From Salinisphaera hydrothermalis C41B8 (GTDB lineage Bacteria; Pseudomonadota; Gammaproteobacteria; Nevskiales; Salinisphaeraceae): DNA of 64,000 bases. Made by a program: the position numbers and the translations under genes. The notes under the pieces are model-generated. The model did no database searches. It had not been told where the DNA came from and was given only the letters and a program-made list of their open reading frames with translations. The DNA is taken from the NCBI RefSeq assembly GCF_000732535.1, contig NZ_APNK01000012.1, positions 1 to 64,000 of the forward strand. Reading direction: 5' to 3'. Positions 1-64,000 of this stretch are shown here, piece after piece (the stretch's first letter is position 1; every line of letters starts with the position of its first letter).

Positions 1-397
1 GCCGCACAATGTATTGGCTGCTGCGCGTGGACATGCGTATCAACACTCAACGATGACATAGCCCTCGGGAGCGAACTGGCTGTTCAGTCCGCGTTTAGGC
101 GGTAAAAAATACATCCGCCCGCAGCCGCGGTCAATCTTCAACTAAAGTAGCATTCGCCGTCAGCAAAGGGGGTTCGAGTCCGCTACATCGAATACCGCAA
201 ACCTTTAGAAACATATGCTTTTCGCACTCAGGCGGGGTAAGCTGCCAAGCGTGGCCCGACGCGTCGTCGACACAAAATCGATCATTCGATCAAGATACGC
301 TGCCCTTGGCCCACTCGGTTTCGTCCGCCTCGGCCCGCATCGTCGCGCCGGCATCGCCAGGCCGCGTCGGCTCGCCGTTTCCAGAAGAGTCTGCCTG
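1..397. other. Left-edge stretch without a supported gene
   Basis: I see no supported gene here. A short open frame runs off the left edge and stops near 105, and another stops near 54; either could be the tail of a gene that begins outside the window, but neither has recognisable residues. A T-arm-like string (ggttcgagtcc, near 170-182) has no cloverleaf around it. The rest is probably the leader of the mechanosensitive channel gene that follows. Confidence 0.4.
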
Positions 398-2689
398 ATG
401 TCGTTCGATGTGCTGCCCACCCGCTGCTTTGTGTCGCTGCTGCTGGTCGCACTCGTTTGCGTTGCCACGCCGGCGACGGCTCAAAGCCTGGGAGGTCTCG
501 GACTGGGCCACGACCATCAGTCCAAGGCAGCCGATAAACCCGACCCGAAGCAGCTGAAATCCTCGCTCGACGACGTCATCGGCACGCTGGAGAACGACAA
601 GAAGCGCGCCGCACTGCTCAAACAACTCAAACAGTTGCGCGCGTCTACCCAGGCCGAAGAAACCCACGAGAACCCGATCACCGGCGCGAACGGCGGATTG
701 CTCGGCGCCCTGTCGGATTCGATCAGCAATCTCAGCAAACAAGCCAGGCAAGGCGAATCGCCCTGGGATATATGGCGACGCAATGCACGCAAGGCCGCAA
801 CGAACATGCGCCAGCTCTTCGTCGGCACGCAGCAACAGGCGTTGATCAGCAATGTCGCCGAAATCGCGTTCGGCCTCGCCATGCTGACCAGCGCACTGGT
901 GGTCATGACCCTGGCCGGACGCAGCCTGTTCGCGCGGCGAGGCTGGCCGGTCAAACTACCGCCGGAACCTCGCCCGTGGATGCTCCTGGCCCATTTCTGT
1001 CGCCGCGTGACCCCCTGGGTCGTGACGTTCGCCGCGCTGCTGGCGGCGATTCACCTCATCCAGCCTGCCGCGCCGGCCAGCGCCACACTCCTGGTTCTGG
1101 TCTATGTAGGCCTGTGCGGACGACTGCTGTCGACCGTGTTCGATGTCGTGATCGCCCTGTTCACGCGCGGGCATCGTCGTGTCGCGGTTTCGATTCTGCA
1201 TGACAAGGCCCTCGGGCCGCTGTTTTTCATCGGCGCGCTGGTTGCCTTCGGCGATGCGGTCAACAGCGCACGTCTGTCCGACCTGCTCGGCACCAACCTG
1301 GCGGACTGGTTGTCGGTGGTGGCCAACATGCTTGCCGGACTGGCGAGCGGCGCACTCATCCTGCGCATACGACGCCCCGTCGAGCACCTGATCCGCAACC
1401 GATCGCTGGCCAATCGCCGCGACCGGGGCGGTTTTCGTGAACTGGTGTCGATCAGCGCCCAGCTCTGGCATGTGCCGGCGCTACTGCTGGTCACCGCCTC
1501 GCTGGCCGCCATCTTCATTACCGGCGGCCAGGCACACGCCGCGTTCGCGCGCTCCATGATCTGCACGGTGCTGCTGGTTCTCACCTTCGTCATCACCGGC
1601 ATCATCCGACGCCAGCACGAACGCGCCGCCCGCCGCCCGCGCAAGAGCCCGTACGCCGGACGATTCCGCAATCTCGGCTATACCCTCGCGCACGGCGTCG
1701 CCTGGCTGGCCTTCGCCGAGCTCTCGGTCCAGGTCTGGGGTTTTTCGTTGTTCGGCATCGGCGGCCGGGGCGCCGTCAGCGGCGAAATCGGGCGCGCGCT
1801 TCTGGGGGTCGGACTGACCATCGTACTGGCCTGGCTGGTCTGGATCGTGGTCGATACGGCCATTCACCGCGCGCTGCATGGGCGTGGTGCCCACGGCCGG
1901 CGACGCAACACCAACCGTGCCCAGACCATCACGCCGATGATCCGCAACATGGCGCTGTTCGTGATCATCGTCGTGGCCGGCATCGCGGGCCTGGCCAATC
2001 TCGGGGTGAACGTCACGCCGCTGCTGGCCGGCGCCGGCGTCATCGGCATCGCGCTGGGCTTCGGCGCCCAGAGCCTCGTGGCGGATCTGATCACCGGTAT
2101 CTTCATTCTGATCGAGGACTCGCTGGCGGTCGGTGATTTCGTCGAGATCAACGGCTTCATGGGTACCGTCGAGGGGCTGAATCTGCGTGCTGTCCGCCTG
2201 CGCGATCTCGACGGCGTCGTGCATATCACGACGTTCTCGCATATCGACGCGATCCATAACATGTCGCGCCAGTTCGGGATTGCGCTGATCAAGATCCGCA
2301 TTCCGCACGATCTGCGTATCGACGATGCCATCGAGCTGATGCGGCGCACCGCCTCGGATCTGCATCGCGATCCGTTCATGCGCGGCTTGATTCGCTCGCA
2401 TCTGGAAATGCAGGGCATCCATGAATTCGATAACGGCTGCCCGATTCTGCGCATGCGCCTGCGCACCGCGCCCGAATACCAGTGGGACGTCTCCCGGGCC
2501 TTCAACCTCGCACTCAAGCGACGGATGGAAAGCGAATACATCAACCTCGGCGCGCCGCGTATGAGTGTTTCCATGGAAGCCGGCGGTGGTGCGCGCTACG
2601 ACAAACGAGGCAAGACCAGCGAAGATAGCGACACAACGGCTACCGTCGACTGGCCGACCGACAACCAGCCCTCGCCCGATCCGGGCTGA
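398..2689 (+). CDS. MscS-family mechanosensitive channel, YbiO-like
   Basis: Predicted inner-membrane channel that opens under osmotic downshock and releases solutes. I start at the ATG at 398, which gives 763 residues and a clear cleavable signal peptide (hydrophobic run, then ATPATAQS). An in-frame ATG at 215 would bury this signal behind a basic 61-residue extension. After a charged, helical periplasmic segment with Leu/Lys heptads (about residues 30-90) come several membrane spans. The MscS pore helix and beta domain lie near residues 535-600 (GAGVIGIALGFGAQSLVADL, then VGDFVEINGFMGTVE). The large N-terminal part and signal peptide resemble E. coli YbiO more than small MscS. The C-terminal tail is hydrophilic. 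The family is secure; the subfamily is my inference. Confidence 0.88.
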   Translation: MSFDVLPTRCFVSLLLVALVCVATPATAQSLGGLGLGHDHQSKAADKPDPKQLKSSLDDVIGTLENDKKRAALLKQLKQLRASTQAEETHENPITGANGGLLGALSDSISNLSKQARQGESPWDIWRRNARKAATNMRQLFVGTQQQALISNVAEIAFGLAMLTSALVVMTLAGRSLFARRGWPVKLPPEPRPWMLLAHFCRRVTPWVVTFAALLAAIHLIQPAAPASATLLVLVYVGLCGRLLSTVFDVVIALFTRGHRRVAVSILHDKALGPLFFIGALVAFGDAVNSARLSDLLGTNLADWLSVVANMLAGLASGALILRIRRPVEHLIRNRSLANRRDRGGFRELVSISAQLWHVPALLLVTASLAAIFITGGQAHAAFARSMICTVLLVLTFVITGIIRRQHERAARRPRKSPYAGRFRNLGYTLAHGVAWLAFAELSVQVWGFSLFGIGGRGAVSGEIGRALLGVGLTIVLAWLVWIVVDTAIHRALHGRGAHGRRRNTNRAQTITPMIRNMALFVIIVVAGIAGLANLGVNVTPLLAGAGVIGIALGFGAQSLVADLITGIFILIEDSLAVGDFVEINGFMGTVEGLNLRAVRLRDLDGVVHITTFSHIDAIHNMSRQFGIALIKIRIPHDLRIDDAIELMRRTASDLHRDPFMRGLIRSHLEMQGIHEFDNGCPILRMRLRTAPEYQWDVSRAFNLALKRRMESEYINLGAPRMSVSMEAGGGARYDKRGKTSEDSDTTATVDWPTDNQPSPDPG

Positions 2690-2721
2690 TATTGAATCGG
2701 CCCGGACACGCCAACGCGCAG

Positions 2722-3360
2722 CCGTCGAACCGGGATTGTCATCTGTCGCAGATTCGAATGGGCTTCGCTCAGGCCCAAAAAAACCCGCACGTATGGCGGG
2801 TTTTCAATATTTGGTGCGCCCGGCAGGATTATTCGCCGGCTACGCCGGCTCACCCTTCGGGCCCGTGCCGCTGCGCGGCCCGGTTCGGACTCGCGCCGCG
2901 AGTCCGTCGAACCTGGCTTGTTGTCTGTCGCAGGTGCGAATGGGCTTCGTTCAGGCCCCAAAAAAAACCGCACGTATGGCGGGTTTTCGATATTTGGTGC
3001 GCCCGGCAGGATTATTCGCCGGCTACGCCGGCTCACCCTTCGGGCCCGTGCCGCTGCGCGGCCCGGTTCGGACTCGCGCCGCGAGTCCGTCGAACCTGGC
3101 TTGTTGTCTGTCGCAGGTTCGAATGGGCTTCGTTCAGGCCCCAAAAAAAACCGCACGTATGGCGGGTTTTCGATATTTGGTGCGCCCGGCAGGATTATTC
3201 GCCGGCTACGCCGGCTCACCCTTCGGGCCCGTGCCGCTGCGCGGCCCGGTTCGGGCTCGCGCCGCGAGTCCGTCGAACCTGGCTTGTTGTCTGTCGCAGG
3301 TTCGAATGGGCTTCGTTCAGGCCCCAAAAAAAACCGCACGTATGGCGGGTTTTCGATATT
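2722..3360 (-). repeat. 183-bp tandem repeat array carrying the tRNA-Arg 3' end (tyrT/rtT-like)
   Basis: Directly downstream of the tRNA-Arg (reading the minus strand) lie three complete 183-bp units, at 3178-3360, 2995-3177 and 2812-2994, plus a diverged partial unit at about 2722-2811. Each complete unit ends with the same 19 bp as the tRNA 3' end including CCA (plus-strand copies begin at 2812, 2995 and 3178; the real tRNA tail begins at 3361). By eye the three units differ at only two single bases. Each unit also contains a GC-rich 9-bp-stem hairpin (ggactcgcg/cgcgagtcc) and an oligo-T terminator. The E. coli tyrT locus has the same plan: 178-bp repeats that include 19 bp of the tRNA tail and give rise to rtT RNA. 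Small RNAs from this array are inferred, not shown. Confidence 0.85.
3325..3353 (-). terminator. Intrinsic terminator after tRNA-Arg, repeated in every 183-bp unit
   Basis: On the minus strand a short hairpin (CCGC, 7-nt loop, GCGG) is followed by eight T residues. It lies just downstream of the tRNA and recurs 183 bp apart, near 3142, 2959 and, in slightly altered form, 2776. The stem is only 4 bp plus a bulge, so readthrough into the next unit is plausible. Confidence 0.6.
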
Positions 3361-3437
3361 TGGTGCGCCCGGCAGGATTCGAACCTGCGACCTTCGGCTT
3401 CGGAGGCCGACACTCTATCCAGCTGAGCTACGGGCGC
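3361..3437 (-). tRNA. tRNA-Arg (anticodon CCG)
   Basis: The minus strand folds as a complete tRNA: acceptor GCGCCCG paired with CGGGCGC, D-arm GCTCAGCTGGATAGAG, anticodon stem TCGGC/GCCGA with loop CTCCGAA, so anticodon CCG reading the Arg codon CGG, T-arm GCAGGTTCGAATCCTGC, discriminator A and an encoded CCA. CGG is a common codon in a genome of this GC content. The repeats downstream duplicate its last 19 bases. Confidence 0.97.
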
Positions 3438-3558
3438 TTGCGAGGTGCAAAGGATACGCGGTGCGGCGGCCATCGTCCATCGGCGCACGCAACGAATTCA
3501 TGCCGGGCCGGATTGTCCGCGAAAAGACCACTCTTTCTCCGAACCCGACCGCCGAACA

Positions 3559-5571
<2,013 letters not shown>

Positions 5572-5633
5572 GATGGCGCGATTCTACCAGTCGGGACCGG
5601 CCGATCGTACGCGATCGCACCGGCTCGATGGCG

Positions 5634-7139
5634 CTAACTGCGATCGAGCTGGCGATACCCGATGGCTTCGGCGATATCCGGCGCCTCGATGCGCTCGTGG
5701 CCAGCCAGATCGGCGATCGTGCGCGCCACGCGCAGAATACGATGATAACCACGCGCCGAGAGCCCCAGGCGATCGATGGCCTGATCGATCAATCGGGCGC
5801 CGTCCGCGGCCGGCGCGCAGTAATGATCGATTTGCGCGGGTGCGAGCGCGGCGTTCGGGCCGCCGTTACGCGCCTCGGCAGTGCGCCGCGCACCACAGAC
5901 GCGCTTCTGCACCGTTTTGGAGCATTCTTCGTCCGATGCAGGCGCGGTCAGCACTTTTTTGGTGATCGGCGCTACATTCAGATGCATGTCGATGCGGTCC
6001 AGCAGCGGACCAGAGATACGCGCCCGATACCGCTCGATACGTTCGGGCGTGCAATGGCAACGTCCCGAGGCATCGCCTTGATAACCACAGGGACAGGGAT
6101 TCATGGCGGCCACCAACTGGAACGCCGCCGGAAACTCGGACTGGCGCGCCGCACGCGAAATCACGATATGGCCGGATTCCAGCGGCTCGCGCAGAACTTC
6201 CAGCACCCGGCGATCGAATTCCGGCAATTCGTCCAGAAACAGAACGCCGCGATGCGCGAGCGTGATCTCGCCCGGCCGGGGCGTCGATCCGCCGCCCACG
6301 AGCGCCACGCCCGACGCCGTGTGATGCGGTGCACGAAATGGGCGACGTCCCCACAGCGACGGATCGAAACCGCCGCCCGAGATCGACGCAATCGCCGCCA
6401 CTTCCAGCGCTTCGTCACGCGTCAGCGGCGGTAACAGGCCCACCAGACGTGACGCCAGCATGGTCTTGCCCGCCCCGGGCGGGCCGATCATGAGTAGCGA
6501 ATGACCGCCGGCCGCGGCGATTTCCAGCGCGCGCTTGGCCTGCGCCTGGCCGCGGACCTCGGCCAGATCCGGCGCGGGCGTCTGTGTCGTGTCCGGGGTC
6601 TCGGCCACCGGCGTGGCCCAGTGGGTCTCGCCGCCGGCCAGCGTCGTGGCCACATCGGCCAGATGGGTCGCGGTCCGGGCCGCGTCCTCGCCGGCCAGTG
6701 CCGCCTCGCCGCCGTTGTCGGCCGGCAGGATCAAGCGCCGCTCGACGCTGGCAGCGGCCAGCGTGGCCGGCAGCGCCCCGCGGACACCGCGCAACGCGCC
6801 GGATAGCGACAGTTCGCCCAGAAATTCGTGCCCCAACAGCGCATTGACCGGGATCTGTCCGGACGCCGCCAATATCCCCAGCGCGATCGCCAGATCGAAG
6901 CGGCCGCCTTCTTTCGGCAGATCCGCCGGGGCGAGATTCACGGTGATACGCCGCGTCGGGAACTGGTAGCCGCTATTACTGATGGCCGCCCGTACCCGGT
7001 CCTTGCTTTCCTTGACCTCGGTTTCGGGTAGGCCAACGATCGCCAGCGCCGGCAGCCCGCCGGCCAGATCGACCTCCACGGCCACCGGCGGCGCATGCAA
7101 TCCGGTCTGGGCCCGGCTATGGACCGTTGCCAGCGCCAC
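5634..7139 (-). CDS. comM: YifB/ComM-family Mg-chelatase-like AAA+ ATPase
   Basis: 501-residue AAA+ helicase of the ComM family, which in naturally competent gammaproteobacteria promotes branch migration of incoming DNA during recombination. It has an N-terminal ChlI-type domain (VGLPETEVKESKDRVRAAI, NLAPADLPKEGGRFDL), Walker A GPPGAGKT near residue 220, and a Cys-rich loop near residues 345-362 (NPCPCGYQGD then CHC). The initiation codon is GTG at 7139, chosen because the following residues (ALATVHSRAQTGLHAPPV) align with the usual ComM N-terminus. The gene is complete. ComM is also found in bacteria not known to be competent, so competence should not be assumed. Confidence 0.93.
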   Translation of the reverse strand: MALATVHSRAQTGLHAPPVAVEVDLAGGLPALAIVGLPETEVKESKDRVRAAISNSGYQFPTRRITVNLAPADLPKEGGRFDLAIALGILAASGQIPVNALLGHEFLGELSLSGALRGVRGALPATLAAASVERRLILPADNGGEAALAGEDAARTATHLADVATTLAGGETHWATPVAETPDTTQTPAPDLAEVRGQAQAKRALEIAAAGGHSLLMIGPPGAGKTMLASRLVGLLPPLTRDEALEVAAIASISGGGFDPSLWGRRPFRAPHHTASGVALVGGGSTPRPGEITLAHRGVLFLDELPEFDRRVLEVLREPLESGHIVISRAARQSEFPAAFQLVAAMNPCPCGYQGDASGRCHCTPERIERYRARISGPLLDRIDMHLNVAPITKKVLTAPASDEECSKTVQKRVCGARRTAEARNGGPNAALAPAQIDHYCAPAADGARLIDQAIDRLGLSARGYHRILRVARTIADLAGHERIEAPDIAEAIGYRQLDRS

Positions 7140-7188
7140 GATTCAGCTTTCCGGCCGCGGCCGGCTGCTCGCCATCACCATGAGCGCG

Positions 7189-7431
7189 TCAGCTTTCGTT
7201 ATCGCGCGATTCCAGCTCGGCGACCCGGTTCTCGAGTTCGCCCAGGCGCGCGCGTGCATGCGCGAGCATTTCCCGCGTGGCTTCGAATTCTTCGCGCGGC
7301 ACCAGATCCAGCTCGGCGAGCTGGCTCTGCAGCACGGCCCGGAAATTGGCCTTCAATTCCTCGCGCAGCGGCGCGACCTGGGGCGGCAGCGCATTGGCAA
7401 GACGGGCGGCCATGTCTTCGATGGAGCGCAT
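7189..7431 (-). CDS. ubiK: UbiK accessory factor for ubiquinone biosynthesis (BMFP/YqiC)
   Basis: 80-residue coiled-coil protein. UbiK binds UbiJ and lipids and assists the aerobic ubiquinone hydroxylase complex. The family features are visible: an amphipathic N-terminal helix, LDLVPREEFEATREML in the middle, and a C-terminal heptad helix (ARARLGELENRVAELE). I start at the ATG at 7431 (MRSIEDMAARL) and not at the upstream codon at 7461, because the additional ten residues are not conserved in E. coli YqiC. It lies upstream of comM on the same strand with a 49-bp gap, so co-transcription is possible, and is divergent from glnK1. Confidence 0.88.
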   Translation of the reverse strand: MRSIEDMAARLANALPPQVAPLREELKANFRAVLQSQLAELDLVPREEFEATREMLAHARARLGELENRVAELESRDNES

Positions 7432-7533
7432 ATCGGGTGTCGTTGGGGATGCGTGACGCAAGCATGCATTGATGCGTCGATACGCGCAAAGCGATCGCGA
7501 TGATCGTCACGGGCACCGGCCTCCACCAGCGCT

Positions 7534-7550
7534 TGGCACGGTGAGTGCTA
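7534..7550 (+). promoter_or_regulatory. Sigma-54 promoter for glnK1-amtB1
   Basis: TGGCACGGTGAGTGCTA has GG and GC separated by exactly 10 bases, as the -24/-12 class requires, with the full TGGCACG upstream element. It ends 85 bp before the glnK1 start. NtrC-type control under nitrogen limitation is the expected regulation for this operon; I did not find a convincing NtrC site. Confidence 0.75.
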
Positions 7551-7623
7551 GACATATCCGGCAATCGTCCGCGGCGGCGCCGAAACAGCGCGCGCCGCCA
7601 CCGGATTGCGTATTCATGCGTGA

Positions 7624-7974
<351 letters not shown>

Positions 7975-8321
7975 GCGCTCATTTTCCAACGATATCCAAG
8001 GGGCGGCGGGCCCGGAAACGGTGCTGTGCAGCCCGGGCGTTGCAAACGAGGGGAACAAGGCATGAATCGCAGCCAAGGCAGCGGGCGTCTCGATCGCAAC
8101 CATCAAATTTTTTCAAGAAAAACTTCCGGTTAAGGGATCTTTTCATACATCAAAACGCGCGGGCAGGCACGAATCGACACGCCAACTGGCACAAACCGTG
8201 CTTGAACCAAATTCGTGCAACGGTCATCGCCGGGCCGACGGCCACAGGGGACGCGATCGGATGACGAACCGTTTCGCGTCGTCGTTCATTGCCCATGCGC
8301 AGACGTCAAAAAGGTAGCCTC
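7975..8321 (+). other. Intergenic region between glnK1 and amtB1
   Basis: 347 bp without a gene. It holds the sigma-54 promoter match at 8187-8203 and about 118 bp of leader before amtB1. I see no intrinsic terminator after glnK1, so readthrough is possible. No other structure is evident. Confidence 0.6.
8187..8203 (+). promoter_or_regulatory. Sigma-54 promoter for amtB1
   Basis: TGGCACAAACCGTGCTT keeps the invariant GG and GC with a 10-base separation and the TGGCAC upstream element. It lies 119 bp before the amtB1 ATG. Together with the match before glnK1 this suggests that the channel can be induced apart from its PII partner. Confidence 0.7.
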
Positions 8322-9629
8322 ATGTCAAAACGTCGCATATTGAATTCTGCTGGTTTCGGTCTGGCCGCGCTCGCGGCACCGGGACTGGCTCTGGCCCAGG
8401 CCAGTACGCCCACGCTCAGCGCCGGCAATACGGCCTGGATGCTGACGGCCACGGCCCTGGTTCTGTTCATGACCATCCCGGGGCTGGCCCTGTTCTACGG
8501 CGGCATGGTACGCGCCAAGAACTCGCTGTCGGTGCTCATGCAGTGCTTCGCCATTTGCTGCCTGGTCACGCTGATCTGGGCGCTATGGGGTTATAGCGTG
8601 GCCTTCGGCGGCAGCGGCACGATCTGGGGCGGCCTGTCCAAGGCGTTCATGGCCGGCGTGGGCGTCGACAGCCTGTCGGGCACGATTCCCGAGACGGTGT
8701 TCTCCACCTTCCAGCTCACCTTCGCCATCATCACCCCGGCGCTGATCGTCGGCGCCTTCGTCGAGCGCATGAAGTTCTCGGCGATGCTCTGGTTCATCGG
8801 CCTGTGGGTGACCCTGGTCTACACCCCGATCGCACACTGGGTCTGGGGCGGCGGTTTCCTGGGCGGCCTCGGTGTTCAGGACTTCGCCGGCGGCACCGTG
8901 GTGCATATCAATGCGGGCGTAGCCGGTCTGGTCGCGGCCCTCATGCTGGGCAAGCGCAGCGGCTATCCGAAGACGATGATGCGCCCGCACAACCTCGGCT
9001 ACACGCTAATGGGCGCGTCGATGCTATGGGTCGGCTGGTTCGGCTTCAACGCCGGTAGTGAGCTGGCCGCCGACGGCACCGCGGGCATGGCGATGTTCGT
9101 GACCCAGCTGGCCACCGCCGTCGCGGCGCTGACTTGGATGTTCCTGGAGTGGGGCAGCCACGGCAAGCCGAGCGTGCTGGGCATCTGCTCGGGCGCGGTG
9201 GCCGGTCTGGTCGCGATCACCCCCGCGTCCGGTTTCGTTGGCCCCATGGGCTCGATCGCGGTCGGCGTGGGCGGCGGTTTCTTCGCCTTCTATGCGGTCA
9301 CCCTACTCAAGGGCAAGCTCGGCTACGACGATTCGCTCGATGCCTTCGGCGTACACGGTGTGGCCGGCATCGTCGGCGCGCTGCTGACCGGTATCTTCTC
9401 GGCCAAGAGCCTGGGCGGTGCCGGCCTGTCGGCCAACGCCGGCGGCAGCATCGTGACTCAGTTCGGCATCCAGGCCGCGGGCGTGGCGGTGACCATCGTC
9501 TATTGCGCCATCGTCACCGCGATCATCCTGGGCGTGCTCAAGGCAGTCCTGGGACTTCGCGTCGACGCCGAATCCGAGGAAGCCGGTCTCGACCTGTCGC
9601 TGCACGACGAACGAGCATACGACCTGTAA
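8322..9629 (+). CDS. amtB: Ammonium transporter AmtB (copy 1)
   Basis: 435-residue inner-membrane ammonium channel (Amt/Mep/Rh family), working as a trimer. I start at the ATG at 8322, preceded by AAGGTAG, which gives a signal peptide ending AAPGLALAQA as in E. coli AmtB; an upstream frame from 8289 would add eleven basic residues. Eleven membrane spans follow. The twin pore histidines are present in HWVWGGG (about residue 171) and VHGVAGIVG (about residue 343). The C-terminal tail (ESEEAGLDLSLHDERAYDL) is the PII-interacting segment. It is followed by a strong terminator, so amtB2 is probably a separate unit. Confidence 0.96.
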   Translation: MSKRRILNSAGFGLAALAAPGLALAQASTPTLSAGNTAWMLTATALVLFMTIPGLALFYGGMVRAKNSLSVLMQCFAICCLVTLIWALWGYSVAFGGSGTIWGGLSKAFMAGVGVDSLSGTIPETVFSTFQLTFAIITPALIVGAFVERMKFSAMLWFIGLWVTLVYTPIAHWVWGGGFLGGLGVQDFAGGTVVHINAGVAGLVAALMLGKRSGYPKTMMRPHNLGYTLMGASMLWVGWFGFNAGSELAADGTAGMAMFVTQLATAVAALTWMFLEWGSHGKPSVLGICSGAVAGLVAITPASGFVGPMGSIAVGVGGGFFAFYAVTLLKGKLGYDDSLDAFGVHGVAGIVGALLTGIFSAKSLGGAGLSANAGGSIVTQFGIQAAGVAVTIVYCAIVTAIILGVLKAVLGLRVDAESEEAGLDLSLHDERAYDL

Positions 9630-9647
9630 TTCAAACCGTATCGGTCG

Positions 9648-9676
9648 AAAAGGGCGCCTTCGGGCGCCCTTTTTTA
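9648..9676 (+). terminator. Intrinsic terminator after amtB1
   Basis: AGGGCGCC, TTCG tetraloop, GGCGCCCT: a perfect 8-bp stem followed by six T residues, 20 bp downstream of the amtB1 stop. Confidence 0.93.
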
Positions 9677-9745
9677 TGGCGGCGATTGGAGACGGGCGGA
9701 AGCCGGCGGCTATACTTCGGTGCACCGCCTGCAACCGCACCGAAA

Positions 9746-11080
9746 ATGAGCCTCATTTCGATACGTCGTCGTGCCTCGGCCCTGTTCTTGTGCATCGGCC
9801 TCGGGGTCAGCCCCACCGTTTGGGCCGCCCCGGCCACTGCCACGTTCGACAAGGCCGATACCGCCTGGATGATGATGGCCACGGCGCTGGTGCTGTTCAT
9901 GACGCTGCCGGGCCTGGCCCTGTTCTATGGCGGGCTGGTGCGCGTACGCAACGTGCTGTCGGTGCTCATGCAGTGCTTTGCGATCTGTGCCCTGTCGTCG
10001 CTGCTGTGGTTTTTCATCGGCTACAGCCTGGCGTTTTCCGGCCACGGCTGGTTCATCGGCAATCTGGATCGGATCGGTCTGGCCGGTATCACCCCGAACG
10101 ACGTGACCGGCACGATCCCGAGCTTTTTGTTCGTGCTCTACCAGATGACGTTCGCGGTGATCACCCCGGCGCTGATCATCGGCGGTTTCGCCGAGCGGTT
10201 GCGCTTTTCCGCCCTGCTCTGGTTCTCGGCGCTGTGGCTGCTGATCGTCTACATCCCGGTGGTGCACTGGATCTGGGGCGGCGGCTGGCTGGGCCAGCTC
10301 GGCATGCTCGACTTCGCCGGCGGTACCGTGGTGCATATCACCGCCGGCGTCGCAGCGCTGGTGGCCGCGATCGTGCTCGGGCCGCGCAACGGCTTCCAGA
10401 AGCGACCCATGGCGCCGCACAACCTGACCATGACGGTCTCCGGCGCCGGCATGCTCTGGGTCGGGTGGTTCGGCTTCAATGGCGGCAGCGCTCTGGCCGT
10501 GGACGGTCAGGCCGTGAGCGCGATGCTGGTCACCCATCTCGCGGCCGCGGCGGGCTGTATCGCCTGGATCTCGGCGGAATGGATCCGCTTCGGCAAGCCC
10601 AGTGTGCTCGGCATCGTGACCGGCATGGTGGCCGGCCTGGGCACGATCACGCCGGCCGCCGGCTACGTCGGTCCGGCGGCGGCTATTCTGATCGGGCTGG
10701 CCGGCGGTATCGTCTGCTTCGCCGCCACGATGTTCGTCGAACGCGTGCTGCATATCGACGATTCGCTGGACGTATTCCCGGTGCACGGTGTCGGCGGCAT
10801 GCTGGGCACGCTCGCAGCCGGCATTTTCGCCGCGACCGGCCTCGGCCCGTTGTCGGGCTACGGGCTGGCGCCCGGCATGTCGGGTATCGGTGCCCAGTTC
10901 GGCGTTCAGCTGCTCGGGGTGGTGACGGTGCTGGTCTATACCGCCGTACTGACCTGGGGGCTGCTCAAGCTCGTCGACAAGCTGGTCGGCCTGCGTATCG
11001 GTCCGGACGATGAAGATATCGGCCTGGATATCACCGAACACGAAGAACGCGGCTATGATCTGCAAAGCACCGGCATGTAG
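9746..11080 (+). CDS. amtB: Ammonium transporter AmtB (copy 2)
   Basis: 444-residue second Amt protein, clearly homologous to its neighbour along the whole length (shared TAWM.TATALVLFMT, LSVLMQCFAICCL-type pore helices). It has its own signal peptide (LGVSPTVWAAPATA) and both pore histidines (VHWIWGGG near 172, VHGVGGML near 345), and ends in a PII-binding tail (EDIGLDITEHEERGYDL). The ATG at 9746 is in frame with a much longer upstream opening that overlaps amtB1 and must be rejected. Sequence divergence from amtB1 indicates an old duplication, not a recent one. Its PII partner follows 60 bp downstream, so amtB2-glnK2 is a likely operon. Confidence 0.95.
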   Translation: MSLISIRRRASALFLCIGLGVSPTVWAAPATATFDKADTAWMMMATALVLFMTLPGLALFYGGLVRVRNVLSVLMQCFAICALSSLLWFFIGYSLAFSGHGWFIGNLDRIGLAGITPNDVTGTIPSFLFVLYQMTFAVITPALIIGGFAERLRFSALLWFSALWLLIVYIPVVHWIWGGGWLGQLGMLDFAGGTVVHITAGVAALVAAIVLGPRNGFQKRPMAPHNLTMTVSGAGMLWVGWFGFNGGSALAVDGQAVSAMLVTHLAAAAGCIAWISAEWIRFGKPSVLGIVTGMVAGLGTITPAAGYVGPAAAILIGLAGGIVCFAATMFVERVLHIDDSLDVFPVHGVGGMLGTLAAGIFAATGLGPLSGYGLAPGMSGIGAQFGVQLLGVVTVLVYTAVLTWGLLKLVDKLVGLRIGPDDEDIGLDITEHEERGYDLQSTGM

Positions 11081-11140
11081 ACTCACCGAGCGCTATCCGA
11101 AGCTTTTATTGCAGGCATTCGCGCCAGAGGAGAACACGAG

Positions 11141-11479
11141 ATGAAAATGGTCACCGCGGTCATCAAGCCGTTTCGCATGGACGACGTACGTGAAGCACTT
11201 GCGGAAGTGGGGGTTCACGGCACGACCATGAGCGAAGTACGCGGCTTCGGCCGACAGAAAGGCCATACCGAGCTGTATCGCGGCGCCGAGTACGCGGTCG
11301 ATTTCCTGCCCAAGGTCAAACTCGAGGTTGCGGTCGACGAAGACCGGCTCGACGCGGTCGTCGACGCCATCATCGGCGCGGCCAAAACCGGCCAGATCGG
11401 CGACGGCAAGATCTTCGTACACGATCTGGAACAGGTGGTACGCATCCGTACCGGCGAGACCGACAGCGACGCGCTGTAA
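11141..11479 (+). CDS. glnK: PII nitrogen regulatory protein GlnK (copy 2)
   Basis: 112-residue PII protein with intact T-loop ([12 protein letters not shown], Tyr51) and B-loop (TGQIGDGKIF). It is very similar to the first copy but differs in the region around residues 60-80 (DEDRLDAVVDAI versus [12 protein letters not shown]), so the two may prefer different Amt trimers. A good AGAGGAG ribosome site precedes the ATG. Gene order (amtB2 then glnK2) is the mirror of the first pair. It converges on the cardiolipin synthase gene, 23 bp away. Confidence 0.94.
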   Translation: MKMVTAVIKPFRMDDVREALAEVGVHGTTMSEVRGFGRQKGHTELYRGAEYAVDFLPKVKLEVAVDEDRLDAVVDAIIGAAKTGQIGDGKIFVHDLEQVVRIRTGETDSDAL

Positions 11480-11502
11480 AACGAGGATCGTCGGGCGGGC
11501 GC

Positions 11503-12684
11503 TCAGGCCTGCGGGCTGAGTACCCGTCCGACGAGTTCGCGCAGCCGCTGCCACGGCCCGCGCCTGGACCAGGCCTGCGCGTCGACGCGTTCGGCCCGCG
11601 TCAGGTCGTGATCGTAGTTGTCCGACAGTTCATGGACCAGCGCATCGTCGACCACGGCCACCGCGATCTCGTCATCCTTGCCCATGGAACGATGATTGAA
11701 GTTGGCCGAGCCGACCACCACCAGTACATCGTCCAGCAGCACGATCTTGGTATGCAGCATCGTGGGTTGGAACCGATACAGCCGTACACCGGCCGCCAAT
11801 AGCGTCGCGAACGTATCCTCGCCGGCCATGGTCGCCACGCGCGAATCCGTGTGCGGCCCCGGCATGAGCACTTCCACCACCACACCGCGCTCGGCCGCCG
11901 CGCACATCAGCGCGATGGTATCGGCATCCGGCACGAAATAGCCGGTAGCGATGCGTACGCGGGAACGGGCGATCGTCAGAACCAAGCGGAACAACGTGGC
12001 GATGTCGCTGTAGTTCACGGCGGCCGAAGTCCGGATGACCTGGGTCGCGGCATCGCCGGCTTCTGGCTGCGGCGCATAGGATCGGTGCTGCTCGAATCCC
12101 CGCTGACCGGCCTCGATCCAGTTCGAGAGGAACGCGCCACGCAGGCCGTCGAGCACAGGGCCGGTCATGCGGAAATGGGTTTCGCGCCATTCATTCGGAT
12201 CACGCGCATCGCCGTCCCACTCCGAGGCAATGCCAACGCCGCCGGTGAAACCCACCCGATCGTCGACGATCAGGATCTTGCGGTGCGTGCGGTTATCGAT
12301 CTGCCAGATACGCCAGCGTGCCTTCGGGCGAAACCAGGCGATCTCGGCACCCGATTGGGCCAATTGATCCAATACGGATTGCGGCATGCTGTGCGCCCCG
12401 AACGCATCGAGCAGCACGCGCACGGCAACCCCGGCGCGGGCCCGCGCGGCCAGCGCCGCGCCAAAGCGCTCGGCGATATCCCCCTGCCAGTAGATAAAGG
12501 TCAGGAAATCGATCGATGTCTCGGCCGCCTCGATGGCCTCGATCATCGCCGGGAAGATACGACAGCCGTTGACCAGCGACTGAATTCGATTGCCCTGGGT
12601 GAACGGCACGCCGAGCGCGGCCTCAAAGCAACGACGATAATCCTCGGCGGTATGCGGCGCGGGGGACGCCGGACGGTCGGTCAT
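11503..12684 (-). CDS. Phospholipase-D-type cardiolipin synthase (ClsB-like)
   Basis: 393-residue phosphatidyltransferase that makes cardiolipin from phosphatidylglycerol or related donors at the inner membrane. Two HKD motifs are present: HRKILIVDD with GFTGG near residue 133, and HTKIVLLDD with GSANFNHRS near residue 309. There are no N-terminal membrane spans, and the length and motif spacing resemble ClsB/YbhO more than ClsA. I use the ATG at 12684 (MTDRP); the 14 codons above it show no conservation I recognise. It is preceded by a 208-bp gap to the YheT gene. Function as a cardiolipin synthase is inferred from family. Confidence 0.88.
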   Translation of the reverse strand: MTDRPASPAPHTAEDYRRCFEAALGVPFTQGNRIQSLVNGCRIFPAMIEAIEAAETSIDFLTFIYWQGDIAERFGAALAARARAGVAVRVLLDAFGAHSMPQSVLDQLAQSGAEIAWFRPKARWRIWQIDNRTHRKILIVDDRVGFTGGVGIASEWDGDARDPNEWRETHFRMTGPVLDGLRGAFLSNWIEAGQRGFEQHRSYAPQPEAGDAATQVIRTSAAVNYSDIATLFRLVLTIARSRVRIATGYFVPDADTIALMCAAAERGVVVEVLMPGPHTDSRVATMAGEDTFATLLAAGVRLYRFQPTMLHTKIVLLDDVLVVVGSANFNHRSMGKDDEIAVAVVDDALVHELSDNYDHDLTRAERVDAQAWSRRGPWQRLRELVGRVLSPQA

Positions 12685-12892
12685 CGCGTTCAGTCGATCG
12701 TGGCAGATCGCGCCAGCATACGGCATGCGCTATCGTCCGGACGAGCGTATGGATACGGAGTTACAACGCAATCTGGCCCAATACGGGCCTATCCGAGCGG
12801 CCTATGCTCGATTCGGTCTCACCCCGATGCAGTCTCGTCGAGCGTGTATAGCCCGGCTGCGACGGCCGATACACACCTTGGCCGAAGCCTTG

Positions 12893-13909
12893 TCATCCGG
12901 CCTCGCCGACTGGGCTGTCCTCGGCAACCGGTTCGAAGCCGGGCAGCCGGCCCCGGAAGTAGCTCGGGATACGCTCCTCCAGCCAATAAACCGGCGCACC
13001 AAAACGGCCGGCGGACACGAAACCAACGTGGCCGCCGTGCTCCGACAGCTCGAAGCGGATCGTATCCGATAGTTCGTCGGCGCTCGGTACCACCTCGGGC
13101 GCCATGAACGGATCGTCGCGCGCATGCAGAACCAGCGTCGGCGTGCGAATGCGCTTGAGAAAAGACCGGCTACTCGAACGGGCGTAATAGTCCATGGCAT
13201 TGGCGAAGCCATTGAGCGGCGCGGTGATTGCATTGTCGAAGCTCGGAAAATCGCGCAGGCCGCGCAAATCCGGCAACGGTCGCTCGATGATGCCGTCACG
13301 CACCTTGGCCTCGACGATCTCGCGCATCCCGTTGATCAGATGCGTCTGATACAGGCGAGAAAACCCTTTCTGCACTGCATATGCACAGGTCTCCAGGTCG
13401 TACGGCACGGACACGGCGACCGCACACGACAATGGCGAATCACTGCCCTGCTCGCCGAGATATTTCAGCAGGACATTACCGCCCAGCGAATAACCGGCGG
13501 CACCGATCGGCGCGCGCGGATAACGGGCGCGCAGGCGCTCCAACACGAGCCCGACGTCACCGGTCTCGCCCGAGTGATACGAACGGGACAAACGATTAGG
13601 ACCCGCCGCGCCACGGAAATGCATCAGCACCCCGCGGGCGCCGTGGGCGGCGACCTGACGCAGCAGGCCACGGGCATACTTGGATTCCAGCGATCCATTG
13701 AGCCCGTGTAGTACCAGCACCAGCGGCGCGTCTTCAGCCAGATCGGCCTCCGGCAGCCAGGAGAGGTCGATGAAGTCGCCGTCGTCGAGTTCGAGCCGCT
13801 CGGGCTCGACCGCCAGCGGCGGCAAAGCCCGCACCTGAGACGCGAATAACGTCTGCGCGTGCGGGTTACGCAACCAGAACGCCGGTTTGAAATCGCTCGT
13901 TGTCAGCAT
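12893..13909 (-). CDS. yheT: YheT-family alpha/beta hydrolase
   Basis: 338-residue hydrolase of the YheT/embryogenesis-associated EMB8 family, acting on an unknown ester substrate. Family features are FWLRNPHAQTLF near the N-terminus, LVLHGLNGS (oxyanion region), MHFRGAAGPNRLSRSYHSGETGD and the nucleophile elbow GYSLGG near residue 138. A late His (SEHGGHVGF) completes a plausible triad. The ATG at 13909 is used; the codon two residues earlier is TTG. It lies 123 bp downstream of mtgA on the same strand. Confidence 0.88.
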   Translation of the reverse strand: MLTTSDFKPAFWLRNPHAQTLFASQVRALPPLAVEPERLELDDGDFIDLSWLPEADLAEDAPLVLVLHGLNGSLESKYARGLLRQVAAHGARGVLMHFRGAAGPNRLSRSYHSGETGDVGLVLERLRARYPRAPIGAAGYSLGGNVLLKYLGEQGSDSPLSCAVAVSVPYDLETCAYAVQKGFSRLYQTHLINGMREIVEAKVRDGIIERPLPDLRGLRDFPSFDNAITAPLNGFANAMDYYARSSSRSFLKRIRTPTLVLHARDDPFMAPEVVPSADELSDTIRFELSEHGGHVGFVSAGRFGAPVYWLEERIPSYFRGRLPGFEPVAEDSPVGEAG

Positions 13910-14032
13910 GGGCAATGAGCCGGTCGGCGCCGGCCGGTATGGAAACGAAACTCGAAACCGCCCGGTTCCACGACCCGTGCGGCGATAGCCATCGCGGGAC
14001 GGGCCCGAAGCGCTACCTGCATTCTACATCTA

Positions 14033-14740
14033 TTAATTGTCCAGCGCGTCGTCGAGATAATGCGGCCCCAGATGCCGCATCTGACGCAGGATCCATGCCT
14101 GCCGGCCAGAGACATACCGACCGGGGTGCGCGGCATCATACTCGTCGGGGGCCGGGAGCACCGCCGCGAGCGCCGCGCATTCGCCGCGAGACAATTGGGA
14201 TGCATTGCGGTGAAACAGTTGTTTGGCGGCGGCCTGAACGCCGAAGGCCGTATCGCTGAACTGGGCGATATTGAGATAGACCTCGATCACCCGACGCTTG
14301 GACCACAACAGATCCATCCACACCGTGATATAGGCCTCGATGCCCTTGCGGATATAGCTCTTAGCCGGGATCAGAAACAGGTTCTTGGCCGTCTGCTGGG
14401 TGATGGTGCTCGCCCCGTGGACGGCGCCCCCGTCGGCATTGTGTTTAAGGGCACGTTCGATTGAGGACCAGACGAATCCGTGATTGGACGGAAAGGTCTG
14501 ATCCTCGCCGGCGACGGCAGCCAGCGGCATGCAGTCAGCAATCCGGTCGAGATCGACCCATTGATGAACAATCTCGCGCGCGGGATGCTGATTGTGAAGT
14601 TTGGCAGCCGTGAGCGTCATGAATGCGCTCGCCGGCGGGTTGATGACGCGGAAGATCAACAACACCGCCGCCGGCGCCAGGGCGACGACGACGGCGATGA
14701 TCGCAATTTCGCGAAACGGACGTTTGATCAGGAACCGCAA
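14033..14740 (-). CDS. mtgA: Monofunctional biosynthetic peptidoglycan transglycosylase
   Basis: 235-residue GT51 glycosyltransferase that polymerises lipid II into glycan strands. It has one N-terminal membrane anchor (IAIIAVVVALAPAAVLLIF) and no transpeptidase domain. The catalytic motifs are AAVAGEDQTFPSNHG (motif 1 with the catalytic Glu), HGASTITQQTAKNLFL (motif 2), RKGIEAYITVWMDLLWSKRR and EVYLNIAQF. The start appears to be TTG at 14740, only 6 bp after the stop of the SYLF gene, which suggests translational coupling; no ATG or GTG sits closer to the anchor. Confidence 0.93.
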   Translation of the reverse strand: MRFLIKRPFREIAIIAVVVALAPAAVLLIFRVINPPASAFMTLTAAKLHNQHPAREIVHQWVDLDRIADCMPLAAVAGEDQTFPSNHGFVWSSIERALKHNADGGAVHGASTITQQTAKNLFLIPAKSYIRKGIEAYITVWMDLLWSKRRVIEVYLNIAQFSDTAFGVQAAAKQLFHRNASQLSRGECAALAAVLPAPDEYDAAHPGRYVSGRQAWILRQMRHLGPHYLDDALDN

Positions 14741-14746
14741 TAGACG

Positions 14747-15742
14747 CTACTGCCCCGTGCTGCCGTTCTGCTGGTTTTTATAGCTGCCGCTACCGTAATT
14801 GCCGCTGTAGTCCGAGGTCCCGTCGGCGTTGGTGCCGCCGTTACCGGTACTGCCGCCGTTCTGCTGTACGGTCACGCCGCTACCCGAGCCGCCGTTGTAG
14901 GGCCGGGTCTGGCCATATCCCTGCTGATTCGACGCGTTATCGGCATTGCTACCGGCGCCCGTATAACCGCTATCGTTGCTGGCGCCGTTACCGCTATTGC
15001 CGTTGGACCCCTGCGTGTTCGAATCGTAATGAAAGTGGTCGTTCGACGCCGGCATGTACTGGTTGAGCGTATATACGAATCGCTTGCCCGACGGCGGCAG
15101 GTCGTTGCTGTCACGCATGAGCAGCGTATGGGCGCTGATACCGGGCTTGTTGTAATACAACCAGTTCCAGTCTTTCTTGATGGCGATATGCGCACCGCTG
15201 AGCGACACGCCACCGAACAGGCCGCGCGAACGCGAGTAGGAATACACCTCGGCATCGAAGTCGCCGTTGGTCGAAGCACTCACCTTGCGACCGATCGGCC
15301 CGGCGGCTACAGACGCATCCGCGCCGAGGCTAAACTGGCCGTTGGCGATACGATCGATGCTGCGCTGCGTCTTGAATACCAGGATGATGTCGGTCGAGGA
15401 CACGCCCGCCTGGAAGCCGATTGATCCGCCAGCGAGGCTGATGAAGGTCGGGTCCGACCACTTGCCGTCCGCGGTGCGCACCGACAGCACGCCGTCGCCA
15501 TGCTCACCGGCGCCGATGAACCCGATTTTGAGTACGTTCGGAATGACGGCGATGCCGTAGGCCTGGCGCAGCAGCGCCGAGGGGATCTTGTTTTCCGGGA
15601 TGTTGACGAACTGCTGGAGCACGCTGGTTGCGTCATCCAGCTTCTGTGCCTGATCACTGCCGGCGATCGCGGCGCTACTGGTGCCCAGGCCACCGGCGAT
15701 GACGAGCATCATCCCGGCCAGTGCGGTCATCCATCGTTTCAT
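14747..15742 (-). CDS. SYLF/YSC84-domain lipid-binding protein with Gly/Ser/Asn-rich tail
   Basis: 331-residue exported protein. A signal peptide (LAGMMLVIAGGLGTSSAAIA) is followed by a SYLF domain over about residues 25-215 (LLRQAYGIAVIPNVLKIGFIG, GGSIGFQAGVSSTDIILVF, GLFGGVSLSGAHIAI), a family linked to phosphoinositide or membrane binding. The last 90 or so residues are low complexity (Gly, Ser, Asn, Gln, Tyr; for example GSNGNSGNGASNDSG), which is unusual for the family. I use the second ATG (15742) because AGAAGGG then lies about 10 bp upstream; the first ATG at 15751 is too close to it. The role is unknown; mtgA follows immediately, hinting at the envelope. Confidence 0.82.
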   Translation of the reverse strand: MKRWMTALAGMMLVIAGGLGTSSAAIAGSDQAQKLDDATSVLQQFVNIPENKIPSALLRQAYGIAVIPNVLKIGFIGAGEHGDGVLSVRTADGKWSDPTFISLAGGSIGFQAGVSSTDIILVFKTQRSIDRIANGQFSLGADASVAAGPIGRKVSASTNGDFDAEVYSYSRSRGLFGGVSLSGAHIAIKKDWNWLYYNKPGISAHTLLMRDSNDLPPSGKRFVYTLNQYMPASNDHFHYDSNTQGSNGNSGNGASNDSGYTGAGSNADNASNQQGYGQTRPYNGGSGSGVTVQQNGGSTGNGGTNADGTSDYSGNYGSGSYKNQQNGSTGQ

Positions 15743-15885
15743 GCTGGTCATTCCCTTCTTGAGAATCGAACCGCCGCGCGGTTCGTTGGATCGGGTGGCC
15801 GGCCGTGCCGAGCCACGAGTGTTAGGCCCTTATGCCTCAGACCACAAACGCCGATCTGGGTTCATAACCAGTCGTGATCGTGGTC

Positions 15886-17985
15886 CTATCCCGGTCCCTC
15901 CATGAGACGCTTCTGCACCGAAACAACGGGCTCATCCGCCGCTGGCAGTGCCCGTGTGTAACGTCCATCCTCGCCGAGCAGCCAAGCGCCGCTATTATCG
16001 GCCAGGTAGAGTCCCAGCTCGCGCTGGACACGATCATATACCGCCGGCGAGGTCACGGGAAAGCAGATCTCCACACGCCGGAAGAAGTTGCGGTCCATCC
16101 AGTCGGCACTGGACAGATACAGTTCGGGCTCGCCGCCGCCGGCAAAATGAAAGACCCGCGTGTGCTCGAGAAACCGCCCCACGATCGAACGCACGCGGAT
16201 GTTGTCGGACACACCCGCGATGCCCGGGCGCAGACAACAGATCCCGCGCACGATCAGATCGATCTGTACGCCGGCCACCGACGCCGCATACAGCGCCCGG
16301 ATCACGCCCGGCTCGACCAGCGAATTCATCTTGGCGACGATCCAGGCTGGCCGTCCCGCCGCTGCGGCGTCCGCTTCGCGCGCAATCTTGGCGATGATCG
16401 CATCGTGCAATCGGAACGGCGCATCGACGATGCGCTCCAGCCCGCTGACCTTGCCCAGGCTGGTGAGCTGCAGAAAGATTTCGTGCACATCGTTGCCGAG
16501 CGCCGGATCACAGGACATCAGCCCGTAGTCGGTGTACAGGCGCGCGGTCTTGGGATGATAGTTGCCGGTGCCGACATGCACGTAGTTATGCAGCCCGTCG
16601 GCCTCACGCCGCACGATGAGCGTCATCTTGGCGTGCGTCTTGTAGCCGACCACGCCGTAGACGACGTGGGCACCGGCAGCCTGCAGGCGGTTGGCGAGCT
16701 CGATGTTGTCGGCCTCGTCGAAACGCGCCCGCAGCTCGACCACCACGGTCACTTCCTTGCCCGCGCGCGCGGCCTCGACCAGGGCATCGACCACGGCCGA
16801 TTTCGGCCCGGTGCGATACAGCGTCTGCTTGATCGCCAACACCTTGGGATCCGATCCCGCCCGGCGCACGAAATCGATCACCGGCAGGAAGGAATCGAAC
16901 GGATGATGCAACAACACATCGCCGGCCCGGATTTCCGCGAACAAATCGCCCGATGGGGCCAACGCATTCGGCAGACGCGGGGTGAACGCCGGGTATTTCA
17001 GATCGGGCCGGTCCACCGTGCTCTGCAACGACATGAGCCGGTTGACGTTGACCGGCCCGTTGACCTGATACAAATCCTCACGGGTGAGCAGGAAGCGCGC
17101 GAGCAGATAGTCCGACAGCTCGACCGGGCAGTTGTGGGCCACCTCCAGGCGAACACAATCGCCATAGCGCCGACCTGGCAGTTCGCCTTCGACCGCCCGT
17201 AGCAGATCGTCGACTTCTTCCTCGTCCACGTACAGATCGGAATTGCGCGTCACACGGAACTGGTAGCAGCCCTGTGCCCGCATGCTGGGGAACAGATCTT
17301 CCACATGCGCGTGGATGATCGACGACAGAAACACGAAATCGTGCGACCCGCTGTCGGTTTCAGCCTGGGGCAACTGGATGATGCGCGGCAGGGCGCGCGG
17401 CGCCTGCACTACGGCATGCCGGATCTTGCGCCCAAACGCATCAGTCCCGTCGAGCGAGACGATGAAGTTCAGCGATTTGTTGAGAATGCGCGGAAACGGA
17501 TGGGCCGGATCGAGCCCGATCGGGCTGATCACGGGCAGCAGTTCTTCCTCGAAATATTCGGCCAGCCAGGCGCGTTGTTTCGGGTTCCATTCGGCACGCC
17601 GCAGAAAACGAATGCCCTCGGCCTCCAGCGCCGGGATGATCTCGTTGTTGAGCGTGGCGTACTGGTTGTCCACCAGCGTATGCGCGCGTTCGCTGATCGC
17701 GCGCAGCACATCGCTGGGCGTGCGATTGTCCGCCTCCCCGGGCGTATCCAGCAGTTCGGCTTTCTGCTTCAGCCCGGCCACGCGGACTTCGAAGAACTCA
17801 TCCAGATTGGTCGAGGAAATACATAGAAACTTCAACCGCTCGAGCAGCGGCACCGATTCATCCTGGGCCTGCGCCAGGACGCGATCGTTGAATTCGAGCA
17901 GCGACAACTCCCGGTTGATGAATAATTCCGGCGCGTCGAATTCATCCGGCGTGGGCACAGCCGGCACATCGGCGGTTTCGGTCAT
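15886..17985 (-). CDS. ppk: Polyphosphate kinase 1
   Basis: 699-residue enzyme that reversibly transfers the ATP gamma-phosphate to polyphosphate, a reserve and stress polymer. The N-terminal domain begins ELFINRELSLLEFNDRVLAQA. The head domain and two PLD-like catalytic domains follow, with the phospho-acceptor His in YVHVGTGNYHPKTARLYTDY near residue 470 and a second conserved His later (LEHTRVFHFAGGG). The ATG at 17985 has a GAGGAG site about 10 bp upstream; the longer frame to 18048 overlaps the divergent phzF-like promoter region. No ppx exopolyphosphatase gene is adjacent. Confidence 0.96.
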   Translation of the reverse strand: MTETADVPAVPTPDEFDAPELFINRELSLLEFNDRVLAQAQDESVPLLERLKFLCISSTNLDEFFEVRVAGLKQKAELLDTPGEADNRTPSDVLRAISERAHTLVDNQYATLNNEIIPALEAEGIRFLRRAEWNPKQRAWLAEYFEEELLPVISPIGLDPAHPFPRILNKSLNFIVSLDGTDAFGRKIRHAVVQAPRALPRIIQLPQAETDSGSHDFVFLSSIIHAHVEDLFPSMRAQGCYQFRVTRNSDLYVDEEEVDDLLRAVEGELPGRRYGDCVRLEVAHNCPVELSDYLLARFLLTREDLYQVNGPVNVNRLMSLQSTVDRPDLKYPAFTPRLPNALAPSGDLFAEIRAGDVLLHHPFDSFLPVIDFVRRAGSDPKVLAIKQTLYRTGPKSAVVDALVEAARAGKEVTVVVELRARFDEADNIELANRLQAAGAHVVYGVVGYKTHAKMTLIVRREADGLHNYVHVGTGNYHPKTARLYTDYGLMSCDPALGNDVHEIFLQLTSLGKVSGLERIVDAPFRLHDAIIAKIAREADAAAAGRPAWIVAKMNSLVEPGVIRALYAASVAGVQIDLIVRGICCLRPGIAGVSDNIRVRSIVGRFLEHTRVFHFAGGGEPELYLSSADWMDRNFFRRVEICFPVTSPAVYDRVQRELGLYLADNSGAWLLGEDGRYTRALPAADEPVVSVQKRLMEGPG

Positions 17986-18052
17986 GAGAAACTCTCCTCG
18001 TGCGATTACGGTAGCCGCAGCCACCTGACAAACCACATTACATGACACCTTT

Positions 18053-18889
18053 ATGACAATCGGACGACAGCCGCTGACGTTTCACCAGGTCGACGCCTTC
18101 ACCGACCAGGTCTTCGCCGGCAATCCGGCCGCGGTCTACGTGCTCGATGCGTGGCCCGACGATCAAACGCTGGCGGCGATCGCGGCCGAGCACAATCTCT
18201 CGGAGACCGCGTTCGTCGTGCCGGGCGCGGGCGGCCGCCACGAGCTACGCTGGTTCACGCCCGCGGTAGAAGTGGAACTCTGTGGTCATGCCACGTTGGC
18301 CAGTGCACACGTGCTGCTCAACGAAATGGACCGCTACGAGGCCCCACTCACCTTCGTGACCCGCTTCGCTGGCGAGCTCGGCATGAGCGCAAGCGATGAC
18401 CGGCTCTGGCTGGACCTGCCGGCCCGGGTAGCCCAGCCCGTTGATCACGATATCGCCGATGTGGCGGCCGCGCTCGGCGGCGAGGCCACAGCCTGGTATG
18501 CCGCCACGAACTATCTGGCGGTCTTCGACAGCGCCGCCGACGTCGCCGCACTCGAGCCCGACATGCGCGCCCTGGCGCGGTACTCGGCACAGACCAATCT
18601 CGGCTTCATCGCCACCGCGCCGGCCGATGATGGCCAACACGATTTCGTCTCGCGCTATTTCGCGCCCGGCCATGGTGTGGATGAGGACCCCGTTACCGGT
18701 TCGGCCCACTGCACGCTCGCCCCCTACTGGGCCGAGCGCCTGGGCAAGCGCGAACTCGCGGCCCGACAGATATCGGCGCGTGGCGGCGAGCTGCTCTGCC
18801 GCGTCGACGGCGATCGCGTGCATATCGGCGGGCAGGCTGTGACCTTTGCCACCGGCACGACATTTCTCGACCCGGGAACCCGAACATGA
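18053..18889 (+). CDS. PhzF-family isomerase/epimerase
   Basis: 278-residue protein of the PhzF fold (two diaminopimelate-epimerase-like halves). PhzF itself isomerises a phenazine precursor; most homologues outside phenazine clusters have unknown substrates. The catalytic Glu is Glu51 in HNLSETAFV. Other family signatures are VDAFTDQVFAGNPAAVY, VELCGHATLASAHVL and the mirrored FAPGHGVDEDPVTGSAHCTLAPYW. No phenazine genes are nearby, so phenazine synthesis should not be inferred. It overlaps the next gene by 4 bp (ATGA). Confidence 0.9.
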   Translation: MTIGRQPLTFHQVDAFTDQVFAGNPAAVYVLDAWPDDQTLAAIAAEHNLSETAFVVPGAGGRHELRWFTPAVEVELCGHATLASAHVLLNEMDRYEAPLTFVTRFAGELGMSASDDRLWLDLPARVAQPVDHDIADVAAALGGEATAWYAATNYLAVFDSAADVAALEPDMRALARYSAQTNLGFIATAPADDGQHDFVSRYFAPGHGVDEDPVTGSAHCTLAPYWAERLGKRELAARQISARGGELLCRVDGDRVHIGGQAVTFATGTTFLDPGTRT

Positions 18890-19263
18890 TCCGGATCACG
18901 CTGATCTTTGCCGCGCTCTACGGCGGCCTTGCCGTCTGTCTCGGCGCGTTCGGGGCGCATGCCCTGTCCTCGCATCTATCGAAAAAAATGCAGGACGTTT
19001 GGCATACCGCCGAGCAGTATCAGTTCTATCACGCCCTGGCGTTGCTCGCGCTCGGGGTGTTGATGCGCACAGGCTTTACCGGCGCGGCCATGTCCACAGC
19101 CGCCTGGTGCTTCATTGCCGGCACCTTCATTTTTTCCGGCAGCCTCTATCTGCTGGCCGGCTCGGGGGTAAGGATTCTTGGCGCAATCACGCCGATCGGC
19201 GGTGTTCTGCTCATCGTCGGCTGGGTCGCGCTGTTGATTGGCGTCTGGCGGGCCAGCAGCTGA
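18886..19263 (+). CDS. DUF423 (YgdD-type) small membrane protein
   Basis: 125 residues with four membrane helices. The family signature is at the start (LYGGLAVCLGAFGAHAL) and again in WHTAEQYQFYHALALLALG and FSGSLYLLAGSG. Function is unknown; homologues are widespread in proteobacteria and Firmicutes. It is translationally coupled to the PhzF-like gene through an ATGA overlap. Confidence 0.88.
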   Translation: MIRITLIFAALYGGLAVCLGAFGAHALSSHLSKKMQDVWHTAEQYQFYHALALLALGVLMRTGFTGAAMSTAAWCFIAGTFIFSGSLYLLAGSGVRILGAITPIGGVLLIVGWVALLIGVWRASS

Positions 19264-19378
19264 GTACGGCCCCGACCGGCCCAGATGAGGCGTCCTCACG
19301 CATGCCCCGAACCCCCGTTTTCGATGCCTGGCGACCGCGACCGCACCTCGGTATCCCCAGGCCGCGGACCGGCGTTCA

Positions 19379-19395
19379 TGGCTCGGAATTTGCTT
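19379..19395 (+). promoter_or_regulatory. Sigma-54 promoter for the NCS1 permease
   Basis: TGGCTCGGAATTTGCTTTT (19379 onward) has GG and GC exactly 10 bases apart, with TTGC at -12 and a T run after it. Only one base of the TGGCAC element departs from consensus. The predicted start of transcription is about 75 bp before the permease start codon. Confidence 0.6.
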
Positions 19396-19481
19396 TTGTA
19401 GAGGCGCCGCCGGCGTGAACGCGGACCGCGATATAACCGTTTAATTCTTCAGCCAAGATCACAGCCCTGGGGAGACAGCGA

Positions 19482-20858
19482 GTGGCAAACACGGCACCGA
19501 GTAGCGACGAGCCGGTACGCCCCGGCCTCTATGGCGATCGCGTGGTCGCCGTGGAACCGGGCGGCATCGAGTTCATCCCGGCCAGCGAACGCCACGGTCG
19601 CCCGTCGCAAATGCTCTGGACGTGGATCGCACCGAATCTGGAGTTCGCTACCGTCTTCATCGGCGTGCTCGCCGTCGGCGTCTTCGGCCTGCCGTTCTGG
19701 CAAGCGGTCGTCGCGCTCACCATCGGCACCGCGCTCGGGGCCATCGCACACGGGCTGCTCTCAGCACGCGGCCCACGCTACGGCGTACCGCAGATGGTGC
19801 TGGGGCGCGCTGCTTTCGGTTACTGGGGCAATCTGTTGCCTTCCGGGCTCATGGCCATCACGGCGGGCATTGGCTGGTTCGCCGTCAACAGCGTCAGCGG
19901 CGCATTTGCCCTGAGCGCGTTGAGCGGGCTGCCCGCGCTGGCGAGCCTGGTGATCATTGTCGTCATCCAGATCGCGATCGCCTTTTTCGGTCACAACCTG
20001 GTGCACGCCTTCGAGCGCTACGCCCTGATTTTTCTAGGCGTCGTTTTTGCCATGTCGTCGTTCGTATTGCTCGGCAAAACACAGCCCGCCGCGGCAACCC
20101 ATCCACTGCCCGGCAGTTTTCTGCTCACGGTCGGCACCGCGTTCGGCTATGCGGCCGGCTGGAACCCCTACGCCGCGGACTACACGCGTTATCTGCCCGA
20201 AAGCGCCAGCCCGCGCGCCGTCGGCGTGTCCGCCGGCTTCGGCCTGTTCATCGCCTGCATGGTGCTGGAAATCGCCGGCGCCGCCTCGGTGACCGCCGGC
20301 GGCACGAGCGCTACGAACCCGGTCAGCGCTTTCACCGGCCAGTTGCCAACCGTGCTCGCTCACCTGACGCTGCTGGCCGTGGCGCTGGGCGCTATCGCGG
20401 CCAACGTATTGAACACGTATTCCGGCGCCATGGCCTTTCTCACCATGGGCATCAAGCTGCCGCTGAAACTGCGCCGTGCCGTGGTGGCCCTGCTCTTCGG
20501 TGCGATCGGCTTCCTGCTCGCCTGGTCGGCGCTGGCCGACGCCGGTACCGAATACACGAATTTTCTTCTGATCATCGCCTACTGGATCGGGCCCTGGCTG
20601 GGTGTGTTCTTCGCCGACCAGCTCATGCGCCGCGGCCAGCGCGTGGACGCGCACCTCTACGACGCGCATTACCGCAACCGCGCAGGCCCCGTCGCCATGC
20701 TGATCGGGATGGTCGTTTCGATCCTGCTGTTTTCCAACCAGGAGCTATTCGTCGGCTTCATTGCCCGGCAGGTGCCTGAAATCGGCGATATCACGTTTTT
20801 GGTGGGGTTCGTCCTGGCGGCAGGCCTGTATGTGCTGCTGCGCAGAGGGCCCGACTAG
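19482..20858 (+). CDS. NCS1-family nucleobase permease (cytosine/purine type)
   Basis: 458-residue inner-membrane symporter with about 12 spans, similar to CodB and the purine-cytosine permeases. Family landmarks are the N-terminal TWIAPNLEFATVFIG, RYGVPQMVLGRAAFGYWGN and the substrate-site region AGWNPYAADYTRYLP. The initiation codon is GTG at 19482 with GGGGAGACAG upstream. The substrate (cytosine, other pyrimidines, purines or allantoin) cannot be settled from sequence. A sigma-54 promoter match upstream suggests its use as a nitrogen-source importer. No deaminase gene is next to it. Confidence 0.87.
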   Translation: MANTAPSSDEPVRPGLYGDRVVAVEPGGIEFIPASERHGRPSQMLWTWIAPNLEFATVFIGVLAVGVFGLPFWQAVVALTIGTALGAIAHGLLSARGPRYGVPQMVLGRAAFGYWGNLLPSGLMAITAGIGWFAVNSVSGAFALSALSGLPALASLVIIVVIQIAIAFFGHNLVHAFERYALIFLGVVFAMSSFVLLGKTQPAAATHPLPGSFLLTVGTAFGYAAGWNPYAADYTRYLPESASPRAVGVSAGFGLFIACMVLEIAGAASVTAGGTSATNPVSAFTGQLPTVLAHLTLLAVALGAIAANVLNTYSGAMAFLTMGIKLPLKLRRAVVALLFGAIGFLLAWSALADAGTEYTNFLLIIAYWIGPWLGVFFADQLMRRGQRVDAHLYDAHYRNRAGPVAMLIGMVVSILLFSNQELFVGFIARQVPEIGDITFLVGFVLAAGLYVLLRRGPD

Positions 20859-20880
20859 ATACCATCTAGAACGTGTTCCA

Positions 20881-21480
20881 TTACGCCTTGGGCGCGCCCT
20901 GCCCGTCGACGCACAAGCCATCGACCAACAGATCGGTGAGCCGACGTACGCTGGCTTGCCAGCCGGGCTGATCCTGAAGCAGGCACATGCCGACCACCGC
21001 ATGCAGCAATTCTTCCGCGCCGACATCGCTGCGAATCCGGCCGGCCGTCGCCGCGCGATCGAGCAAGCGTGCCAGGGCTTCGGTCAGCCGGACCGTCAGA
21101 TGCGAGGAGATCGCCTTGGTCCGGTCCGCGGTGAGCGCTAACGCACCGGCCATGCCTTTCTTGGTTGCCACCAACGATACGAACGCCGCCAACCATTCGC
21201 GTAGGGCCGTAGTCGGCGCATCGCGTTGCGCGAGTGTGTCGGCCAGCTCCACGAGCTGCAGGACCGCGCGTTCGTAGACCGCTTCGTACAACGCCTCGCG
21301 GGTCGGGAAGTGTCGATACAGGGTACCGATGCCGACGCCGGCTTCCCGGGCCACGGCTTCGCGGCTGGCCGTGGCGCCGCCTTCGGCAAACACGGTCGCC
21401 GCGGCTTCGAGCAGCCGTTCACGATTGCGCCGCGCATCCGCTCGCATTCGACGTTGGTTTGTCGCCGGTGGCTTGTTCAT
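20881..21480 (-). CDS. TetR-family transcriptional regulator
   Basis: 199-residue repressor with an N-terminal helix-turn-helix (LLEAAATVFAEGGATASREA then GIGTLYRHFPTREALYEAVY) and a helical ligand-binding domain. The ATG at 21480 is chosen; the longer frame to 21534 would run through the operator. It is divergent from the molybdenum hydroxylase operon and a perfect 18-bp palindrome lies between them, so local control of that operon and of itself is the simplest reading. The ligand is unknown. Its 3' end faces the NCS1 permease, 22 bp away. Confidence 0.9.
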   Translation of the reverse strand: MNKPPATNQRRMRADARRNRERLLEAAATVFAEGGATASREAVAREAGVGIGTLYRHFPTREALYEAVYERAVLQLVELADTLAQRDAPTTALREWLAAFVSLVATKKGMAGALALTADRTKAISSHLTVRLTEALARLLDRAATAGRIRSDVGAEELLHAVVGMCLLQDQPGWQASVRRLTDLLVDGLCVDGQGAPKA

Positions 21481-21500
21481 TGCATGCCTGATCGAGCCTG

Positions 21501-21530
21501 TTGCAAAACGGAGGACGTCCTCCGTATATT
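21501..21530 (+). promoter_or_regulatory. Promoter with TetR operator between -35 and -10
   Basis: An 18-bp perfect palindrome (ACGGAGGAC/GTCCTCCGT, 21508-21525) fills the spacer between TTGCAA (-35, 21501-21506) and TATATT (-10, 21525-21530), reading toward the hydroxylase genes. A repressor bound here would block RNA polymerase directly. It is 28 bp from the tetR start, so it can also control that gene. Confidence 0.75.
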
Positions 21531-21722
21531 CCAATAACCCACAACCAATCCACGCCGGAGCCGTGCATACTGCCTCTGCCGGCTGGATTCGGCTTTACCG
21601 GGCGTTGCTGAGGTTTCGTACGATCCTGCGCCAAGCCCGACGGGCTTAGGCTGCCAATCGCGACGCGGCCGCAAAACGCCCCGGAGGCCATTGTCCTCAA
21701 TCTCACCGATCGGAGCCAATAC

Positions 21723-22220
21723 ATGAGCCTGCCCCTGACGCTGACGATCAACGGGCATCGCCGGGCCATCGAGCTCGACGACCCGCGCGTCACTCTGCTC
21801 GATTTGCTGCGCGAGCGGCTACAACTCACCGGCACCAAGAAAGGCTGCGATCGCGGCCAGTGCGGCGCCTGTACCGTCCTCGTGGACGGTCGGCGCGTCA
21901 ATTCCTGTCTCACGCTTGCGGCGAGCCTTGACGGCGCCACGGTCGAAACCATCGAGGGCGTGGCCGACGGCGCCGATCTGCATCCGGTGCAGGCCGCCTT
22001 CATCGAACACGACGGCTTTCAGTGCGGCTACTGCACGCCGGGACAGATCATGAGCGCGATCGGCCTGATCCGCGAAGGCCGGGCCGGCACCGACCCCGAA
22101 CGCGTACGCGAAAACATGAGCGGCAACCTGTGTCGCTGCGGTGCTTATGTCGGCATCACCCAGGCCGTGCTGGATGCCACCGCGCGCATGCCCGCGTCCG
22201 AGCCGGAGACCTCGTCATGA
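21723..22220 (+). CDS. Molybdenum hydroxylase, 2[2Fe-2S] subunit (PaoA-like)
   Basis: 165-residue iron-sulfur subunit of a xanthine-oxidase-family enzyme. The plant-type cluster ligands are Cys42, Cys47, Cys50 and Cys62 ([17 protein letters not shown]). The second cluster uses [10 protein letters not shown] (about 100-103) and GNLCRCGAY (about 135-137). E. coli PaoA carries a Tat signal for export; here the protein begins directly with the ferredoxin fold ([14 protein letters not shown]), so the complex is probably cytoplasmic. It overlaps the next gene by 4 bp. Confidence 0.93.
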
Positions 22221-23278
22221 ATCGATTCGAATACATCCGTCCGGCCTCCGTGGCCGAGGCCGCGGCCGAAGTGGTGCGGCCCGGCTCGGCGCTGCTCGCA
22301 GCCGGCACCAACCTGCTCGACCTGATGAAGGCCGACGTCATGCGGCCGACGCGCCTGATCGACATCACCCACCTGCCCGATCTCGACCAGATCGAGACCA
22401 TGTCAGACGGCAGCGTGCGCATCGGCGCCATGGTCCGTAATGCGGATCTGGCGTTCGACGACGGCTTCGCCGCGACCTTCCCGGCCGTGGCCGAAGCGCT
22501 GTTATCCGGCGCCTCACCGCAGCTGCGCAATGCGGCGACCGTGGGCGGCAATCTGCTACAGCGTACGCGCTGTCGCTACTTCTACGACACCGCCAGCGCC
22601 TGCAACAAGCGCGAACCCGGCGCCGGCTGTGATGCCATCGGCGGCGAGAACCGTGGCCATGCGATCCTCGGCTGGAGCGAGCACTGCATCGCCACCCATC
22701 CCTCGGATTTCTGCGTCGCACTGGCTGCCTTCGGAGCCACGGTCGAGATCGAAAGCGCGAACGACTGGCGCTGTGTGCCGCTGACCGATTTCCATCGTCT
22801 GCCCGGCGACAACCCCGCCCGCGAGAGCGTGCTGGAACCCGGCGAGCTGATCGTGGCCGTGCGATTGCCGGCGGAGGCGGCGGCATTCGCCGGCCATGCC
22901 CGCTATCTCAAGGTCCGCGAACGCACCTCCTATGCCTTTGCTCTGGTTTCGGCCGCCGCCGGCCTGGATCTGGCCGACGATGGCACCATTCGGGCCGCTC
23001 GCATCGCACTCGGCGGCGTGGCGCCCAAGCCCTGGCGGGCCCAGGCCGCCGAGGCTGCGCTGGTCGGCGGGCGGCCGTCGCCCGAGCTGTTCGCCGAAGC
23101 CGGCGCCATCGCGCTGGCCGACGCCCGGCCGTCCGGCGATAACGCATTCAAGATAGAACTCGGCCGCCGGGTAGTCGCCCGGGTGCTCACCCATGCCGCC
23201 GCCGGCACGCCCGAGACGATGCCGGCCCTGCCCGCCTCGCCGTTCGCGCCCGTCACCGGAGGCCCTGCTCATGTCTGA
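22217..23278 (+). CDS. Molybdenum hydroxylase, FAD-binding subunit (PaoB-like)
   Basis: 353-residue FAD subunit of the CoxM/PaoB type. The FAD motifs are [13 protein letters not shown] near residue 32 and [20 protein letters not shown] Cys-rich insertion follows (CRYFYD...[10 protein letters not shown]), the pattern that carries an additional [4Fe-4S] cluster in PaoB and in 4-hydroxybenzoyl-CoA reductase. This distinguishes the enzyme from ordinary xanthine dehydrogenase. The ATG at 22217 overlaps the stop of the upstream subunit. Confidence 0.92.
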
Positions 23279-25544
23279 GATCACGTCCATCCAGTCGCCC
23301 GCTCGACGGCAGACCCAGACCAGCATCGGCGAACCGATCACCCGCACCGACGGCGTGCTCAAGGTCACCGGCACGGCCACCTATGCCGCCGACAACCACC
23401 CGGCGAACCTGCTGCACGCCGTCATGGCGGTATCGACGATCGCCGCCGGCCGCGTGACGCATCTCGACGTCGACGCCACCAAGGCCCATCCGGGCGTGGT
23501 CGACGTGATGACGCCGGATCATCGCCCCGAGCTCGCCAAGGACCCGGACGAGCGAGACGATCCGTTCATGTTCCGGCTCGACCTGCTGCAGAACGACCGC
23601 GTGCGTTATCCCGGCCAGCCGATCGCCGTGGTGATCGCCGAGACGCTGGAAGCCGCCACCGAAGGCGCGGCGCTGCTGGCGCCGCAGTACGAGGCCGAAA
23701 CACCGCGGATCGGGCTGAATGCCGGCGAAGCCTTCGTGCCGGATGGCGTCGGCCCCGGCGAGCCGGCCGAAGCCGGTGTCGGCGATATCGAAGCCGGCCT
23801 GGCACGCGCCACGCGCCGCATCGACGCCGTCTACGAAACCGCACCGCAGTACCACAACCCGATGGAGCCGCACGCCATCGTCGCGGCCTGGAACGGCGAC
23901 CGGCTCACGCTGGACACGCCCAGCCAGGCCATGGCGATCGCGCGTGGCCGCGTGGCCGGCCTGTTCGGCATCGACGCTGAAAACGTGCATATCCGCAGCC
24001 CGTTTCTCGGCGGCGCCTTCGGCTGCAAGGGCATGATTCTCTCGCCGCAGGCGCTCGGCATCATGGCCGCGCGCATGACCGGCCGGCCGGTCAAGCTGGT
24101 GGTCCGGCGCGAGCAGATGTTCGGCCCGCTGGGCCATCGCGCGCCGACCCGCCAGACGCTCGCCCTCGGCCTGGACGACGAGGCGCACCTCACCGGCCTG
24201 TCGCATCACGTGCGCACCGCCTCCAGCGTGTTCGACGATTTCTTTGAGCCGGCCGCGGGCGTGTCGCATACGCTCTATGCCAGCCCGGCGATCCATACCG
24301 CGCATGACGCTGTCCGGCTGAACACCGGCACGCCGCTGTTCATGCGCGCCCCCGGCGAGGCCACCGGCTCGCTGGCACTGGAATCGGCGATCGACGAAGC
24401 GGCCGCAGCGTGCGACATGGACCCGCTCGCCTTCCGGCTGGCCAACTATGCCGAGGTCGAGCCGATCTCGGGCAAACACTTCTCGTCCAAGCGCCTGCGC
24501 GATTGCTACGCCCAGGCCGCCGAGCGCTTCGGCTGGGCAAAGCGCAGCCGGGCACCGCGCTCGATGCGTGACGACAACGGCCTGCTCGTCGGCTGGGGCG
24601 TGGGCACCGCCACCTTCCCGGTGGTGATGTTCCAGGGCCATGCGCGCGCCGTAATCCGGGCCGACGGCAGCGGCCTGGTCGAGACCGGCGCCCACGACAT
24701 GGGCCAGGGCGCCTGGACGGCGCTCGCGCAGATCGGCGCCGACAGCCTCGGCCTAGAACTCGGCCACACCACATTCCGCGCCGGCTCATCGGACCTGCCG
24801 GATGCCGGCGTGGCCGGGGGCTCCGGGCATACCGCCACGGCTGGCAACGCCATCCACAACGCCGGTCGCGACGCGATCGACAAGCTGGCCGAGCTGGCAA
24901 TCAACGATCAAGCCTCCCTGCTCTTCGGCGCGGAACGGCGCGACATCGTCGCCCGAGGCGGGCGCCTGGTCCTAAGCGACAGCGAGGCCCGCAGCGACAG
25001 CTATCGCGATATTCTCGGCCGCGCCGGACTGGCCGAAATCGAAGGCCGCGGCACGGGTTCGCCCGACCAGACCGCGCAGGAGCGGTTCGCCATGCATGCG
25101 CACGGCGCGGTGTTCGCCGAGGTTAAAGTGGATCCGGATCTCGGCCAGATCCGCGTCACCCGTCTGGTCGGCGCCTTCGCCGCCGGCCGGGTGATCAATC
25201 CGCGCATGGTCGAGAGCCAGTTCTTCGGCGGCATGATCTGGGGCATATCGTTCGCCCTGCATGAACAGGCCACGATCGACCGCCGCAGCGGCCGCGTGAT
25301 GAATGCCGATCTGGCCGAATACCATATCCCGGTCAATGCCGACGTGCCCTCGATCGAGGCGATCTCCGTGCCCGAGCAGGACCGCCATATCAACGCGCTC
25401 GGCGTGAAAGGCGTGGGCGAGATCGGCATCACCGGCACCGGCGGTGCGATCGCCAACGCAATCTGGCACGCCACCGGTGTACGCCCTCGGCGTTTCCCGA
25501 TCGGCATCGACGATATTCTGGCCGGCGAGGATGGCGGCGCCTGA
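23271..25544 (+). CDS. Molybdenum hydroxylase, molybdopterin catalytic subunit (PaoC-like)
   Basis: 757-residue catalytic subunit that binds the molybdenum cofactor and hydroxylates an aldehyde or N-heterocycle. Family landmarks are TATYAADN, the [10 protein letters not shown] loop near residue 245, [18 protein letters not shown] (substrate channel) and the C-terminal [20 protein letters not shown], whose Glu near residue 717 is the catalytic base. It overlaps the FAD subunit by 8 bp. The substrate is not predictable; PaoABC acts on aromatic aldehydes. No XdhC-type or MocA-type maturation gene lies next to it, so maturation factors must be elsewhere. Confidence 0.92.
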
Positions 25545-25728
25545 CGCCCTCGGCGTGATCGTCAATCAAGGCTGCGCCGAGATCGGCGCGGCCTTTTCGA
25601 GATCGCCGGCCCGACAGCGCAGCGGCGCGAAGATGACGGCATGACCCGCGGCCAGCCGAGCGGGCATTGGGTCGGGGTGGCATGACGTGTTAGCTCTATC
25701 GTTGTAAAAGACGATGAGGAGCCGCCGC

Positions 25729-26907
25729 ATGACCGATTTTCGATGGGACGATCCGCTGGGCCTGGCGACACAGCTCACCGAAGCCGAAGGCGAGGTCCGC
25801 GATCGGGCCCGCGCGTATTGTCAGAGCCGGCTCCAGCCGCGTGTCTACGCGGCCTTCGAGCGCGGCCACTTCGACCGCGACATCATGACCGAGATGGGCG
25901 AGCACGGCCTGCTCGGCGCAACGGTCGCCTCTGAATACGGCGGCGGCGGGCTCGGCCATGTGGCCTATGGCCTGATCGCGCGCGAAGTCGAACGGGTGGA
26001 TTCGGGCTATCGCTCGGCCATGAGCGTGCAGTCGTCGCTGGTCATGCACCCGATCGAGGCGTTCGGCAGCGAGACCCAGAAACAATATTATCTGCCGAAG
26101 CTCGCACGCGGCGAGTTCGTCGGCGGCTTTGGCCTGACCGAACCGGAGGCCGGCTCCAACCCGGGCGGCATGACGAGCCAAGCGGTCAAGGTCGACGGTG
26201 GGTATCGGCTGACCGGCGCCAAGAAATGGATCGGCAACAGCCCGATCGCCGACGTGGTGCTGATCTGGGCCAAGTCCGAGGCGCACGGCAACAAGATCAA
26301 GGGTTTTCTGGTCGACCTGCCGACCGCCGGCTTCACCGTGACCGAGATGGCCGGCAAGCTGTCGCTGCGGGCCTCGATCACCGGCGAAATCACGATGCAT
26401 GAGGTGTTCGTGCCGGACGACGCGATGCTGCCCGGCGCCGAGGGCTTGTCCGGCCCGTTCGCCTGTCTCAACAAGGCCCGCTACGGCATTGCCTGGGGCA
26501 CGATGGGCGCCGCCGAAGCCTGCTGGCATCGCAGCCGAACGTATGTCCTCGAACGCGAACAGTTCGGCCGCCCGCTGGCCGCGAACCAGCTGATCCAGAA
26601 GAAACTCGCCGACATGCAGACCGAGATCGCGCTCGGGCTACAGGCCGCGCTCCAGGTCGGCCGCCTGCTGGATCAAGGCGAGGCTGCGCCGGAGATGATC
26701 TCGTTGATCAAGCGCAACAACTGCGGCAAGGCCCTGGAGATCGCCCGCGCCGCCCGCGACATGCACGGCGGCAACGGCATTCTCATCGAATACGGCGTGA
26801 TGCATCACCTGCTTAACCTGGAGAGCGTGAACACCTACGAAGGAACGCACGACATCCATGCGTTGATTCTCGGCCGCGCTCAGACCGGAATCCAGGCCTT
26901 CCAATAG
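25729..26907 (+). CDS. gcdH: Glutaryl-CoA dehydrogenase
   Basis: 392-residue FAD acyl-CoA dehydrogenase that converts glutaryl-CoA to crotonyl-CoA in lysine, tryptophan and glutarate breakdown. The glutaryl-CoA subgroup pattern is visible: [46 protein letters not shown] (FAD site), [12 protein letters not shown] and the catalytic Glu at about 370 in [17 protein letters not shown]. The ATG at 25729 has GAGGAG about 8 bp upstream. No LysR regulator or CoA-transferase, its usual partners, is adjacent. A GC-rich hairpin separates it from the convergent chemoreceptor gene. Confidence 0.92.
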
Positions 26908-26947
26908 CAATCGCTCCGCGCGGCCGCTGGAATGACGGCAAAGCCCC

Positions 26948-26974
26948 CGGGCCGGCGTCGTACGCCGGCCCGGA
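26948..26974. other. Hairpin between convergent genes
   Basis: A perfect 11-bp inverted repeat (CCGGGCCGGCG, 5-nt loop, CGCCGGCCCGG) lies between gcdH and the chemoreceptor gene. There is no T run on either side, so it may be a transcript-stabilising or bidirectional pause structure and not a classical terminator. Confidence 0.55.
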
Positions 26975-26991
26975 CGTCCTGACGGCCGATA

Positions 26992-28884
26992 CTATGAGAC
27001 CGTCACGGCCGGCTCGGCCCAGTCCCCCATGGCGGTGCGCGTCGATGCCGTATCGCGGTCCGGCTGGGCCGATTCGCCGTCGGCCTCGCGCAAGCGGAAG
27101 GCCGCCACGCTGTCGGCGAGCTCGCGGGCCTGTTGATGCAGCGCTTCGCTGGCCGCGGCCGATTGTTCCACCAGCGCCGCGTTCTGCTGGGTCATGCCTT
27201 CGAGCTGTGACACCGACTGGCTGACCTGACCGATGCCGGTCGCCTGCTCGGCCGCGGCACTGGTCAGTTCGACCAGCATGCCGCTGACCTGTTCGATGCG
27301 CTGGACAATGCCCTGCATGGCCTCGTCCGCCGCTTCGACTTCGCCGACCCCGACATCGGTCTGCTGTCCGGCATCGGCGATCAATGTCTTGATCTCGCTG
27401 GCAGCCTCCGTGCTGCGATTGGCCAGCCCCCGGACTTCTTCGGCCACGACAGCAAAACCGCGACCGTGCTCGCCGGCACGCGCGGCTTCGACCGAGGCAT
27501 TCAGGGCCAGCAGATTGGTCTGGAACGCGATCGAGTCGATCATCTCCAGAATGCCTTCGATCTTGCGGCTGGAATCCTGCATGCGCTGCATCGCCTGGCT
27601 CACCGCCTGCATGCGTTGACCGCCCTGTCGGGCCGTTTCCGCGGCCTCGCTGGCGACATCGCTGGCCTGGCGCGACGACGCCGCCGAATGCTCGACCGCG
27701 CCGGAGAGTTCCTCAACGGACGCTGCCGACTCTTCCAGCTGGGCGGCAGTTTCTTCGGTACGTTGCGATAAATCCTGGCTGCCCTGACTGATCTCGTCGG
27801 ACGCCGTGCGCACCGATTCACTCGTGCTGCGCACATGCAGCAACACAGCATTGATGCGTTCGACGAAGGCATTGAACGCGCGGGCGATCCCGGCGATTTC
27901 ATCGCGCCCGGTCACCGGGAGGCGGCGCGACAAGTCACCCTCGCCCGAAGCGATATCGTCGAGCGCATCGCGCACATTGGCCAGCCGCCGGAAACTCGGG
28001 GTCAAACAGGCCCACAGAATCGCCGCGGCGATCAGCGCCGTGATCAGCAACGCGATCAACATAGTCTGCGCCGCGCTGTACAGCCCGGCCAGCGCCTCGC
28101 GCTGGTTCATGGCGATCACCAGCGTCCAGTCCGTGTTCGGAATGGTCTCGGCCAGCACGCGTTCCTTCACGCCGTCGAGACTGACCCGGCGCACTTGGCC
28201 GCCGGCTGCGGCCTGGTGAATCCATTGCGGCGTGAGCGTCGAATCGATCTGAGTCGCGGGTTTCAGGGCCAGCTTGGTGTCGGGATGCGCAATCACCGTG
28301 CCTTTCCCATCGACCAGAAACGCGTAACTATGCGCGGTCGGCTTGATCGCATTCACGTTCGCGACCACACGGTCGAGCGGCATATCCGCGGCCACCACGG
28401 CGGCCAGTTGACCATTGTTCATCACCGGCGTAGCGAACGGCACCACCAGCTTGTGGGTCGCGGCATCCATGTAGGGCTCGGTGGCTACGGTATGGCCGGC
28501 CTTGGCCGCCTGCTTGTACCAGATGCGCTGCGTGGGCTTGAAGCCGGGCGGCGGCGTCCAGTTACTGCCGGAAACGAACCGCTCGTCGGGATAACCGGCA
28601 TAGACCATCGAAAACTGGCTGGCCTTTTGGATCAAGGCCATAGCCGAGGCCGCGTCGGGCCCGAGCGCGCGTTGCCCGATCGAGGACACCAATCGTTTTT
28701 CGGTATCGCTCCAGGCGGCAATTGCCATGACATGGCCCATGGCGATGGACTTCAGATTATCGGCGATGCTTTGATTGTTGTACGCGCTCATCACGCGCCA
28801 GGTGGCCGCGCCAATCACCAGCAGTGACAACACGATGATTGCAATACAAATCGCCAGAATACGAGCGCGGAGGGATTGCCGCAT
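26992..28884 (-). CDS. Methyl-accepting chemotaxis protein with periplasmic Cache domain
   Basis: 630-residue chemoreceptor. It has an N-terminal membrane span ([19 protein letters not shown]), a large periplasmic dCache-like sensor (about residues 35-280, with [17 protein letters not shown] and [19 protein letters not shown]), a second span ([20 protein letters not shown]), a HAMP linker ([20 protein letters not shown]) and a signalling hairpin with the conserved tip ([20 protein letters not shown]). Methylation helices flank the tip. The ATG at 28884 is placed just before the first span. The ligand is unknown; dCache receptors often sense amino or organic acids. No che genes are in the window, and no CheR-docking pentapeptide is seen at the C-terminus. 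Confidence 0.93.
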
Positions 28885-29064
28885 CAAGGACCTCGAACAA
28901 CGGATGGGGGAAAGCAATCCCGTTAACGGCAGCGCGCCCACGGTCTTGAGGGGCAACTGGAACCGATCCCAGGCGTTCCGACACGCGGGTTTTGCCAGGC
29001 GACTCCTGATGCTCGCGTCGCCGCGGGCTCGCGCTGCATGGGCGCTTCACACTCCGAGATCCCG

Positions 29065-29895
29065 ATGTCGAACAACGATCCCGATAAGCCCGGCCGCATT
29101 CGCTGCGGCATCGGCGGCTGGACCTACAAACCCTGGCGCGGCACGTTCTATCCGAACGATCTACCGCAGAAGCAGGAGCTCGCCCATGCGGCGAGGCGGC
29201 TGCGAACGATCGAAGTCAACGGCACGTTCTATCGCACTCAGAAGCCGGCGACATTTGCTCGCTGGGCCGCGGAGACGCCGGCCGATTTCGTCTTCTCGCT
29301 GAAGGCGCCACGTTATGTCGTCGGCCGGCGCGATCTGGCCGCGGCCGGCGACGGCATGACGCGGTTTCTGGAATCGGGTATTACCGAACTCGGTGACCGG
29401 TTGGGCCCGATCCTGTGGCAACTGCCTGCCGGCAAGACCTTTGAACCCGATGAATGGGGGGCGTTCCTGGAACAGCTACCCGCCGCCCAGGACGGGCTCG
29501 CGCTGCGCCATGCGGTGGAGCTACGGCACGCGAGCTTCGTCTGTGACGAAGCGGTTCGGCTCTGTCGCGCGGCCGGCGTTGCCATCGTGTATGCCGACAG
29601 CGACGATTATCCGGCGATCGCCGACCCCACCGCCGATTTCGTCTATGCCCGGCTGCAACGCGGCGATACGTCGATCGAGACGGGCTACAGCGCAGCCGCG
29701 CTCGATGCCTGGAGCCAACGCGCCACGACGTGGGCACAGGGCGGCCTGCCCGACGATCTACCCTGTGTCGACCGGGAGTTCAGCCACGACACCACGCCGC
29801 GCGACGTCTTCGTTTACTTCATCCGCGAGGGCAAGCCACGCGCCCCGCAGGCTGCACTCGCGCTCCAGCAGCGCGTAGAGCGAATCGAGGGCTGA
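29065..29895 (+). CDS. DUF72 family protein (YecE-like TIM barrel)
   Basis: 276-residue protein of the YecE/DUF72 family, of unknown activity. Characteristic strings are RCGIGGWTYKPWRGTFYP at the start, IEVNGTFYRTQKPATFARWA, FVFSLKAPRYV and a late VYFIREGKPRAPQAA. I choose the ATG at 29065 over one nine codons upstream because the conserved region begins soon after it. It is divergent from the chemoreceptor and converges with the DUF2235 gene. Confidence 0.85.
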   Translation: MSNNDPDKPGRIRCGIGGWTYKPWRGTFYPNDLPQKQELAHAARRLRTIEVNGTFYRTQKPATFARWAAETPADFVFSLKAPRYVVGRRDLAAAGDGMTRFLESGITELGDRLGPILWQLPAGKTFEPDEWGAFLEQLPAAQDGLALRHAVELRHASFVCDEAVRLCRAAGVAIVYADSDDYPAIADPTADFVYARLQRGDTSIETGYSAAALDAWSQRATTWAQGGLPDDLPCVDREFSHDTTPRDVFVYFIREGKPRAPQAALALQQRVERIEG

Positions 29896-29916
29896 AAACG
29901 GCGCGTTCCGAGTCGC

Positions 29917-30864
29917 CTACCGGCCGGGCAGATTACCGGGCGCATAGGCCGGGCACGCCTGCATCCGCGTTCGAACGCTCGCATGGATCGACGCATTCGG
30001 CGGCACGCGACGCCGATGCCGGCCAAGCCATCGCCAGCAGCCGACATAGGAATCATGCCGACGGCCGAGCGCGTCGCCCGGCCGGTCTGGATCCGCGTGG
30101 GGTGCAAGATGCAGACCACAGCGCCGGGCCTGGCCCAGCATCCAGTAGAGCGTGATGTCGGCCAGCCCGCGATCGCGATAGCCGCCGCCGATGTCGCTGT
30201 GCACCCCCGCGAACCAGACCTGATGTATCGACTGGTCGGCCTCGGGTTCGGCCCATAACGTCGGTTCAAACGCTGCGCGTTGTTCGTCGATCGCCAGGGC
30301 CTGTGCCGCATGCGCGACCCCCGGACTCAGGCAGCGATCATCGAATCGATGCCAGCGCAGCAAAACGCCGAGCGCGGCTACGGTATCCCAGACGCCGACG
30401 AAATGCGGCCGGCATACGCGCGCGTTGTCATATCGCGACAATGCATCCGCGCCGTCGACCAGATAGGTCTCGACAATACGCTCGAGCTGTCGCGAATCGC
30501 CGGGCTCCGGCAGGCCGCCGGCATCCAGCAGCCGCGCCAGCGAGCGCGCGGTGAAGGCACCACGACTGAAGCCGAAGATGAAGACGCGATCGCCGGGCTC
30601 GTGCGTCTCGACCACGTAGCGATAGGCTCGCGTCAGGTTCTGCGCCAGGCCGTAGCCGAATGCAGCCCCGAGCAGCTTGCCGAGAAACGTACCGATATTC
30701 ACGGAAAACAGGTTGGCGCCGAACGTCCCCACACCGGGCTCGTAGAAGGTGCGCTGCCGATCGCTGTCCCGCTCGCTCAGACGCAGCAGGTGCACCACAT
30801 TGGTGGTAACCGAGCCGAACTGGTCGTTGGTGCCGTCGCAGAAAATCGCGATGTTCTTACTCAC
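29917..30864 (-). CDS. DUF2235 (Tle1-type) alpha/beta hydrolase
   Basis: About 315 residues. The fold is that of the DUF2235 hydrolases, which include type VI secretion phospholipase effectors (Tle1) but also many stand-alone proteins. Visible motifs are KNIAIFCDGTNDQFG at the start, the nucleophile elbow IFGFSRGAFTARSLA, FVGVWDTVAALG, WFAGVHSDIGGGY (catalytic Asp/His area) and LADITLYWML. The best start is GTG at 30864; an ATG at 30897 is also possible. No VgrG, PAAR or immunity gene is next to it, so a secreted toxin role is not supported here. It is divergent from the 3D-domain gene. Confidence 0.8.
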   Translation of the reverse strand: MSKNIAIFCDGTNDQFGSVTTNVVHLLRLSERDSDRQRTFYEPGVGTFGANLFSVNIGTFLGKLLGAAFGYGLAQNLTRAYRYVVETHEPGDRVFIFGFSRGAFTARSLARLLDAGGLPEPGDSRQLERIVETYLVDGADALSRYDNARVCRPHFVGVWDTVAALGVLLRWHRFDDRCLSPGVAHAAQALAIDEQRAAFEPTLWAEPEADQSIHQVWFAGVHSDIGGGYRDRGLADITLYWMLGQARRCGLHLAPHADPDRPGDALGRRHDSYVGCWRWLGRHRRRVPPNASIHASVRTRMQACPAYAPGNLPGR

Positions 30865-31027
30865 GACAACCCCGAACCGGAAGACGGCTCTCAGCATGGC
30901 CGCGTACGCCGTCCCCGCCCATTCGCAATGACAGCCAGACAGGAAAGGGAATACCCGGAGCCAACTCGCCGGCGTCGGCCCGCGCCGGTGTATTCTCAAA
31001 ATCCGGCTCACGGCGGACATAACCGCA

Positions 31028-31468
31028 ATGCCTCGATCTTCACGCACGCTCTACCGCCCGACCGCGTCGCCACCACCCTCGCGCCGTTCCTCTTGGCTGG
31101 GCGTGGCAGCGGTCCTCCTCGGAGCGTTCACTGCCTCGCCGGCCCTGGCCGGCGATCATTCGACCGTGGTCACGGTCACGGCCTATAACGACGTGCCAAG
31201 CGAAACCGACGACCATCCGCATACGGGCGCCTGGGACAATCACCTCGGCCCGCATACCGTGGCCGTCTCACCCGATCTGGTGGCCCGCGGTCTCCACGAC
31301 GGTACCCAGATCGCCATCGCGGGCTATCATCACGATTTCGTGGTCCGCGACAAAACCGCCGACGACGTGCACAACACGGTCGATATCTACATGGGCCGTG
31401 ATGTCGACAAGGCCCGGGAATTCGGCGAGAAGCGATTGCGGATCTGGTGGTATACGCCCGACAAGTGA
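31028..31468 (+). CDS. Exported 3D-domain (RlpA-like barrel) protein
   Basis: 146-residue protein with a basic N-terminus and signal peptide (LGVAAVLLGAFTASPALAG), then a small double-psi barrel of the 3D type: VTVTAYNDVPSE, TVAVSPDLVARGL, VVRDKTADDVHNTVDIYMG and FGEKRLRIWWY. The two Asp residues near the end of the domain (RDKTADD, VDIYMGRD) correspond to the Asp cluster that gives the domain its name. Related domains occur in MltA-type lytic transglycosylases and Rpf-like proteins, so a peptidoglycan-related role is likely but unproven. The periplasmic location is inferred from the signal. Confidence 0.75.
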   Translation: MPRSSRTLYRPTASPPPSRRSSWLGVAAVLLGAFTASPALAGDHSTVVTVTAYNDVPSETDDHPHTGAWDNHLGPHTVAVSPDLVARGLHDGTQIAIAGYHHDFVVRDKTADDVHNTVDIYMGRDVDKAREFGEKRLRIWWYTPDK

Positions 31469-31486
31469 CACCGCCTCGCGGGCCGT

Positions 31487-32104
31487 TCAGCGAATCAGCG
31501 CGAGTCGCAGCCCCAACATCGTCAGCAGCGTGCCCATGACCGTATCGATGCCGCGCCGCGCCCGGGCATAGACCCGTTGCACCCGGCCGAGCGAAAACGC
31601 CAGCGCCACCACGACAAACCAGCCCAGAGCGGTGCCGGCCGCCAGCGCGATCGTGGCACCGTAGACCCAGTCCGGCGCATGCGCAGGCAGGATCGTCGCA
31701 AACAGGCTGCTGAAGAACACCGCCGATTTCGGATTGGTGATGCCGATCAGGAAACCGCGCTTGAACGAGCCCGGCCTGGGCGCGGCGCGCATCGGTGCCA
31801 CCGTGGAGGGACGGCGTCGCCAGGTCGTCACCAGCATGCGAATGCCGAGATAAATGAGAAACGCGGCGCCCGCCAGTCGTACCAGTTCATAGAGCACGGC
31901 AATACGAGACAGGACGAAGGCCAGGCCGGCCACGCTCAGCGCGGCCCAGAGCGTGATCGCGGTGGCGATCCCGCAGGCAATCCGCAGCCCCGAACCTCGA
32001 TCGGTGAGCGCATGTGACGTTACGGCGACGAAATCCGGCCCCGGGCTGATACACCCGAGTAGCAGCACGGTAGCCAGTGTTGCGAGTTCCGGAGCGAAGG
32101 TCAT
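31487..32104 (-). CDS. LysE/RhtB-family amino acid exporter
   Basis: 205-residue inner-membrane protein with about six spans. The family signature is GCISPGPDFVAVTSHAL near residue 17 and GFLIGITNPKSAVFFSSLF in the middle. Members export amino acids or homoserine lactones; the substrate cannot be told from the sequence. It converges with the 3D-domain gene, 18 bp away. Confidence 0.88.
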   Translation of the reverse strand: MTFAPELATLATVLLLGCISPGPDFVAVTSHALTDRGSGLRIACGIATAITLWAALSVAGLAFVLSRIAVLYELVRLAGAAFLIYLGIRMLVTTWRRRPSTVAPMRAAPRPGSFKRGFLIGITNPKSAVFFSSLFATILPAHAPDWVYGATIALAAGTALGWFVVVALAFSLGRVQRVYARARRGIDTVMGTLLTMLGLRLALIR

Positions 32105-32180
32105 GAGCGGCCTGGCCCGTTGTTTGCTCGAACGTTAGCCGGGCCGCCCATGGCAGGTAAGGCCCGGCTCGCAAGACGGG

Positions 32181-33245
32181 TCAACCTCGCTTGGATTCGG
32201 CCAACTGCTCGCGGCGATAACCGCCCTGGCGCTCCAGCATCCAGCCCGGATATTCGGCCGGCAGTGCGCTGACTTCATTCAGACGCGCGAGTTCGTCGTC
32301 GGACAGCTGGACTTCGGTAGCCGCGATGTTATCGGCGAGCTGATCGGGCCGCTTGGCGCCGATGATCACGCTGCTCACCACCGGCTGGTGCAACAGCCAG
32401 GCCAGCGCAATACGGGCCACCGAGACGCCCTTGGTGTCGGCGATCTGGCGCATCACGTCGATGCAGTCGAAGCCGCGCTCGCGATCGACCGGCGGGAAAT
32501 CGAAGGTCGTACGCCGGCTGCCGGCCTCGCCCTCGGTTTCGCGATCGTACTTGCCGCTGAGCAGGCCGCCGGCGAGCGGGCTCCAGACCATCAGCCCCAG
32601 GTTTTCGCTTTCCAGCATCGGCGCGAGTTCGCGCTCCAGATCGCGCCCGGCCAGGGTGTAATACGCCTGCAGGGATTCGAAGCGGTTCCAGCCATGGCGT
32701 TCGGCAATGCCGAGCGCCTTGACGATCTGCCAGGCGGCCCAGTTGGAGACGCCCACATAGCGCACATGCCCCTGCTCGACCAGGTTATGCAACGCACGCA
32801 CGGTCTCCTCGATCGGCGTGGCCGGATCGAAGCCGTGGATCTGGTAGAGATCGAGATGATCGAGCTGCAGCCGCTTCAGGCTGGCCTTCACGCCTTCCAT
32901 GATGTGATAGCGCGACGCACCGCGCGTATTCACGCCGGTCGCGGCCGGGCCACTGCTCTGGGTCGGCCCGAACACCTTGGTGGCCACCACGACCTCGTCG
33001 CGCGCCACGCCCAGATTCTTCAACGCCTGTCCGGTGATGATCTCCGACTGACCTTCGGAATACACATCGGCGGTATCGATGAAGTTGATGCCGGCATCCA
33101 ATGCCTGGCCAACCAGCTTTTCGGCATCGGCCTGCTGCAGATCGCCGATCTGGCTCCAGACCTCGCCCTGGCCGCCGAAGGTCATGGTGCCGAGGCACAG
33201 CTCCGAGACGAACAGGCCGGTGTTGCCCAATTTGTTGTAACGCAT
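32181..33245 (-). CDS. Aldo/keto reductase
   Basis: 354-residue NADPH-dependent oxidoreductase with the catalytic tetrad in FIDTADVYSEGQSE (Asp, Tyr), VVVATKVFGP (Lys) and DLYQIHGFDP (His). The cofactor-binding C-terminal region (SSVIIGAKRPDQLADNIAA) is intact. It resembles the large aldo/keto reductases that include YajO and chloride-dependent family members. The ATG at 33245 (MRYNKLGNTGLFV) is the usual family start. Substrate unknown. Confidence 0.9.
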   Translation of the reverse strand: MRYNKLGNTGLFVSELCLGTMTFGGQGEVWSQIGDLQQADAEKLVGQALDAGINFIDTADVYSEGQSEIITGQALKNLGVARDEVVVATKVFGPTQSSGPAATGVNTRGASRYHIMEGVKASLKRLQLDHLDLYQIHGFDPATPIEETVRALHNLVEQGHVRYVGVSNWAAWQIVKALGIAERHGWNRFESLQAYYTLAGRDLERELAPMLESENLGLMVWSPLAGGLLSGKYDRETEGEAGSRRTTFDFPPVDRERGFDCIDVMRQIADTKGVSVARIALAWLLHQPVVSSVIIGAKRPDQLADNIAATEVQLSDDELARLNEVSALPAEYPGWMLERQGGYRREQLAESKRG

Positions 33246-33374
33246 CGCAAACCTCGATTCGGGAAATGACACAGCGATCGTTTCAGTATGCAGCTAACAC
33301 GCGTTCGATGGCCGCTCGATTCGATCGCATCCATGCCCGATCGTCCAAGATTGCGATGACGAGCCGCGAACGTC

Positions 33375-34550
33375 TCAAGTGATGGCGCGCTGCTCCGGAT
33401 CGTGCGCGACCCGGCCCCGGCAGACTGTCAGCCGAACCCGAAGCTCGGCATCCAGCACCAGCAGATCGGCGTCGAACCCTTTGGCCAGCGCGCCCTTGCG
33501 ATCGGCCACGCCGAGATCGGCCGCGGCGTTGGTGCTCGTCATCGCGATGGCATCGGCCAGTTCACAGCCGGTGAAATCCAGCAGGTTGCGGAAGGCGTCG
33601 TCGAAGGTCAGCACGCTGCCGGCCAGGGTGCCGTCGGCCAGCCGCGCCTCGCCGTTTTTCACCGTGACCGGCTGGCCGCCCAGTTCGTAGTCGCCGTCGC
33701 CCAGGCCCTTGGCCCGCATGGCATCGGTGATCGCCATCAGACGATCGCGGCCGGCCGCGGCATACGCCAGCTTCACCATCGCCGGCGTCACATGCAGGCC
33801 GTCGGCGATGATTTCACTGCGCGCGGCCGGATTCGTCAGCAGCGCGCAGGCCGCGCCCGGCTCGCGATGGTGCAGGCCGTTCATGGCATTGAACAGATGC
33901 GTACCGCGATTCGCGCCGGCCGCGATCACCGCTTCGGCCTGGGCGGCGCTGCAGCTGGAATGCCCGATCGAGGCCCGGACGCCGTGTCGGACCAGATGCG
34001 CGACCAGCGCGTCGCCGCCCGGCTGCTCCGGCGCCAGCGTCACCACACGAATGCCGCCAGCGGCGGCCGCCTGCCAGCGATCGAACCGGTCGATATCCGG
34101 CGCGATCATGTGCTCGGCCGGCTGGGCGCCCGCCTTGTCGCGATCCACAAACGGGCCTTCCAGATGCACGCCGAGCATTTCGGCCGCCCCGGGCGCGGAT
34201 TCGAAATCCGCCGTTACCCGCAGCGCGGCTTCGATCGCAGCCGCCGGTCCGGTCATCGTGGTGGCCAGAAACGACGTCGTTCCCTCGGCCGGCAGATAAC
34301 GCGCGATACGGGCGAGCCCGTCGGCATCGGCGTCCATCACGTCGGCGCCGCGCGCACCGTGGATGTGGGCATCGATGAAACCGGGGACCACATGCCAATC
34401 GGCCGGCAAATCGATCGCCGGCGCATCCGCATCGGGAACGTCGATGCGCGTGCCGGCGATGGTGATCGCCCGCGCATCCGCTGCGCCGCCATGAACCCGC
34501 GCGCCGCGCAGCTGCCAGCGGCGCGGCGTGTCGTTGGTCGACGTATGCAT
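33375..34550 (-). CDS. nagA: N-acetylglucosamine-6-phosphate deacetylase
   Basis: 391-residue amidohydrolase that removes acetate from GlcNAc-6-phosphate. It shows FIDAHIHGARGADVMD near residue 55, HLEGPFVDRDKAGAQP with the metal-binding Glu, SIGHSSCS, THLFNAMNGLHHREPG and MAITDAMRAKG with the catalytic Asp. The ATG at 34550 shares a base with the stop of the upstream SIS gene (TGATG), which indicates translational coupling. It is the last gene of the five-gene amino-sugar operon. Confidence 0.95.
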   Translation of the reverse strand: MHTSTNDTPRRWQLRGARVHGGAADARAITIAGTRIDVPDADAPAIDLPADWHVVPGFIDAHIHGARGADVMDADADGLARIARYLPAEGTTSFLATTMTGPAAAIEAALRVTADFESAPGAAEMLGVHLEGPFVDRDKAGAQPAEHMIAPDIDRFDRWQAAAAGGIRVVTLAPEQPGGDALVAHLVRHGVRASIGHSSCSAAQAEAVIAAGANRGTHLFNAMNGLHHREPGAACALLTNPAARSEIIADGLHVTPAMVKLAYAAAGRDRLMAITDAMRAKGLGDGDYELGGQPVTVKNGEARLADGTLAGSVLTFDDAFRNLLDFTGCELADAIAMTSTNAAADLGVADRKGALAKGFDADLLVLDAELRVRLTVCRGRVAHDPEQRAIT

Positions 34551-35599
34551 CAATAAGTACTCGTGACCTTGCGCACGTTGGGCGGCTGATCGGGATCGTA
34601 ACCAAGCGCCACCGCGCGTGCTTCCAGCGCGCCGTAGCAATCGAAGGCCATCGCGATGGCATCGGTGAACACATTGCCGGTCGCCGGCCGGCTGATCACC
34701 GACAGATGCGCGGCTGGCTCGACGTCGTCGAGATCCGGGCCGAGCAGCGTTACGTTGGCCTCAAGCTCCGCCAGCCGATGCGCCGTGTCGATCAGGCCGG
34801 GGCGCGTGGCGTCGTCCAGACAAATCATGAGCACCGGCGTGCCCGGCCCGACCAGCGTGAGCGGGCCATGGATGAACTCGGCCGCCGAAAAGGACTCGGC
34901 CGGCGTGACGCAGACTTCCTTGAACTTGAGGGCGACCTCGCGCGCGATGCCGAGGCTGACTCCGCGGCCGAGCACGAAGCCCGGCTTATCGAAGGCCGCG
35001 AGCGCGGACGCCTCCAGCGGGGGCTGGTGGTCGCGCCGATCGGCCAGCGTGGCCGGCAAGCGCTCGAGCGCGGCTTCCAGTTCCTGGTCATTGGCCACGG
35101 TCGCGACCAGCCGGGCCGCGGCCGCCAGCGTGCCGAGATAAGTTTTGGTCGCGGCCACGGCTTTTTCCGGCCCCATGGCCAGATCGATGGTATGCGCCGC
35201 GGTCGCCGCCAGTTGCGATGCCGGGTCATTGGTCAGGCCGAGCGTGAGGGCACCGGTCGCGTTGGCGGCTTCCACCACCGCATTGATATCCGAGCCAGCG
35301 CCGGACTGTGAGATCGCCATCACCACCGCGCCGGCCAGCCGCGGTTTCTGGCCATAGACGGTGAACAGGCTGGGCGTGATCTCGCCGACCACGCGCCCGG
35401 CACCCAGCCCGGCGGCGGCGGCGAAGAACGCCCCGGCATGCGATGAACTGCCGCGGGCCGTTACCCACCAGGGCGCGTCCGGGCGGGCGGTCAGGTCGGC
35501 GGCGATGGCGGCAATGGCATCGCGGTTGGCCGTCCATTGGTCGGCCAAGCGCTCGGGGGTTTCGAGCATTTCCTGCCGCATGAGAGTGGTCGAGCTCAT
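34550..35599 (-). CDS. SIS-domain glucosamine-6-phosphate deaminase (NagB-II/AgaS type)
   Basis: 349-residue protein with two SIS (sugar isomerase) domains and no glutaminase domain. Within a nag operon this class (NagB-II) replaces the classical NagB deaminase, giving fructose-6-phosphate and ammonia. Landmarks are WWVTARGSSSHAGAFFAA, AISQSGAGSDINAVVEA, LGRGVSLGIAREVALKFKEV, AESFSAAEFIHGP and the C-terminal NVRKVTSTY. The start at 35599 overlaps the kinase stop. AgaS-type isomerase activity is the alternative, but the neighbours favour GlcN-6-P. Confidence 0.88.
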   Translation of the reverse strand: MSSTTLMRQEMLETPERLADQWTANRDAIAAIAADLTARPDAPWWVTARGSSSHAGAFFAAAAGLGAGRVVGEITPSLFTVYGQKPRLAGAVVMAISQSGAGSDINAVVEAANATGALTLGLTNDPASQLAATAAHTIDLAMGPEKAVAATKTYLGTLAAAARLVATVANDQELEAALERLPATLADRRDHQPPLEASALAAFDKPGFVLGRGVSLGIAREVALKFKEVCVTPAESFSAAEFIHGPLTLVGPGTPVLMICLDDATRPGLIDTAHRLAELEANVTLLGPDLDDVEPAAHLSVISRPATGNVFTDAIAMAFDCYGALEARAVALGYDPDQPPNVRKVTSTY

Positions 35600-36489
35600 G
35601 AACCGGTCTCCGGTGAAGTCATAAAAGATTGGCGCGCCATCAACGCCGCGCCGTGAGCGCCGTCGTGGACCGCCGGTATGGATCGGGCCTGTAGGTCGGC
35701 ATCGAGGCGCGGCGCAATGGTCTCGGCGAGGCCGCCGGTCAACGCCAGCGCCAGATCGGCGTGATCGCCGATGAGCGCACGAGCGACGGCCGAGACATGC
35801 TGCCCCGCGGTATCCAGCAACGCATTCGCGCTGGCCTCGCCGTGGCCAGCCAGTTCGACCACCGCGCGGGCATAGCCGGCAAAATCTCCGGCGTGCGCGC
35901 TACAGGCCCAACCGGCGAGCGCGCCGGGATCATTATTGAAATCGGCCAGCAGACGCTCGGCCAGCGCGTCCCGCATGCGGCGCCCGTCGGCGGCCGCCAG
36001 CGCGTGGCCGACCGCCTCCATGCCGAGCCAGGCGCCGGAACCGCGATCGTCGTGGGGGAAGCCCCAGCCGCCGGCGCGCGCGGTTGTCTCGCCGTCGCGA
36101 CAGAAGCCGACCACGCCCGTGCCGACCGATACGATCGCACCATTGCCGCCGTCGTGGGCCCCGGCACAGGCGATATGCGCATCCGAGACCACCTTGAGCG
36201 CGCCGCAGGCCGGCGCCGCTGCCAGGAAGGCGCGATAGGCCGGCGCGATCTCGGTGCCGGCGATGCCGACCACCACGCTGGCGTCGGCCAGATCGAGCCC
36301 GGCCAGCGTCTCGATGGCGCGGATCGTTTCAAGGATCGTCGCCCAGCTGGTATCGGCCCGGCCATTGAGCGTAGCGGCCGCGCCGTTGGCCGTGCCCAGC
36401 AGCTGTCCGGCGGCGTCGAGCGCGACGACGCGCGTCTTGCTCGCGCCGCCGTCGACGCCGATGAACACGCGCGGCTCGCGATCAGCCAT
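35596..36489 (-). CDS. N-acetylglucosamine kinase, BadF/BadG family
   Basis: 297-residue ASKHA-fold kinase. The phosphate-1 loop is FIGVDGGASKTRVVALD, followed by VSVGTGVVGF (phosphate-2) and an adenosine segment LALTGGLAETIAPRL. The Gly-rich WGFPHDDRGSGAWLG matches the NagK-type BadF family. It phosphorylates free GlcNAc brought in by the neighbouring permease, so this pathway does not use a phosphotransferase system. It overlaps both neighbours (8 bp and 4 bp), so the operon is tightly coupled. Glucosamine is an alternative substrate. Confidence 0.87.
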   Translation of the reverse strand: MADREPRVFIGVDGGASKTRVVALDAAGQLLGTANGAAATLNGRADTSWATILETIRAIETLAGLDLADASVVVGIAGTEIAPAYRAFLAAAPACGALKVVSDAHIACAGAHDGGNGAIVSVGTGVVGFCRDGETTARAGGWGFPHDDRGSGAWLGMEAVGHALAAADGRRMRDALAERLLADFNNDPGALAGWACSAHAGDFAGYARAVVELAGHGEASANALLDTAGQHVSAVARALIGDHADLALALTGGLAETIAPRLDADLQARSIPAVHDGAHGAALMARQSFMTSPETGS

Positions 36490-37864
36490 GCGCTTCTCCC
36501 AGAAAATGCGTCTCGATCTCTTCCAGTTTGCGGCCCTTGGTCTCCGGCAAGGGGAAGATCGCGACCAGCATGTAGATGAACACCGCGACCGCCAGCAAGC
36601 CGAACGCCCCCGCATAACCGGCCACCGACACGATATCCATGAACACGGCCGCCAGAATCGCCGACATCAGCGAGTTGGCGAACAGCGCCACGGCCATGCC
36701 CTTGGCCCGGATCGCCAGTGGCAGCACTTCCGAAATCGCCAGCCAGACCACGATACCCGGCCCGATGGCAAAGAAAATGACGAAGCCGATCAGCCCGGCC
36801 AGCGTGGCATAGCCCTGGAACAGCGACGGCACGGTGAACAGATGAATCAGCGCCATGAACGCGAGCGCCACGGTCGCCCCGGCGGTACCCAACACCAGCA
36901 GCGGCCGCCGGCCGACGCGATCGATAAGCACCAGGCCGATGATGGTGACCACGAAGTTGGTCAGGCCCACCGTCACACTTCCGAGCACCGCCGTCGCGCC
37001 GCCGGACAGGCCGGACTGGTCGAGGATGACGGTATTGAACTGCAGCAAGGTGTTGATGCCGGTGAGCTGGTTGAGCAGGCCGATACCCAGGGCCAGAAAG
37101 AAGGCACGCCGATAGCCGGGTGCGAGCAAAAGCGACCAGCGGGCCGACACGCCGTCATCGTCGGTCTGAGCGGCCAGCTCGTTGAAGGTGGATTCGGTTT
37201 CCTCCGCGCTGTGGGTGCGGGCGAGCGCGGCGCGGGCTTCGTCCGGGCGGCCTTTCTTGATCAGCCAGCGCGGCGATTTCGGCAGTACGAGCCCGAGCAG
37301 CACGAAGGCCACAGCCGGCACCAGCGCGGTGATGAACATCGCCCGCCAGTCGCCAGTGCCGTTGAAGAAATAGCCGACCAGATAGCCCGCCAGAATGCCG
37401 AAAGTCAGGAACAGCTGGAAAAGCGTCACGCTGCGCCCGCGGATCGCCGGCGGCATGACCTCGACCAGATACAGCGGCACCACGATGGTGACCAGCCCGA
37501 CGCCGATGCCCTGAATCAAGCGGCCACCGAGCGCGCCGACGTAACCGGCCGCCATGGCGGTCACGATCACGCCAATGGCGAATACGACGCCGGAAATCAA
37601 CAGCGTCGCCTTGCGCCCGATGGCATCGGCGATCGGCCCACCGATGAGCGTGGCCAGCGACCCGCCGCCCAGCACCGCCGCCACGATCAGCGACATTTCC
37701 GAACCCGAGAGCGACAACGCGCTCTTCATGAACACGAGCGCTCCGGCGATGATGCCGATGTCGTAGCCGTAAAGCATGCCGCCGAGCGCGGCGATGGCAA
37801 TCGCCAGCCAGGCCATGGCCGGCAGGCGAGCCGGCGAAAACGAGTCTTGTGTTGTTCCTGTCAT
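36482..37864 (-). CDS. Sugar porter (MFS) for amino sugar uptake
   Basis: 460-residue major-facilitator transporter of the sugar porter family, with 12 predicted spans. The family signatures are GYDIGIIAGAL in span 1, GGPIADAIGRKATLL, PKSPRWLIKKGRPDEA after span 6, QLTGINTLLQFNTVI in span 7 and the C-terminal FPLPETKGRKLEEIE. Known GlcNAc permeases (NagP, NagX-linked) belong to other families, so a sugar porter here is notable. The ATG at 37864 has GGAGGAGAGA upstream. A 141-bp gap with a hairpin (37941-37970) separates it from the regulator gene. Confidence 0.88.
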   Translation of the reverse strand: MTGTTQDSFSPARLPAMAWLAIAIAALGGMLYGYDIGIIAGALVFMKSALSLSGSEMSLIVAAVLGGGSLATLIGGPIADAIGRKATLLISGVVFAIGVIVTAMAAGYVGALGGRLIQGIGVGLVTIVVPLYLVEVMPPAIRGRSVTLFQLFLTFGILAGYLVGYFFNGTGDWRAMFITALVPAVAFVLLGLVLPKSPRWLIKKGRPDEARAALARTHSAEETESTFNELAAQTDDDGVSARWSLLLAPGYRRAFFLALGIGLLNQLTGINTLLQFNTVILDQSGLSGGATAVLGSVTVGLTNFVVTIIGLVLIDRVGRRPLLVLGTAGATVALAFMALIHLFTVPSLFQGYATLAGLIGFVIFFAIGPGIVVWLAISEVLPLAIRAKGMAVALFANSLMSAILAAVFMDIVSVAGYAGAFGLLAVAVFIYMLVAIFPLPETKGRKLEEIETHFLGEAHG

Positions 37865-37940
37865 GTCTCTCCTCCGAGTACGACGCGTCGTCGTTTCAGT
37901 TCGTGTACACAATCCAAAGTGCCGTCATCCGGCACGCCGG

Positions 37941-37970
37941 CTTGGTGGCAGCGCTGCGCCAGCCGCCAAG
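37941..37970. other. Intercistronic hairpin in the nag operon
   Basis: CTTGGTGGC and GCCGCCAAG form a 9-bp stem (one G-T pair) around a 12-nt loop, between the GntR gene and the permease. There is no T run. It could adjust expression of the permease and enzymes relative to the regulator, or stabilise a processed mRNA. Confidence 0.45.
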
Positions 37971-38005
37971 CGCGCCAGTCGATTCAGGCTTGCTGGCCAC
38001 CACGC

Positions 38006-38752
38006 TTAGCGACGCCGATGCAGTTCGACCATGAAGTCGTAGTAGTGCGTGCGGCAGTAACTGACGCTCAGTTCGGCCGGCGAGCCGTCGGCCAGATAGC
38101 CCAATCGGGTGACCTCGAGTAGCGCCTGGCCCGTGGGCACGGAAACCAGAGCCGCGGTTTCGGCATCGGCGTTGACCGCCGAGATGTGCTGCAGCGCCCG
38201 CATGATCGGCCGGCCGAGGTCCTCAAGCGCCTGGTAGAGCGACGACCCGATAGTTTCCGGCGCCGGCAATACCGATACCGGCAGGCAGGTTTCCTCGACC
38301 GCCATGACCACGTCGTCGGCCAGGCGCAGGCGTTTCAACCGCGCGATCTGCATATCGCTACGCAGGCCCAGACGGAATGCCTCTTCGCTGGTCGGCCACT
38401 CGATTTGCCGCGACAACCAGCGCGAGTTCGGCGTGAAGCCACGCTGGGCCAGCAGTTCGGTGAAACTGGCCAGCCGGGTCAGCGGTTCGTTGAAACGAGG
38501 CGCGATGAACGTGCCCGACCCATGCGTACGCCGGATCAGACCTTGCTGCGCCAGCTGCTCCAGCGCCTTGCGGGCCGTGATTCGCGAAATGCTCAGCGTC
38601 TCGGCCAACGCACGCTCGGACGGCAAGGCCTCGCCCGCCTGCCAATGCCCGGTCTCGATGGCACCGCCCAGCTGTTGCGCCAACTGGTGATACAGCGGGG
38701 TCGCAATACCGGTGTCGAGCGAGATACGAGCGAGCCGAGGGTCCATGGGCAT
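38006..38752 (-). CDS. GntR/HutC-family regulator (NagR/DasR-like)
   Basis: 248-residue repressor with an N-terminal winged helix (TPLYHQLAQQLGGAIETG, LPSERALAETLSISRITARK, GLIRRTHGSGTFI) and a UTRA effector domain (RLKRLRLADDVVMAVEETCL, ELSVSYCRTHYYDFMVE). DasR and NagR of this type respond to GlcN-6-P or GlcNAc-6-P and control amino-sugar genes. A symmetrical operator-like sequence lies 44 bp upstream of its ATG. It heads the amino-sugar operon, so autoregulation plus pathway control is the expected scheme. Confidence 0.9.
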   Translation of the reverse strand: MPMDPRLARISLDTGIATPLYHQLAQQLGGAIETGHWQAGEALPSERALAETLSISRITARKALEQLAQQGLIRRTHGSGTFIAPRFNEPLTRLASFTELLAQRGFTPNSRWLSRQIEWPTSEEAFRLGLRSDMQIARLKRLRLADDVVMAVEETCLPVSVLPAPETIGSSLYQALEDLGRPIMRALQHISAVNADAETAALVSVPTGQALLEVTRLGYLADGSPAELSVSYCRTHYYDFMVELHRRR

Positions 38753-38795
38753 GAATACCGCAATGATTTGCGAGCCACTATAGAGCCTCTAGAAT

Positions 38796-38827
38796 ACCAG
38801 TAAAATACCAATTGGTCTTATGCTGGT
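38796..38827. promoter_or_regulatory. Symmetric GntR-type operator
   Basis: A 10-bp palindrome ACCAATTGGT (38807-38816) is flanked at equal 6-base distances by ACCAG (38796-38800) on the left and CTGGT (38823-38827) on the right, making 32 bp with full dyad symmetry of the conserved blocks. TGGT/ACCA half sites are typical of HutC-type GntR regulators such as DasR and NagR. It is in the divergent gap between the regulator gene and astC. Confidence 0.7.
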
Positions 38828-38980
38828 TCTATCCGACATCAGAACAGGGGCTGGCTCGGCGGACGCGAGCCGCGCTAAGTTGCCGGAACGGCCGGAGATT
38901 GGACAGGTAGCGTGACCCGACGCACGCAAAGCGCGACAATACGGCGCTTACGAACTGGCCCGAACACCGGACATCAAGCC

Positions 38981-40195
38981 ATGGACTGGACGCCCTCCCG
39001 CGAAGACTTCAACCACTACATGCTGCCCAACTACAACCCGCAGGCCGTCGTGCCGGTCCGCGGCGAAGGCAGTCGCCTGTGGGATCAGGACGGCGAGGAA
39101 TACATCGACTTCGCCGGCGGCATCGCGGTCAATGCGCTCGGCCATTGCCACCCGGCTCTGGTCGAGGCGCTGACCACGCAGGGCCAACAGCTCTGGCATC
39201 TGTCAAACGTCTATACCAACGAGCCGGCTCTGCGCCTAGCCCGGACCCTGGTCGAGTCGACCTTTGCCGACAAGGTCTTCTTTTCCAATTCCGGCGGCGA
39301 GGCCAACGAGGCCGCGCTGAAGCTGGCGCGCCGTTATGCCCACGACAAGTTCGGCGCACACAAGGACCGGATCGTGTCCTTCCGGCGTTCCTTCCACGGC
39401 CGGACCTGGTTCACCGTCTCGGTCGGCGGGCAGGAGAAATACACCCAGGGCTTCGGCCCGGTGCCCGGCGGCATCGTCCACGGCGAATACAACAACCTGG
39501 AATCGGCGCGCGAACTGGTTGATGCCAACACTTGCGCCATCATGGTCGAGCCGGTCCAGGGCGAAGGCGGGGTCACCCCGGGCGATCCGGCGTTCCTGGC
39601 CGGGCTGCGTCAGCTGGCCGACGAATACGATGCGTTGCTGATCTTCGACGAAGTGCAGTGTGGCGTCGGCCGCACCGGCGAGCTGTATGCCTATATGGGT
39701 TATGGCGTCACGCCCGACATCCTCACCAGCGCCAAGGCGCTCGGCGGCGGCTTCCCGATCGGCGCCATGCTGACCACCGACAAGGTGGCCGAGGTGTTCG
39801 TGGTCGGCACGCACGGCTCCACCTACGGCGGTAATCCGCTCGCCTGTGCGGTAGCGCTGGCAGCCGTCGAGACCATCGGCCGGCCGGACGTGCTGGCCGG
39901 CGTCGCGCAACGCGCCGAGATCTTTCGCGAGGAACTCGAGCGGATCAATGCCAAGTACGATTGCTTCGCCGACATCCGCGGCAAGGGCCTGTTGATCGGC
40001 GCCGAATTCAACGAGCGTTACCACGAACAGGGCCGCGCGACGCTGGCCGCCGCCATCAAGCAGGGTCTGATGCTGCTGGCGGCCGGGCCGAACGTGCTGC
40101 GCTTCGCGCCGTCGCTGATCATTCCCGAGGACGATATCCGCGAAGGCATGGCCAAGCTGGACGCGGCCATCGGCACGCTCGACCTCACGTCCTAG
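38981..40195 (+). CDS. astC: Succinylornithine/acetylornithine aminotransferase
   Basis: 404-residue class-III PLP aminotransferase. In the arginine succinyltransferase pathway it converts succinylornithine to succinylglutamate semialdehyde; the same enzymes often act on acetylornithine in biosynthesis. PLP-site features are the [18 protein letters not shown] loop, [32 protein letters not shown] and the Schiff-base Lys near residue 252 ([16 protein letters not shown]). The ATG at 38981 ([16 protein letters not shown]) matches the AruC/AstC start. It leads the catabolic cluster; linkage to aruF favours the catabolic role. Confidence 0.94.
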
Positions 40196-40200
40196 CCCTC

Positions 40201-41259
40201 ATGCTCATCGTCCGCCCCGGCCACCCGGATGATCTCGAGGCGTTGATGGCGCTGGCCACCAACGCCGTGCCCGCGCTGACCAATTTTCCGGCCCACCGCG
40301 AGCGTCTCGGCGAGCGGCTCGAGGCCTCGCGCCATGCGCTATCCGAGTCGATCGCGTCGCCCGGCAGCGAGGTCTATACCTTCGTGCTGGAAGACCATGC
40401 CGGCGAGGCGCCGCGCGTGGTCGGCACGGCCAGTATTCGGGCTCGGGCCGGCGCGCGCGAGGCTTACTACACCTGGCGCCGCGAGATGCTGATCCATGCC
40501 TCGCAGCAGCTCGATGTGCGCCGCGAGGTCTCGATCCTGTCGCTGTCGCACGAGCTGTCGGAATCGTCTCTGCTGTGCGCGTTCTCGCTCGACCCCGCCT
40601 ATCGTGGCGGCCCGGGCGAGCGCCTGCTGCGCCGGGCGCGCCTGCTGTTCGTGGCCCAGCATCCCGAACGTTTCATGGCCAACCTGGCCGTGGCCATGCC
40701 CGGCCATCTGGACGAGGCCGGGTTGTCGCCGTTCTGGGAATCGGTCGGCCGGCATTTCTTCGTCCGGGATTTCGGCGAGATCAACGAAATCGCCGGTATT
40801 CACTCCAAGAGCTTCATCGCCGAAGTCATGCCGCCGTTTCCGCTCTACGAGCCGCTGCTGACCGAGACCGGCCGCGCCGCGATCGGCTCGATCCACATCG
40901 CCCACCGCCGTGCCGCGGCCGACCTCACCGACGAAGGCTTTGCCCCCTCGCGGCATGTCGATCTGTTTGACGGCGGCCTGTTGTTCGAGGCGCCCTTCGA
41001 ACGGCTGCATTCGGTCCGCAATAACCGCTGGCATCCGATACTGGTCGACAACCGCGTTCACAACGCCGAGCACGGCGGCGCCCTGCTCGCGAATCAGGAA
41101 ACCTCGGCCTTCCGCTGCATCGCGGCGCCACACGCACTCACCGCAACCGGCCAGCTGCGCCTCGCCCCGGCCGGCGCGGACCAGCTCAATCTGGATACCG
41201 GACGCGCCGTACTCGCCGTTGCCCTGCCGGAACTCGACGCGGAGGCCGCCGTATGCTGA
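40201..41259 (+). CDS. aruF: Arginine/ornithine succinyltransferase, alpha subunit
   Basis: 352-residue member of the AstA acyltransferase family, which transfers succinate from succinyl-CoA to the alpha-amino group of arginine. Conserved strings are LIVRPGHPDDLEALMALA, LSLSHELSESSLLCAFSLDP, RFMANLAVAMPGHLDEAGLS and SFIAEVMPPFPLYEPLL. As in Pseudomonas aruFG, two paralogous subunits lie in tandem. The first, less canonical copy is called alpha by position. It starts 5 bp after the astC stop and overlaps the next gene by 7 bp. Confidence 0.92.
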   Translation: MLIVRPGHPDDLEALMALATNAVPALTNFPAHRERLGERLEASRHALSESIASPGSEVYTFVLEDHAGEAPRVVGTASIRARAGAREAYYTWRREMLIHASQQLDVRREVSILSLSHELSESSLLCAFSLDPAYRGGPGERLLRRARLLFVAQHPERFMANLAVAMPGHLDEAGLSPFWESVGRHFFVRDFGEINEIAGIHSKSFIAEVMPPFPLYEPLLTETGRAAIGSIHIAHRRAAADLTDEGFAPSRHVDLFDGGLLFEAPFERLHSVRNNRWHPILVDNRVHNAEHGGALLANQETSAFRCIAAPHALTATGQLRLAPAGADQLNLDTGRAVLAVALPELDAEAAVC

Positions 41260-42308
41260 TTCGCCCGATCGAGACCGGCGATCTCGATGCCCTGCATGCC
41301 ATCGCCATCGAAACCGGCGCCGGCTTTACGTCGCTGCCCGACAACCGCGATTTTCTGGCCCAGCACATCGCCGAAACCCGCGCGGCCTTCGACAAACCGG
41401 CCGACGACCCGAGCCTGGCGACCGACCCGGATCTGTATTTCTTCGTGCTCGAAGACGACAGCCTGGGCGATGCGCCGGTGGCCGAGCGCATCGCCGGTTG
41501 CTGCGCGATCGAGGCCCGCGTTGGCCTGGACGCCCCGTTCTATAACTATCGCGTCGGCCGACTCGCCCAGGCCTCCAAGCAGCTCGATCTCAACCGGGTG
41601 ATCGATACGCTGTTTCTGTCGTCCGACCACACCGGCGATGCCGAGGTCTGTTCGCTGTATCTGCGCCCGGCCTGGCGCACCCAGGGCCATCGCAACGGCA
41701 CCTTGTTGTCGCGCGTGCGCTGGCTGTTCATGGCCGCCTATCGCGCGCGCTTCCCCGAGCGGGTGCTCGCCGAGATGCGCGGTCGATTCGACGATGCCGA
41801 CGTCAATCCGTTCTGGCAGGCGCTGGGCCAGCACTTCTTCCCGATCGACTTCCGCGACGCCGACCGGCTCACCGGCCTCGGTCAGAAATCGTTCATCGGC
41901 GAACTGATGCCGCGCTACCCCATCTGCACCGCGATGCTGCCGCAAGCCGCCCGCGACTGCATCGGCGCGGTTCACAAGCAGACCAAGCCGGCGCTGGCCA
42001 TGCTCAACGCCCAAGGCCTGCGCTTCGAGGGTTATATCGATATCTTCGATGCCGGGCCGACGGTCGAGGCTTATCTCGACGACGTCCGCGCCGTGCGTCA
42101 TTCGCACGAAGTCGAGGTGAAGATCGATAGCCAGGCCCCAACGCCGTCGGCGCCCGTCACCCTCGCGGCTACCACCGGGCGCTGCGCGGATTTCCGCGCC
42201 GGCTGGGTCGGGCGGGCGCCCGATGAGAATCGCATCGTGCTGCATCCCGATGAGGCCGCGCGGCTGGGCGTCGACGATGGGGCGCGATTGCGTGTGCTGG
42301 ACGATTGA
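41253..42308 (+). CDS. astA: Arginine N-succinyltransferase, beta subunit
   Basis: 351-residue paralogue of the upstream gene and closer to E. coli AstA (aruG in Pseudomonas). It shows IRPIETGDLDALHAIAIETG, LFLSSDHTGDAEVCSLYL, RVLAEMRGRFDDADVNPFWQ, QHFFPIDFRDADRLTGLGQK and ELMPRYPICTAMLP. It is complete. The rest of the ast cluster resumes 741 bp downstream, after a long inverted-repeat element that looks inserted between two genes that are normally adjacent. Confidence 0.94.
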   Translation: MLIRPIETGDLDALHAIAIETGAGFTSLPDNRDFLAQHIAETRAAFDKPADDPSLATDPDLYFFVLEDDSLGDAPVAERIAGCCAIEARVGLDAPFYNYRVGRLAQASKQLDLNRVIDTLFLSSDHTGDAEVCSLYLRPAWRTQGHRNGTLLSRVRWLFMAAYRARFPERVLAEMRGRFDDADVNPFWQALGQHFFPIDFRDADRLTGLGQKSFIGELMPRYPICTAMLPQAARDCIGAVHKQTKPALAMLNAQGLRFEGYIDIFDAGPTVEAYLDDVRAVRHSHEVEVKIDSQAPTPSAPVTLAATTGRCADFRAGWVGRAPDENRIVLHPDEAARLGVDDGARLRVLDD

Positions 42309-43049
42309 TTGCAGCGGCTGATATGCGCGCTCCGCTCACGGCCAACGCAACCTATAACAGGCCACTGAGCCTTCGATCGCTCTGGGGTTTCGCGCTAATG
42401 CGCGAGCCACTTTTATTTGCTTGCCCAAATAAAAGTAGCCAAAACAAAAGGCACCCGCATCGGCGCCGGCTTTGCCGGTCCACTCCGATGCTCGTGGCGA
42501 CGGGATGCGGCCAGAACTCACGTCGCTTTGGCGACGCTCAGACAGGCTGGCCGCACCGGCGCAGTGCGCCGGACACCCGCCGCCGCTGCGCGTCTCCGTC
42601 GCCTCAGACGGGAGGTAATACAAACCCATCTTCCACGCATAGCGGGTACACCGACGTATGGCGGGCCCCCGCTGTATTGGGTTCCCTTGCGGAGCGCCGA
42701 GCAGCGGAGTCGAGACGGGATGAAGCAGCCGGCTGTCTGAGCGTAGCGAGTTCCGGCTGCGCCCGGCTCGGCGAGCAGCACAGGGCATCGATGCGTAGCA
42801 TCGACGCGCAGATAGGGTGTCTTTTTCTTTGGTTACTTTCGTTTGGACAAGCAAACGAAAGTGACTCGCACAGCAGTGCGAAACCCCAAGCCAAATCCAT
42901 CGCACAAGTATTGCCAGGCGCCATCACGCGAAAGCATCGGAGCGTTGCCTGGCAAATAGCGAGATCAAGCCACGCCCTCACCGGCTGCAAACCACTGCAC
43001 GCCGGGCGCATTCATAATCCAATGACCGCCTGACCCAACCGGAGCCACC
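42309..43049. other. 741-bp gap inside the ast cluster
   Basis: No protein gene is supported. Open frames exist on both strands, but the peptides on opposite strands are versions of each other (for example WGFAL..E.L.FACPN.S), which shows that they are products of the inverted repeat and not independent genes. The element itself is at 42384-42887; about 160 bp of unique sequence follow before astD. Confidence 0.8.
42384..42887. repeat. Long inverted-repeat element with two conserved hairpins per arm
   Basis: The 73-bp arms at 42384-42456 and 42815-42887 are inverted copies, roughly 80% identical without gaps. Each contains two hairpins: TCGCGC/GCGCGA (42390-42405) matched by TCGCAC/GTGCGA (42866-42881), and ACTTTTATTTG/CAAATAAAAGT (42409-42436) matched by ACTTTCGTTTG/CAAACGAAAGT (42835-42862). 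The differences inside stems are compensated on both sides, so pairing is preserved. The 358-bp centre is GC-rich and also partly self-complementary. No transposase is encoded. It resembles a family of dispersed intergenic repeats. Confidence 0.82.
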
Positions 43050-44546
43050 ATGCCACTCCAAGCCAAACAACAACTCTTCATCGACGGCACCTGGCAAGCC
43101 GGTAACGGCGTGGCCATGGAAAAGCACGATCCGATCGCCGGTCAGACGCTTTGGCAGGCCCAGGCCGCCGACGCCGATCAAGTCGACACCGCCATCGCCG
43201 CGGCGCGTGCGGCCTTCCCGGACTGGGCCCGCCGGCCCTTCGAGCAACGCGCGGCGATCGTCGAAGCTTTCGGCAAGCAGCTCGAGGCGCACAAGGAAGA
43301 ACTGGCCGTCTCGATCGCCCGCGAAACCGGCAAGCCGCTGTGGGAAGCCCGTACCGAAGTCGGCGCAATGATCGGCAAGATCGCGATCTCCCAGACCGCC
43401 TATCACGAACGCACCGGCGAACGCGCCAAGGACATCCCCGGCGGACGCGCCGTGCTGCGCCATCGCCCGCATGGCGTGCTGGCCGTATTCGGGCCCTATA
43501 ACTTCCCCGGCCATCTGCCAAATGGCCATATCGTGCCGGCCCTGCTGGCCGGCAACACGGTGGTGTTCAAGCCCAGCGAACTCACGCCGGCCACCGCCGA
43601 CCTGACGCTACAGTGCTGGCAAGCCGCGGGCCTGCCGGCCGGCGTGATCAATCTGGTGCAGGGCGAAAAAACGGTCGGCCAGGCCCTGGCCGGCAGCGAC
43701 GGAATCGACGGCCTGCTGTTCACCGGCTCGGCGGCCACCGGCAAGTCGCTGCACAAGCAGTTCGGCGGCCGGGTCGACAAAATCCTGGCGCTGGAGCTGG
43801 GCGGCAACAACCCGCTGGTCGTCGCTGACGACGGCTACGACATCCCCGCAGCCGTGCTGACCATCATCCAGTCGGCCTTCATTTCCGGCGGCCAGCGCTG
43901 TACTTGCGCCCGCCGCCTGCTCGTGCCCGAGGGCGCGGCCGGCGATGCGCTGATCGACGCGTTGGTCACCGCGCTCGGCGATCTACACGTCGGCGACCCG
44001 ATGGACGAAAGCAACCCGCCCTTCTACGGCGGCTTGGCCACGCCCGCCGCCGCCGAAACAATCGTCGCCGCACAGAACGAACTCGAAGCTCGCGGCGCGA
44101 CCGTGCGCGTTCGCAGCGCTATCCTGCAGGATGGCACCAGTCTGCTGTCGCCCGGACTGATCGATGTCACCGGTATCGAAACCGCCGATGTGGAACACTT
44201 CGGCCCGCTACTGACGATCCGTCGCACGACCAACTGGGACGATGCCGTCGCAGAAGCGAACAACACCGCCTACGGCCTGTCAGCCGGCCTGATCGGCGGC
44301 GACGCCGCGCTCTGGGAGGACTTCCGCCTGCGCATCCGCGCCGGCATCGTCAACTGGAACCGCCAGACCACGGGCGCGGCCTCGGATGCTCCCTTTGGCG
44401 GCATCGGCGACTCGGGCAACCATCGCCCCAGCGCCTACTACGCGGCCGACTACTGCGCTTGGCCAATGGCGTCGATGGAGTCTGAGACCGTCGCGCTGCC
44501 GGAGAATCTGCCGCACGGCGTGAACCTGACGGGCATCCAGCCATGA
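43050..44546 (+). CDS. astD: N-succinylglutamate 5-semialdehyde dehydrogenase
   Basis: 498-residue NAD-dependent aldehyde dehydrogenase, fourth step of the ast pathway. The start QLFIDGTWQAGNG is typical of AstD. The family features are FGPYNFPGHLPNGHIVPALL, ALAGSDGIDGLLFTGSAATG, LELGGNNPLVV with the catalytic Glu and SGGQRCTCARRLLVP with the catalytic Cys near residue 284. A GGAG site lies 7 bp before the ATG. It overlaps astB by 4 bp. Because of the repeat element upstream it may need its own promoter, which I cannot place. Confidence 0.95.
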   Translation: MPLQAKQQLFIDGTWQAGNGVAMEKHDPIAGQTLWQAQAADADQVDTAIAAARAAFPDWARRPFEQRAAIVEAFGKQLEAHKEELAVSIARETGKPLWEARTEVGAMIGKIAISQTAYHERTGERAKDIPGGRAVLRHRPHGVLAVFGPYNFPGHLPNGHIVPALLAGNTVVFKPSELTPATADLTLQCWQAAGLPAGVINLVQGEKTVGQALAGSDGIDGLLFTGSAATGKSLHKQFGGRVDKILALELGGNNPLVVADDGYDIPAAVLTIIQSAFISGGQRCTCARRLLVPEGAAGDALIDALVTALGDLHVGDPMDESNPPFYGGLATPAAAETIVAAQNELEARGATVRVRSAILQDGTSLLSPGLIDVTGIETADVEHFGPLLTIRRTTNWDDAVAEANNTAYGLSAGLIGGDAALWEDFRLRIRAGIVNWNRQTTGAASDAPFGGIGDSGNHRPSAYYAADYCAWPMASMESETVALPENLPHGVNLTGIQP

Positions 44547-45922
44547 TCCATTTCGAGCCCGATGCCACCCGCGAGATCAATTTCGACGGTCTGGTCGGCC
44601 CGACCCACAACTACAGCGGCCTGGCGCACGGCAATATCGCCTCGGCCAGCCATCGCGGCCTGGTATCCAATCCGCGCGAGGCTGCCCTGCAAGGGCTGGC
44701 CAAGATGAAGGCGCTGCACGACGCTGGTTTCGCCCAGGGCGTGCTGCCACCCCAACCGCGCCCGGCGATCGAGATGCTCGACCGGCTCGGTTTCACCGGC
44801 ACGCCGAGCCAGAAACTGGCCGCGGCATGGGCCGCGGATCCGGCGATCGTCCGTGCGATCTCGTCGGCAGCCGCGATGTGGACCGCCAATGCGGCCACTA
44901 TCACCCCGTCGCCGGACGCGGCCGACGGGCGCGTACACTTCACGGCCGCCAATCTACAGTCGAGTTTTCATCGCGCGATCGAGGCCCCGACCACGGCCGC
45001 CGCGCTCGGCGCGATCTTCGCGGACGAATCCTGCTTCGTACACCACCAGGCGCTGCCGGCCACGCCCGCATTCTCCGATGAAGGCGCAGCCAACCATACC
45101 CGCCTGTGTTCGACCTACGATGCGCCCGGTGTGCATCTGTTCGTCTACGGGCGCGAGGGACTGGATCGCGGCCATGCCAAGCCGACTGGATCGAAGCGCT
45201 TCACTGCCCGCCAGACGCTGGAAGCCAGCCAGGCCGTGGCACGCCAGCACGGGCTTAAGGCCGTACAATGCGTGTTCGCCCGCCAGAGCGCGACGGCGAT
45301 CGATGCCGGCGTATTCCACAACGATGTGATTGCAGTCGGCAACGGGCCGGTCCTGCTCTACCACGAGACCGCTTTTGCCGATGAAGACACGGTACTGGCC
45401 GAACTTCGCGAGAAGATGGGCGCGCGCGGTGCTCGGCTGATTCCGGTGCGCGTGGCAAGCGAGGCTGTCTCGCTCGCCGACGCGGTCGCGACCTATCTGT
45501 TCAACTCCCAGCTGCTAACCCGTGCCGACGGCTCGATGGTCGTGATCGTGCCCGCGGAATGCGAGCGCAACCCGGCGGTCGCCGCCGAGCTGGGCCGGAT
45601 CGTGGCCGATCCGGCCAACCCGATCGCCGAATACCGCGCCTACGACGTCAAACAGAGCATGGACAACGGCGGCGGCCCGGCCTGCCTGCGCCTGCGCGTG
45701 GTGCTCACGGCCGCCGAACGCGCCGCCATGAACCCGGGCGTGCTGTTCGACGATGCCCTGCACGACAAACTCGGGGCCTGGGTCGAGCGCCATTATCGCG
45801 ATCGGCTGGCTGTAGATGATTTAGCCGATCCAGCACTCATCGATGAAACGCAGACGGCGCTTGACGAACTGACCCGCCTGCTCAAGCTCGGTTCGATTTA
45901 TGCATTTCAAAGCGCGGGCTGA
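44543..45922 (+). CDS. astB: N-succinylarginine dihydrolase
   Basis: 459-residue enzyme of the amidinotransferase fold that hydrolyses succinylarginine to succinylornithine, ammonia and carbon dioxide. Diagnostic strings are EINFDGLVGPTHNYSGLAHG at the start, FTAANLQSSFHRAIE, VFHNDVIAVGNGPVLLYHE with catalytic His/Asp, and DNGGGPACLRLRV with the nucleophilic Cys near residue 380. It is coupled to astD by an ATGA overlap and ends the plus-strand arginine block. astE is missing from this position and sits at 58140-59216. Confidence 0.96.
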   Translation: MIHFEPDATREINFDGLVGPTHNYSGLAHGNIASASHRGLVSNPREAALQGLAKMKALHDAGFAQGVLPPQPRPAIEMLDRLGFTGTPSQKLAAAWAADPAIVRAISSAAAMWTANAATITPSPDAADGRVHFTAANLQSSFHRAIEAPTTAAALGAIFADESCFVHHQALPATPAFSDEGAANHTRLCSTYDAPGVHLFVYGREGLDRGHAKPTGSKRFTARQTLEASQAVARQHGLKAVQCVFARQSATAIDAGVFHNDVIAVGNGPVLLYHETAFADEDTVLAELREKMGARGARLIPVRVASEAVSLADAVATYLFNSQLLTRADGSMVVIVPAECERNPAVAAELGRIVADPANPIAEYRAYDVKQSMDNGGGPACLRLRVVLTAAERAAMNPGVLFDDALHDKLGAWVERHYRDRLAVDDLADPALIDETQTALDELTRLLKLGSIYAFQSAG

Positions 45923-45989
45923 CATGAACACATTCGAACTCATGGGAAATTTCCCTCATTCTCGTGCACACAGCGAACAAGAAAACGGA

Positions 45990-46868
45990 TCAATCAACCA
46001 AGAAATCGAGCGCCTCGGCAAGTAGCGTTTCCGGGGCTTCTTCCGCGAGATAATGACCGCAATCGATTGCGTGACCGTCTACTTGGTGGGCGCATGATCG
46101 CCATAAAGTCAGTGGATCGAACAATGATTCGATGACGCCGTGTTTGCCCCAGAGAATACGCAAAGGACATTTCACTTTTCTGCCCTGCTGACGATCGTCT
46201 CGGTCGTGTACCAGATCAATGCTATACGCGGCTCTATAGTCTTCGCACATTCCATGCGCCGTACCCGGGCAGGCCAATGCCTGTCGATAGGCGGCCAGCG
46301 CCTCATCTGCAAAAGGCGCCAGACCGGCATGGCGATTGCCCATGACGCCATCGATATACGCCGTTGGATTAGCCTCAATCAATTGTTCGGGAAACGGAAA
46401 TGGCTGGATGAGAAAAAACCAGTGGAAGTAGGCCGCCGCAAATTGCCGATCGGTCTGCTCATACATATCAAGCGTCGGCGCAATATCGAGAAACATGGCC
46501 CGCTCGACCGCGGACGCGTGATCCACGCACATACGGTGACCAACCCGCGCGCCTCGATCGTGTGCCAACAATTTGAATTGAGGAAAGCCGAGCGACGCCA
46601 TCGCCGCGACCTGATCCGCCGCCATGGTGCGCTTGCTGTAATTGCTGTGGTTCGGTGTCCCACGGGGTTTGCTCGAGCTGCCATAACCGCGCAGATCGGT
46701 CGCGACGACGGTAAAATGCGCCGCCAGCCGGTCGGCAATGCGATGCCAGATCACGTGCGTTTGCGGATGACCATGAAGTAAAAGCAACCCGGGGCCATGG
46801 CCGCCGATCCGCCCGTGAATCCGGACGTCTCCAACATCGACATCGAATGTTTCAAAAAGCTCAAACAT
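45990..46868 (-). CDS. Fluoroacetate/haloacetate dehalogenase-like alpha/beta hydrolase
   Basis: 292-residue hydrolase with the full active-site set known for fluoroacetate dehalogenase. The nucleophile is Asp104 with Arg105 and Arg108 (LAHDRGARVGHR), the acid is Asp128 (LDIAPT), the base is His272 (CGHYLAEEAP), and the halide pocket is His149-Trp150 (YFHWFFLIQPFPFPE) and Tyr212. Spacing matches the Rhodopseudomonas enzyme to within a few residues. The expected reaction is hydrolysis of a haloacetate to glycolate and halide; some relatives prefer chloroacetate or are epoxide hydrolases. It is the last gene of a lower-GC island. No fluoride exporter (CrcB) is in the window. Confidence 0.83.
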   Translation of the reverse strand: MFELFETFDVDVGDVRIHGRIGGHGPGLLLLHGHPQTHVIWHRIADRLAAHFTVVATDLRGYGSSSKPRGTPNHSNYSKRTMAADQVAAMASLGFPQFKLLAHDRGARVGHRMCVDHASAVERAMFLDIAPTLDMYEQTDRQFAAAYFHWFFLIQPFPFPEQLIEANPTAYIDGVMGNRHAGLAPFADEALAAYRQALACPGTAHGMCEDYRAAYSIDLVHDRDDRQQGRKVKCPLRILWGKHGVIESLFDPLTLWRSCAHQVDGHAIDCGHYLAEEAPETLLAEALDFLVD

Positions 46869-47018
46869 CGGAACGGTCTTCTATGTGACGAAGTATTTCC
46901 GAATCAGGGCCGAAATGATTGAACGTTCCAGATCTAACCATTCGCCCCAACTATTTCGTGACTCGAAGATGCTTCGACCATTGCGACAAAATCAGCCATT
47001 GTCAGATGCGAAGGGCCG

Positions 47019-47963
47019 TTACCCGCCTGATTCGGCCCGCTGCGACGGGGCGCCATCGGTGTACAGCGCCAGGATATCGGCGACGGCTTGGTTGCGAGGC
47101 GTGGCGATTCCGAGTTTGTGGCCATAATCTGCGACTGCGCCCGACAACCAGGGCAGCTCCAAGCGGTTGCCATTGGCGAGGTCGTACGCCATTGAGGCGC
47201 GCATGTCGCCAGGCAGGCCATCGCAGAAAGCCAGCCGGTCCGTTGCGAAATCCTCGGGCAAGTCGATATCGCGGGCCCGCCCTACGGCAACGACTTCATT
47301 CATGAGGTCGTAAAGAAACGAGCGCGTCTGCCTGTTTTCGCGGATCGGCCCTATCGGCTGACGCATGACGGCCGTCGCGCCTGAAAGGCCGGTCAGAAAC
47401 ACGAATTTCTGCCAAAGTTCCGATTCGATGTCGGCACAGATTTCCGCCTCGATACCGGCCTCGTCGCAGGCCGCCTTCAGGGCTTTGACACGTTCCGATT
47501 CACGCCCGTCGAATTCGCCGAATTTCAGACTCTGCAACGCGTTATGGTGACGAATAACCCCCGGCGCCTCGATCGTCGCGGAAATAAAGGCGATCCCGCC
47601 GAGAAGAGACGCTTCGGGCAGTTCCCGCCGCAAGACATCGTATTGCGTTACCCCGTTCTGAAACGACGCGATGGCCGTCCCCTGATTCGCACGCGCTCGA
47701 AGCGCCCGCACGGCCTCTTCGGTGGACCAGAGCTTGACCGCGATCATCACCAAATCGAGATCCGGCGCATCGTCTATATCTTCGACGGCGGTGAACGTGT
47801 CGATCTCAAGATCGCCGCGCGGACTATGTAGGACCAGGCCGTCTTTTTGCAACGCAGCCAAATGGGCGCCACGCGCCACGAACGTGACGTCATGGCCGGC
47901 GGCGGCCCATCGCGCGCCAAAATAGCCTCCCACGCCGCCCGCGCCGAAAATTCCGATTCGCAT
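47019..47963 (-). CDS. Ketopantoate reductase-family (PanE/ApbA) oxidoreductase
   Basis: 314-residue NADP-dependent 2-hydroxyacid dehydrogenase. The Rossmann motif is IGIFGAGGVGGYFGARWA at the N-terminus, followed by IAVKLWSTEEAV, SFQNGVTQYDVL, LWQKFVFLTGLSGATAV with the catalytic Lys, and the C-terminal ASMAYDLANGNRLELPWLSG. Stand-alone PanE paralogues in catabolic clusters reduce or oxidise other 2-oxo/2-hydroxy acids, so pantothenate synthesis should not be assumed. It is 146 bp downstream of the enolase-superfamily gene and 150 bp upstream of the dehalogenase. Confidence 0.85.
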   Translation of the reverse strand: MRIGIFGAGGVGGYFGARWAAAGHDVTFVARGAHLAALQKDGLVLHSPRGDLEIDTFTAVEDIDDAPDLDLVMIAVKLWSTEEAVRALRARANQGTAIASFQNGVTQYDVLRRELPEASLLGGIAFISATIEAPGVIRHHNALQSLKFGEFDGRESERVKALKAACDEAGIEAEICADIESELWQKFVFLTGLSGATAVMRQPIGPIRENRQTRSFLYDLMNEVVAVGRARDIDLPEDFATDRLAFCDGLPGDMRASMAYDLANGNRLELPWLSGAVADYGHKLGIATPRNQAVADILALYTDGAPSQRAESGG

Positions 47964-48109
47964 GTTTGGAGTTCTCCTGGCAGATGTATCAAATTCAAGA
48001 CCTACGAACGCTCAATGTTTCCCACTGATCCGCACCGGTGTTTGCGAACTATGCTCATGTATCTCACCCATTGATAAAAGCGTAGGACGCACCGCCATAA
48101 TTCGTATGT

Positions 48110-49231
48110 TCACACGCTGGTTTCATGCAAACGCACCGTGAATCGCTCGATTTTTTCCTGGTCCCATCGCAAACCGTGGCCTGGGTACTCTGGGGGCATC
48201 GCCCAGCCGTTGTCGATTTGGAGTGTTTCGGACAGCAAGTCATCGAGCAACGGGAAATGTTCGAGCCAAGTCGCCGCACGACCAGCGGCCACCAGATGCA
48301 CGTGAAGTTCGGGCAGGAAGTGCGGCGTGATCACCGCACCATGTGCTTCGGCAAGGGAATCGATCCTTCTAAATTCGGAAACACCGCCGGTCAATGGAAC
48401 ATCTGGCATCCAGATTGATGCTGTCCCCGCGAAATTCGAAAACGCACTGAGCCCGAGAACATGTTCACCAACGGCCAGCGGAGGTGTGCGCCCTCGGCTG
48501 AGAGCGCGATAACCTTCGATGTGCCGAGAATCGAGCGGCTCCTCAAACCACTGCACACCGAGATCGACGAGTTGCGATGCGAACCATTGCGCCGTCGGCA
48601 AATCCAACCGTTCATTGGCATCGATCATGATACCGATACCCTCTCCCAACGCTGCACGCACAGCAGCAACACGCGCAAGATCCTCTTCCGGTCGCCGTGC
48701 GCCAATTCTGAGCTTGACCGCCGTATAACCTTCCTCGACGTACGAAATCGAGCCCTCGATAAGTTGCTCGGTGGTCATCGCGTGTGTAGCACGGCCGCTG
48801 CCGTAGACGGGCACTCGGTCACGCTGCGCTCCCAAGAGGCGGTACAACGGCAGTTCGGCCCGCATCGCACGTAAATCCCATATCGCGATATCCACCGCCG
48901 AGGTGGCGAGCAGAGGTACGCCGTTACCCAGTCGATGGGTAGTATCGCGTAGCCGATACCACTCTTGATCCCATCGCTCCGTTGCCAATCCAACGATTGC
49001 CGGCAAATGCAGTTCTTCGAGCAGCGCCGCCGTCGCGACCATCCCGGGCCCCAGAGTGTAGGTATAGCCGGTGCCAATGGCACCGTCTTCATCGGTTACC
49101 CTGACGATCGCCAACTGCAACTGTGTCGCCCCGGATCCGCCACGCGCGGATTCCAACGGCATATCGACCAATCGCACCTGGGCCTGCTCGATCTTGCTGG
49201 ATGGGTTCTTCAATACCGGCCCTGTGGTCAT
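48110..49231 (-). CDS. Mandelate racemase/muconate lactonizing enzyme-family protein
   Basis: 373-residue enolase-superfamily enzyme that abstracts the alpha proton of a carboxylate. The metal ligands are in IMIDANERLD, WFEEPLD and AVGEHVLG; the downstream Asp and His are in WMPDVPLTGGVSEF and ITPHFLPELHVHL, placing it in the mandelate racemase subgroup. The usual K-x-K base motif reads K-x-R here (AVKLRIGA, near residue 170). The N-terminal cap domain has LESARGGSGATQLQLAIVRV. The substrate is unknown: an acid-sugar dehydratase or a racemase are the main possibilities. It follows the ArsR-type gene by 54 bp. Confidence 0.85.
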   Translation of the reverse strand: MTTGPVLKNPSSKIEQAQVRLVDMPLESARGGSGATQLQLAIVRVTDEDGAIGTGYTYTLGPGMVATAALLEELHLPAIVGLATERWDQEWYRLRDTTHRLGNGVPLLATSAVDIAIWDLRAMRAELPLYRLLGAQRDRVPVYGSGRATHAMTTEQLIEGSISYVEEGYTAVKLRIGARRPEEDLARVAAVRAALGEGIGIMIDANERLDLPTAQWFASQLVDLGVQWFEEPLDSRHIEGYRALSRGRTPPLAVGEHVLGLSAFSNFAGTASIWMPDVPLTGGVSEFRRIDSLAEAHGAVITPHFLPELHVHLVAAGRAATWLEHFPLLDDLLSETLQIDNGWAMPPEYPGHGLRWDQEKIERFTVRLHETSV

Positions 49232-49285
49232 TGGGGTTCACTCCTCACACTGGCTCAAATGATTCGAACAATCGAATACCGCGCG

Positions 49286-49606
49286 TTAGGCGCCGTTCAT
49301 GTCCGCCTGCCGGATCGATTGCAGCAAGCCAGGAAAACGCGCCTCGAATTCGTCCTTTCGCAGTCGAACGAAGCTTCCGTTTCCAACCTCTCGCTGCGTG
49401 ACTAGGCCCGCCTCACGTAGCACCCGCCAATGGTGAGTCCGCGTGGATTTAGCCTTAGGCAGATCGAAAGAAGAGCAGGGATGCTCCTCAGGCGAACGGC
49501 TCATCAAATCGAGAATGACAGCTCGGCGACCGTTATCGGCCAACGCTTTGAGGGCTTCGCTGAGCGTGACCTCATTGAGACCGGGAACCGGAAGTTCTTG
49601 ATTCAT
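49286..49606 (-). CDS. ArsR-type winged-helix regulator
   Basis: 106-residue regulator. The winged helix covers LSEALKALADNGRRAVILDL, then STRTHHWRVLREAGLVTQRE and the wing GNGSFVRLRKDEF. No ArsR metal-binding CxC motif is present (a lone Cys lies in HPCSSFD), so the signal is more likely an organic molecule. The ATG at 49606 has AGAGG upstream. Two 20-bp operator-like inverted repeats lie 18 and 43 bp upstream, toward the divergent carrier gene. It heads the minus-strand catabolic genes. Confidence 0.85.
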   Translation of the reverse strand: MNQELPVPGLNEVTLSEALKALADNGRRAVILDLMSRSPEEHPCSSFDLPKAKSTRTHHWRVLREAGLVTQREVGNGSFVRLRKDEFEARFPGLLQSIRQADMNGA

Positions 49607-49623
49607 TGCAAACCTCTCACAGA

Positions 49624-49643
49624 GGTACGGTAAACATCGTACC
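49624..49643. promoter_or_regulatory. Operator-like inverted repeat 1
   Basis: GGTACG, 8 bases, CGTACC: a 20-bp dyad beginning 18 bp upstream of the regulator ATG. It shares the GGTAC...GTACC ends and the overall length with the second site. Confidence 0.65.
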
Positions 49644-49648
49644 ACGAA

Positions 49649-49668
49649 GGTACTATATTAATAGTACC
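49649..49668. promoter_or_regulatory. Operator-like inverted repeat 2
   Basis: GGTACTAT, 4 bases, ATAGTACC: a 20-bp dyad with perfect 8-bp arms. Its centre is 25 bp from that of the first site, a little over two helical turns, as expected for two dimers on one face of the DNA. Confidence 0.72.
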
Positions 49669-49924
49669 ACCTCTCCATGATAATCCGCACCACCGTTCCA
49701 CGGGATAGCGCAATGGATCGGCGGCCGTCGCCGACCTAGCCGCAAGAATGGCGCAAGAGAGATGAGCGGTGAACGTTTGGCTGCCGAAAACCGTTCGGCG
49801 ATCGAGATGCCAGGAAATAAAGCGGGAACACGTTTGGACGCTCTCCAAGAGTGACCGACGATGCGTGTTCCGAAATCGCCAAACGCTATGCGGCTGCGAT
49901 TCGCATCAACGACCGGAGTAAAGC

Positions 49925-51211
49925 ATGACCCCAATACAGCTCGGATCAATTGCGTTACTTGCAATGGCGGTTGGTATATCGATATGGCGCTCGGTCAATC
50001 TGGGCATAATCGCCTTCGCCGCGGTATTCCTTCTCGGTGCAGCCGCCGGCATCGCGCCCCAAAATTACCTCACACATTTCCCAGCTGACCTATGCCTGTT
50101 GATCATTGGAGTCACCATGTTGTTCGCACACGCCGAACGTAGTGGCGCGATCGAATGGCTATTGAGCAAAGTATTAAGCTTGGTAGGCAAGAAGAGTCGA
50201 ATCCTAATTTGGGTGCCCTTCGCGCTGGGCGCAGTACTTTCCGCAGCGGGTGGCTTTCCGGGCGCGGTGGTCGCCATTGTCACTCCCGTTGCGGCCAAGC
50301 TCTCGCGCGCCAGCGGCATCGATTACATGACCGTCGCGATTCTCGGCGTATGGGGCGCCACCTCGGGTGCATTCTCACCGATCAGCCCGTATGGCGCGGC
50401 ATTACAGACCGCTGCAGAGCGGGCAAATCTCGCGTACAACCCCTGGGTGCTTTTTGGTGCAGTTCTGGCCGTGCAGCTGATATTGGCCGTGCTAACCAGC
50501 ATTATCTTGCCGCGTGTGAACAGGCAACTCGATCCCAAACAGGCGCATTTGAACACTTCCGTACAGAACCACGATCTCGACGCCGCCGAGACACAACCGT
50601 CGACCACGGCGAGAAGGGCGAAAGCCTATTGCTATTGCTCGTTGGCGGCGATCCTGATCTTCGTCGGGCTGGTCGCGGCTTTTCCTCTCGACATCGGCCT
50701 GGTGGCCTTAGCTCTGTCACTTGCGCTTCAGCTCGTCTTTCACCCTGATGAGAAAGCGATCATCAGAGCCGTGCCCTGGGCCGTCATTCTGTTGCTCTCC
50801 GGGCTGCTGGTCTATATTGGTGTTCTCGGGCAATTGGGAACGATCAACGCGCTCGAATCCATACTTGAAGGCGCGCTGGCGCCGGTTGTCAGCGTGTTAC
50901 TCGTCATCTACCTCACCGCCGTCATCGGCAATATAGACTCATCAACACTCGCCGTACTGACCATCGCCGCGCCTCTGGCCTTAACCGCCACTGGCCACAT
51001 ACCGGCTGCCGGGCTGGCCATTCTCACTGCGATCGGCGTTGTTGGTTCAACGACCACGATCAGCCCGGTTCATGTCGGGGGCGCGATGATCATGGGCAAC
51101 GCCACGGCAATCGACGATCGAATATTACTTCGCAGGTTATTCGGTGTTGTCGGATTCTTTACCGTAGTATTGCCGGCTCTGGTGGCAATCCTCCCTATTT
51201 TCATCATGTAA
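49925..51211 (+). CDS. MatC-like dicarboxylate carrier (ion transporter superfamily)
   Basis: 428-residue inner-membrane carrier with about 12 spans. The N-terminal half matches the dicarboxylate carrier MatC type (NLGIIAFAAVFLLGAAAGI, GVTMLFAHAERSGAIEWLL, GGFPGAVVAIVTPVAAKLS, GVWGATSGAFSPISPYGAA). The second repeat has STTTISPVHVGGAMIMGNA. A hydrophilic loop (about 190-235) separates the halves. MatC takes up malonate; this protein could carry a small mono- or dicarboxylate used by the divergent catabolic genes. It has its own promoter side in the shared control region. Confidence 0.83.
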   Translation: MTPIQLGSIALLAMAVGISIWRSVNLGIIAFAAVFLLGAAAGIAPQNYLTHFPADLCLLIIGVTMLFAHAERSGAIEWLLSKVLSLVGKKSRILIWVPFALGAVLSAAGGFPGAVVAIVTPVAAKLSRASGIDYMTVAILGVWGATSGAFSPISPYGAALQTAAERANLAYNPWVLFGAVLAVQLILAVLTSIILPRVNRQLDPKQAHLNTSVQNHDLDAAETQPSTTARRAKAYCYCSLAAILIFVGLVAAFPLDIGLVALALSLALQLVFHPDEKAIIRAVPWAVILLLSGLLVYIGVLGQLGTINALESILEGALAPVVSVLLVIYLTAVIGNIDSSTLAVLTIAAPLALTATGHIPAAGLAILTAIGVVGSTTTISPVHVGGAMIMGNATAIDDRILLRRLFGVVGFFTVVLPALVAILPIFIM

Positions 51212-51335
51212 TTTGATTCAACCCGATACGCCCCCAGAAAAAGTGCCCGCTCAAAATAAGAGGTTACCGCGGCACTGTCGTCAACGGTCGGGCGAGCAGT
51301 CATACTAGCCGGCCTGAACCGCGGACGGGGAGTGC

Positions 51336-52571
51336 ATGATGGCCAAGAACGATATCGACAGCCGCCGCTGGATCGACCGCGAGACCCACCGCCACTGGCT
51401 GGCCGCCGAAGGGCTCGACCTGCTCGAATTCTATCGCGCGTCCTGCCTACCCGGCGGCGGCTTCGGGCCGCTGGACGGCAACCGCGAACTCGCCTCCCAG
51501 ACCGCCGATACGCTGATTACGGCGCGCATGACGCATTGCTATGCGCTGGCCACGATCCAGGGCGTGCCGGGCGCGGCGACACTTGCGCATCACGGCGTGG
51601 TCGCGCTCGCCGGGCTGCTGCGTGACGACCAACACGACGGCTGGTTCGCGACCGCCCCGCACGACGGCTTCGACGAGGCCAAGCAGTGTTATATCCACGT
51701 CTTCGTCGCACTGGGTGCGGCCAGTGCGGTGCGTGCCCAGATCGAAGGTGCCCGCGCACTGCTCGACGACGTACTCGCCGTGCTGGAGCGCTATTTCTGG
51801 TCGGAGGCCGAACAAGCCTACGTGGAATCCTGGTCGCGCGACTGGTCCGAGCTGGCCGACTATCGCGGCGCCAACGCCAACATGCATGCCACCGAAATGT
51901 GCCTGGAACTGGCCGATGTACTGGACGACCGCGTCTGGCACAAGCGCGCGCTGGCGATCACGCACCGACTCATTCATCGCGTCGCCGCCGACCACGACTG
52001 GCGCGTGGTCGAGCACTTCGACGCCAACTGGCGGATTCTACCCGACTACAACGCCGACCAACCCGACGATGGCTTCAAGCCGTTTGGCGTCACGCCGGGC
52101 CACGGCTGCGAATGGGCACGCCTGTTGCTGCATCTGGAAGCCGGGCTCGGGCTCGAAGCGCCCGACTGGCTGGCCGACGACGCCAGACAACTGTTCGACA
52201 AGGCGATGAACGAAAGCTGGGAGGCCGATGGCCAACCCGGCATGGTCTACACCGTGGACTGGCGCGGCACACCGAGTTCGACCCGCCGCCGCCACTGGAC
52301 CCATGCCGAAGCCGCCGCGGCCGCCGCGGCGCTGGCCGACCGTACCAGCGAGGCCCGCTTCGAGATCTGGTATCGGCGCCTCTGGGATTTCATGCGCGAT
52401 GTCTATATCGACGACGAACGCGGCAGCTGGCTGCAGGAGTTGAACGCCGAACTCGGCCCCGATCCGCACGAAGGCCACCTCAAGCCCGACTTGTATCATG
52501 CCTATCAAGCAACACTACTGCCACGCTTGCCGCTGACACCGACGCTGGCGCTCGCGGTGGAGCGCCTGTAA
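51336..52571 (+). CDS. AGE-family sugar isomerase/epimerase (YihS/mannose isomerase-like)
   Basis: 411-residue (alpha/alpha)6-barrel enzyme. The catalytic histidines are in GANANMHATEMCLEL (near 183), VTPGHGCEWARLLLHLE (near 255) and RRHWTHAEAAAAAAAL (near 323), the pattern of YihS and the mannose isomerases and not of mammalian renin-binding GlcNAc epimerase. The expected reaction is aldose-ketose interconversion (mannose, glucose and fructose, or sulfoquinovose). No sulfoquinovose genes are adjacent. A GGGGAG site precedes two neighbouring ATG codons; either is possible. GC content returns to the high level of the main chromosome. Confidence 0.87.
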   Translation: MMAKNDIDSRRWIDRETHRHWLAAEGLDLLEFYRASCLPGGGFGPLDGNRELASQTADTLITARMTHCYALATIQGVPGAATLAHHGVVALAGLLRDDQHDGWFATAPHDGFDEAKQCYIHVFVALGAASAVRAQIEGARALLDDVLAVLERYFWSEAEQAYVESWSRDWSELADYRGANANMHATEMCLELADVLDDRVWHKRALAITHRLIHRVAADHDWRVVEHFDANWRILPDYNADQPDDGFKPFGVTPGHGCEWARLLLHLEAGLGLEAPDWLADDARQLFDKAMNESWEADGQPGMVYTVDWRGTPSSTRRRHWTHAEAAAAAAALADRTSEARFEIWYRRLWDFMRDVYIDDERGSWLQELNAELGPDPHEGHLKPDLYHAYQATLLPRLPLTPTLALAVERL

Positions 52572-52668
52572 GGACGCGGCGCGCTGCATCCAGCGCCGTT
52601 GCTGTGCATAATGAGCCAATGGGCTGGGTCAACGCCCGGCCGTTTCCCAATCGTTTCCGGATCACGCC

Positions 52669-53013
52669 ATGCCGCAACAAGGTCCCAACGGTTCTCACAA
52701 TCACGGCGGCCAACGCCTGCCGCGCTGGGCAGGCTATGTGCTGATCGCGGCCGACGTCGTGCGCATGCCGCTGTTTCTGGTCTGCTGGCTGGCCACGGTC
52801 GCGGCCTTGAGCATGACCCTGCCCAGCCACTCCATCTGGATACAGATCGCGGTCGCCGTACTCGCCTCGATCGCCACTCTGGCCGCCGTCACGCGGGCCG
52901 CGGCACTACAGGCCAGCCAGCATGGCGCACTCGGCGCCTATGTTGCCCGATTGGCAACGACCACCTCGCTGGGCCGCTGCCTGACGGATTTTCTGAGCGG
53001 CCGGTCAAAATAG
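52669..53013 (+). CDS. Small two-span membrane protein, unknown
   Basis: 114 residues with two likely membrane helices (VVRMPLFLVCWLATVAALSM and IWIQIAVAVLASIATLAAV), a hydrophilic N-terminus and a C-terminal segment with Ser, Thr and Arg. I do not recognise the family. Codon use matches the neighbours, which supports it as a real gene. It lies between the sugar isomerase and the DUF1338 gene on the same strand, with gaps of about 97 and 85 bp. Confidence 0.62.
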   Translation: MPQQGPNGSHNHGGQRLPRWAGYVLIAADVVRMPLFLVCWLATVAALSMTLPSHSIWIQIAVAVLASIATLAAVTRAAALQASQHGALGAYVARLATTTSLGRCLTDFLSGRSK

Positions 53014-53098
53014 CGTAAGCGCGGGCGGCGATGTCAGACTAGCGGGGTCAGTCATCCTGCCGCATCGCGTTTTCGTGTGACGGCGATCCGGAGCCCCC

Positions 53099-54484
53099 AT
53101 GTCCGCCGATTCATTCGTCTCCGCCGCCTCGATCCGCGATCGCTTCGCCTCGGCGATGTCGCGGATGTATCAGGACGAAGTCCCACAGTACGGCACGCTG
53201 CTGGCATTGGTCGCCGACATCAACGCACGCACACTGGCCGACGATCCGGCGCTCGCCAAACGCATGGCGGCAGCCAACGAGCTCGACCGCCTATCGGTCG
53301 AACGCCACGGCGCGATCCGGGTCGGCACGCCCGCCGAGCTGTCCGTGCTGACGCGGCTGTTCGCGGTGATGGGCATGGCGCCGGTCGGTTACTACGATCT
53401 GGCGGCGGCCGGCGTACCGGTGCACTCGACCGCGTTCCGGCCGGTCAATACCGAGGCGTTATCGATCAATCCATTCCGGCTGTTCACTTCGCTGTTGCGG
53501 CTGGACCTGATCGGAGACGCCGATCTACGCGAGCGCGCGGCCGATATTCTCGCCCAGCGCGATATCTTCACGCCGCGCGTACGTGAGCTGATCGCGCGCT
53601 TCGAGATCGACGGCGGCCTGGCCGAAGCCGAGGCCGACGAATTCGTCACCGAAGCGATCGAAACCTTCCGCTGGCACGAGAACGCCACGGTCGATTATGC
53701 CACCTACGAAGCGCTCGCCGCCGAGCACCGGCTGATCGCCGACGTCGTCTGCTTCCGTGGCCCGCATATCAATCACCTGACGCCACGTACGCTGGATATC
53801 GACGCCGCCCAGGCGGCCATGCCGGAATACGGCATCACCCCCAAAGCCATCATCGAAGGCCCGCCGCAGCGGGCCGTGCCGATCCTGCTGCGCCAGACCA
53901 GCTTCAAGGCACTGGAGGAATCGATTCGGTTTGCCGGCGACACCGAAGGCCGCCACACGGCCCGCTTCGGCGAGATCGAACAACGCGGCGTGGCGCTCAC
54001 GCCCGATGGTCGCGCGCTCTACGATCGTCTCCTGGCCGCCGCCCAGACCTACAAAAGCAGTTCCAACGCAGATTATCAGGCCGCGCTCGCCGGCATTTTC
54101 GAGGAATTTCCGGACGATCTGGAAACCCTGCGTCGGCGCGAACTGGCGTATTTCCGCTACGAGGCGGTCGGCGAGGCCACAAGCGATACGGCCGCGCCGA
54201 CCGACGATCACAGCGCGCTGGAAGCGCTGCTCGCGGCCGGCCGAATCAAGGCGCATCCGATCGTATACGAGGATTTTTTGCCCGTGAGCGCGGCGGGTAT
54301 TTTCCAGTCCAACCTCGGCAACGGCGAAGCCGGCAACGGCGCGGCGGCCGCGAGTCAGGCCGCACTCGAAGAGGCCCTCGGCCGACCGGTGATCGACCCG
54401 TTCGCGCTTTATGCCGAAATCGAGGCCGAATCCAAGCGTATCGCGCTCGATACGCTGCTCGGTCCGCGTGCCACGGCAGTCTGA
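53099..54484 (+). CDS. DUF1338 protein, HglS/YdcJ-like 2-oxoadipate dioxygenase
   Basis: 461-residue iron(II) enzyme of the vicinal-oxygen-chelate type. HglS of Pseudomonas converts 2-oxoadipate to D-2-hydroxyglutarate in lysine catabolism, with two decarboxylations. Features are GVPVHSTAFRPVNTEAL with a metal His, FRGPHINHLTPRTLDID with the second His, a central FAGDTEGRHTARFGEIEQRG, and the C-terminal VYEDFLPVSAAGIFQSNLG with the acidic ligand nearby. It is complete. The window also has gcdH 27 kb away, another lysine-degradation enzyme, though from a different branch. Confidence 0.87.
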   Translation: MSADSFVSAASIRDRFASAMSRMYQDEVPQYGTLLALVADINARTLADDPALAKRMAAANELDRLSVERHGAIRVGTPAELSVLTRLFAVMGMAPVGYYDLAAAGVPVHSTAFRPVNTEALSINPFRLFTSLLRLDLIGDADLRERAADILAQRDIFTPRVRELIARFEIDGGLAEAEADEFVTEAIETFRWHENATVDYATYEALAAEHRLIADVVCFRGPHINHLTPRTLDIDAAQAAMPEYGITPKAIIEGPPQRAVPILLRQTSFKALEESIRFAGDTEGRHTARFGEIEQRGVALTPDGRALYDRLLAAAQTYKSSSNADYQAALAGIFEEFPDDLETLRRRELAYFRYEAVGEATSDTAAPTDDHSALEALLAAGRIKAHPIVYEDFLPVSAAGIFQSNLGNGEAGNGAAAASQAALEEALGRPVIDPFALYAEIEAESKRIALDTLLGPRATAV

Positions 54485-54712
54485 TGTCCCGCGACTGAGT
54501 TATGCCACGGCGCTCTGGCAATCGGCGGGCTTTCGCGGCGAGCGCAGCAGGTCCCGAGACGGTGCTTCGATTCCGTTCGCCCACCGCCCCCAAAAGGGTG
54601 CAGACCAACCTTTATTCCGCCTATAAATAGTAAAAACAATGCCTTAGCATCAGATCGAATTAGCGCATAACGCGTAATCCGGCGCTCACCCCACGGGTTT
54701 CGAGGCCCGGCT

Positions 54713-54743
54713 GTCGGATTACGGTGCAAGCACCTAATCCGAC
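54713..54743. repeat. REP-like palindrome
   Basis: GTCGGATTA and TAATCCGAC enclose a second stem GGTGC-AA-GCACC, so the 31 bases fold as one long hairpin with a single unpaired base on the left side. Sequences of the GTCGGATTA...TAATCCGAC type are dispersed intergenic palindromes in many gammaproteobacteria. Confidence 0.7.
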
Positions 54744-54789
54744 CTACGCAACACGATCTGATATTGCGGCTATCACCGGCCGTTATTTT

Positions 54790-54820
54790 AAAAAAAAGGC
54801 GCCCGAAGGCGCCTTTAAAA
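54790..54820 (-). terminator. Intrinsic terminator of the ABC transporter operon
   Basis: On the minus strand, AAAGGCGCC, TTCG loop, GGCGCCTTT and then a run of T residues, about 20 bp after the stop of the binding-protein gene. It is bidirectional in form but the long T run serves the minus strand. Confidence 0.88.
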
Positions 54821-54836
54821 CGGCCGATGCCGTGGA

Positions 54837-55637
54837 TCAGGAGTCGTCTTTAGCCGGCGGCGCCTTGTGGAAATACTTCTTGTAGATCTTCGCGTAGGTG
54901 CCGTTGTCCTTCAGGGTCTTCAGAGCCTTGTTGAACTTGGCCGCGAGATCCTGCTCGTTCTTGCGGAACGCGATACCGAACCCATCGCCGAAGTACTTCT
55001 TCGGTCCGGTGAGATCCGGGCCGGCCTGGCGATATTTCTTCGGATGCGGGTTGATCAGCGTGCTCTGACCGGTGATCTGGTCGAAGAACGCGGCATCCAG
55101 ACGGCCAGCCGACATGTCCACGGCCACGTCGTCGGCGTTCTGGTAACGCTTGATGACGGCGTCGTCGCCGTACTTATCGGTGACGTAGTCGTCCTGGACC
55201 GTGCCGCGTTGCACGCCGATCTTCTTACCCTTGAGCGTCGCCGTATCAATCTTGTGCAGCGGGCTGTCGGTCGGCACGAAGAACGCCGACGGCACGACGA
55301 TGTAAGGATTAGAGAACAACACGGCCTTCTTGCGCTTGTCGTTGATGGTCATCGACGACATGATCGCATCGTACTTACGCGCCATCAGGCCGGGGATGAT
55401 GCCGTTCCAGTCCTGCTGGACCCAGCTGCAATGCAGGCCAGCCTGCTTGCACAGTGCGTCGCCCAGGTCGATATCGAATCCGGTCAGCGTGCCATCCGGC
55501 TTGGTGTATTCCATCGGCTCGTAGGGCACGTTGGTGGCGATGCGCACGTTGTCGCCCGCAGCGCTTGCGGTGGTCGCCACGCCAGCGCCCGCAACCACGC
55601 TCGCGGCAAGCATTGATACGGTCAGCAGTTTTTTCAT
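54837..55637 (-). CDS. Basic amino acid ABC transporter, substrate-binding protein
   Basis: 266-residue periplasmic binding protein (ArgT/HisJ/AotJ family) for arginine, lysine, ornithine or histidine. A signal peptide (LLTVSMLAASVVAGAGVATTASA) is followed by RIATNVPYEPMEYTKPDGT, GFDIDLGDALCKQAG with the paired Cys (CKQAGLHC) found in ArgT and HisJ, WNGIIPGLMARKYDAIMSSM, KKIGVQRGTVQDDYV and the C-terminal ALKTLKDNGTYAKIYKKYF. The ATG at 55637 is just before the signal. It is the last gene of the importer set, 130 bp downstream of the permease, where an additional promoter would be expected for a protein needed in excess. Confidence 0.93.
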   Translation of the reverse strand: MKKLLTVSMLAASVVAGAGVATTASAAGDNVRIATNVPYEPMEYTKPDGTLTGFDIDLGDALCKQAGLHCSWVQQDWNGIIPGLMARKYDAIMSSMTINDKRKKAVLFSNPYIVVPSAFFVPTDSPLHKIDTATLKGKKIGVQRGTVQDDYVTDKYGDDAVIKRYQNADDVAVDMSAGRLDAAFFDQITGQSTLINPHPKKYRQAGPDLTGPKKYFGDGFGIAFRKNEQDLAAKFNKALKTLKDNGTYAKIYKKYFHKAPPAKDDS

Positions 55638-55767
55638 GATCGATTCGGTCCTCGTGAATGAGTTCGGCCGCAACGCAATCCCCACGTCCGGCAGACAGCT
55701 GGATTGAACCACGGATATCGCGTCGTGAACATGCACAAAACGTGCAATATCGAGCCAGCGAATCGCC

Positions 55768-56493
55768 TCAGGCGGGCTTCAGATGACGCAGCAGACGTTT
55801 TTCGGCGAGCCGGAACACGCCCTGGATGCCGAAACTGAGCGCCATGTACAAACACGCCACGAATATGAACGGCGGAAACGGCGAATAGAACTCGGCATAG
55901 ACGTTATAGGCCACGCCGGTCATATCGGTGATGGTCACCGCACTGGCGATCGCGCTGGCATGCAGCATGAAGATCACCTCGTTGCCGTAGGCCGGCAATG
56001 CCCGTCGCAGCGCCGAAGGCAGCACGATGCGCCGATAAGCGGTAAAGCTCGACATCCCATAGGCGCGTGCGGCTTCCAGTTCGCCGCGCGGCGTGGCCCG
56101 GATGGCGCCGTAGAAGATTTCGGTCGTATACGCCCCTGTATTGAGCACGAAGGACAGCAGGGCCGGATACAACGCATTGTTGATGAAGAACGCGAACCAG
56201 CTCTGCTGCACGCCGGGTATGAAGGCGAAGCCGTAATAAGCGATATACAGCTGGATCAGTAGCGGCGTGCCGCGGAACACATAGGTGTAGAACCAGATCG
56301 GCCCGGAAATCCACACCCGGTGCGACGCCCGCCCTATGGCCAGCGGGATCGCCAGCACGATACCGATCACCAGCGAAATGAAGACGAGCTGGACGGTGGT
56401 GACCATCCCGCCCCAGTACGCCGCCAGCGTGGCCGGCGTGAAAATCGTGTTGTGCGACAGGAATGGCGCAACCTGGGCGAGCCAGTGTTCCAT
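55768..56493 (-). CDS. Basic amino acid ABC transporter, permease (HisM/AotM-like)
   Basis: 241-residue inner-membrane permease with five predicted spans. The cytoplasmic EAA loop that contacts the ATPase is at GELEAARAYGMSSFTAYRRI. The N-terminal part (YWGGMVTTVQLVFISLVIGI) and FRGTPLLIQLYIAYYG are typical of HisM-type subunits. The ATG at 56493 shares a base with the stop of the preceding permease (TGATG), so the two are translationally coupled and probably form a heterodimer. Confidence 0.93.
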   Translation of the reverse strand: MEHWLAQVAPFLSHNTIFTPATLAAYWGGMVTTVQLVFISLVIGIVLAIPLAIGRASHRVWISGPIWFYTYVFRGTPLLIQLYIAYYGFAFIPGVQQSWFAFFINNALYPALLSFVLNTGAYTTEIFYGAIRATPRGELEAARAYGMSSFTAYRRIVLPSALRRALPAYGNEVIFMLHASAIASAVTITDMTGVAYNVYAEFYSPFPPFIFVACLYMALSFGIQGVFRLAEKRLLRHLKPA

Positions 56494-57206
56494 CACGCCC
56501 CCCGCTTGGCGGTATGGAAGCCGGCATCGTAACGCTGGCGCAGCCAGCGTACGGCCAGTTCGGACACACTCGTGATCGCCAGATAACCCAGCCCCACCGG
56601 CACCATGAACAGGAACGGCTGATGGGTGGCCTTCGTTGCCTGGTCGGCAATATGCACCATGTCGGACAGGCCGATGATGGACACGAGCGCCGTCGACTTC
56701 AGCAGCACCATCCAGTTGTTGTTAATGCCCGGCAACGCATGGCGCATCATCAACGGAAAACGCACCCGTCGAAACGCCAGCCAGCCGCTCATGCCGTAGG
56801 CGCGCGCGGCTTCCATCTGGCCGGCATCCACGGCCAGAAACGCACCTCGGAAGGTTTCGGACATATACGCGCCGTAGATTACGGCGAGCGTAATGACGCC
56901 AGCCATGAACGCGTTGACGTTGATGAAGACGTTCGTCCCGAGCCAGCTGTTGAACTGGTCGACCACCATGTTCACGCCAATCTGGCCGCCGTAGAACAGC
57001 AGCATCATCATTACCAGATCCGGCACGCCGCGGATAATCGTGGTGTAAAGCAGCGCGAATCCGCGTAGCACAGAGGAGCGCGACAACTTGATGCTGGCCA
57101 CTACCAGCCCGATCATCAACGCCAGCACCAGTGAAAGCACGGCGAGCTCGGCGGTGAGCAACGCGCCACCGAGCAGCCGCCAGCCGTATCCATGAAAATC
57201 AATCAT
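56493..57206 (-). CDS. Basic amino acid ABC transporter, permease (HisQ/AotQ-like)
   Basis: 237-residue permease. It begins FHGYGWRLLGGALLTAELAV and has TIIRGVPDLVMMMLLFYGG and the EAA loop QMEAARAYGMSGWLAFRRVR. It starts 10 bp after the ATPase stop and is coupled to the second permease. The longer frame to 57269 overlaps the ATPase gene and is unlikely. Confidence 0.93.
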   Translation of the reverse strand: MIDFHGYGWRLLGGALLTAELAVLSLVLALMIGLVVASIKLSRSSVLRGFALLYTTIIRGVPDLVMMMLLFYGGQIGVNMVVDQFNSWLGTNVFINVNAFMAGVITLAVIYGAYMSETFRGAFLAVDAGQMEAARAYGMSGWLAFRRVRFPLMMRHALPGINNNWMVLLKSTALVSIIGLSDMVHIADQATKATHQPFLFMVPVGLGYLAITSVSELAVRWLRQRYDAGFHTAKRGA

Positions 57207-57216
57207 CGGGCGCGAA

Positions 57217-57987
57217 TCAGAATCGGGGGCCCAGGAACTGCTTGAGCCGCTCCGAGCTGGGATTGCCAAACACGTCCTCGGGCTTGCCGGCTTCTTCCAC
57301 CCGCCCTTGGTGCAGATAGATCACCTGCGACGATACATCGCGCGCGAAATCCATCTCATGGGTCACCACGACCATAGTCCGGCCTTCGTCGGCCAGTTCG
57401 CGCATGACCTTGAGCACGTCACCGACCAGTTCCGGATCCAGCGCCGACGTCGGCTCGTCGAACAACATCACTTCCGGGTCCATGGCCAGCGCGCGAGCGA
57501 TCGCGCCGCGCTGCTGCTGGCCGCCGGACAGCTGGGCCGGGAAATAATCGGCGCGATCGGCCAGTCCCACACGCTCGAGCAGCGCCATGGCGTGTTCGCG
57601 CGCTTCTTTCTTCGACTTGCCGAGCACATGCACCGGCGCTTCGATGACGTTGCCGATCAGCGTCATGTGGGCCCAGAGATTGAAGCCCTGAAACACCATC
57701 GATAGCCGCGCCCGAATGCGCTCGACCTGCTTCCAGTCCGCCGGCTCGCGCTCGCCGCGTCGGGTCTTGAACTTGACGCTCTCGCCGTGGACCACGATGT
57801 CGCCCGCATTCGGGATCTCGAGCAGATTCATGCAGCGCAGAAACGTGCTCTTGCCCGACCCGGACGCACCGATCAACGAAATAACGTCGCCCTCATGTGC
57901 TTCCAGTGAAAGACCTTCGAGCACCGGATTGTCGTTAAAGCTCTTGTGCAGGTCCCGAACGACCAGCGGTATCGCGTTATCTGCCAT
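57217..57987 (-). CDS. Basic amino acid ABC transporter, ATP-binding protein (HisP-like)
   Basis: 256-residue ATPase. Walker A is GASGSGKST near residue 37, the signature motif is [15 protein letters not shown], Walker B is [14 protein letters not shown] and the switch His is in [13 protein letters not shown]. The 20-residue insertion before the Q-loop ([19 protein letters not shown]) is typical of HisP and AotP. It is the first gene of the importer operon, downstream of astE on the same strand, which points to arginine/ornithine as the likely substrate. Confidence 0.95.
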
Positions 57988-58072
57988 GCGCGTTTAGTCG
58001 CCCTCGCGGTGCAGCAAACGCGCTAGCGTAGCAGCCGTGTGATCACAAAGACATCACGCATCGGTCGTATAC

Positions 58073-58107
58073 GCCGGCGTGGCGGCGCCTTCATGCCGCC
58101 ACCCGGC
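58073..58107. other. GC-rich hairpin after astE
   Basis: GCCGGC-G-TGGCGGC and GCCGCCA-C-CCGGC pair almost fully around an 8-nt loop. It lies 33 bp after the astE stop, between astE and the importer operon. There is no T run, so it may act as a partial terminator or an RNA-stability element. Confidence 0.5.
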
Positions 58108-58139
58108 GCTTGCCGGTCTTGTCCAGACAGGCCGCTGTG

Positions 58140-59216
58140 TTAGCCGCCAGACGGCGCGCCCGAGGCCTGCGGGCTCGACGCGGACACGGGACGCGCGAGC
58201 AAAGCCGCACGCGCGCCGCGCTCCACGTGCGCATTGGGAAATACAACATACACCGGCGCATCGGCGACCACCGTCTCGCCGGCCTCGCCGTCGCGCGCAA
58301 TCACGACGCCCACCTCAAACGCCGTGAAATTGGCGACATCGTCGTCGAAACCCAGCGAAAAATCTTCGCTGACGCGGCACAGCTCGTCGACCACGCGGAA
58401 GAAGGTTAGCGCCTCCAGCGGCGTTTCGGCCGCGGGCTGCCCGGACACGCGCGCAGCCAGCCAATCGGCCATCGACGCCAGCGGCGCCAGATCGTTGCCA
58501 CCGAATCTTGCGACTCGGCCAAGTTCGAGCGTGAACGCCACCACATGGTGCACCGCCCGGCTGTAATGCGAAAACGTGGGGCTGGGCGCGTGCTGAGACA
58601 GTACCGCCTGCAGACCGGCCGCAGCCATCACGCGCCAGACAGAGGCCGGCGTTTCGATGTCGGCCAAGGGTTCGACCGCAAACCGTGGATAACGGCTTTC
58701 GCGGATCGCGGTGTGCATATCCAGATGCAAGGGCGTCGTACGTTGGTCCTCGCCTGTGCCTGGGCCGGCATGCGCCGCCCAGAACGCATCCACCGCGTCC
58801 ATCAACTCGCGGGCGCGAGCGTGTTCGCGCGTGTTGCCGGCCGCGACCTCGCGCGTGAAGAGACGGTTCAGATTGGTTTCGATGTAGCGGGTTTCGGCGA
58901 CGATTGACGCGGGATGCCCCACGATCAGCAAGGTCGGCGCGCCAACCGTTATGCCACCATCATCCAGATCTCCGGCCAGATGCAACAGCAATTCCAACGG
59001 CGCGGTCTCATTGCCGTGGATACCAGCCGAAATAATCGTCGCCGCGGCATCCGGCACGGGCGCGGCCGGTACCAGTTCGGCGATGCCCGGCCCGCGATCG
59101 ATAACACGGCCGCCGCCCGCCAGCTCGATCGGCTCATATCGAAACGATCGATCGGCCATGGCGGCACTAAGAATGTCGCGCAGGCGGCGCGGCGAGCAGC
59201 GTGTTTCATCATCCAT
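58140..59216 (-). CDS. astE: Succinylglutamate desuccinylase
   Basis: 358-residue zinc carboxypeptidase-like enzyme, last step of the ast pathway, giving glutamate and succinate. The zinc ligands are His67 and Glu70 (ISAGIHGNETAP) and a later His (LHLDMHTAIRES). RYIETNLNRLF, QAVLSQHAPSPTFSHYS and FTLELGRVARFG are further AstE marks. The ATG at 59216 has AGGG about 10 bp upstream; an internal ATG at 59159 has no such site. It is separated from astB by 12 kb but adjoins the basic amino acid importer. The C-terminus carries a short Ser/Ala/Gly-rich tail. Confidence 0.92.
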   Translation of the reverse strand: MDDETRCSPRRLRDILSAAMADRSFRYEPIELAGGGRVIDRGPGIAELVPAAPVPDAAATIISAGIHGNETAPLELLLHLAGDLDDGGITVGAPTLLIVGHPASIVAETRYIETNLNRLFTREVAAGNTREHARARELMDAVDAFWAAHAGPGTGEDQRTTPLHLDMHTAIRESRYPRFAVEPLADIETPASVWRVMAAAGLQAVLSQHAPSPTFSHYSRAVHHVVAFTLELGRVARFGGNDLAPLASMADWLAARVSGQPAAETPLEALTFFRVVDELCRVSEDFSLGFDDDVANFTAFEVGVVIARDGEAGETVVADAPVYVVFPNAHVERGARAALLARPVSASSPQASGAPSGG

Positions 59217-59371
59217 GATCGCGAGACCCTGTGACTATCGAACGAGGCAGGCCGCGCCGGACGTTTTCGCCGACATTGGGCAAGACACGAGGCTTGGGCC
59301 AATCGAGTCGCTTCGACCCTGGATCGTCGCACGGTCGCCAATACGGCGCTCGGGCGGCACCTCGACTCGTT

Positions 59372-59845
59372 TCAACCGAAGACGGCGCGCCACAGCCCGA
59401 CGCACACCACCAGCGCCGCCGCCACGCCCAACAGGATCGCCACTGACTCCTTGCCGCGCGAACCCTTGGATTCTCCGGTCACCTCCTCCAGCCAGCGCTG
59501 CACGAGCGCCTGGTTACGGCGATTTGCCTTGTAAGCCATGTCGAACAAATCGCCAGCCACCGGCACCAAGCCGATAACGAAATCCACGCCGACATTGGCG
59601 CCCATGCGCACCAGCAGACGCTTGGGTGCGCCAAGACGCACCGCTTCGCCGATCATCAGGCTGGACAGGGCCAGACCGGCAAAATCGCCGGCGAACGGCA
59701 CCATGCCGATAATGCCGTCGATGCCGACGCGCTTACCGATGATCGGCACGCGAAACGCATCGTCGAGCCAGTACGCCAGCTTCTGGATGCGTGCGAGACT
59801 GGCGCGGCGCTTGGCCTGCAGGTCGGGGTTGGCGTGGTCGGTCAT
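59372..59845 (-). CDS. DUF4112 membrane protein
   Basis: 157 residues. The family core is LAYWLDDAFRVPIIGKRVGI, GIIGMVPFAGDFAGLALS and VGVDFVIGLVPVAGDLFDMA, two similar amphipathic or membrane-embedded repeats, followed by YKANRRNQALVQRWL and a C-terminal span (VAILLGVAAALVVCVGLW). Function unknown. Confidence 0.87.
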   Translation of the reverse strand: MTDHANPDLQAKRRASLARIQKLAYWLDDAFRVPIIGKRVGIDGIIGMVPFAGDFAGLALSSLMIGEAVRLGAPKRLLVRMGANVGVDFVIGLVPVAGDLFDMAYKANRRNQALVQRWLEEVTGESKGSRGKESVAILLGVAAALVVCVGLWRAVFG

Positions 59846-59930
59846 GGGCCGGTATGAATAGGCACGTCATTCACGGGTCACTGGCAGTATACGGGAACGA
59901 ACGCTTTGACCGCGCGACTGCTGGAGGAAC

Positions 59931-61112
59931 ATGAGGATACTGCTGCTCGCATTGATCCTGGTCGCGGGCTTCGTGGCCTACGCCACGCTCTGGCCGTCGC
60001 GATTCGACCCGGTGGCATGGCAGGCGCCGCCGGTGCACGCCCTGGATAGCGACACCCGTCCGATGTCGGCGCTCACGCGGCTGGGCATCGGCGCCGGCAC
60101 CGGCCCGGAAACCGTCGCCATCGGTCCCGAGGGCCGGCTGTACGCCGGCTATGCCGACGGTACCATTCGTCGTTTCGATGCCGACAAGGCGACCGGCCGC
60201 AGCGACGGTCAGGTGTTCGCGACCACCAACGGCCGCCCGCTGGGTCTGGCGTTCGGCCCGCCGCTGCCGCGCGCCAAGCAGCATCAGCGCCCGGACGGCA
60301 CGAGCCGAGCTGACCGAACGGTGGCCGATGCCGACAACGCGGCATCCGGCGATGCATCGCCGGGGTCGCAACGCGCCACGCTGTACGTCGCCGACGCCGA
60401 TCAGGGCCTGCTTGCAATCAACCGCAAGGGCCAGATCACCGAACTGACGAGCAGCGCGAACGGCCGTCCGTTCGGCTTCACCGACGATGTCACCGTCGCG
60501 AAAGACGGGCGCGTCTATTTCACCGACGCCAGCAGCCGCTGGCCGCATACGGCTTACCGCACTGCCATCCTCGAACATCACGGCGACGGACGGCTGCTGC
60601 GCTACGATCCGAAAACCGGCCGCACCGATGTTTTGCTGGACGGCCTGCAGTTCGCCAACGGCGTGGCCCTCGGGCCCGATGACGCCTATGTCCTGGTCAC
60701 CGAAACCGGGGCCTACCGCGTGACGCGCTATTGGCTCACCGGTCCGCACGCGGGCGCGCACGATGTGTTCATTGACGACCTGCCGGGCTTCCCCGACGGC
60801 ATCGACGCCGATACCGCGCATCGCGGTTTCTGGATCGCGCTGTTCGCGCCGCGCAACACGGTGCTGGATTTCGCCGCTCCGTACCCATGGCTGCGCGAAG
60901 TCATTCACCGCCTGCCATCTTGGCTCAAGCCGGCGCCAGCGCACGTTGGCCATATCGTGCATGTCGCCAACAACGGCCACGTCATCAGCCAGCGCATCGA
61001 CGACCGCAACAATGCCTATGCCCCCATCACGAGCGTGACGCCAGCCGGCCAGTGGCTTTATCTCGGCAGCCTCGAGACCGATGCTATCGGCCGCGTCCCG
61101 GCCCAACCGTGA
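59931..61112 (+). CDS. Strictosidine synthase/SMP-30-like beta-propeller protein
   Basis: 393-residue protein with an N-terminal membrane anchor or signal (LLLALILVAGFVAYATL) and a six-bladed propeller. The strictosidine-synthase-like segment is clear: GPETVAIGPEGRLYAGYADG, FTDDVTVAKDGRVYFTDASS, LDGLQFANGVALGPDD, VTETGAYRVTRYWL and LPGFPDGIDADT. Activity is probably lactonase or arylesterase-like; alkaloid synthesis is not implied. Residues about 108-146 are a hydrophilic, low-complexity insertion (KQHQRPDGTSRADRTVADAD) between blades. GGAGG lies 4 bp before the ATG. Confidence 0.84.
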   Translation: MRILLLALILVAGFVAYATLWPSRFDPVAWQAPPVHALDSDTRPMSALTRLGIGAGTGPETVAIGPEGRLYAGYADGTIRRFDADKATGRSDGQVFATTNGRPLGLAFGPPLPRAKQHQRPDGTSRADRTVADADNAASGDASPGSQRATLYVADADQGLLAINRKGQITELTSSANGRPFGFTDDVTVAKDGRVYFTDASSRWPHTAYRTAILEHHGDGRLLRYDPKTGRTDVLLDGLQFANGVALGPDDAYVLVTETGAYRVTRYWLTGPHAGAHDVFIDDLPGFPDGIDADTAHRGFWIALFAPRNTVLDFAAPYPWLREVIHRLPSWLKPAPAHVGHIVHVANNGHVISQRIDDRNNAYAPITSVTPAGQWLYLGSLETDAIGRVPAQP

Positions 61113-61813
61113 CGGTCGCGCCCCGCCCGCTCAGCGAAGCGCTCGCCGCGCTCAGCGAGGCCCGCGCGCAGATCGCCGCCCGTGACGATCCGTCGTTTCA
61201 CCAGCGCCTGTCGGAACTACGGCATTGGCAGTCGGATCACGTCGCGGCGTTTCACACCGAGCGCGTGGCGGCCTACGACGGCCACGCCCTGCTGCGCTTC
61301 CTGACCCGTCGTTTCTATCGCGATGCCGATTGGTCCGAACTCACCGGACGCCCGCAGAAAGTGGCGCGGGCGGTGGATCGCATCGTCGATCGCGACCGGC
61401 CGCTGGTGATCGCCATCGAGCTGCAGGCCGCGGCCGAGAGCCTGGATATCGCCATGACCGACGCACTGCTGGCCGAGCACGCCACGCTTAACCCGCACAG
61501 CTATGTCCGCGCGCTGCGCCGCGTCGGCCGGCGCGAGGCGCGACTGCAGCAGATTCTGTGGCTGGAGGAGCTGGTGGATCTGGTCGCCGACTATGCCGAC
61601 AACCGCGCGGCCTGGTGGGCCTTCAAACTCGCCAGCGCCCCGGCGCGCACCTTCGGCCTGGGCCAAACCTACGACCTGCTCGCCGAGGGCTTTGCCGCCA
61701 TGCGGGCCACGCGCGACCTAAAGGCCGGCACGCGTGAAGTGATCGCCGCCCAGCGCGCGCGATTGGAACGCCTGATCGGCGCCGAACTCGAACAAAGCGA
61801 GAGCGACCCGTGA
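61109..61813 (+). CDS. FFLEELY-motif-like helical protein, unknown function
   Basis: 234-residue, mostly helical cytoplasmic protein. It starts at GTG 61109, overlapping the stop of the propeller gene (GTGA), so the two are coupled. The segment ALLRFLTRRFYRDADWSE followed by a long helix rich in Ala and Glu resembles the proteins annotated with a FFLEELY motif, though the motif itself is degenerate here. No catalytic residues can be named. I do not know its function. Confidence 0.7.
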   Translation: MTVAPRPLSEALAALSEARAQIAARDDPSFHQRLSELRHWQSDHVAAFHTERVAAYDGHALLRFLTRRFYRDADWSELTGRPQKVARAVDRIVDRDRPLVIAIELQAAAESLDIAMTDALLAEHATLNPHSYVRALRRVGRREARLQQILWLEELVDLVADYADNRAAWWAFKLASAPARTFGLGQTYDLLAEGFAAMRATRDLKAGTREVIAAQRARLERLIGAELEQSESDP

Positions 61814-61892
61814 CTGGGTTGCGGCTGCCGCTTGTGCCGATTCAGCGCATCATCGAAACTGCCGGCTCCGCCCAACAAACGACGACGACCCC

Positions 61893-62039
61893 ATGACGAT
61901 TACCATCAGCAGCGGCCATCTTGCACCCGTCATCTCTCTGGTCGCCGGCGTCGCGATCCTGCTGGCGCCGCGGCTGCTCAACTACATCGTGGCCGCCTAT
62001 CTGATCGTCATCGGCGTGCTGGGCATCATGCACTTCTAG
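61893..62039 (+). CDS. DUF3096-type 48-residue membrane protein
   Basis: Short protein with two membrane helices: LAPVISLVAGVAILLAP and LLNYIVAAYLIVIGVLGIM, joined by RLLN. This is the DUF3096 pattern (hydrophobic, P-R-L-L/N-Y-I-V turn). The start is ATG with a Gly-Ser-rich N-terminus (TITISSGH). Function unknown. It is 79 bp downstream of the FFLEELY-like gene. Confidence 0.78.
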   Translation: MTITISSGHLAPVISLVAGVAILLAPRLLNYIVAAYLIVIGVLGIMHF

Positions 62040-62833
62040 GCAGCGCATCGCGCCCCCGGGACCGGGCTACCGTTTCACACGCCTGAAGCACCATCGTGCG
62101 TTCCCGGCTTCGTTCGGCGAATAAATCTGTCCACCGATCAACGCAGATTCACACAGATGCGGTTGTACTCTTGCGGCGTAGCGGATTCCAGGCGCTAACG
62201 CGCAACTGAGTCGGCCGGAACGCCGCCCCCAAAGTCAGCCCGGAGAACGAAGCGTCAATAGCGGTTCGCGCCCCCGATCGAACTCGTGCCTCCAAGGATT
62301 AACCGCTATCTGCGTGAATCTGTGTCGATCTGCGGATAAACGCCTTAAGGAACAAAGGGCCAGTGCCCGCGGCGTCCCCGGGCCAATGCGGTCACGAATC
62401 CAGGCCGCCAATAAACGCGAATGACGCGATGGCGGACGAGTCTTTCGACCCAATTGGCACTAGGCGCCATTGCACTTTCGGGCTTCGTTCGGCGAATAAA
62501 GCAGTTCACCGATCAACGCCGATTCACACAGATAAGGTTGTGCTCTCGTGGGGTAGCGGATTCGAGGCGCTAACCCGCAATTGACCCCGAAGTCAGCGCG
62601 GAGAACGAAGCGTCAATGGCCGCTCGCGCCCCCGATCTAGCTCGCGCCTCCAAGGATTAACCGCCATCTGCGTGATCTGTGTCGATCTGCGGAAACAGCT
62701 TAAGGAACGAAGAGTCAGGACCGGCGACGCTCCGGAACTAAGCAGGTCGCGAAACCCCGTCCGCCATTGGCGCCTATTAGGTTCATCGGCGGACCGAGAA
62801 CATCGAAGACCGACACAGCAGCGCCGGGACACG
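62040..62833. other. 794-bp gene-free region holding two tandem repeats
   Basis: No gene is supported on either strand; the short open frames here do not show consistent codon use. The region is occupied by two diverged direct copies of a MITE-like sequence (separate entry). The last 60 bp next to sufT hold nothing I recognise. Confidence 0.75.
62098..62770. repeat. Two tandem copies of a MITE-like element
   Basis: Two direct copies, roughly 62098-62400 and 62470-62770, are offset by about 358-375 bp with small indels. Shared landmarks are GGCTTCGTTCGGCGAATAAA (62106 and 62481), GGAGAACGAAGCGTCAAT, and TCCAAGGATTAACCGC (62291 and 62649). Within each copy the ends are inverted versions of each other: ACGCAGATTCACACAGAT near the left and ATCTGCGTGAATCTGTGT near the right. 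Terminal inverted repeats with a short non-coding core are the form of a miniature transposable element. No target-site duplication was confirmed. Confidence 0.75.
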
Positions 62834-63385
62834 CTAAAGCATGCCCACCTGCAGCTTGGCGGCATCGCTCATCATTTCCATGCTCCAGGGCGGGTCGAAA
62901 ACGAGTTCGACGTTGACCTGGGCCACGGTCGGCACCATCCGCACCTTCGAGCGGACGTCGTCGACAAGAATATCGCCCATGCCGCAGCCGGGCGCGGTGA
63001 GCGTCATGTCGATATCGACCACGCGGTTGTCCGGGTCGGAGTGATCGAATTCACAGCGATAGACGAGACCCAGATCGACCAGATTGATCGGGATCTCCGG
63101 ATCGAAAACGGTCTGCATCTGTTCCCACACCATCGCTTCGACATCCTCGGCGGTGGCGTTTTCCGGCAGCGCCAGCGGTTCCGGCGCTTCCTTGCCGATG
63201 GCGTCGGCATTCTCGCCCGCAATGCGGATGAGGTTACCGGCGATATACACGGTGAACGAGCCACCCAGGGCCTGGGTAACGTTGCCATGCGTGCCCACCG
63301 GGATCTCGACGGTATCGCCGGCCGGGATCAGCACGGCCTCGCAGTCGCGCGTGAAGGTCACGGGTTCGTTCTGGGGCATTGACAT
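62834..63385 (-). CDS. sufT: SufT-type iron-sulfur assembly protein
   Basis: 183-residue protein of the SufT family, which helps maturation of iron-sulfur proteins. The N-terminal half (IPAGDTVEIPVGTHGNVTQA) is specific to SufT, and the C-terminal half is a MIP18/DUF59 domain (VFDPEIPINLVDLGLVYRCE, TLTAPGCGMGD with the conserved Cys, VNVELVFDPPWSMEMMSD). The ATG at 63385 has GAGG about 7 bp upstream; a second ATG two codons later is possible. It stands alone, with no suf operon nearby. Confidence 0.92.
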   Translation of the reverse strand: MSMPQNEPVTFTRDCEAVLIPAGDTVEIPVGTHGNVTQALGGSFTVYIAGNLIRIAGENADAIGKEAPEPLALPENATAEDVEAMVWEQMQTVFDPEIPINLVDLGLVYRCEFDHSDPDNRVVDIDMTLTAPGCGMGDILVDDVRSKVRMVPTVAQVNVELVFDPPWSMEMMSDAAKLQVGML

Positions 63386-63531
63386 TTCGAACCTCGCCAA
63401 AAAGGCGGCGTTTGTCGGTCGGGGCGCTATTCTATCAAGGAGGACGCCGGTGGCGTCTGATAGCATCGATGGATCGCGGAACGAGCCACCGATATTCTCG
63501 TGTGGCCGTTCGTTTCATCAGGGTTGATTGC

Positions 63532-63903
63532 ATGATACACGCTTTACTGGTGGTGGCCCATGGCAGCCGCCGGGCCGAATCCAACGATGAAGTCCGGGCC
63601 CTGACCGATCGCGTCCGCGAAAGCGCCGGCGACCGCTTCGCCGCCATCGACTGTGCGTTTCTCGAGCTGGCCCCGCCGAGCATTCCGGACGGCCTGGAAC
63701 GGCTGATCGAGCGCGGCGCCACGCACGTCACGGTGCTGCCGTATTTTCTCGCCGCCGGCCGCCATGTCGCCGAGGATATTCCGGCCGAGGTCGAACAGAC
63801 GCGCACCATGCACCCGAACGTGACCATCGAGATCGCGCCCTATCTCGGCACATCCGAGGCGATGCCCGGCCTGTTGCTGGAAACGGCCGGCACCCCGGGC
63901 TGA
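63532..63903 (+). CDS. CbiX/SirB-type sirohydrochlorin chelatase
   Basis: 123-residue small chelatase that inserts cobalt or iron into sirohydrochlorin. The active-site His of the N-terminal motif is in LLVVAHGSRRAESNDEV, with the conserved FLELAPPSIPDGLERLI and LPYFLAAGRHVAEDIP containing the second His. It is the short, single-domain form (CbiX-S/SirB-half). The ATG at 63532 is used because the frame upstream overlaps the divergent sufT promoter. Metal specificity (cobalamin, siroheme) is unresolved. Confidence 0.88.
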   Translation: MIHALLVVAHGSRRAESNDEVRALTDRVRESAGDRFAAIDCAFLELAPPSIPDGLERLIERGATHVTVLPYFLAAGRHVAEDIPAEVEQTRTMHPNVTIEIAPYLGTSEAMPGLLLETAGTPG

Positions 63904-63918
63904 TTGCAGGAGCCGGCC

Positions 63919-64000
63919 ATGACGACAGACATCGCGCGCAAGCCTTTCAACCCGACTCTGGCCGCCGCTGTCTGCGGCATTCTGGTGGCGCTGACATCGC
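63919..64000 (+). CDS. Start of a membrane protein gene, cut by the window edge
   Basis: The ATG at 63919 has AGGAG 6-7 bp upstream and opens a frame that runs off the right edge. Only 27 residues are visible, beginning MTTDIARKPFNPTLAAA and continuing into a hydrophobic helix (VCGILVALTS), so an inner-membrane or exported protein is likely. Identity cannot be given. Confidence 0.6.
   Translation, partial: MTTDIARKPFNPTLAAAVCGILVALTS

Follow-up and report, generated by a model that had tools for sequence, protein, structure and literature searches.

RtT-related tandem units behind a tRNA-Arg gene of Salinisphaera hydrothermalis: a structured core cassette seated in a copy of the tRNA T-loop

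A tRNA-Arg(CCG) gene of Salinisphaera hydrothermalis C41B8 is directly followed by a tandem array in which every full unit ends with a piece of the tRNA itself, and this raises the question of how the array relates to the tyrT repeats of Escherichia coli and their RtT RNA, which follow the same plan. The DNA analyzed, hereafter the window, comprises 64,000 nucleotides (positions 1 to 64,000 of contig NZ_APNK01000012.1). The original prediction, read from these letters alone, had placed three 183-bp units and a remnant behind the tRNA-Arg(CCG) gene, which was confirmed by ARAGORN, the Rfam tRNA model and TRF. The latter reports positions 2722-3379 with a period of 183, 3.6 copies, 97% matches and a score of 1239, a repeat signal far above chance. 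In Rfam scans of the window, at the gathering threshold as well as at E values up to 10, the tRNA alone was significant and correctly placed. The features are given below, with core scores referring to R1, a covariance model built from 12 cores of this genome alone.

3361..3437, minus strand: intact host tRNA-Arg(CCG) gene (ARAGORN; Rfam tRNA, 73.4 bits)
3326..3353, minus strand: terminator-like hairpin with T8 right behind the tRNA CCA, present in every unit
3178..3360, minus strand: unit 1, 183 nt
3293..3307, plus strand: inverted copy of the tRNA-Arg T-arm in unit 1 (GTCGCAGGTTCGAAT on the plus strand; repeat search)
3197..3273, minus strand: core cassette of unit 1, splitting the T-loop copy at G57/A58 (R1, 103 bits)
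2995..3177, minus strand: unit 2, 183 nt
3014..3090, minus strand: core cassette of unit 2 (R1, 108 bits)
2812..2994, minus strand: unit 3, 183 nt
2831..2907, minus strand: core cassette of unit 3 (R1, 108 bits)
3178-3196, 2995-3013 and 2812-2830, minus strand: 19-nt tRNA tails (A58-A76) of units 1, 2 and 3
3110-3124 and, with one or more changes, 2927-2941 and 2745-2759: further inverted T-arm copies (repeat search)
2722..2811 (to about 2722), minus strand: remnant of a fourth unit with hairpin, inverted T-arm copy and GGTTCGACGG, the core being lost

Unit 1 consists, in this order, of the terminator-like hairpin, the inverted T-arm copy, the 5' strand of the T-stem with TTCG, the core and the 19-nt tRNA tail. 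As had been predicted, the last 19 nt of every full unit repeat the 3' end of the tRNA; this tail reads AATCCTGCCGGGCGCACCA and corresponds to tRNA nucleotides 58-76, CCA included. The prediction had further assigned a hairpin and an oligo-T terminator to each unit. Of this, the hairpin with T8 is indeed present, but it is weak, and a terminator scanner reported no terminator at its threshold in the window array. The inverted T-arm copy (15 nt in the units) had been overlooked, as had five further tRNA loci with cores in the same genome and the homology of the core with RtT. Genes for an MscS-type channel and for a UvrD/Rep helicase neighbor the array; the flanking genes of the window further include those for a Mg-chelatase-like protein and an ammonium transporter. 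An open frame of 405 aa (window 2565-3782, plus strand) crosses the array only since the period is divisible by three and is no evidence for a gene.

The likeness to tyrT had been recognized correctly, and it is closer than initially believed, while the repeat and E. coli rtT had wrongly been called unrelated. Applied to a 4-kb stretch surrounding tyrT in E. coli K-12 (L121), model R1 reported exactly the four Rfam RtT copies with 32.7-43.8 bits (E 1e-9 to 5e-7), followed by a next-best match of 11 bits. In the reverse direction, which had been proposed as a check, the Rfam model RF00391 (RtT; gathering cut-off 45 bits) finds tRNA-Tyr units scoring over the cut-off (up to 75 bits) in 8 of 14 Salinisphaera genomes, and it places the tRNA-Arg(CCG) units of four sister species slightly under it (35.5-43.6 bits); for the window's own units there was no match, either at gathering or at E up to 10. 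Intermediates form a continuum between E. coli RtT and units of the window type. Since the matches between R1 and RtT hold but the Rfam model misses the window units, these are relatives of RtT and not formal members: the homologous core with its fold, including the tandem GA, is there, and so are the tRNA locus and the closure of each unit with the 3' end of that tRNA, while the gathering score is not reached.

Window and E. coli tyrT repeats (RF00391) have in common the core fold, the core sequence and the tandem GA, as well as the insertion point in the T-loop, the 19-nt tail with CCA and the placement of tandem units right behind the tRNA. They differ in the host, which is a tRNA-Arg here and a tRNA-Tyr in E. 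coli, and in the 5' part of the unit, where the window carries the hairpin after CCA and an antisense to the T-arm 5' side, in contrast to the GGGGAAGGATGAGAA form of E. coli. Additionally, the window units fall under the Rfam cut-off and lack a Tpr frame. A Tpr-like basic peptide per unit, as known from E. coli tyrT-tpr, is not supported: frames in the window persist only since 183 is a multiple of 3, and unit lengths vary between loci (about 175-186 bp) and are not such multiples elsewhere; hence, no frame is conserved. In E. coli, RtT is annotated as an sRNA (rttR), and a tandem GA has been reported for it (PMC7657543). In Actinobacillus pleuropneumoniae, Arrc20 and Arrc21 are Rfam RtT RNAs adjoining tRNA genes other than tRNA-Tyr (Asn, Lys), and RtT RNAs of this organism were detected by northern blot (PMC4986893). 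Unlike the window units, they are reported to lie upstream of the tRNAs, with predicted promoters and terminators; the comparison made here is by published description.

The core itself is a cassette of about 77 nt composed of P1, P2, a small CCC/GGG hairpin and P3 with a tandem-GA step. In an alignment of 93 distinct cores (A3), modeled with T-stem, P1, P2, CCC/GGG hairpin and P3, 92.6% of the cells are paired compared to 72.7% in shuffles, and both partners vary in 24 of 29 pairs. Slid structures gave 31-41% paired cells on the same alignment, a control biased towards the chosen structure, as the latter was drawn with A3 in view. In P3, a Y-R pair encloses the GA steps (Y-GA...GA-R) and covaries between UA (44) and CG (32); together with the tandem GA, this Y-R pair corresponds to a motif described for RtT (PMC7657543). 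A hammerhead-like reading of YGAG..CGAR was dropped, as the CUGA turn is missing and the Y-R pair covaries.

The cassette is inserted between G57 and A58 in the T-loop of a copy of the tRNA 3' half. This split explains the shared tail length of 19 nt, A58 to the CCA end amounting to 3 + 5 + 7 + 4 nucleotides. An exact 19-nt match of the tail to the own tRNA was found in 87 of about 143 first units, and over 140 loci the tail agrees with the cognate tRNA in 15.5 of 17 positions, compared to 10.1 for other isotypes. The inverted copy of the tRNA 3' part, located between CCA and core, displays a similar specificity with scores of 13.4 for cognate tRNAs, 8.8 for non-cognate ones and 6.4 after shuffling (140 loci). 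As a universal feature, however, a stem between inverted copy and tail was rejected: an exact complement of at least 7 nt occurs in 39% of units versus 7% of shuffled ones, and tRNA-Arg units mostly lack it. A terminator-like hairpin separates tRNA and core in 44 of the 140 loci and in none of the 29 tRNA-Tyr loci; at some loci, such hairpins would limit the predicted ladder of RNAs with tRNA tails, which might compete for tRNA-processing enzymes.

Within the same genome, a search with the window array revealed further arrays behind tRNA-Arg(TCG), tRNA-Arg(TCT) and tRNA-Arg(ACG) as well as cores at tRNA-Gln(TTG), and the covariance model added a core at tRNA-Gln(CTG). When these loci are aligned, the common core begins after GGTTCG and stops before AATCC, while its loops and stems differ between loci by compensatory changes. 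The comparison across relatives, suggested along with the prediction, showed that sister species carry arrays, including a sister genome assembled in one contig (G007) with comparable ones, and that two other species of the genus (L030, L036) possess tRNA-Arg(CCG) without an array. A UvrD/Rep helicase gene also lies near tRNA-Arg(CCG) in two sister species, where the arrays have another unit length. Judged by this shared neighborhood and the arrays of the two sister species, the array is an old feature of the tRNA-Arg(CCG) locus. R1 finds matches in 14 of 14 genomes of the genus and in 27 of 85 genomes of the order. When 92 cores were arranged in a tree, calculated from few columns and with weak support, Salinisphaera cores mostly clustered by tRNA locus, which suggests that most insertions are old and that jumps are rare, with few recent ones. 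At two places (L012:2609-3034 and L082), an intact tRNA-Gln gene is preceded by a core-interrupted tRNA-Gln copy comprising promoter region and 5' part.

Beyond the order, a covariance model built from A3 (R2, E up to 1e-5) had matches in 133 of 369 gammaproteobacterial genomes, corresponding to 107 of 271 genera, and in 64 of 398 genomes of a phylum sample; these prevalences are lower bounds from searches with strict filters and about ten scored candidates per genome, and the E values are rough, the covariance models being calibrated on short random sequence. One more family rich in matches (f211) lies outside the class. It is probably zetaproteobacterial, since a pattern scan names Mariprofundus ferrooxydans, next to Thioalkalivibrio, Marinobacter, Alcanivorax, Idiomarina, Alteromonas and several enterics. 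The tRNAs beside cores comprise Arg, Tyr, Gln, Ser, Glu, Lys, Thr, Val and Trp. Phage and plasmid records yielded no credible core, the cassette being almost absent there. A viral contig (L237, IMGVR_UViG_3300050821_022867) carries a core behind tRNA-Thr(TGT); an open frame of 368 aa, tyrosine recombinase-like as judged by reading and not by profile search, is located about 190 nt past the opposite end of this tRNA. A pattern match on L238 was not upheld in the covariance-model search.

Several observations point to movement of the cassette. At 11 loci, excision of the core restores a recognizable tRNA; six to nine of these are clear isotypes (Gln, Glu, Ser, Val) and two are degenerate. Cores were also found in hsdS, the gene for the specificity subunit of type I restriction systems, in four genomes with E values of 1e-10 to 1e-15 (sites noted: L116:1629-1721, i.e., G047:C2, and L242-L244). 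In G047, the core (62 bits, E 1e-15) sits in frame between TKGL and NPDAPM, a mid-gene location seen in this single genome of 79% completeness; in three other genomes it lies near the start codon of hsdS at one common N-terminal site. The empty site of a relative (L242) reads GGGCCTGAATCCCGATG with the split point GGGCCTG^AATCCCGATG, and it resembles the T-arm GGGTTCGAATCCC, split at the same place. The hsdS insertions carry no duplicated tail. Cores away from tRNAs, with weaker scores, occur in G019, G023 and G051 as well. In G019 (L295-L303), a dispersed family with near-identical flanks and at least nine copies contains a weak RtT-like three-hairpin core (27-31 bits) and is possibly a larger repeat that took up the core.

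Copy number varies strongly in E. coli, where BLAST (E 1e-3) finds matches in 4695 of 5426 complete genomes at 1-14 places each; 731 genomes (about 13%) have no match to the K-12 inter-tRNA copy, absence here meaning no match at this sensitivity. Strain Z1323PEC0010 (L315, NZ_CP148282.1) has two tRNA-Tyr genes and no RtT, and its flanks after CCA equal the sequence after the 19-nt tails in K-12 except at a few bases. The two strains thus differ by the exact presence or absence of units, a comparison that gives no direction.

How, then, did the same plan come to stand behind different tRNAs? An independent origin on tRNA-Arg with unrelated repeat sequence, as implied by the convergent function originally suggested, could draw on the dissimilarity of window and E. 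coli units outside the core and on the silence of the Rfam model for the window. The RtT homology of the core and the identical 19 bp resulting from one insertion point speak against it, and with the reciprocal covariance-model matches, the same tandem-GA step and the continuum of intermediates it is scarcely tenable. Collapse or expansion during assembly, named beforehand as a possible refutation, is equally hard to credit: repeats are often misassembled and several cores are located at contig ends of draft genomes, but the array has unique flanking genes and unit-specific single-base differences, the one-contig sister genome has arrays, and complete E. coli genomes carry units. A REP-like element moved by a REP-associated tyrosine transposase (RAYT) would likewise be short, hairpin-rich, ORF-less and dispersed, an attenuator cluster of BIMEs has been noted as rtT-like (PMC2965389), and RAYT-type genes are present in 14 of 14 Salinisphaera genomes. 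The cassette, in contrast to REP and BIME elements, has several hairpins and the tRNA T-loop as its main site, RAYT flanks carry inverted repeats of another kind, and the 20 RAYT-type loci examined contained no significant core (best E 0.02), so that no RAYT link was found and this origin is very unlikely.

Two further explanations deserve more weight. T-loop crossover is a preference of some integrases, and units could be mini integrative elements or attachment-site scars, left by a tyrosine integrase with its crossover in the T-loop, the unit bringing a copy of the tRNA 3' end and so giving 19-bp direct repeats. As in such elements, a direct repeat of the tRNA 3' end bounds every unit and an intact tRNA is regenerated; units that are exactly present or absent between E. 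coli strains and the recombinase-like frame near the viral-contig cassette (by reading) would fit as well. Yet a unit has only about 180 bp and no integrase, and a single core with cognate tails on many tRNA species demands an unusually tolerant enzyme. The tail is not duplicated in hsdS, a scan of seven flanking window proteins revealed no integrase domain, and phage or plasmid records contain hardly any cassette, which together make this reading distinctly improbable. On the unlikely side, too, is a selected regulatory RNA acting on the stringent response or tRNA metabolism, each tRNA having gained its copy under selection. It agrees with the strong covariation, which could equally come from selection for RNA function, with the specificity of tail and inverted copy for the cognate tRNA, and with the Actinobacillus northern blots and a modulation of the E. 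coli stringent response, as cited in PMC4986893. Against it stand the E. coli genomes without a match and the wide variation in copy number, matches in only about one third of gammaproteobacterial genomes, insertions in hsdS and elsewhere, and possible terminators ahead of the core.

While the array is shown to be an RtT-related repeat, its history is probably that of an RtT-related structured cassette which moved between T-arm-like sites and was then multiplied in tandem, most likely as a hitch-hiker. The core-bearing tRNA loci restored by excision, the hsdS cores and the cores away from tRNAs argue for movement between sites of the form GGG-N4^AAT-CCC, mostly tRNA T-loops; on the other side, no enzyme was found, cores do not flank RAYT genes and no integrase lies by the array. 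A unit placed after CCA would be tolerated, since it leaves the tRNA intact. Via the 19-bp direct repeats, units may then multiply or be lost by unequal recombination, as suggested by their near-identity and by the copy numbers in E. coli. Where transcription reads through, tRNA-type processing might free an RtT RNA of about one unit with a CCA end, by analogy with E. coli and Actinobacillus, and this RNA would have at most a secondary part in regulation. A cassette that merely moves leaves the inverted T-arm copy unaccounted for; a template switch at a hairpin is one possibility.

The tyrT repeats and the rtT RNA, long regarded as a curiosity of E. coli, now take their place in a family that spans the class and has a defined insertion point, which explains the 19-bp tail and guides the search for the enzyme moving the cassette. 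E. coli strains with zero and with many copies represent natural experiments in this regard. As we propose tentatively and with slightly less than even expectation, RtT could be the known part of a wider class of mobile structured cassettes, tiny and free of ORFs, which occur in gammaproteobacteria and probably in zetaproteobacteria and insert precisely into T-arm-like hairpins, chiefly at G57/A58 of tRNA genes and also in protein genes of the hsdS type, by a mechanism unlike that of known transposons, introns and integrases. Should T-arms indeed be its target, the cassette would represent a novel type of mobile element, bound to a loop that is among the most conserved in biology.
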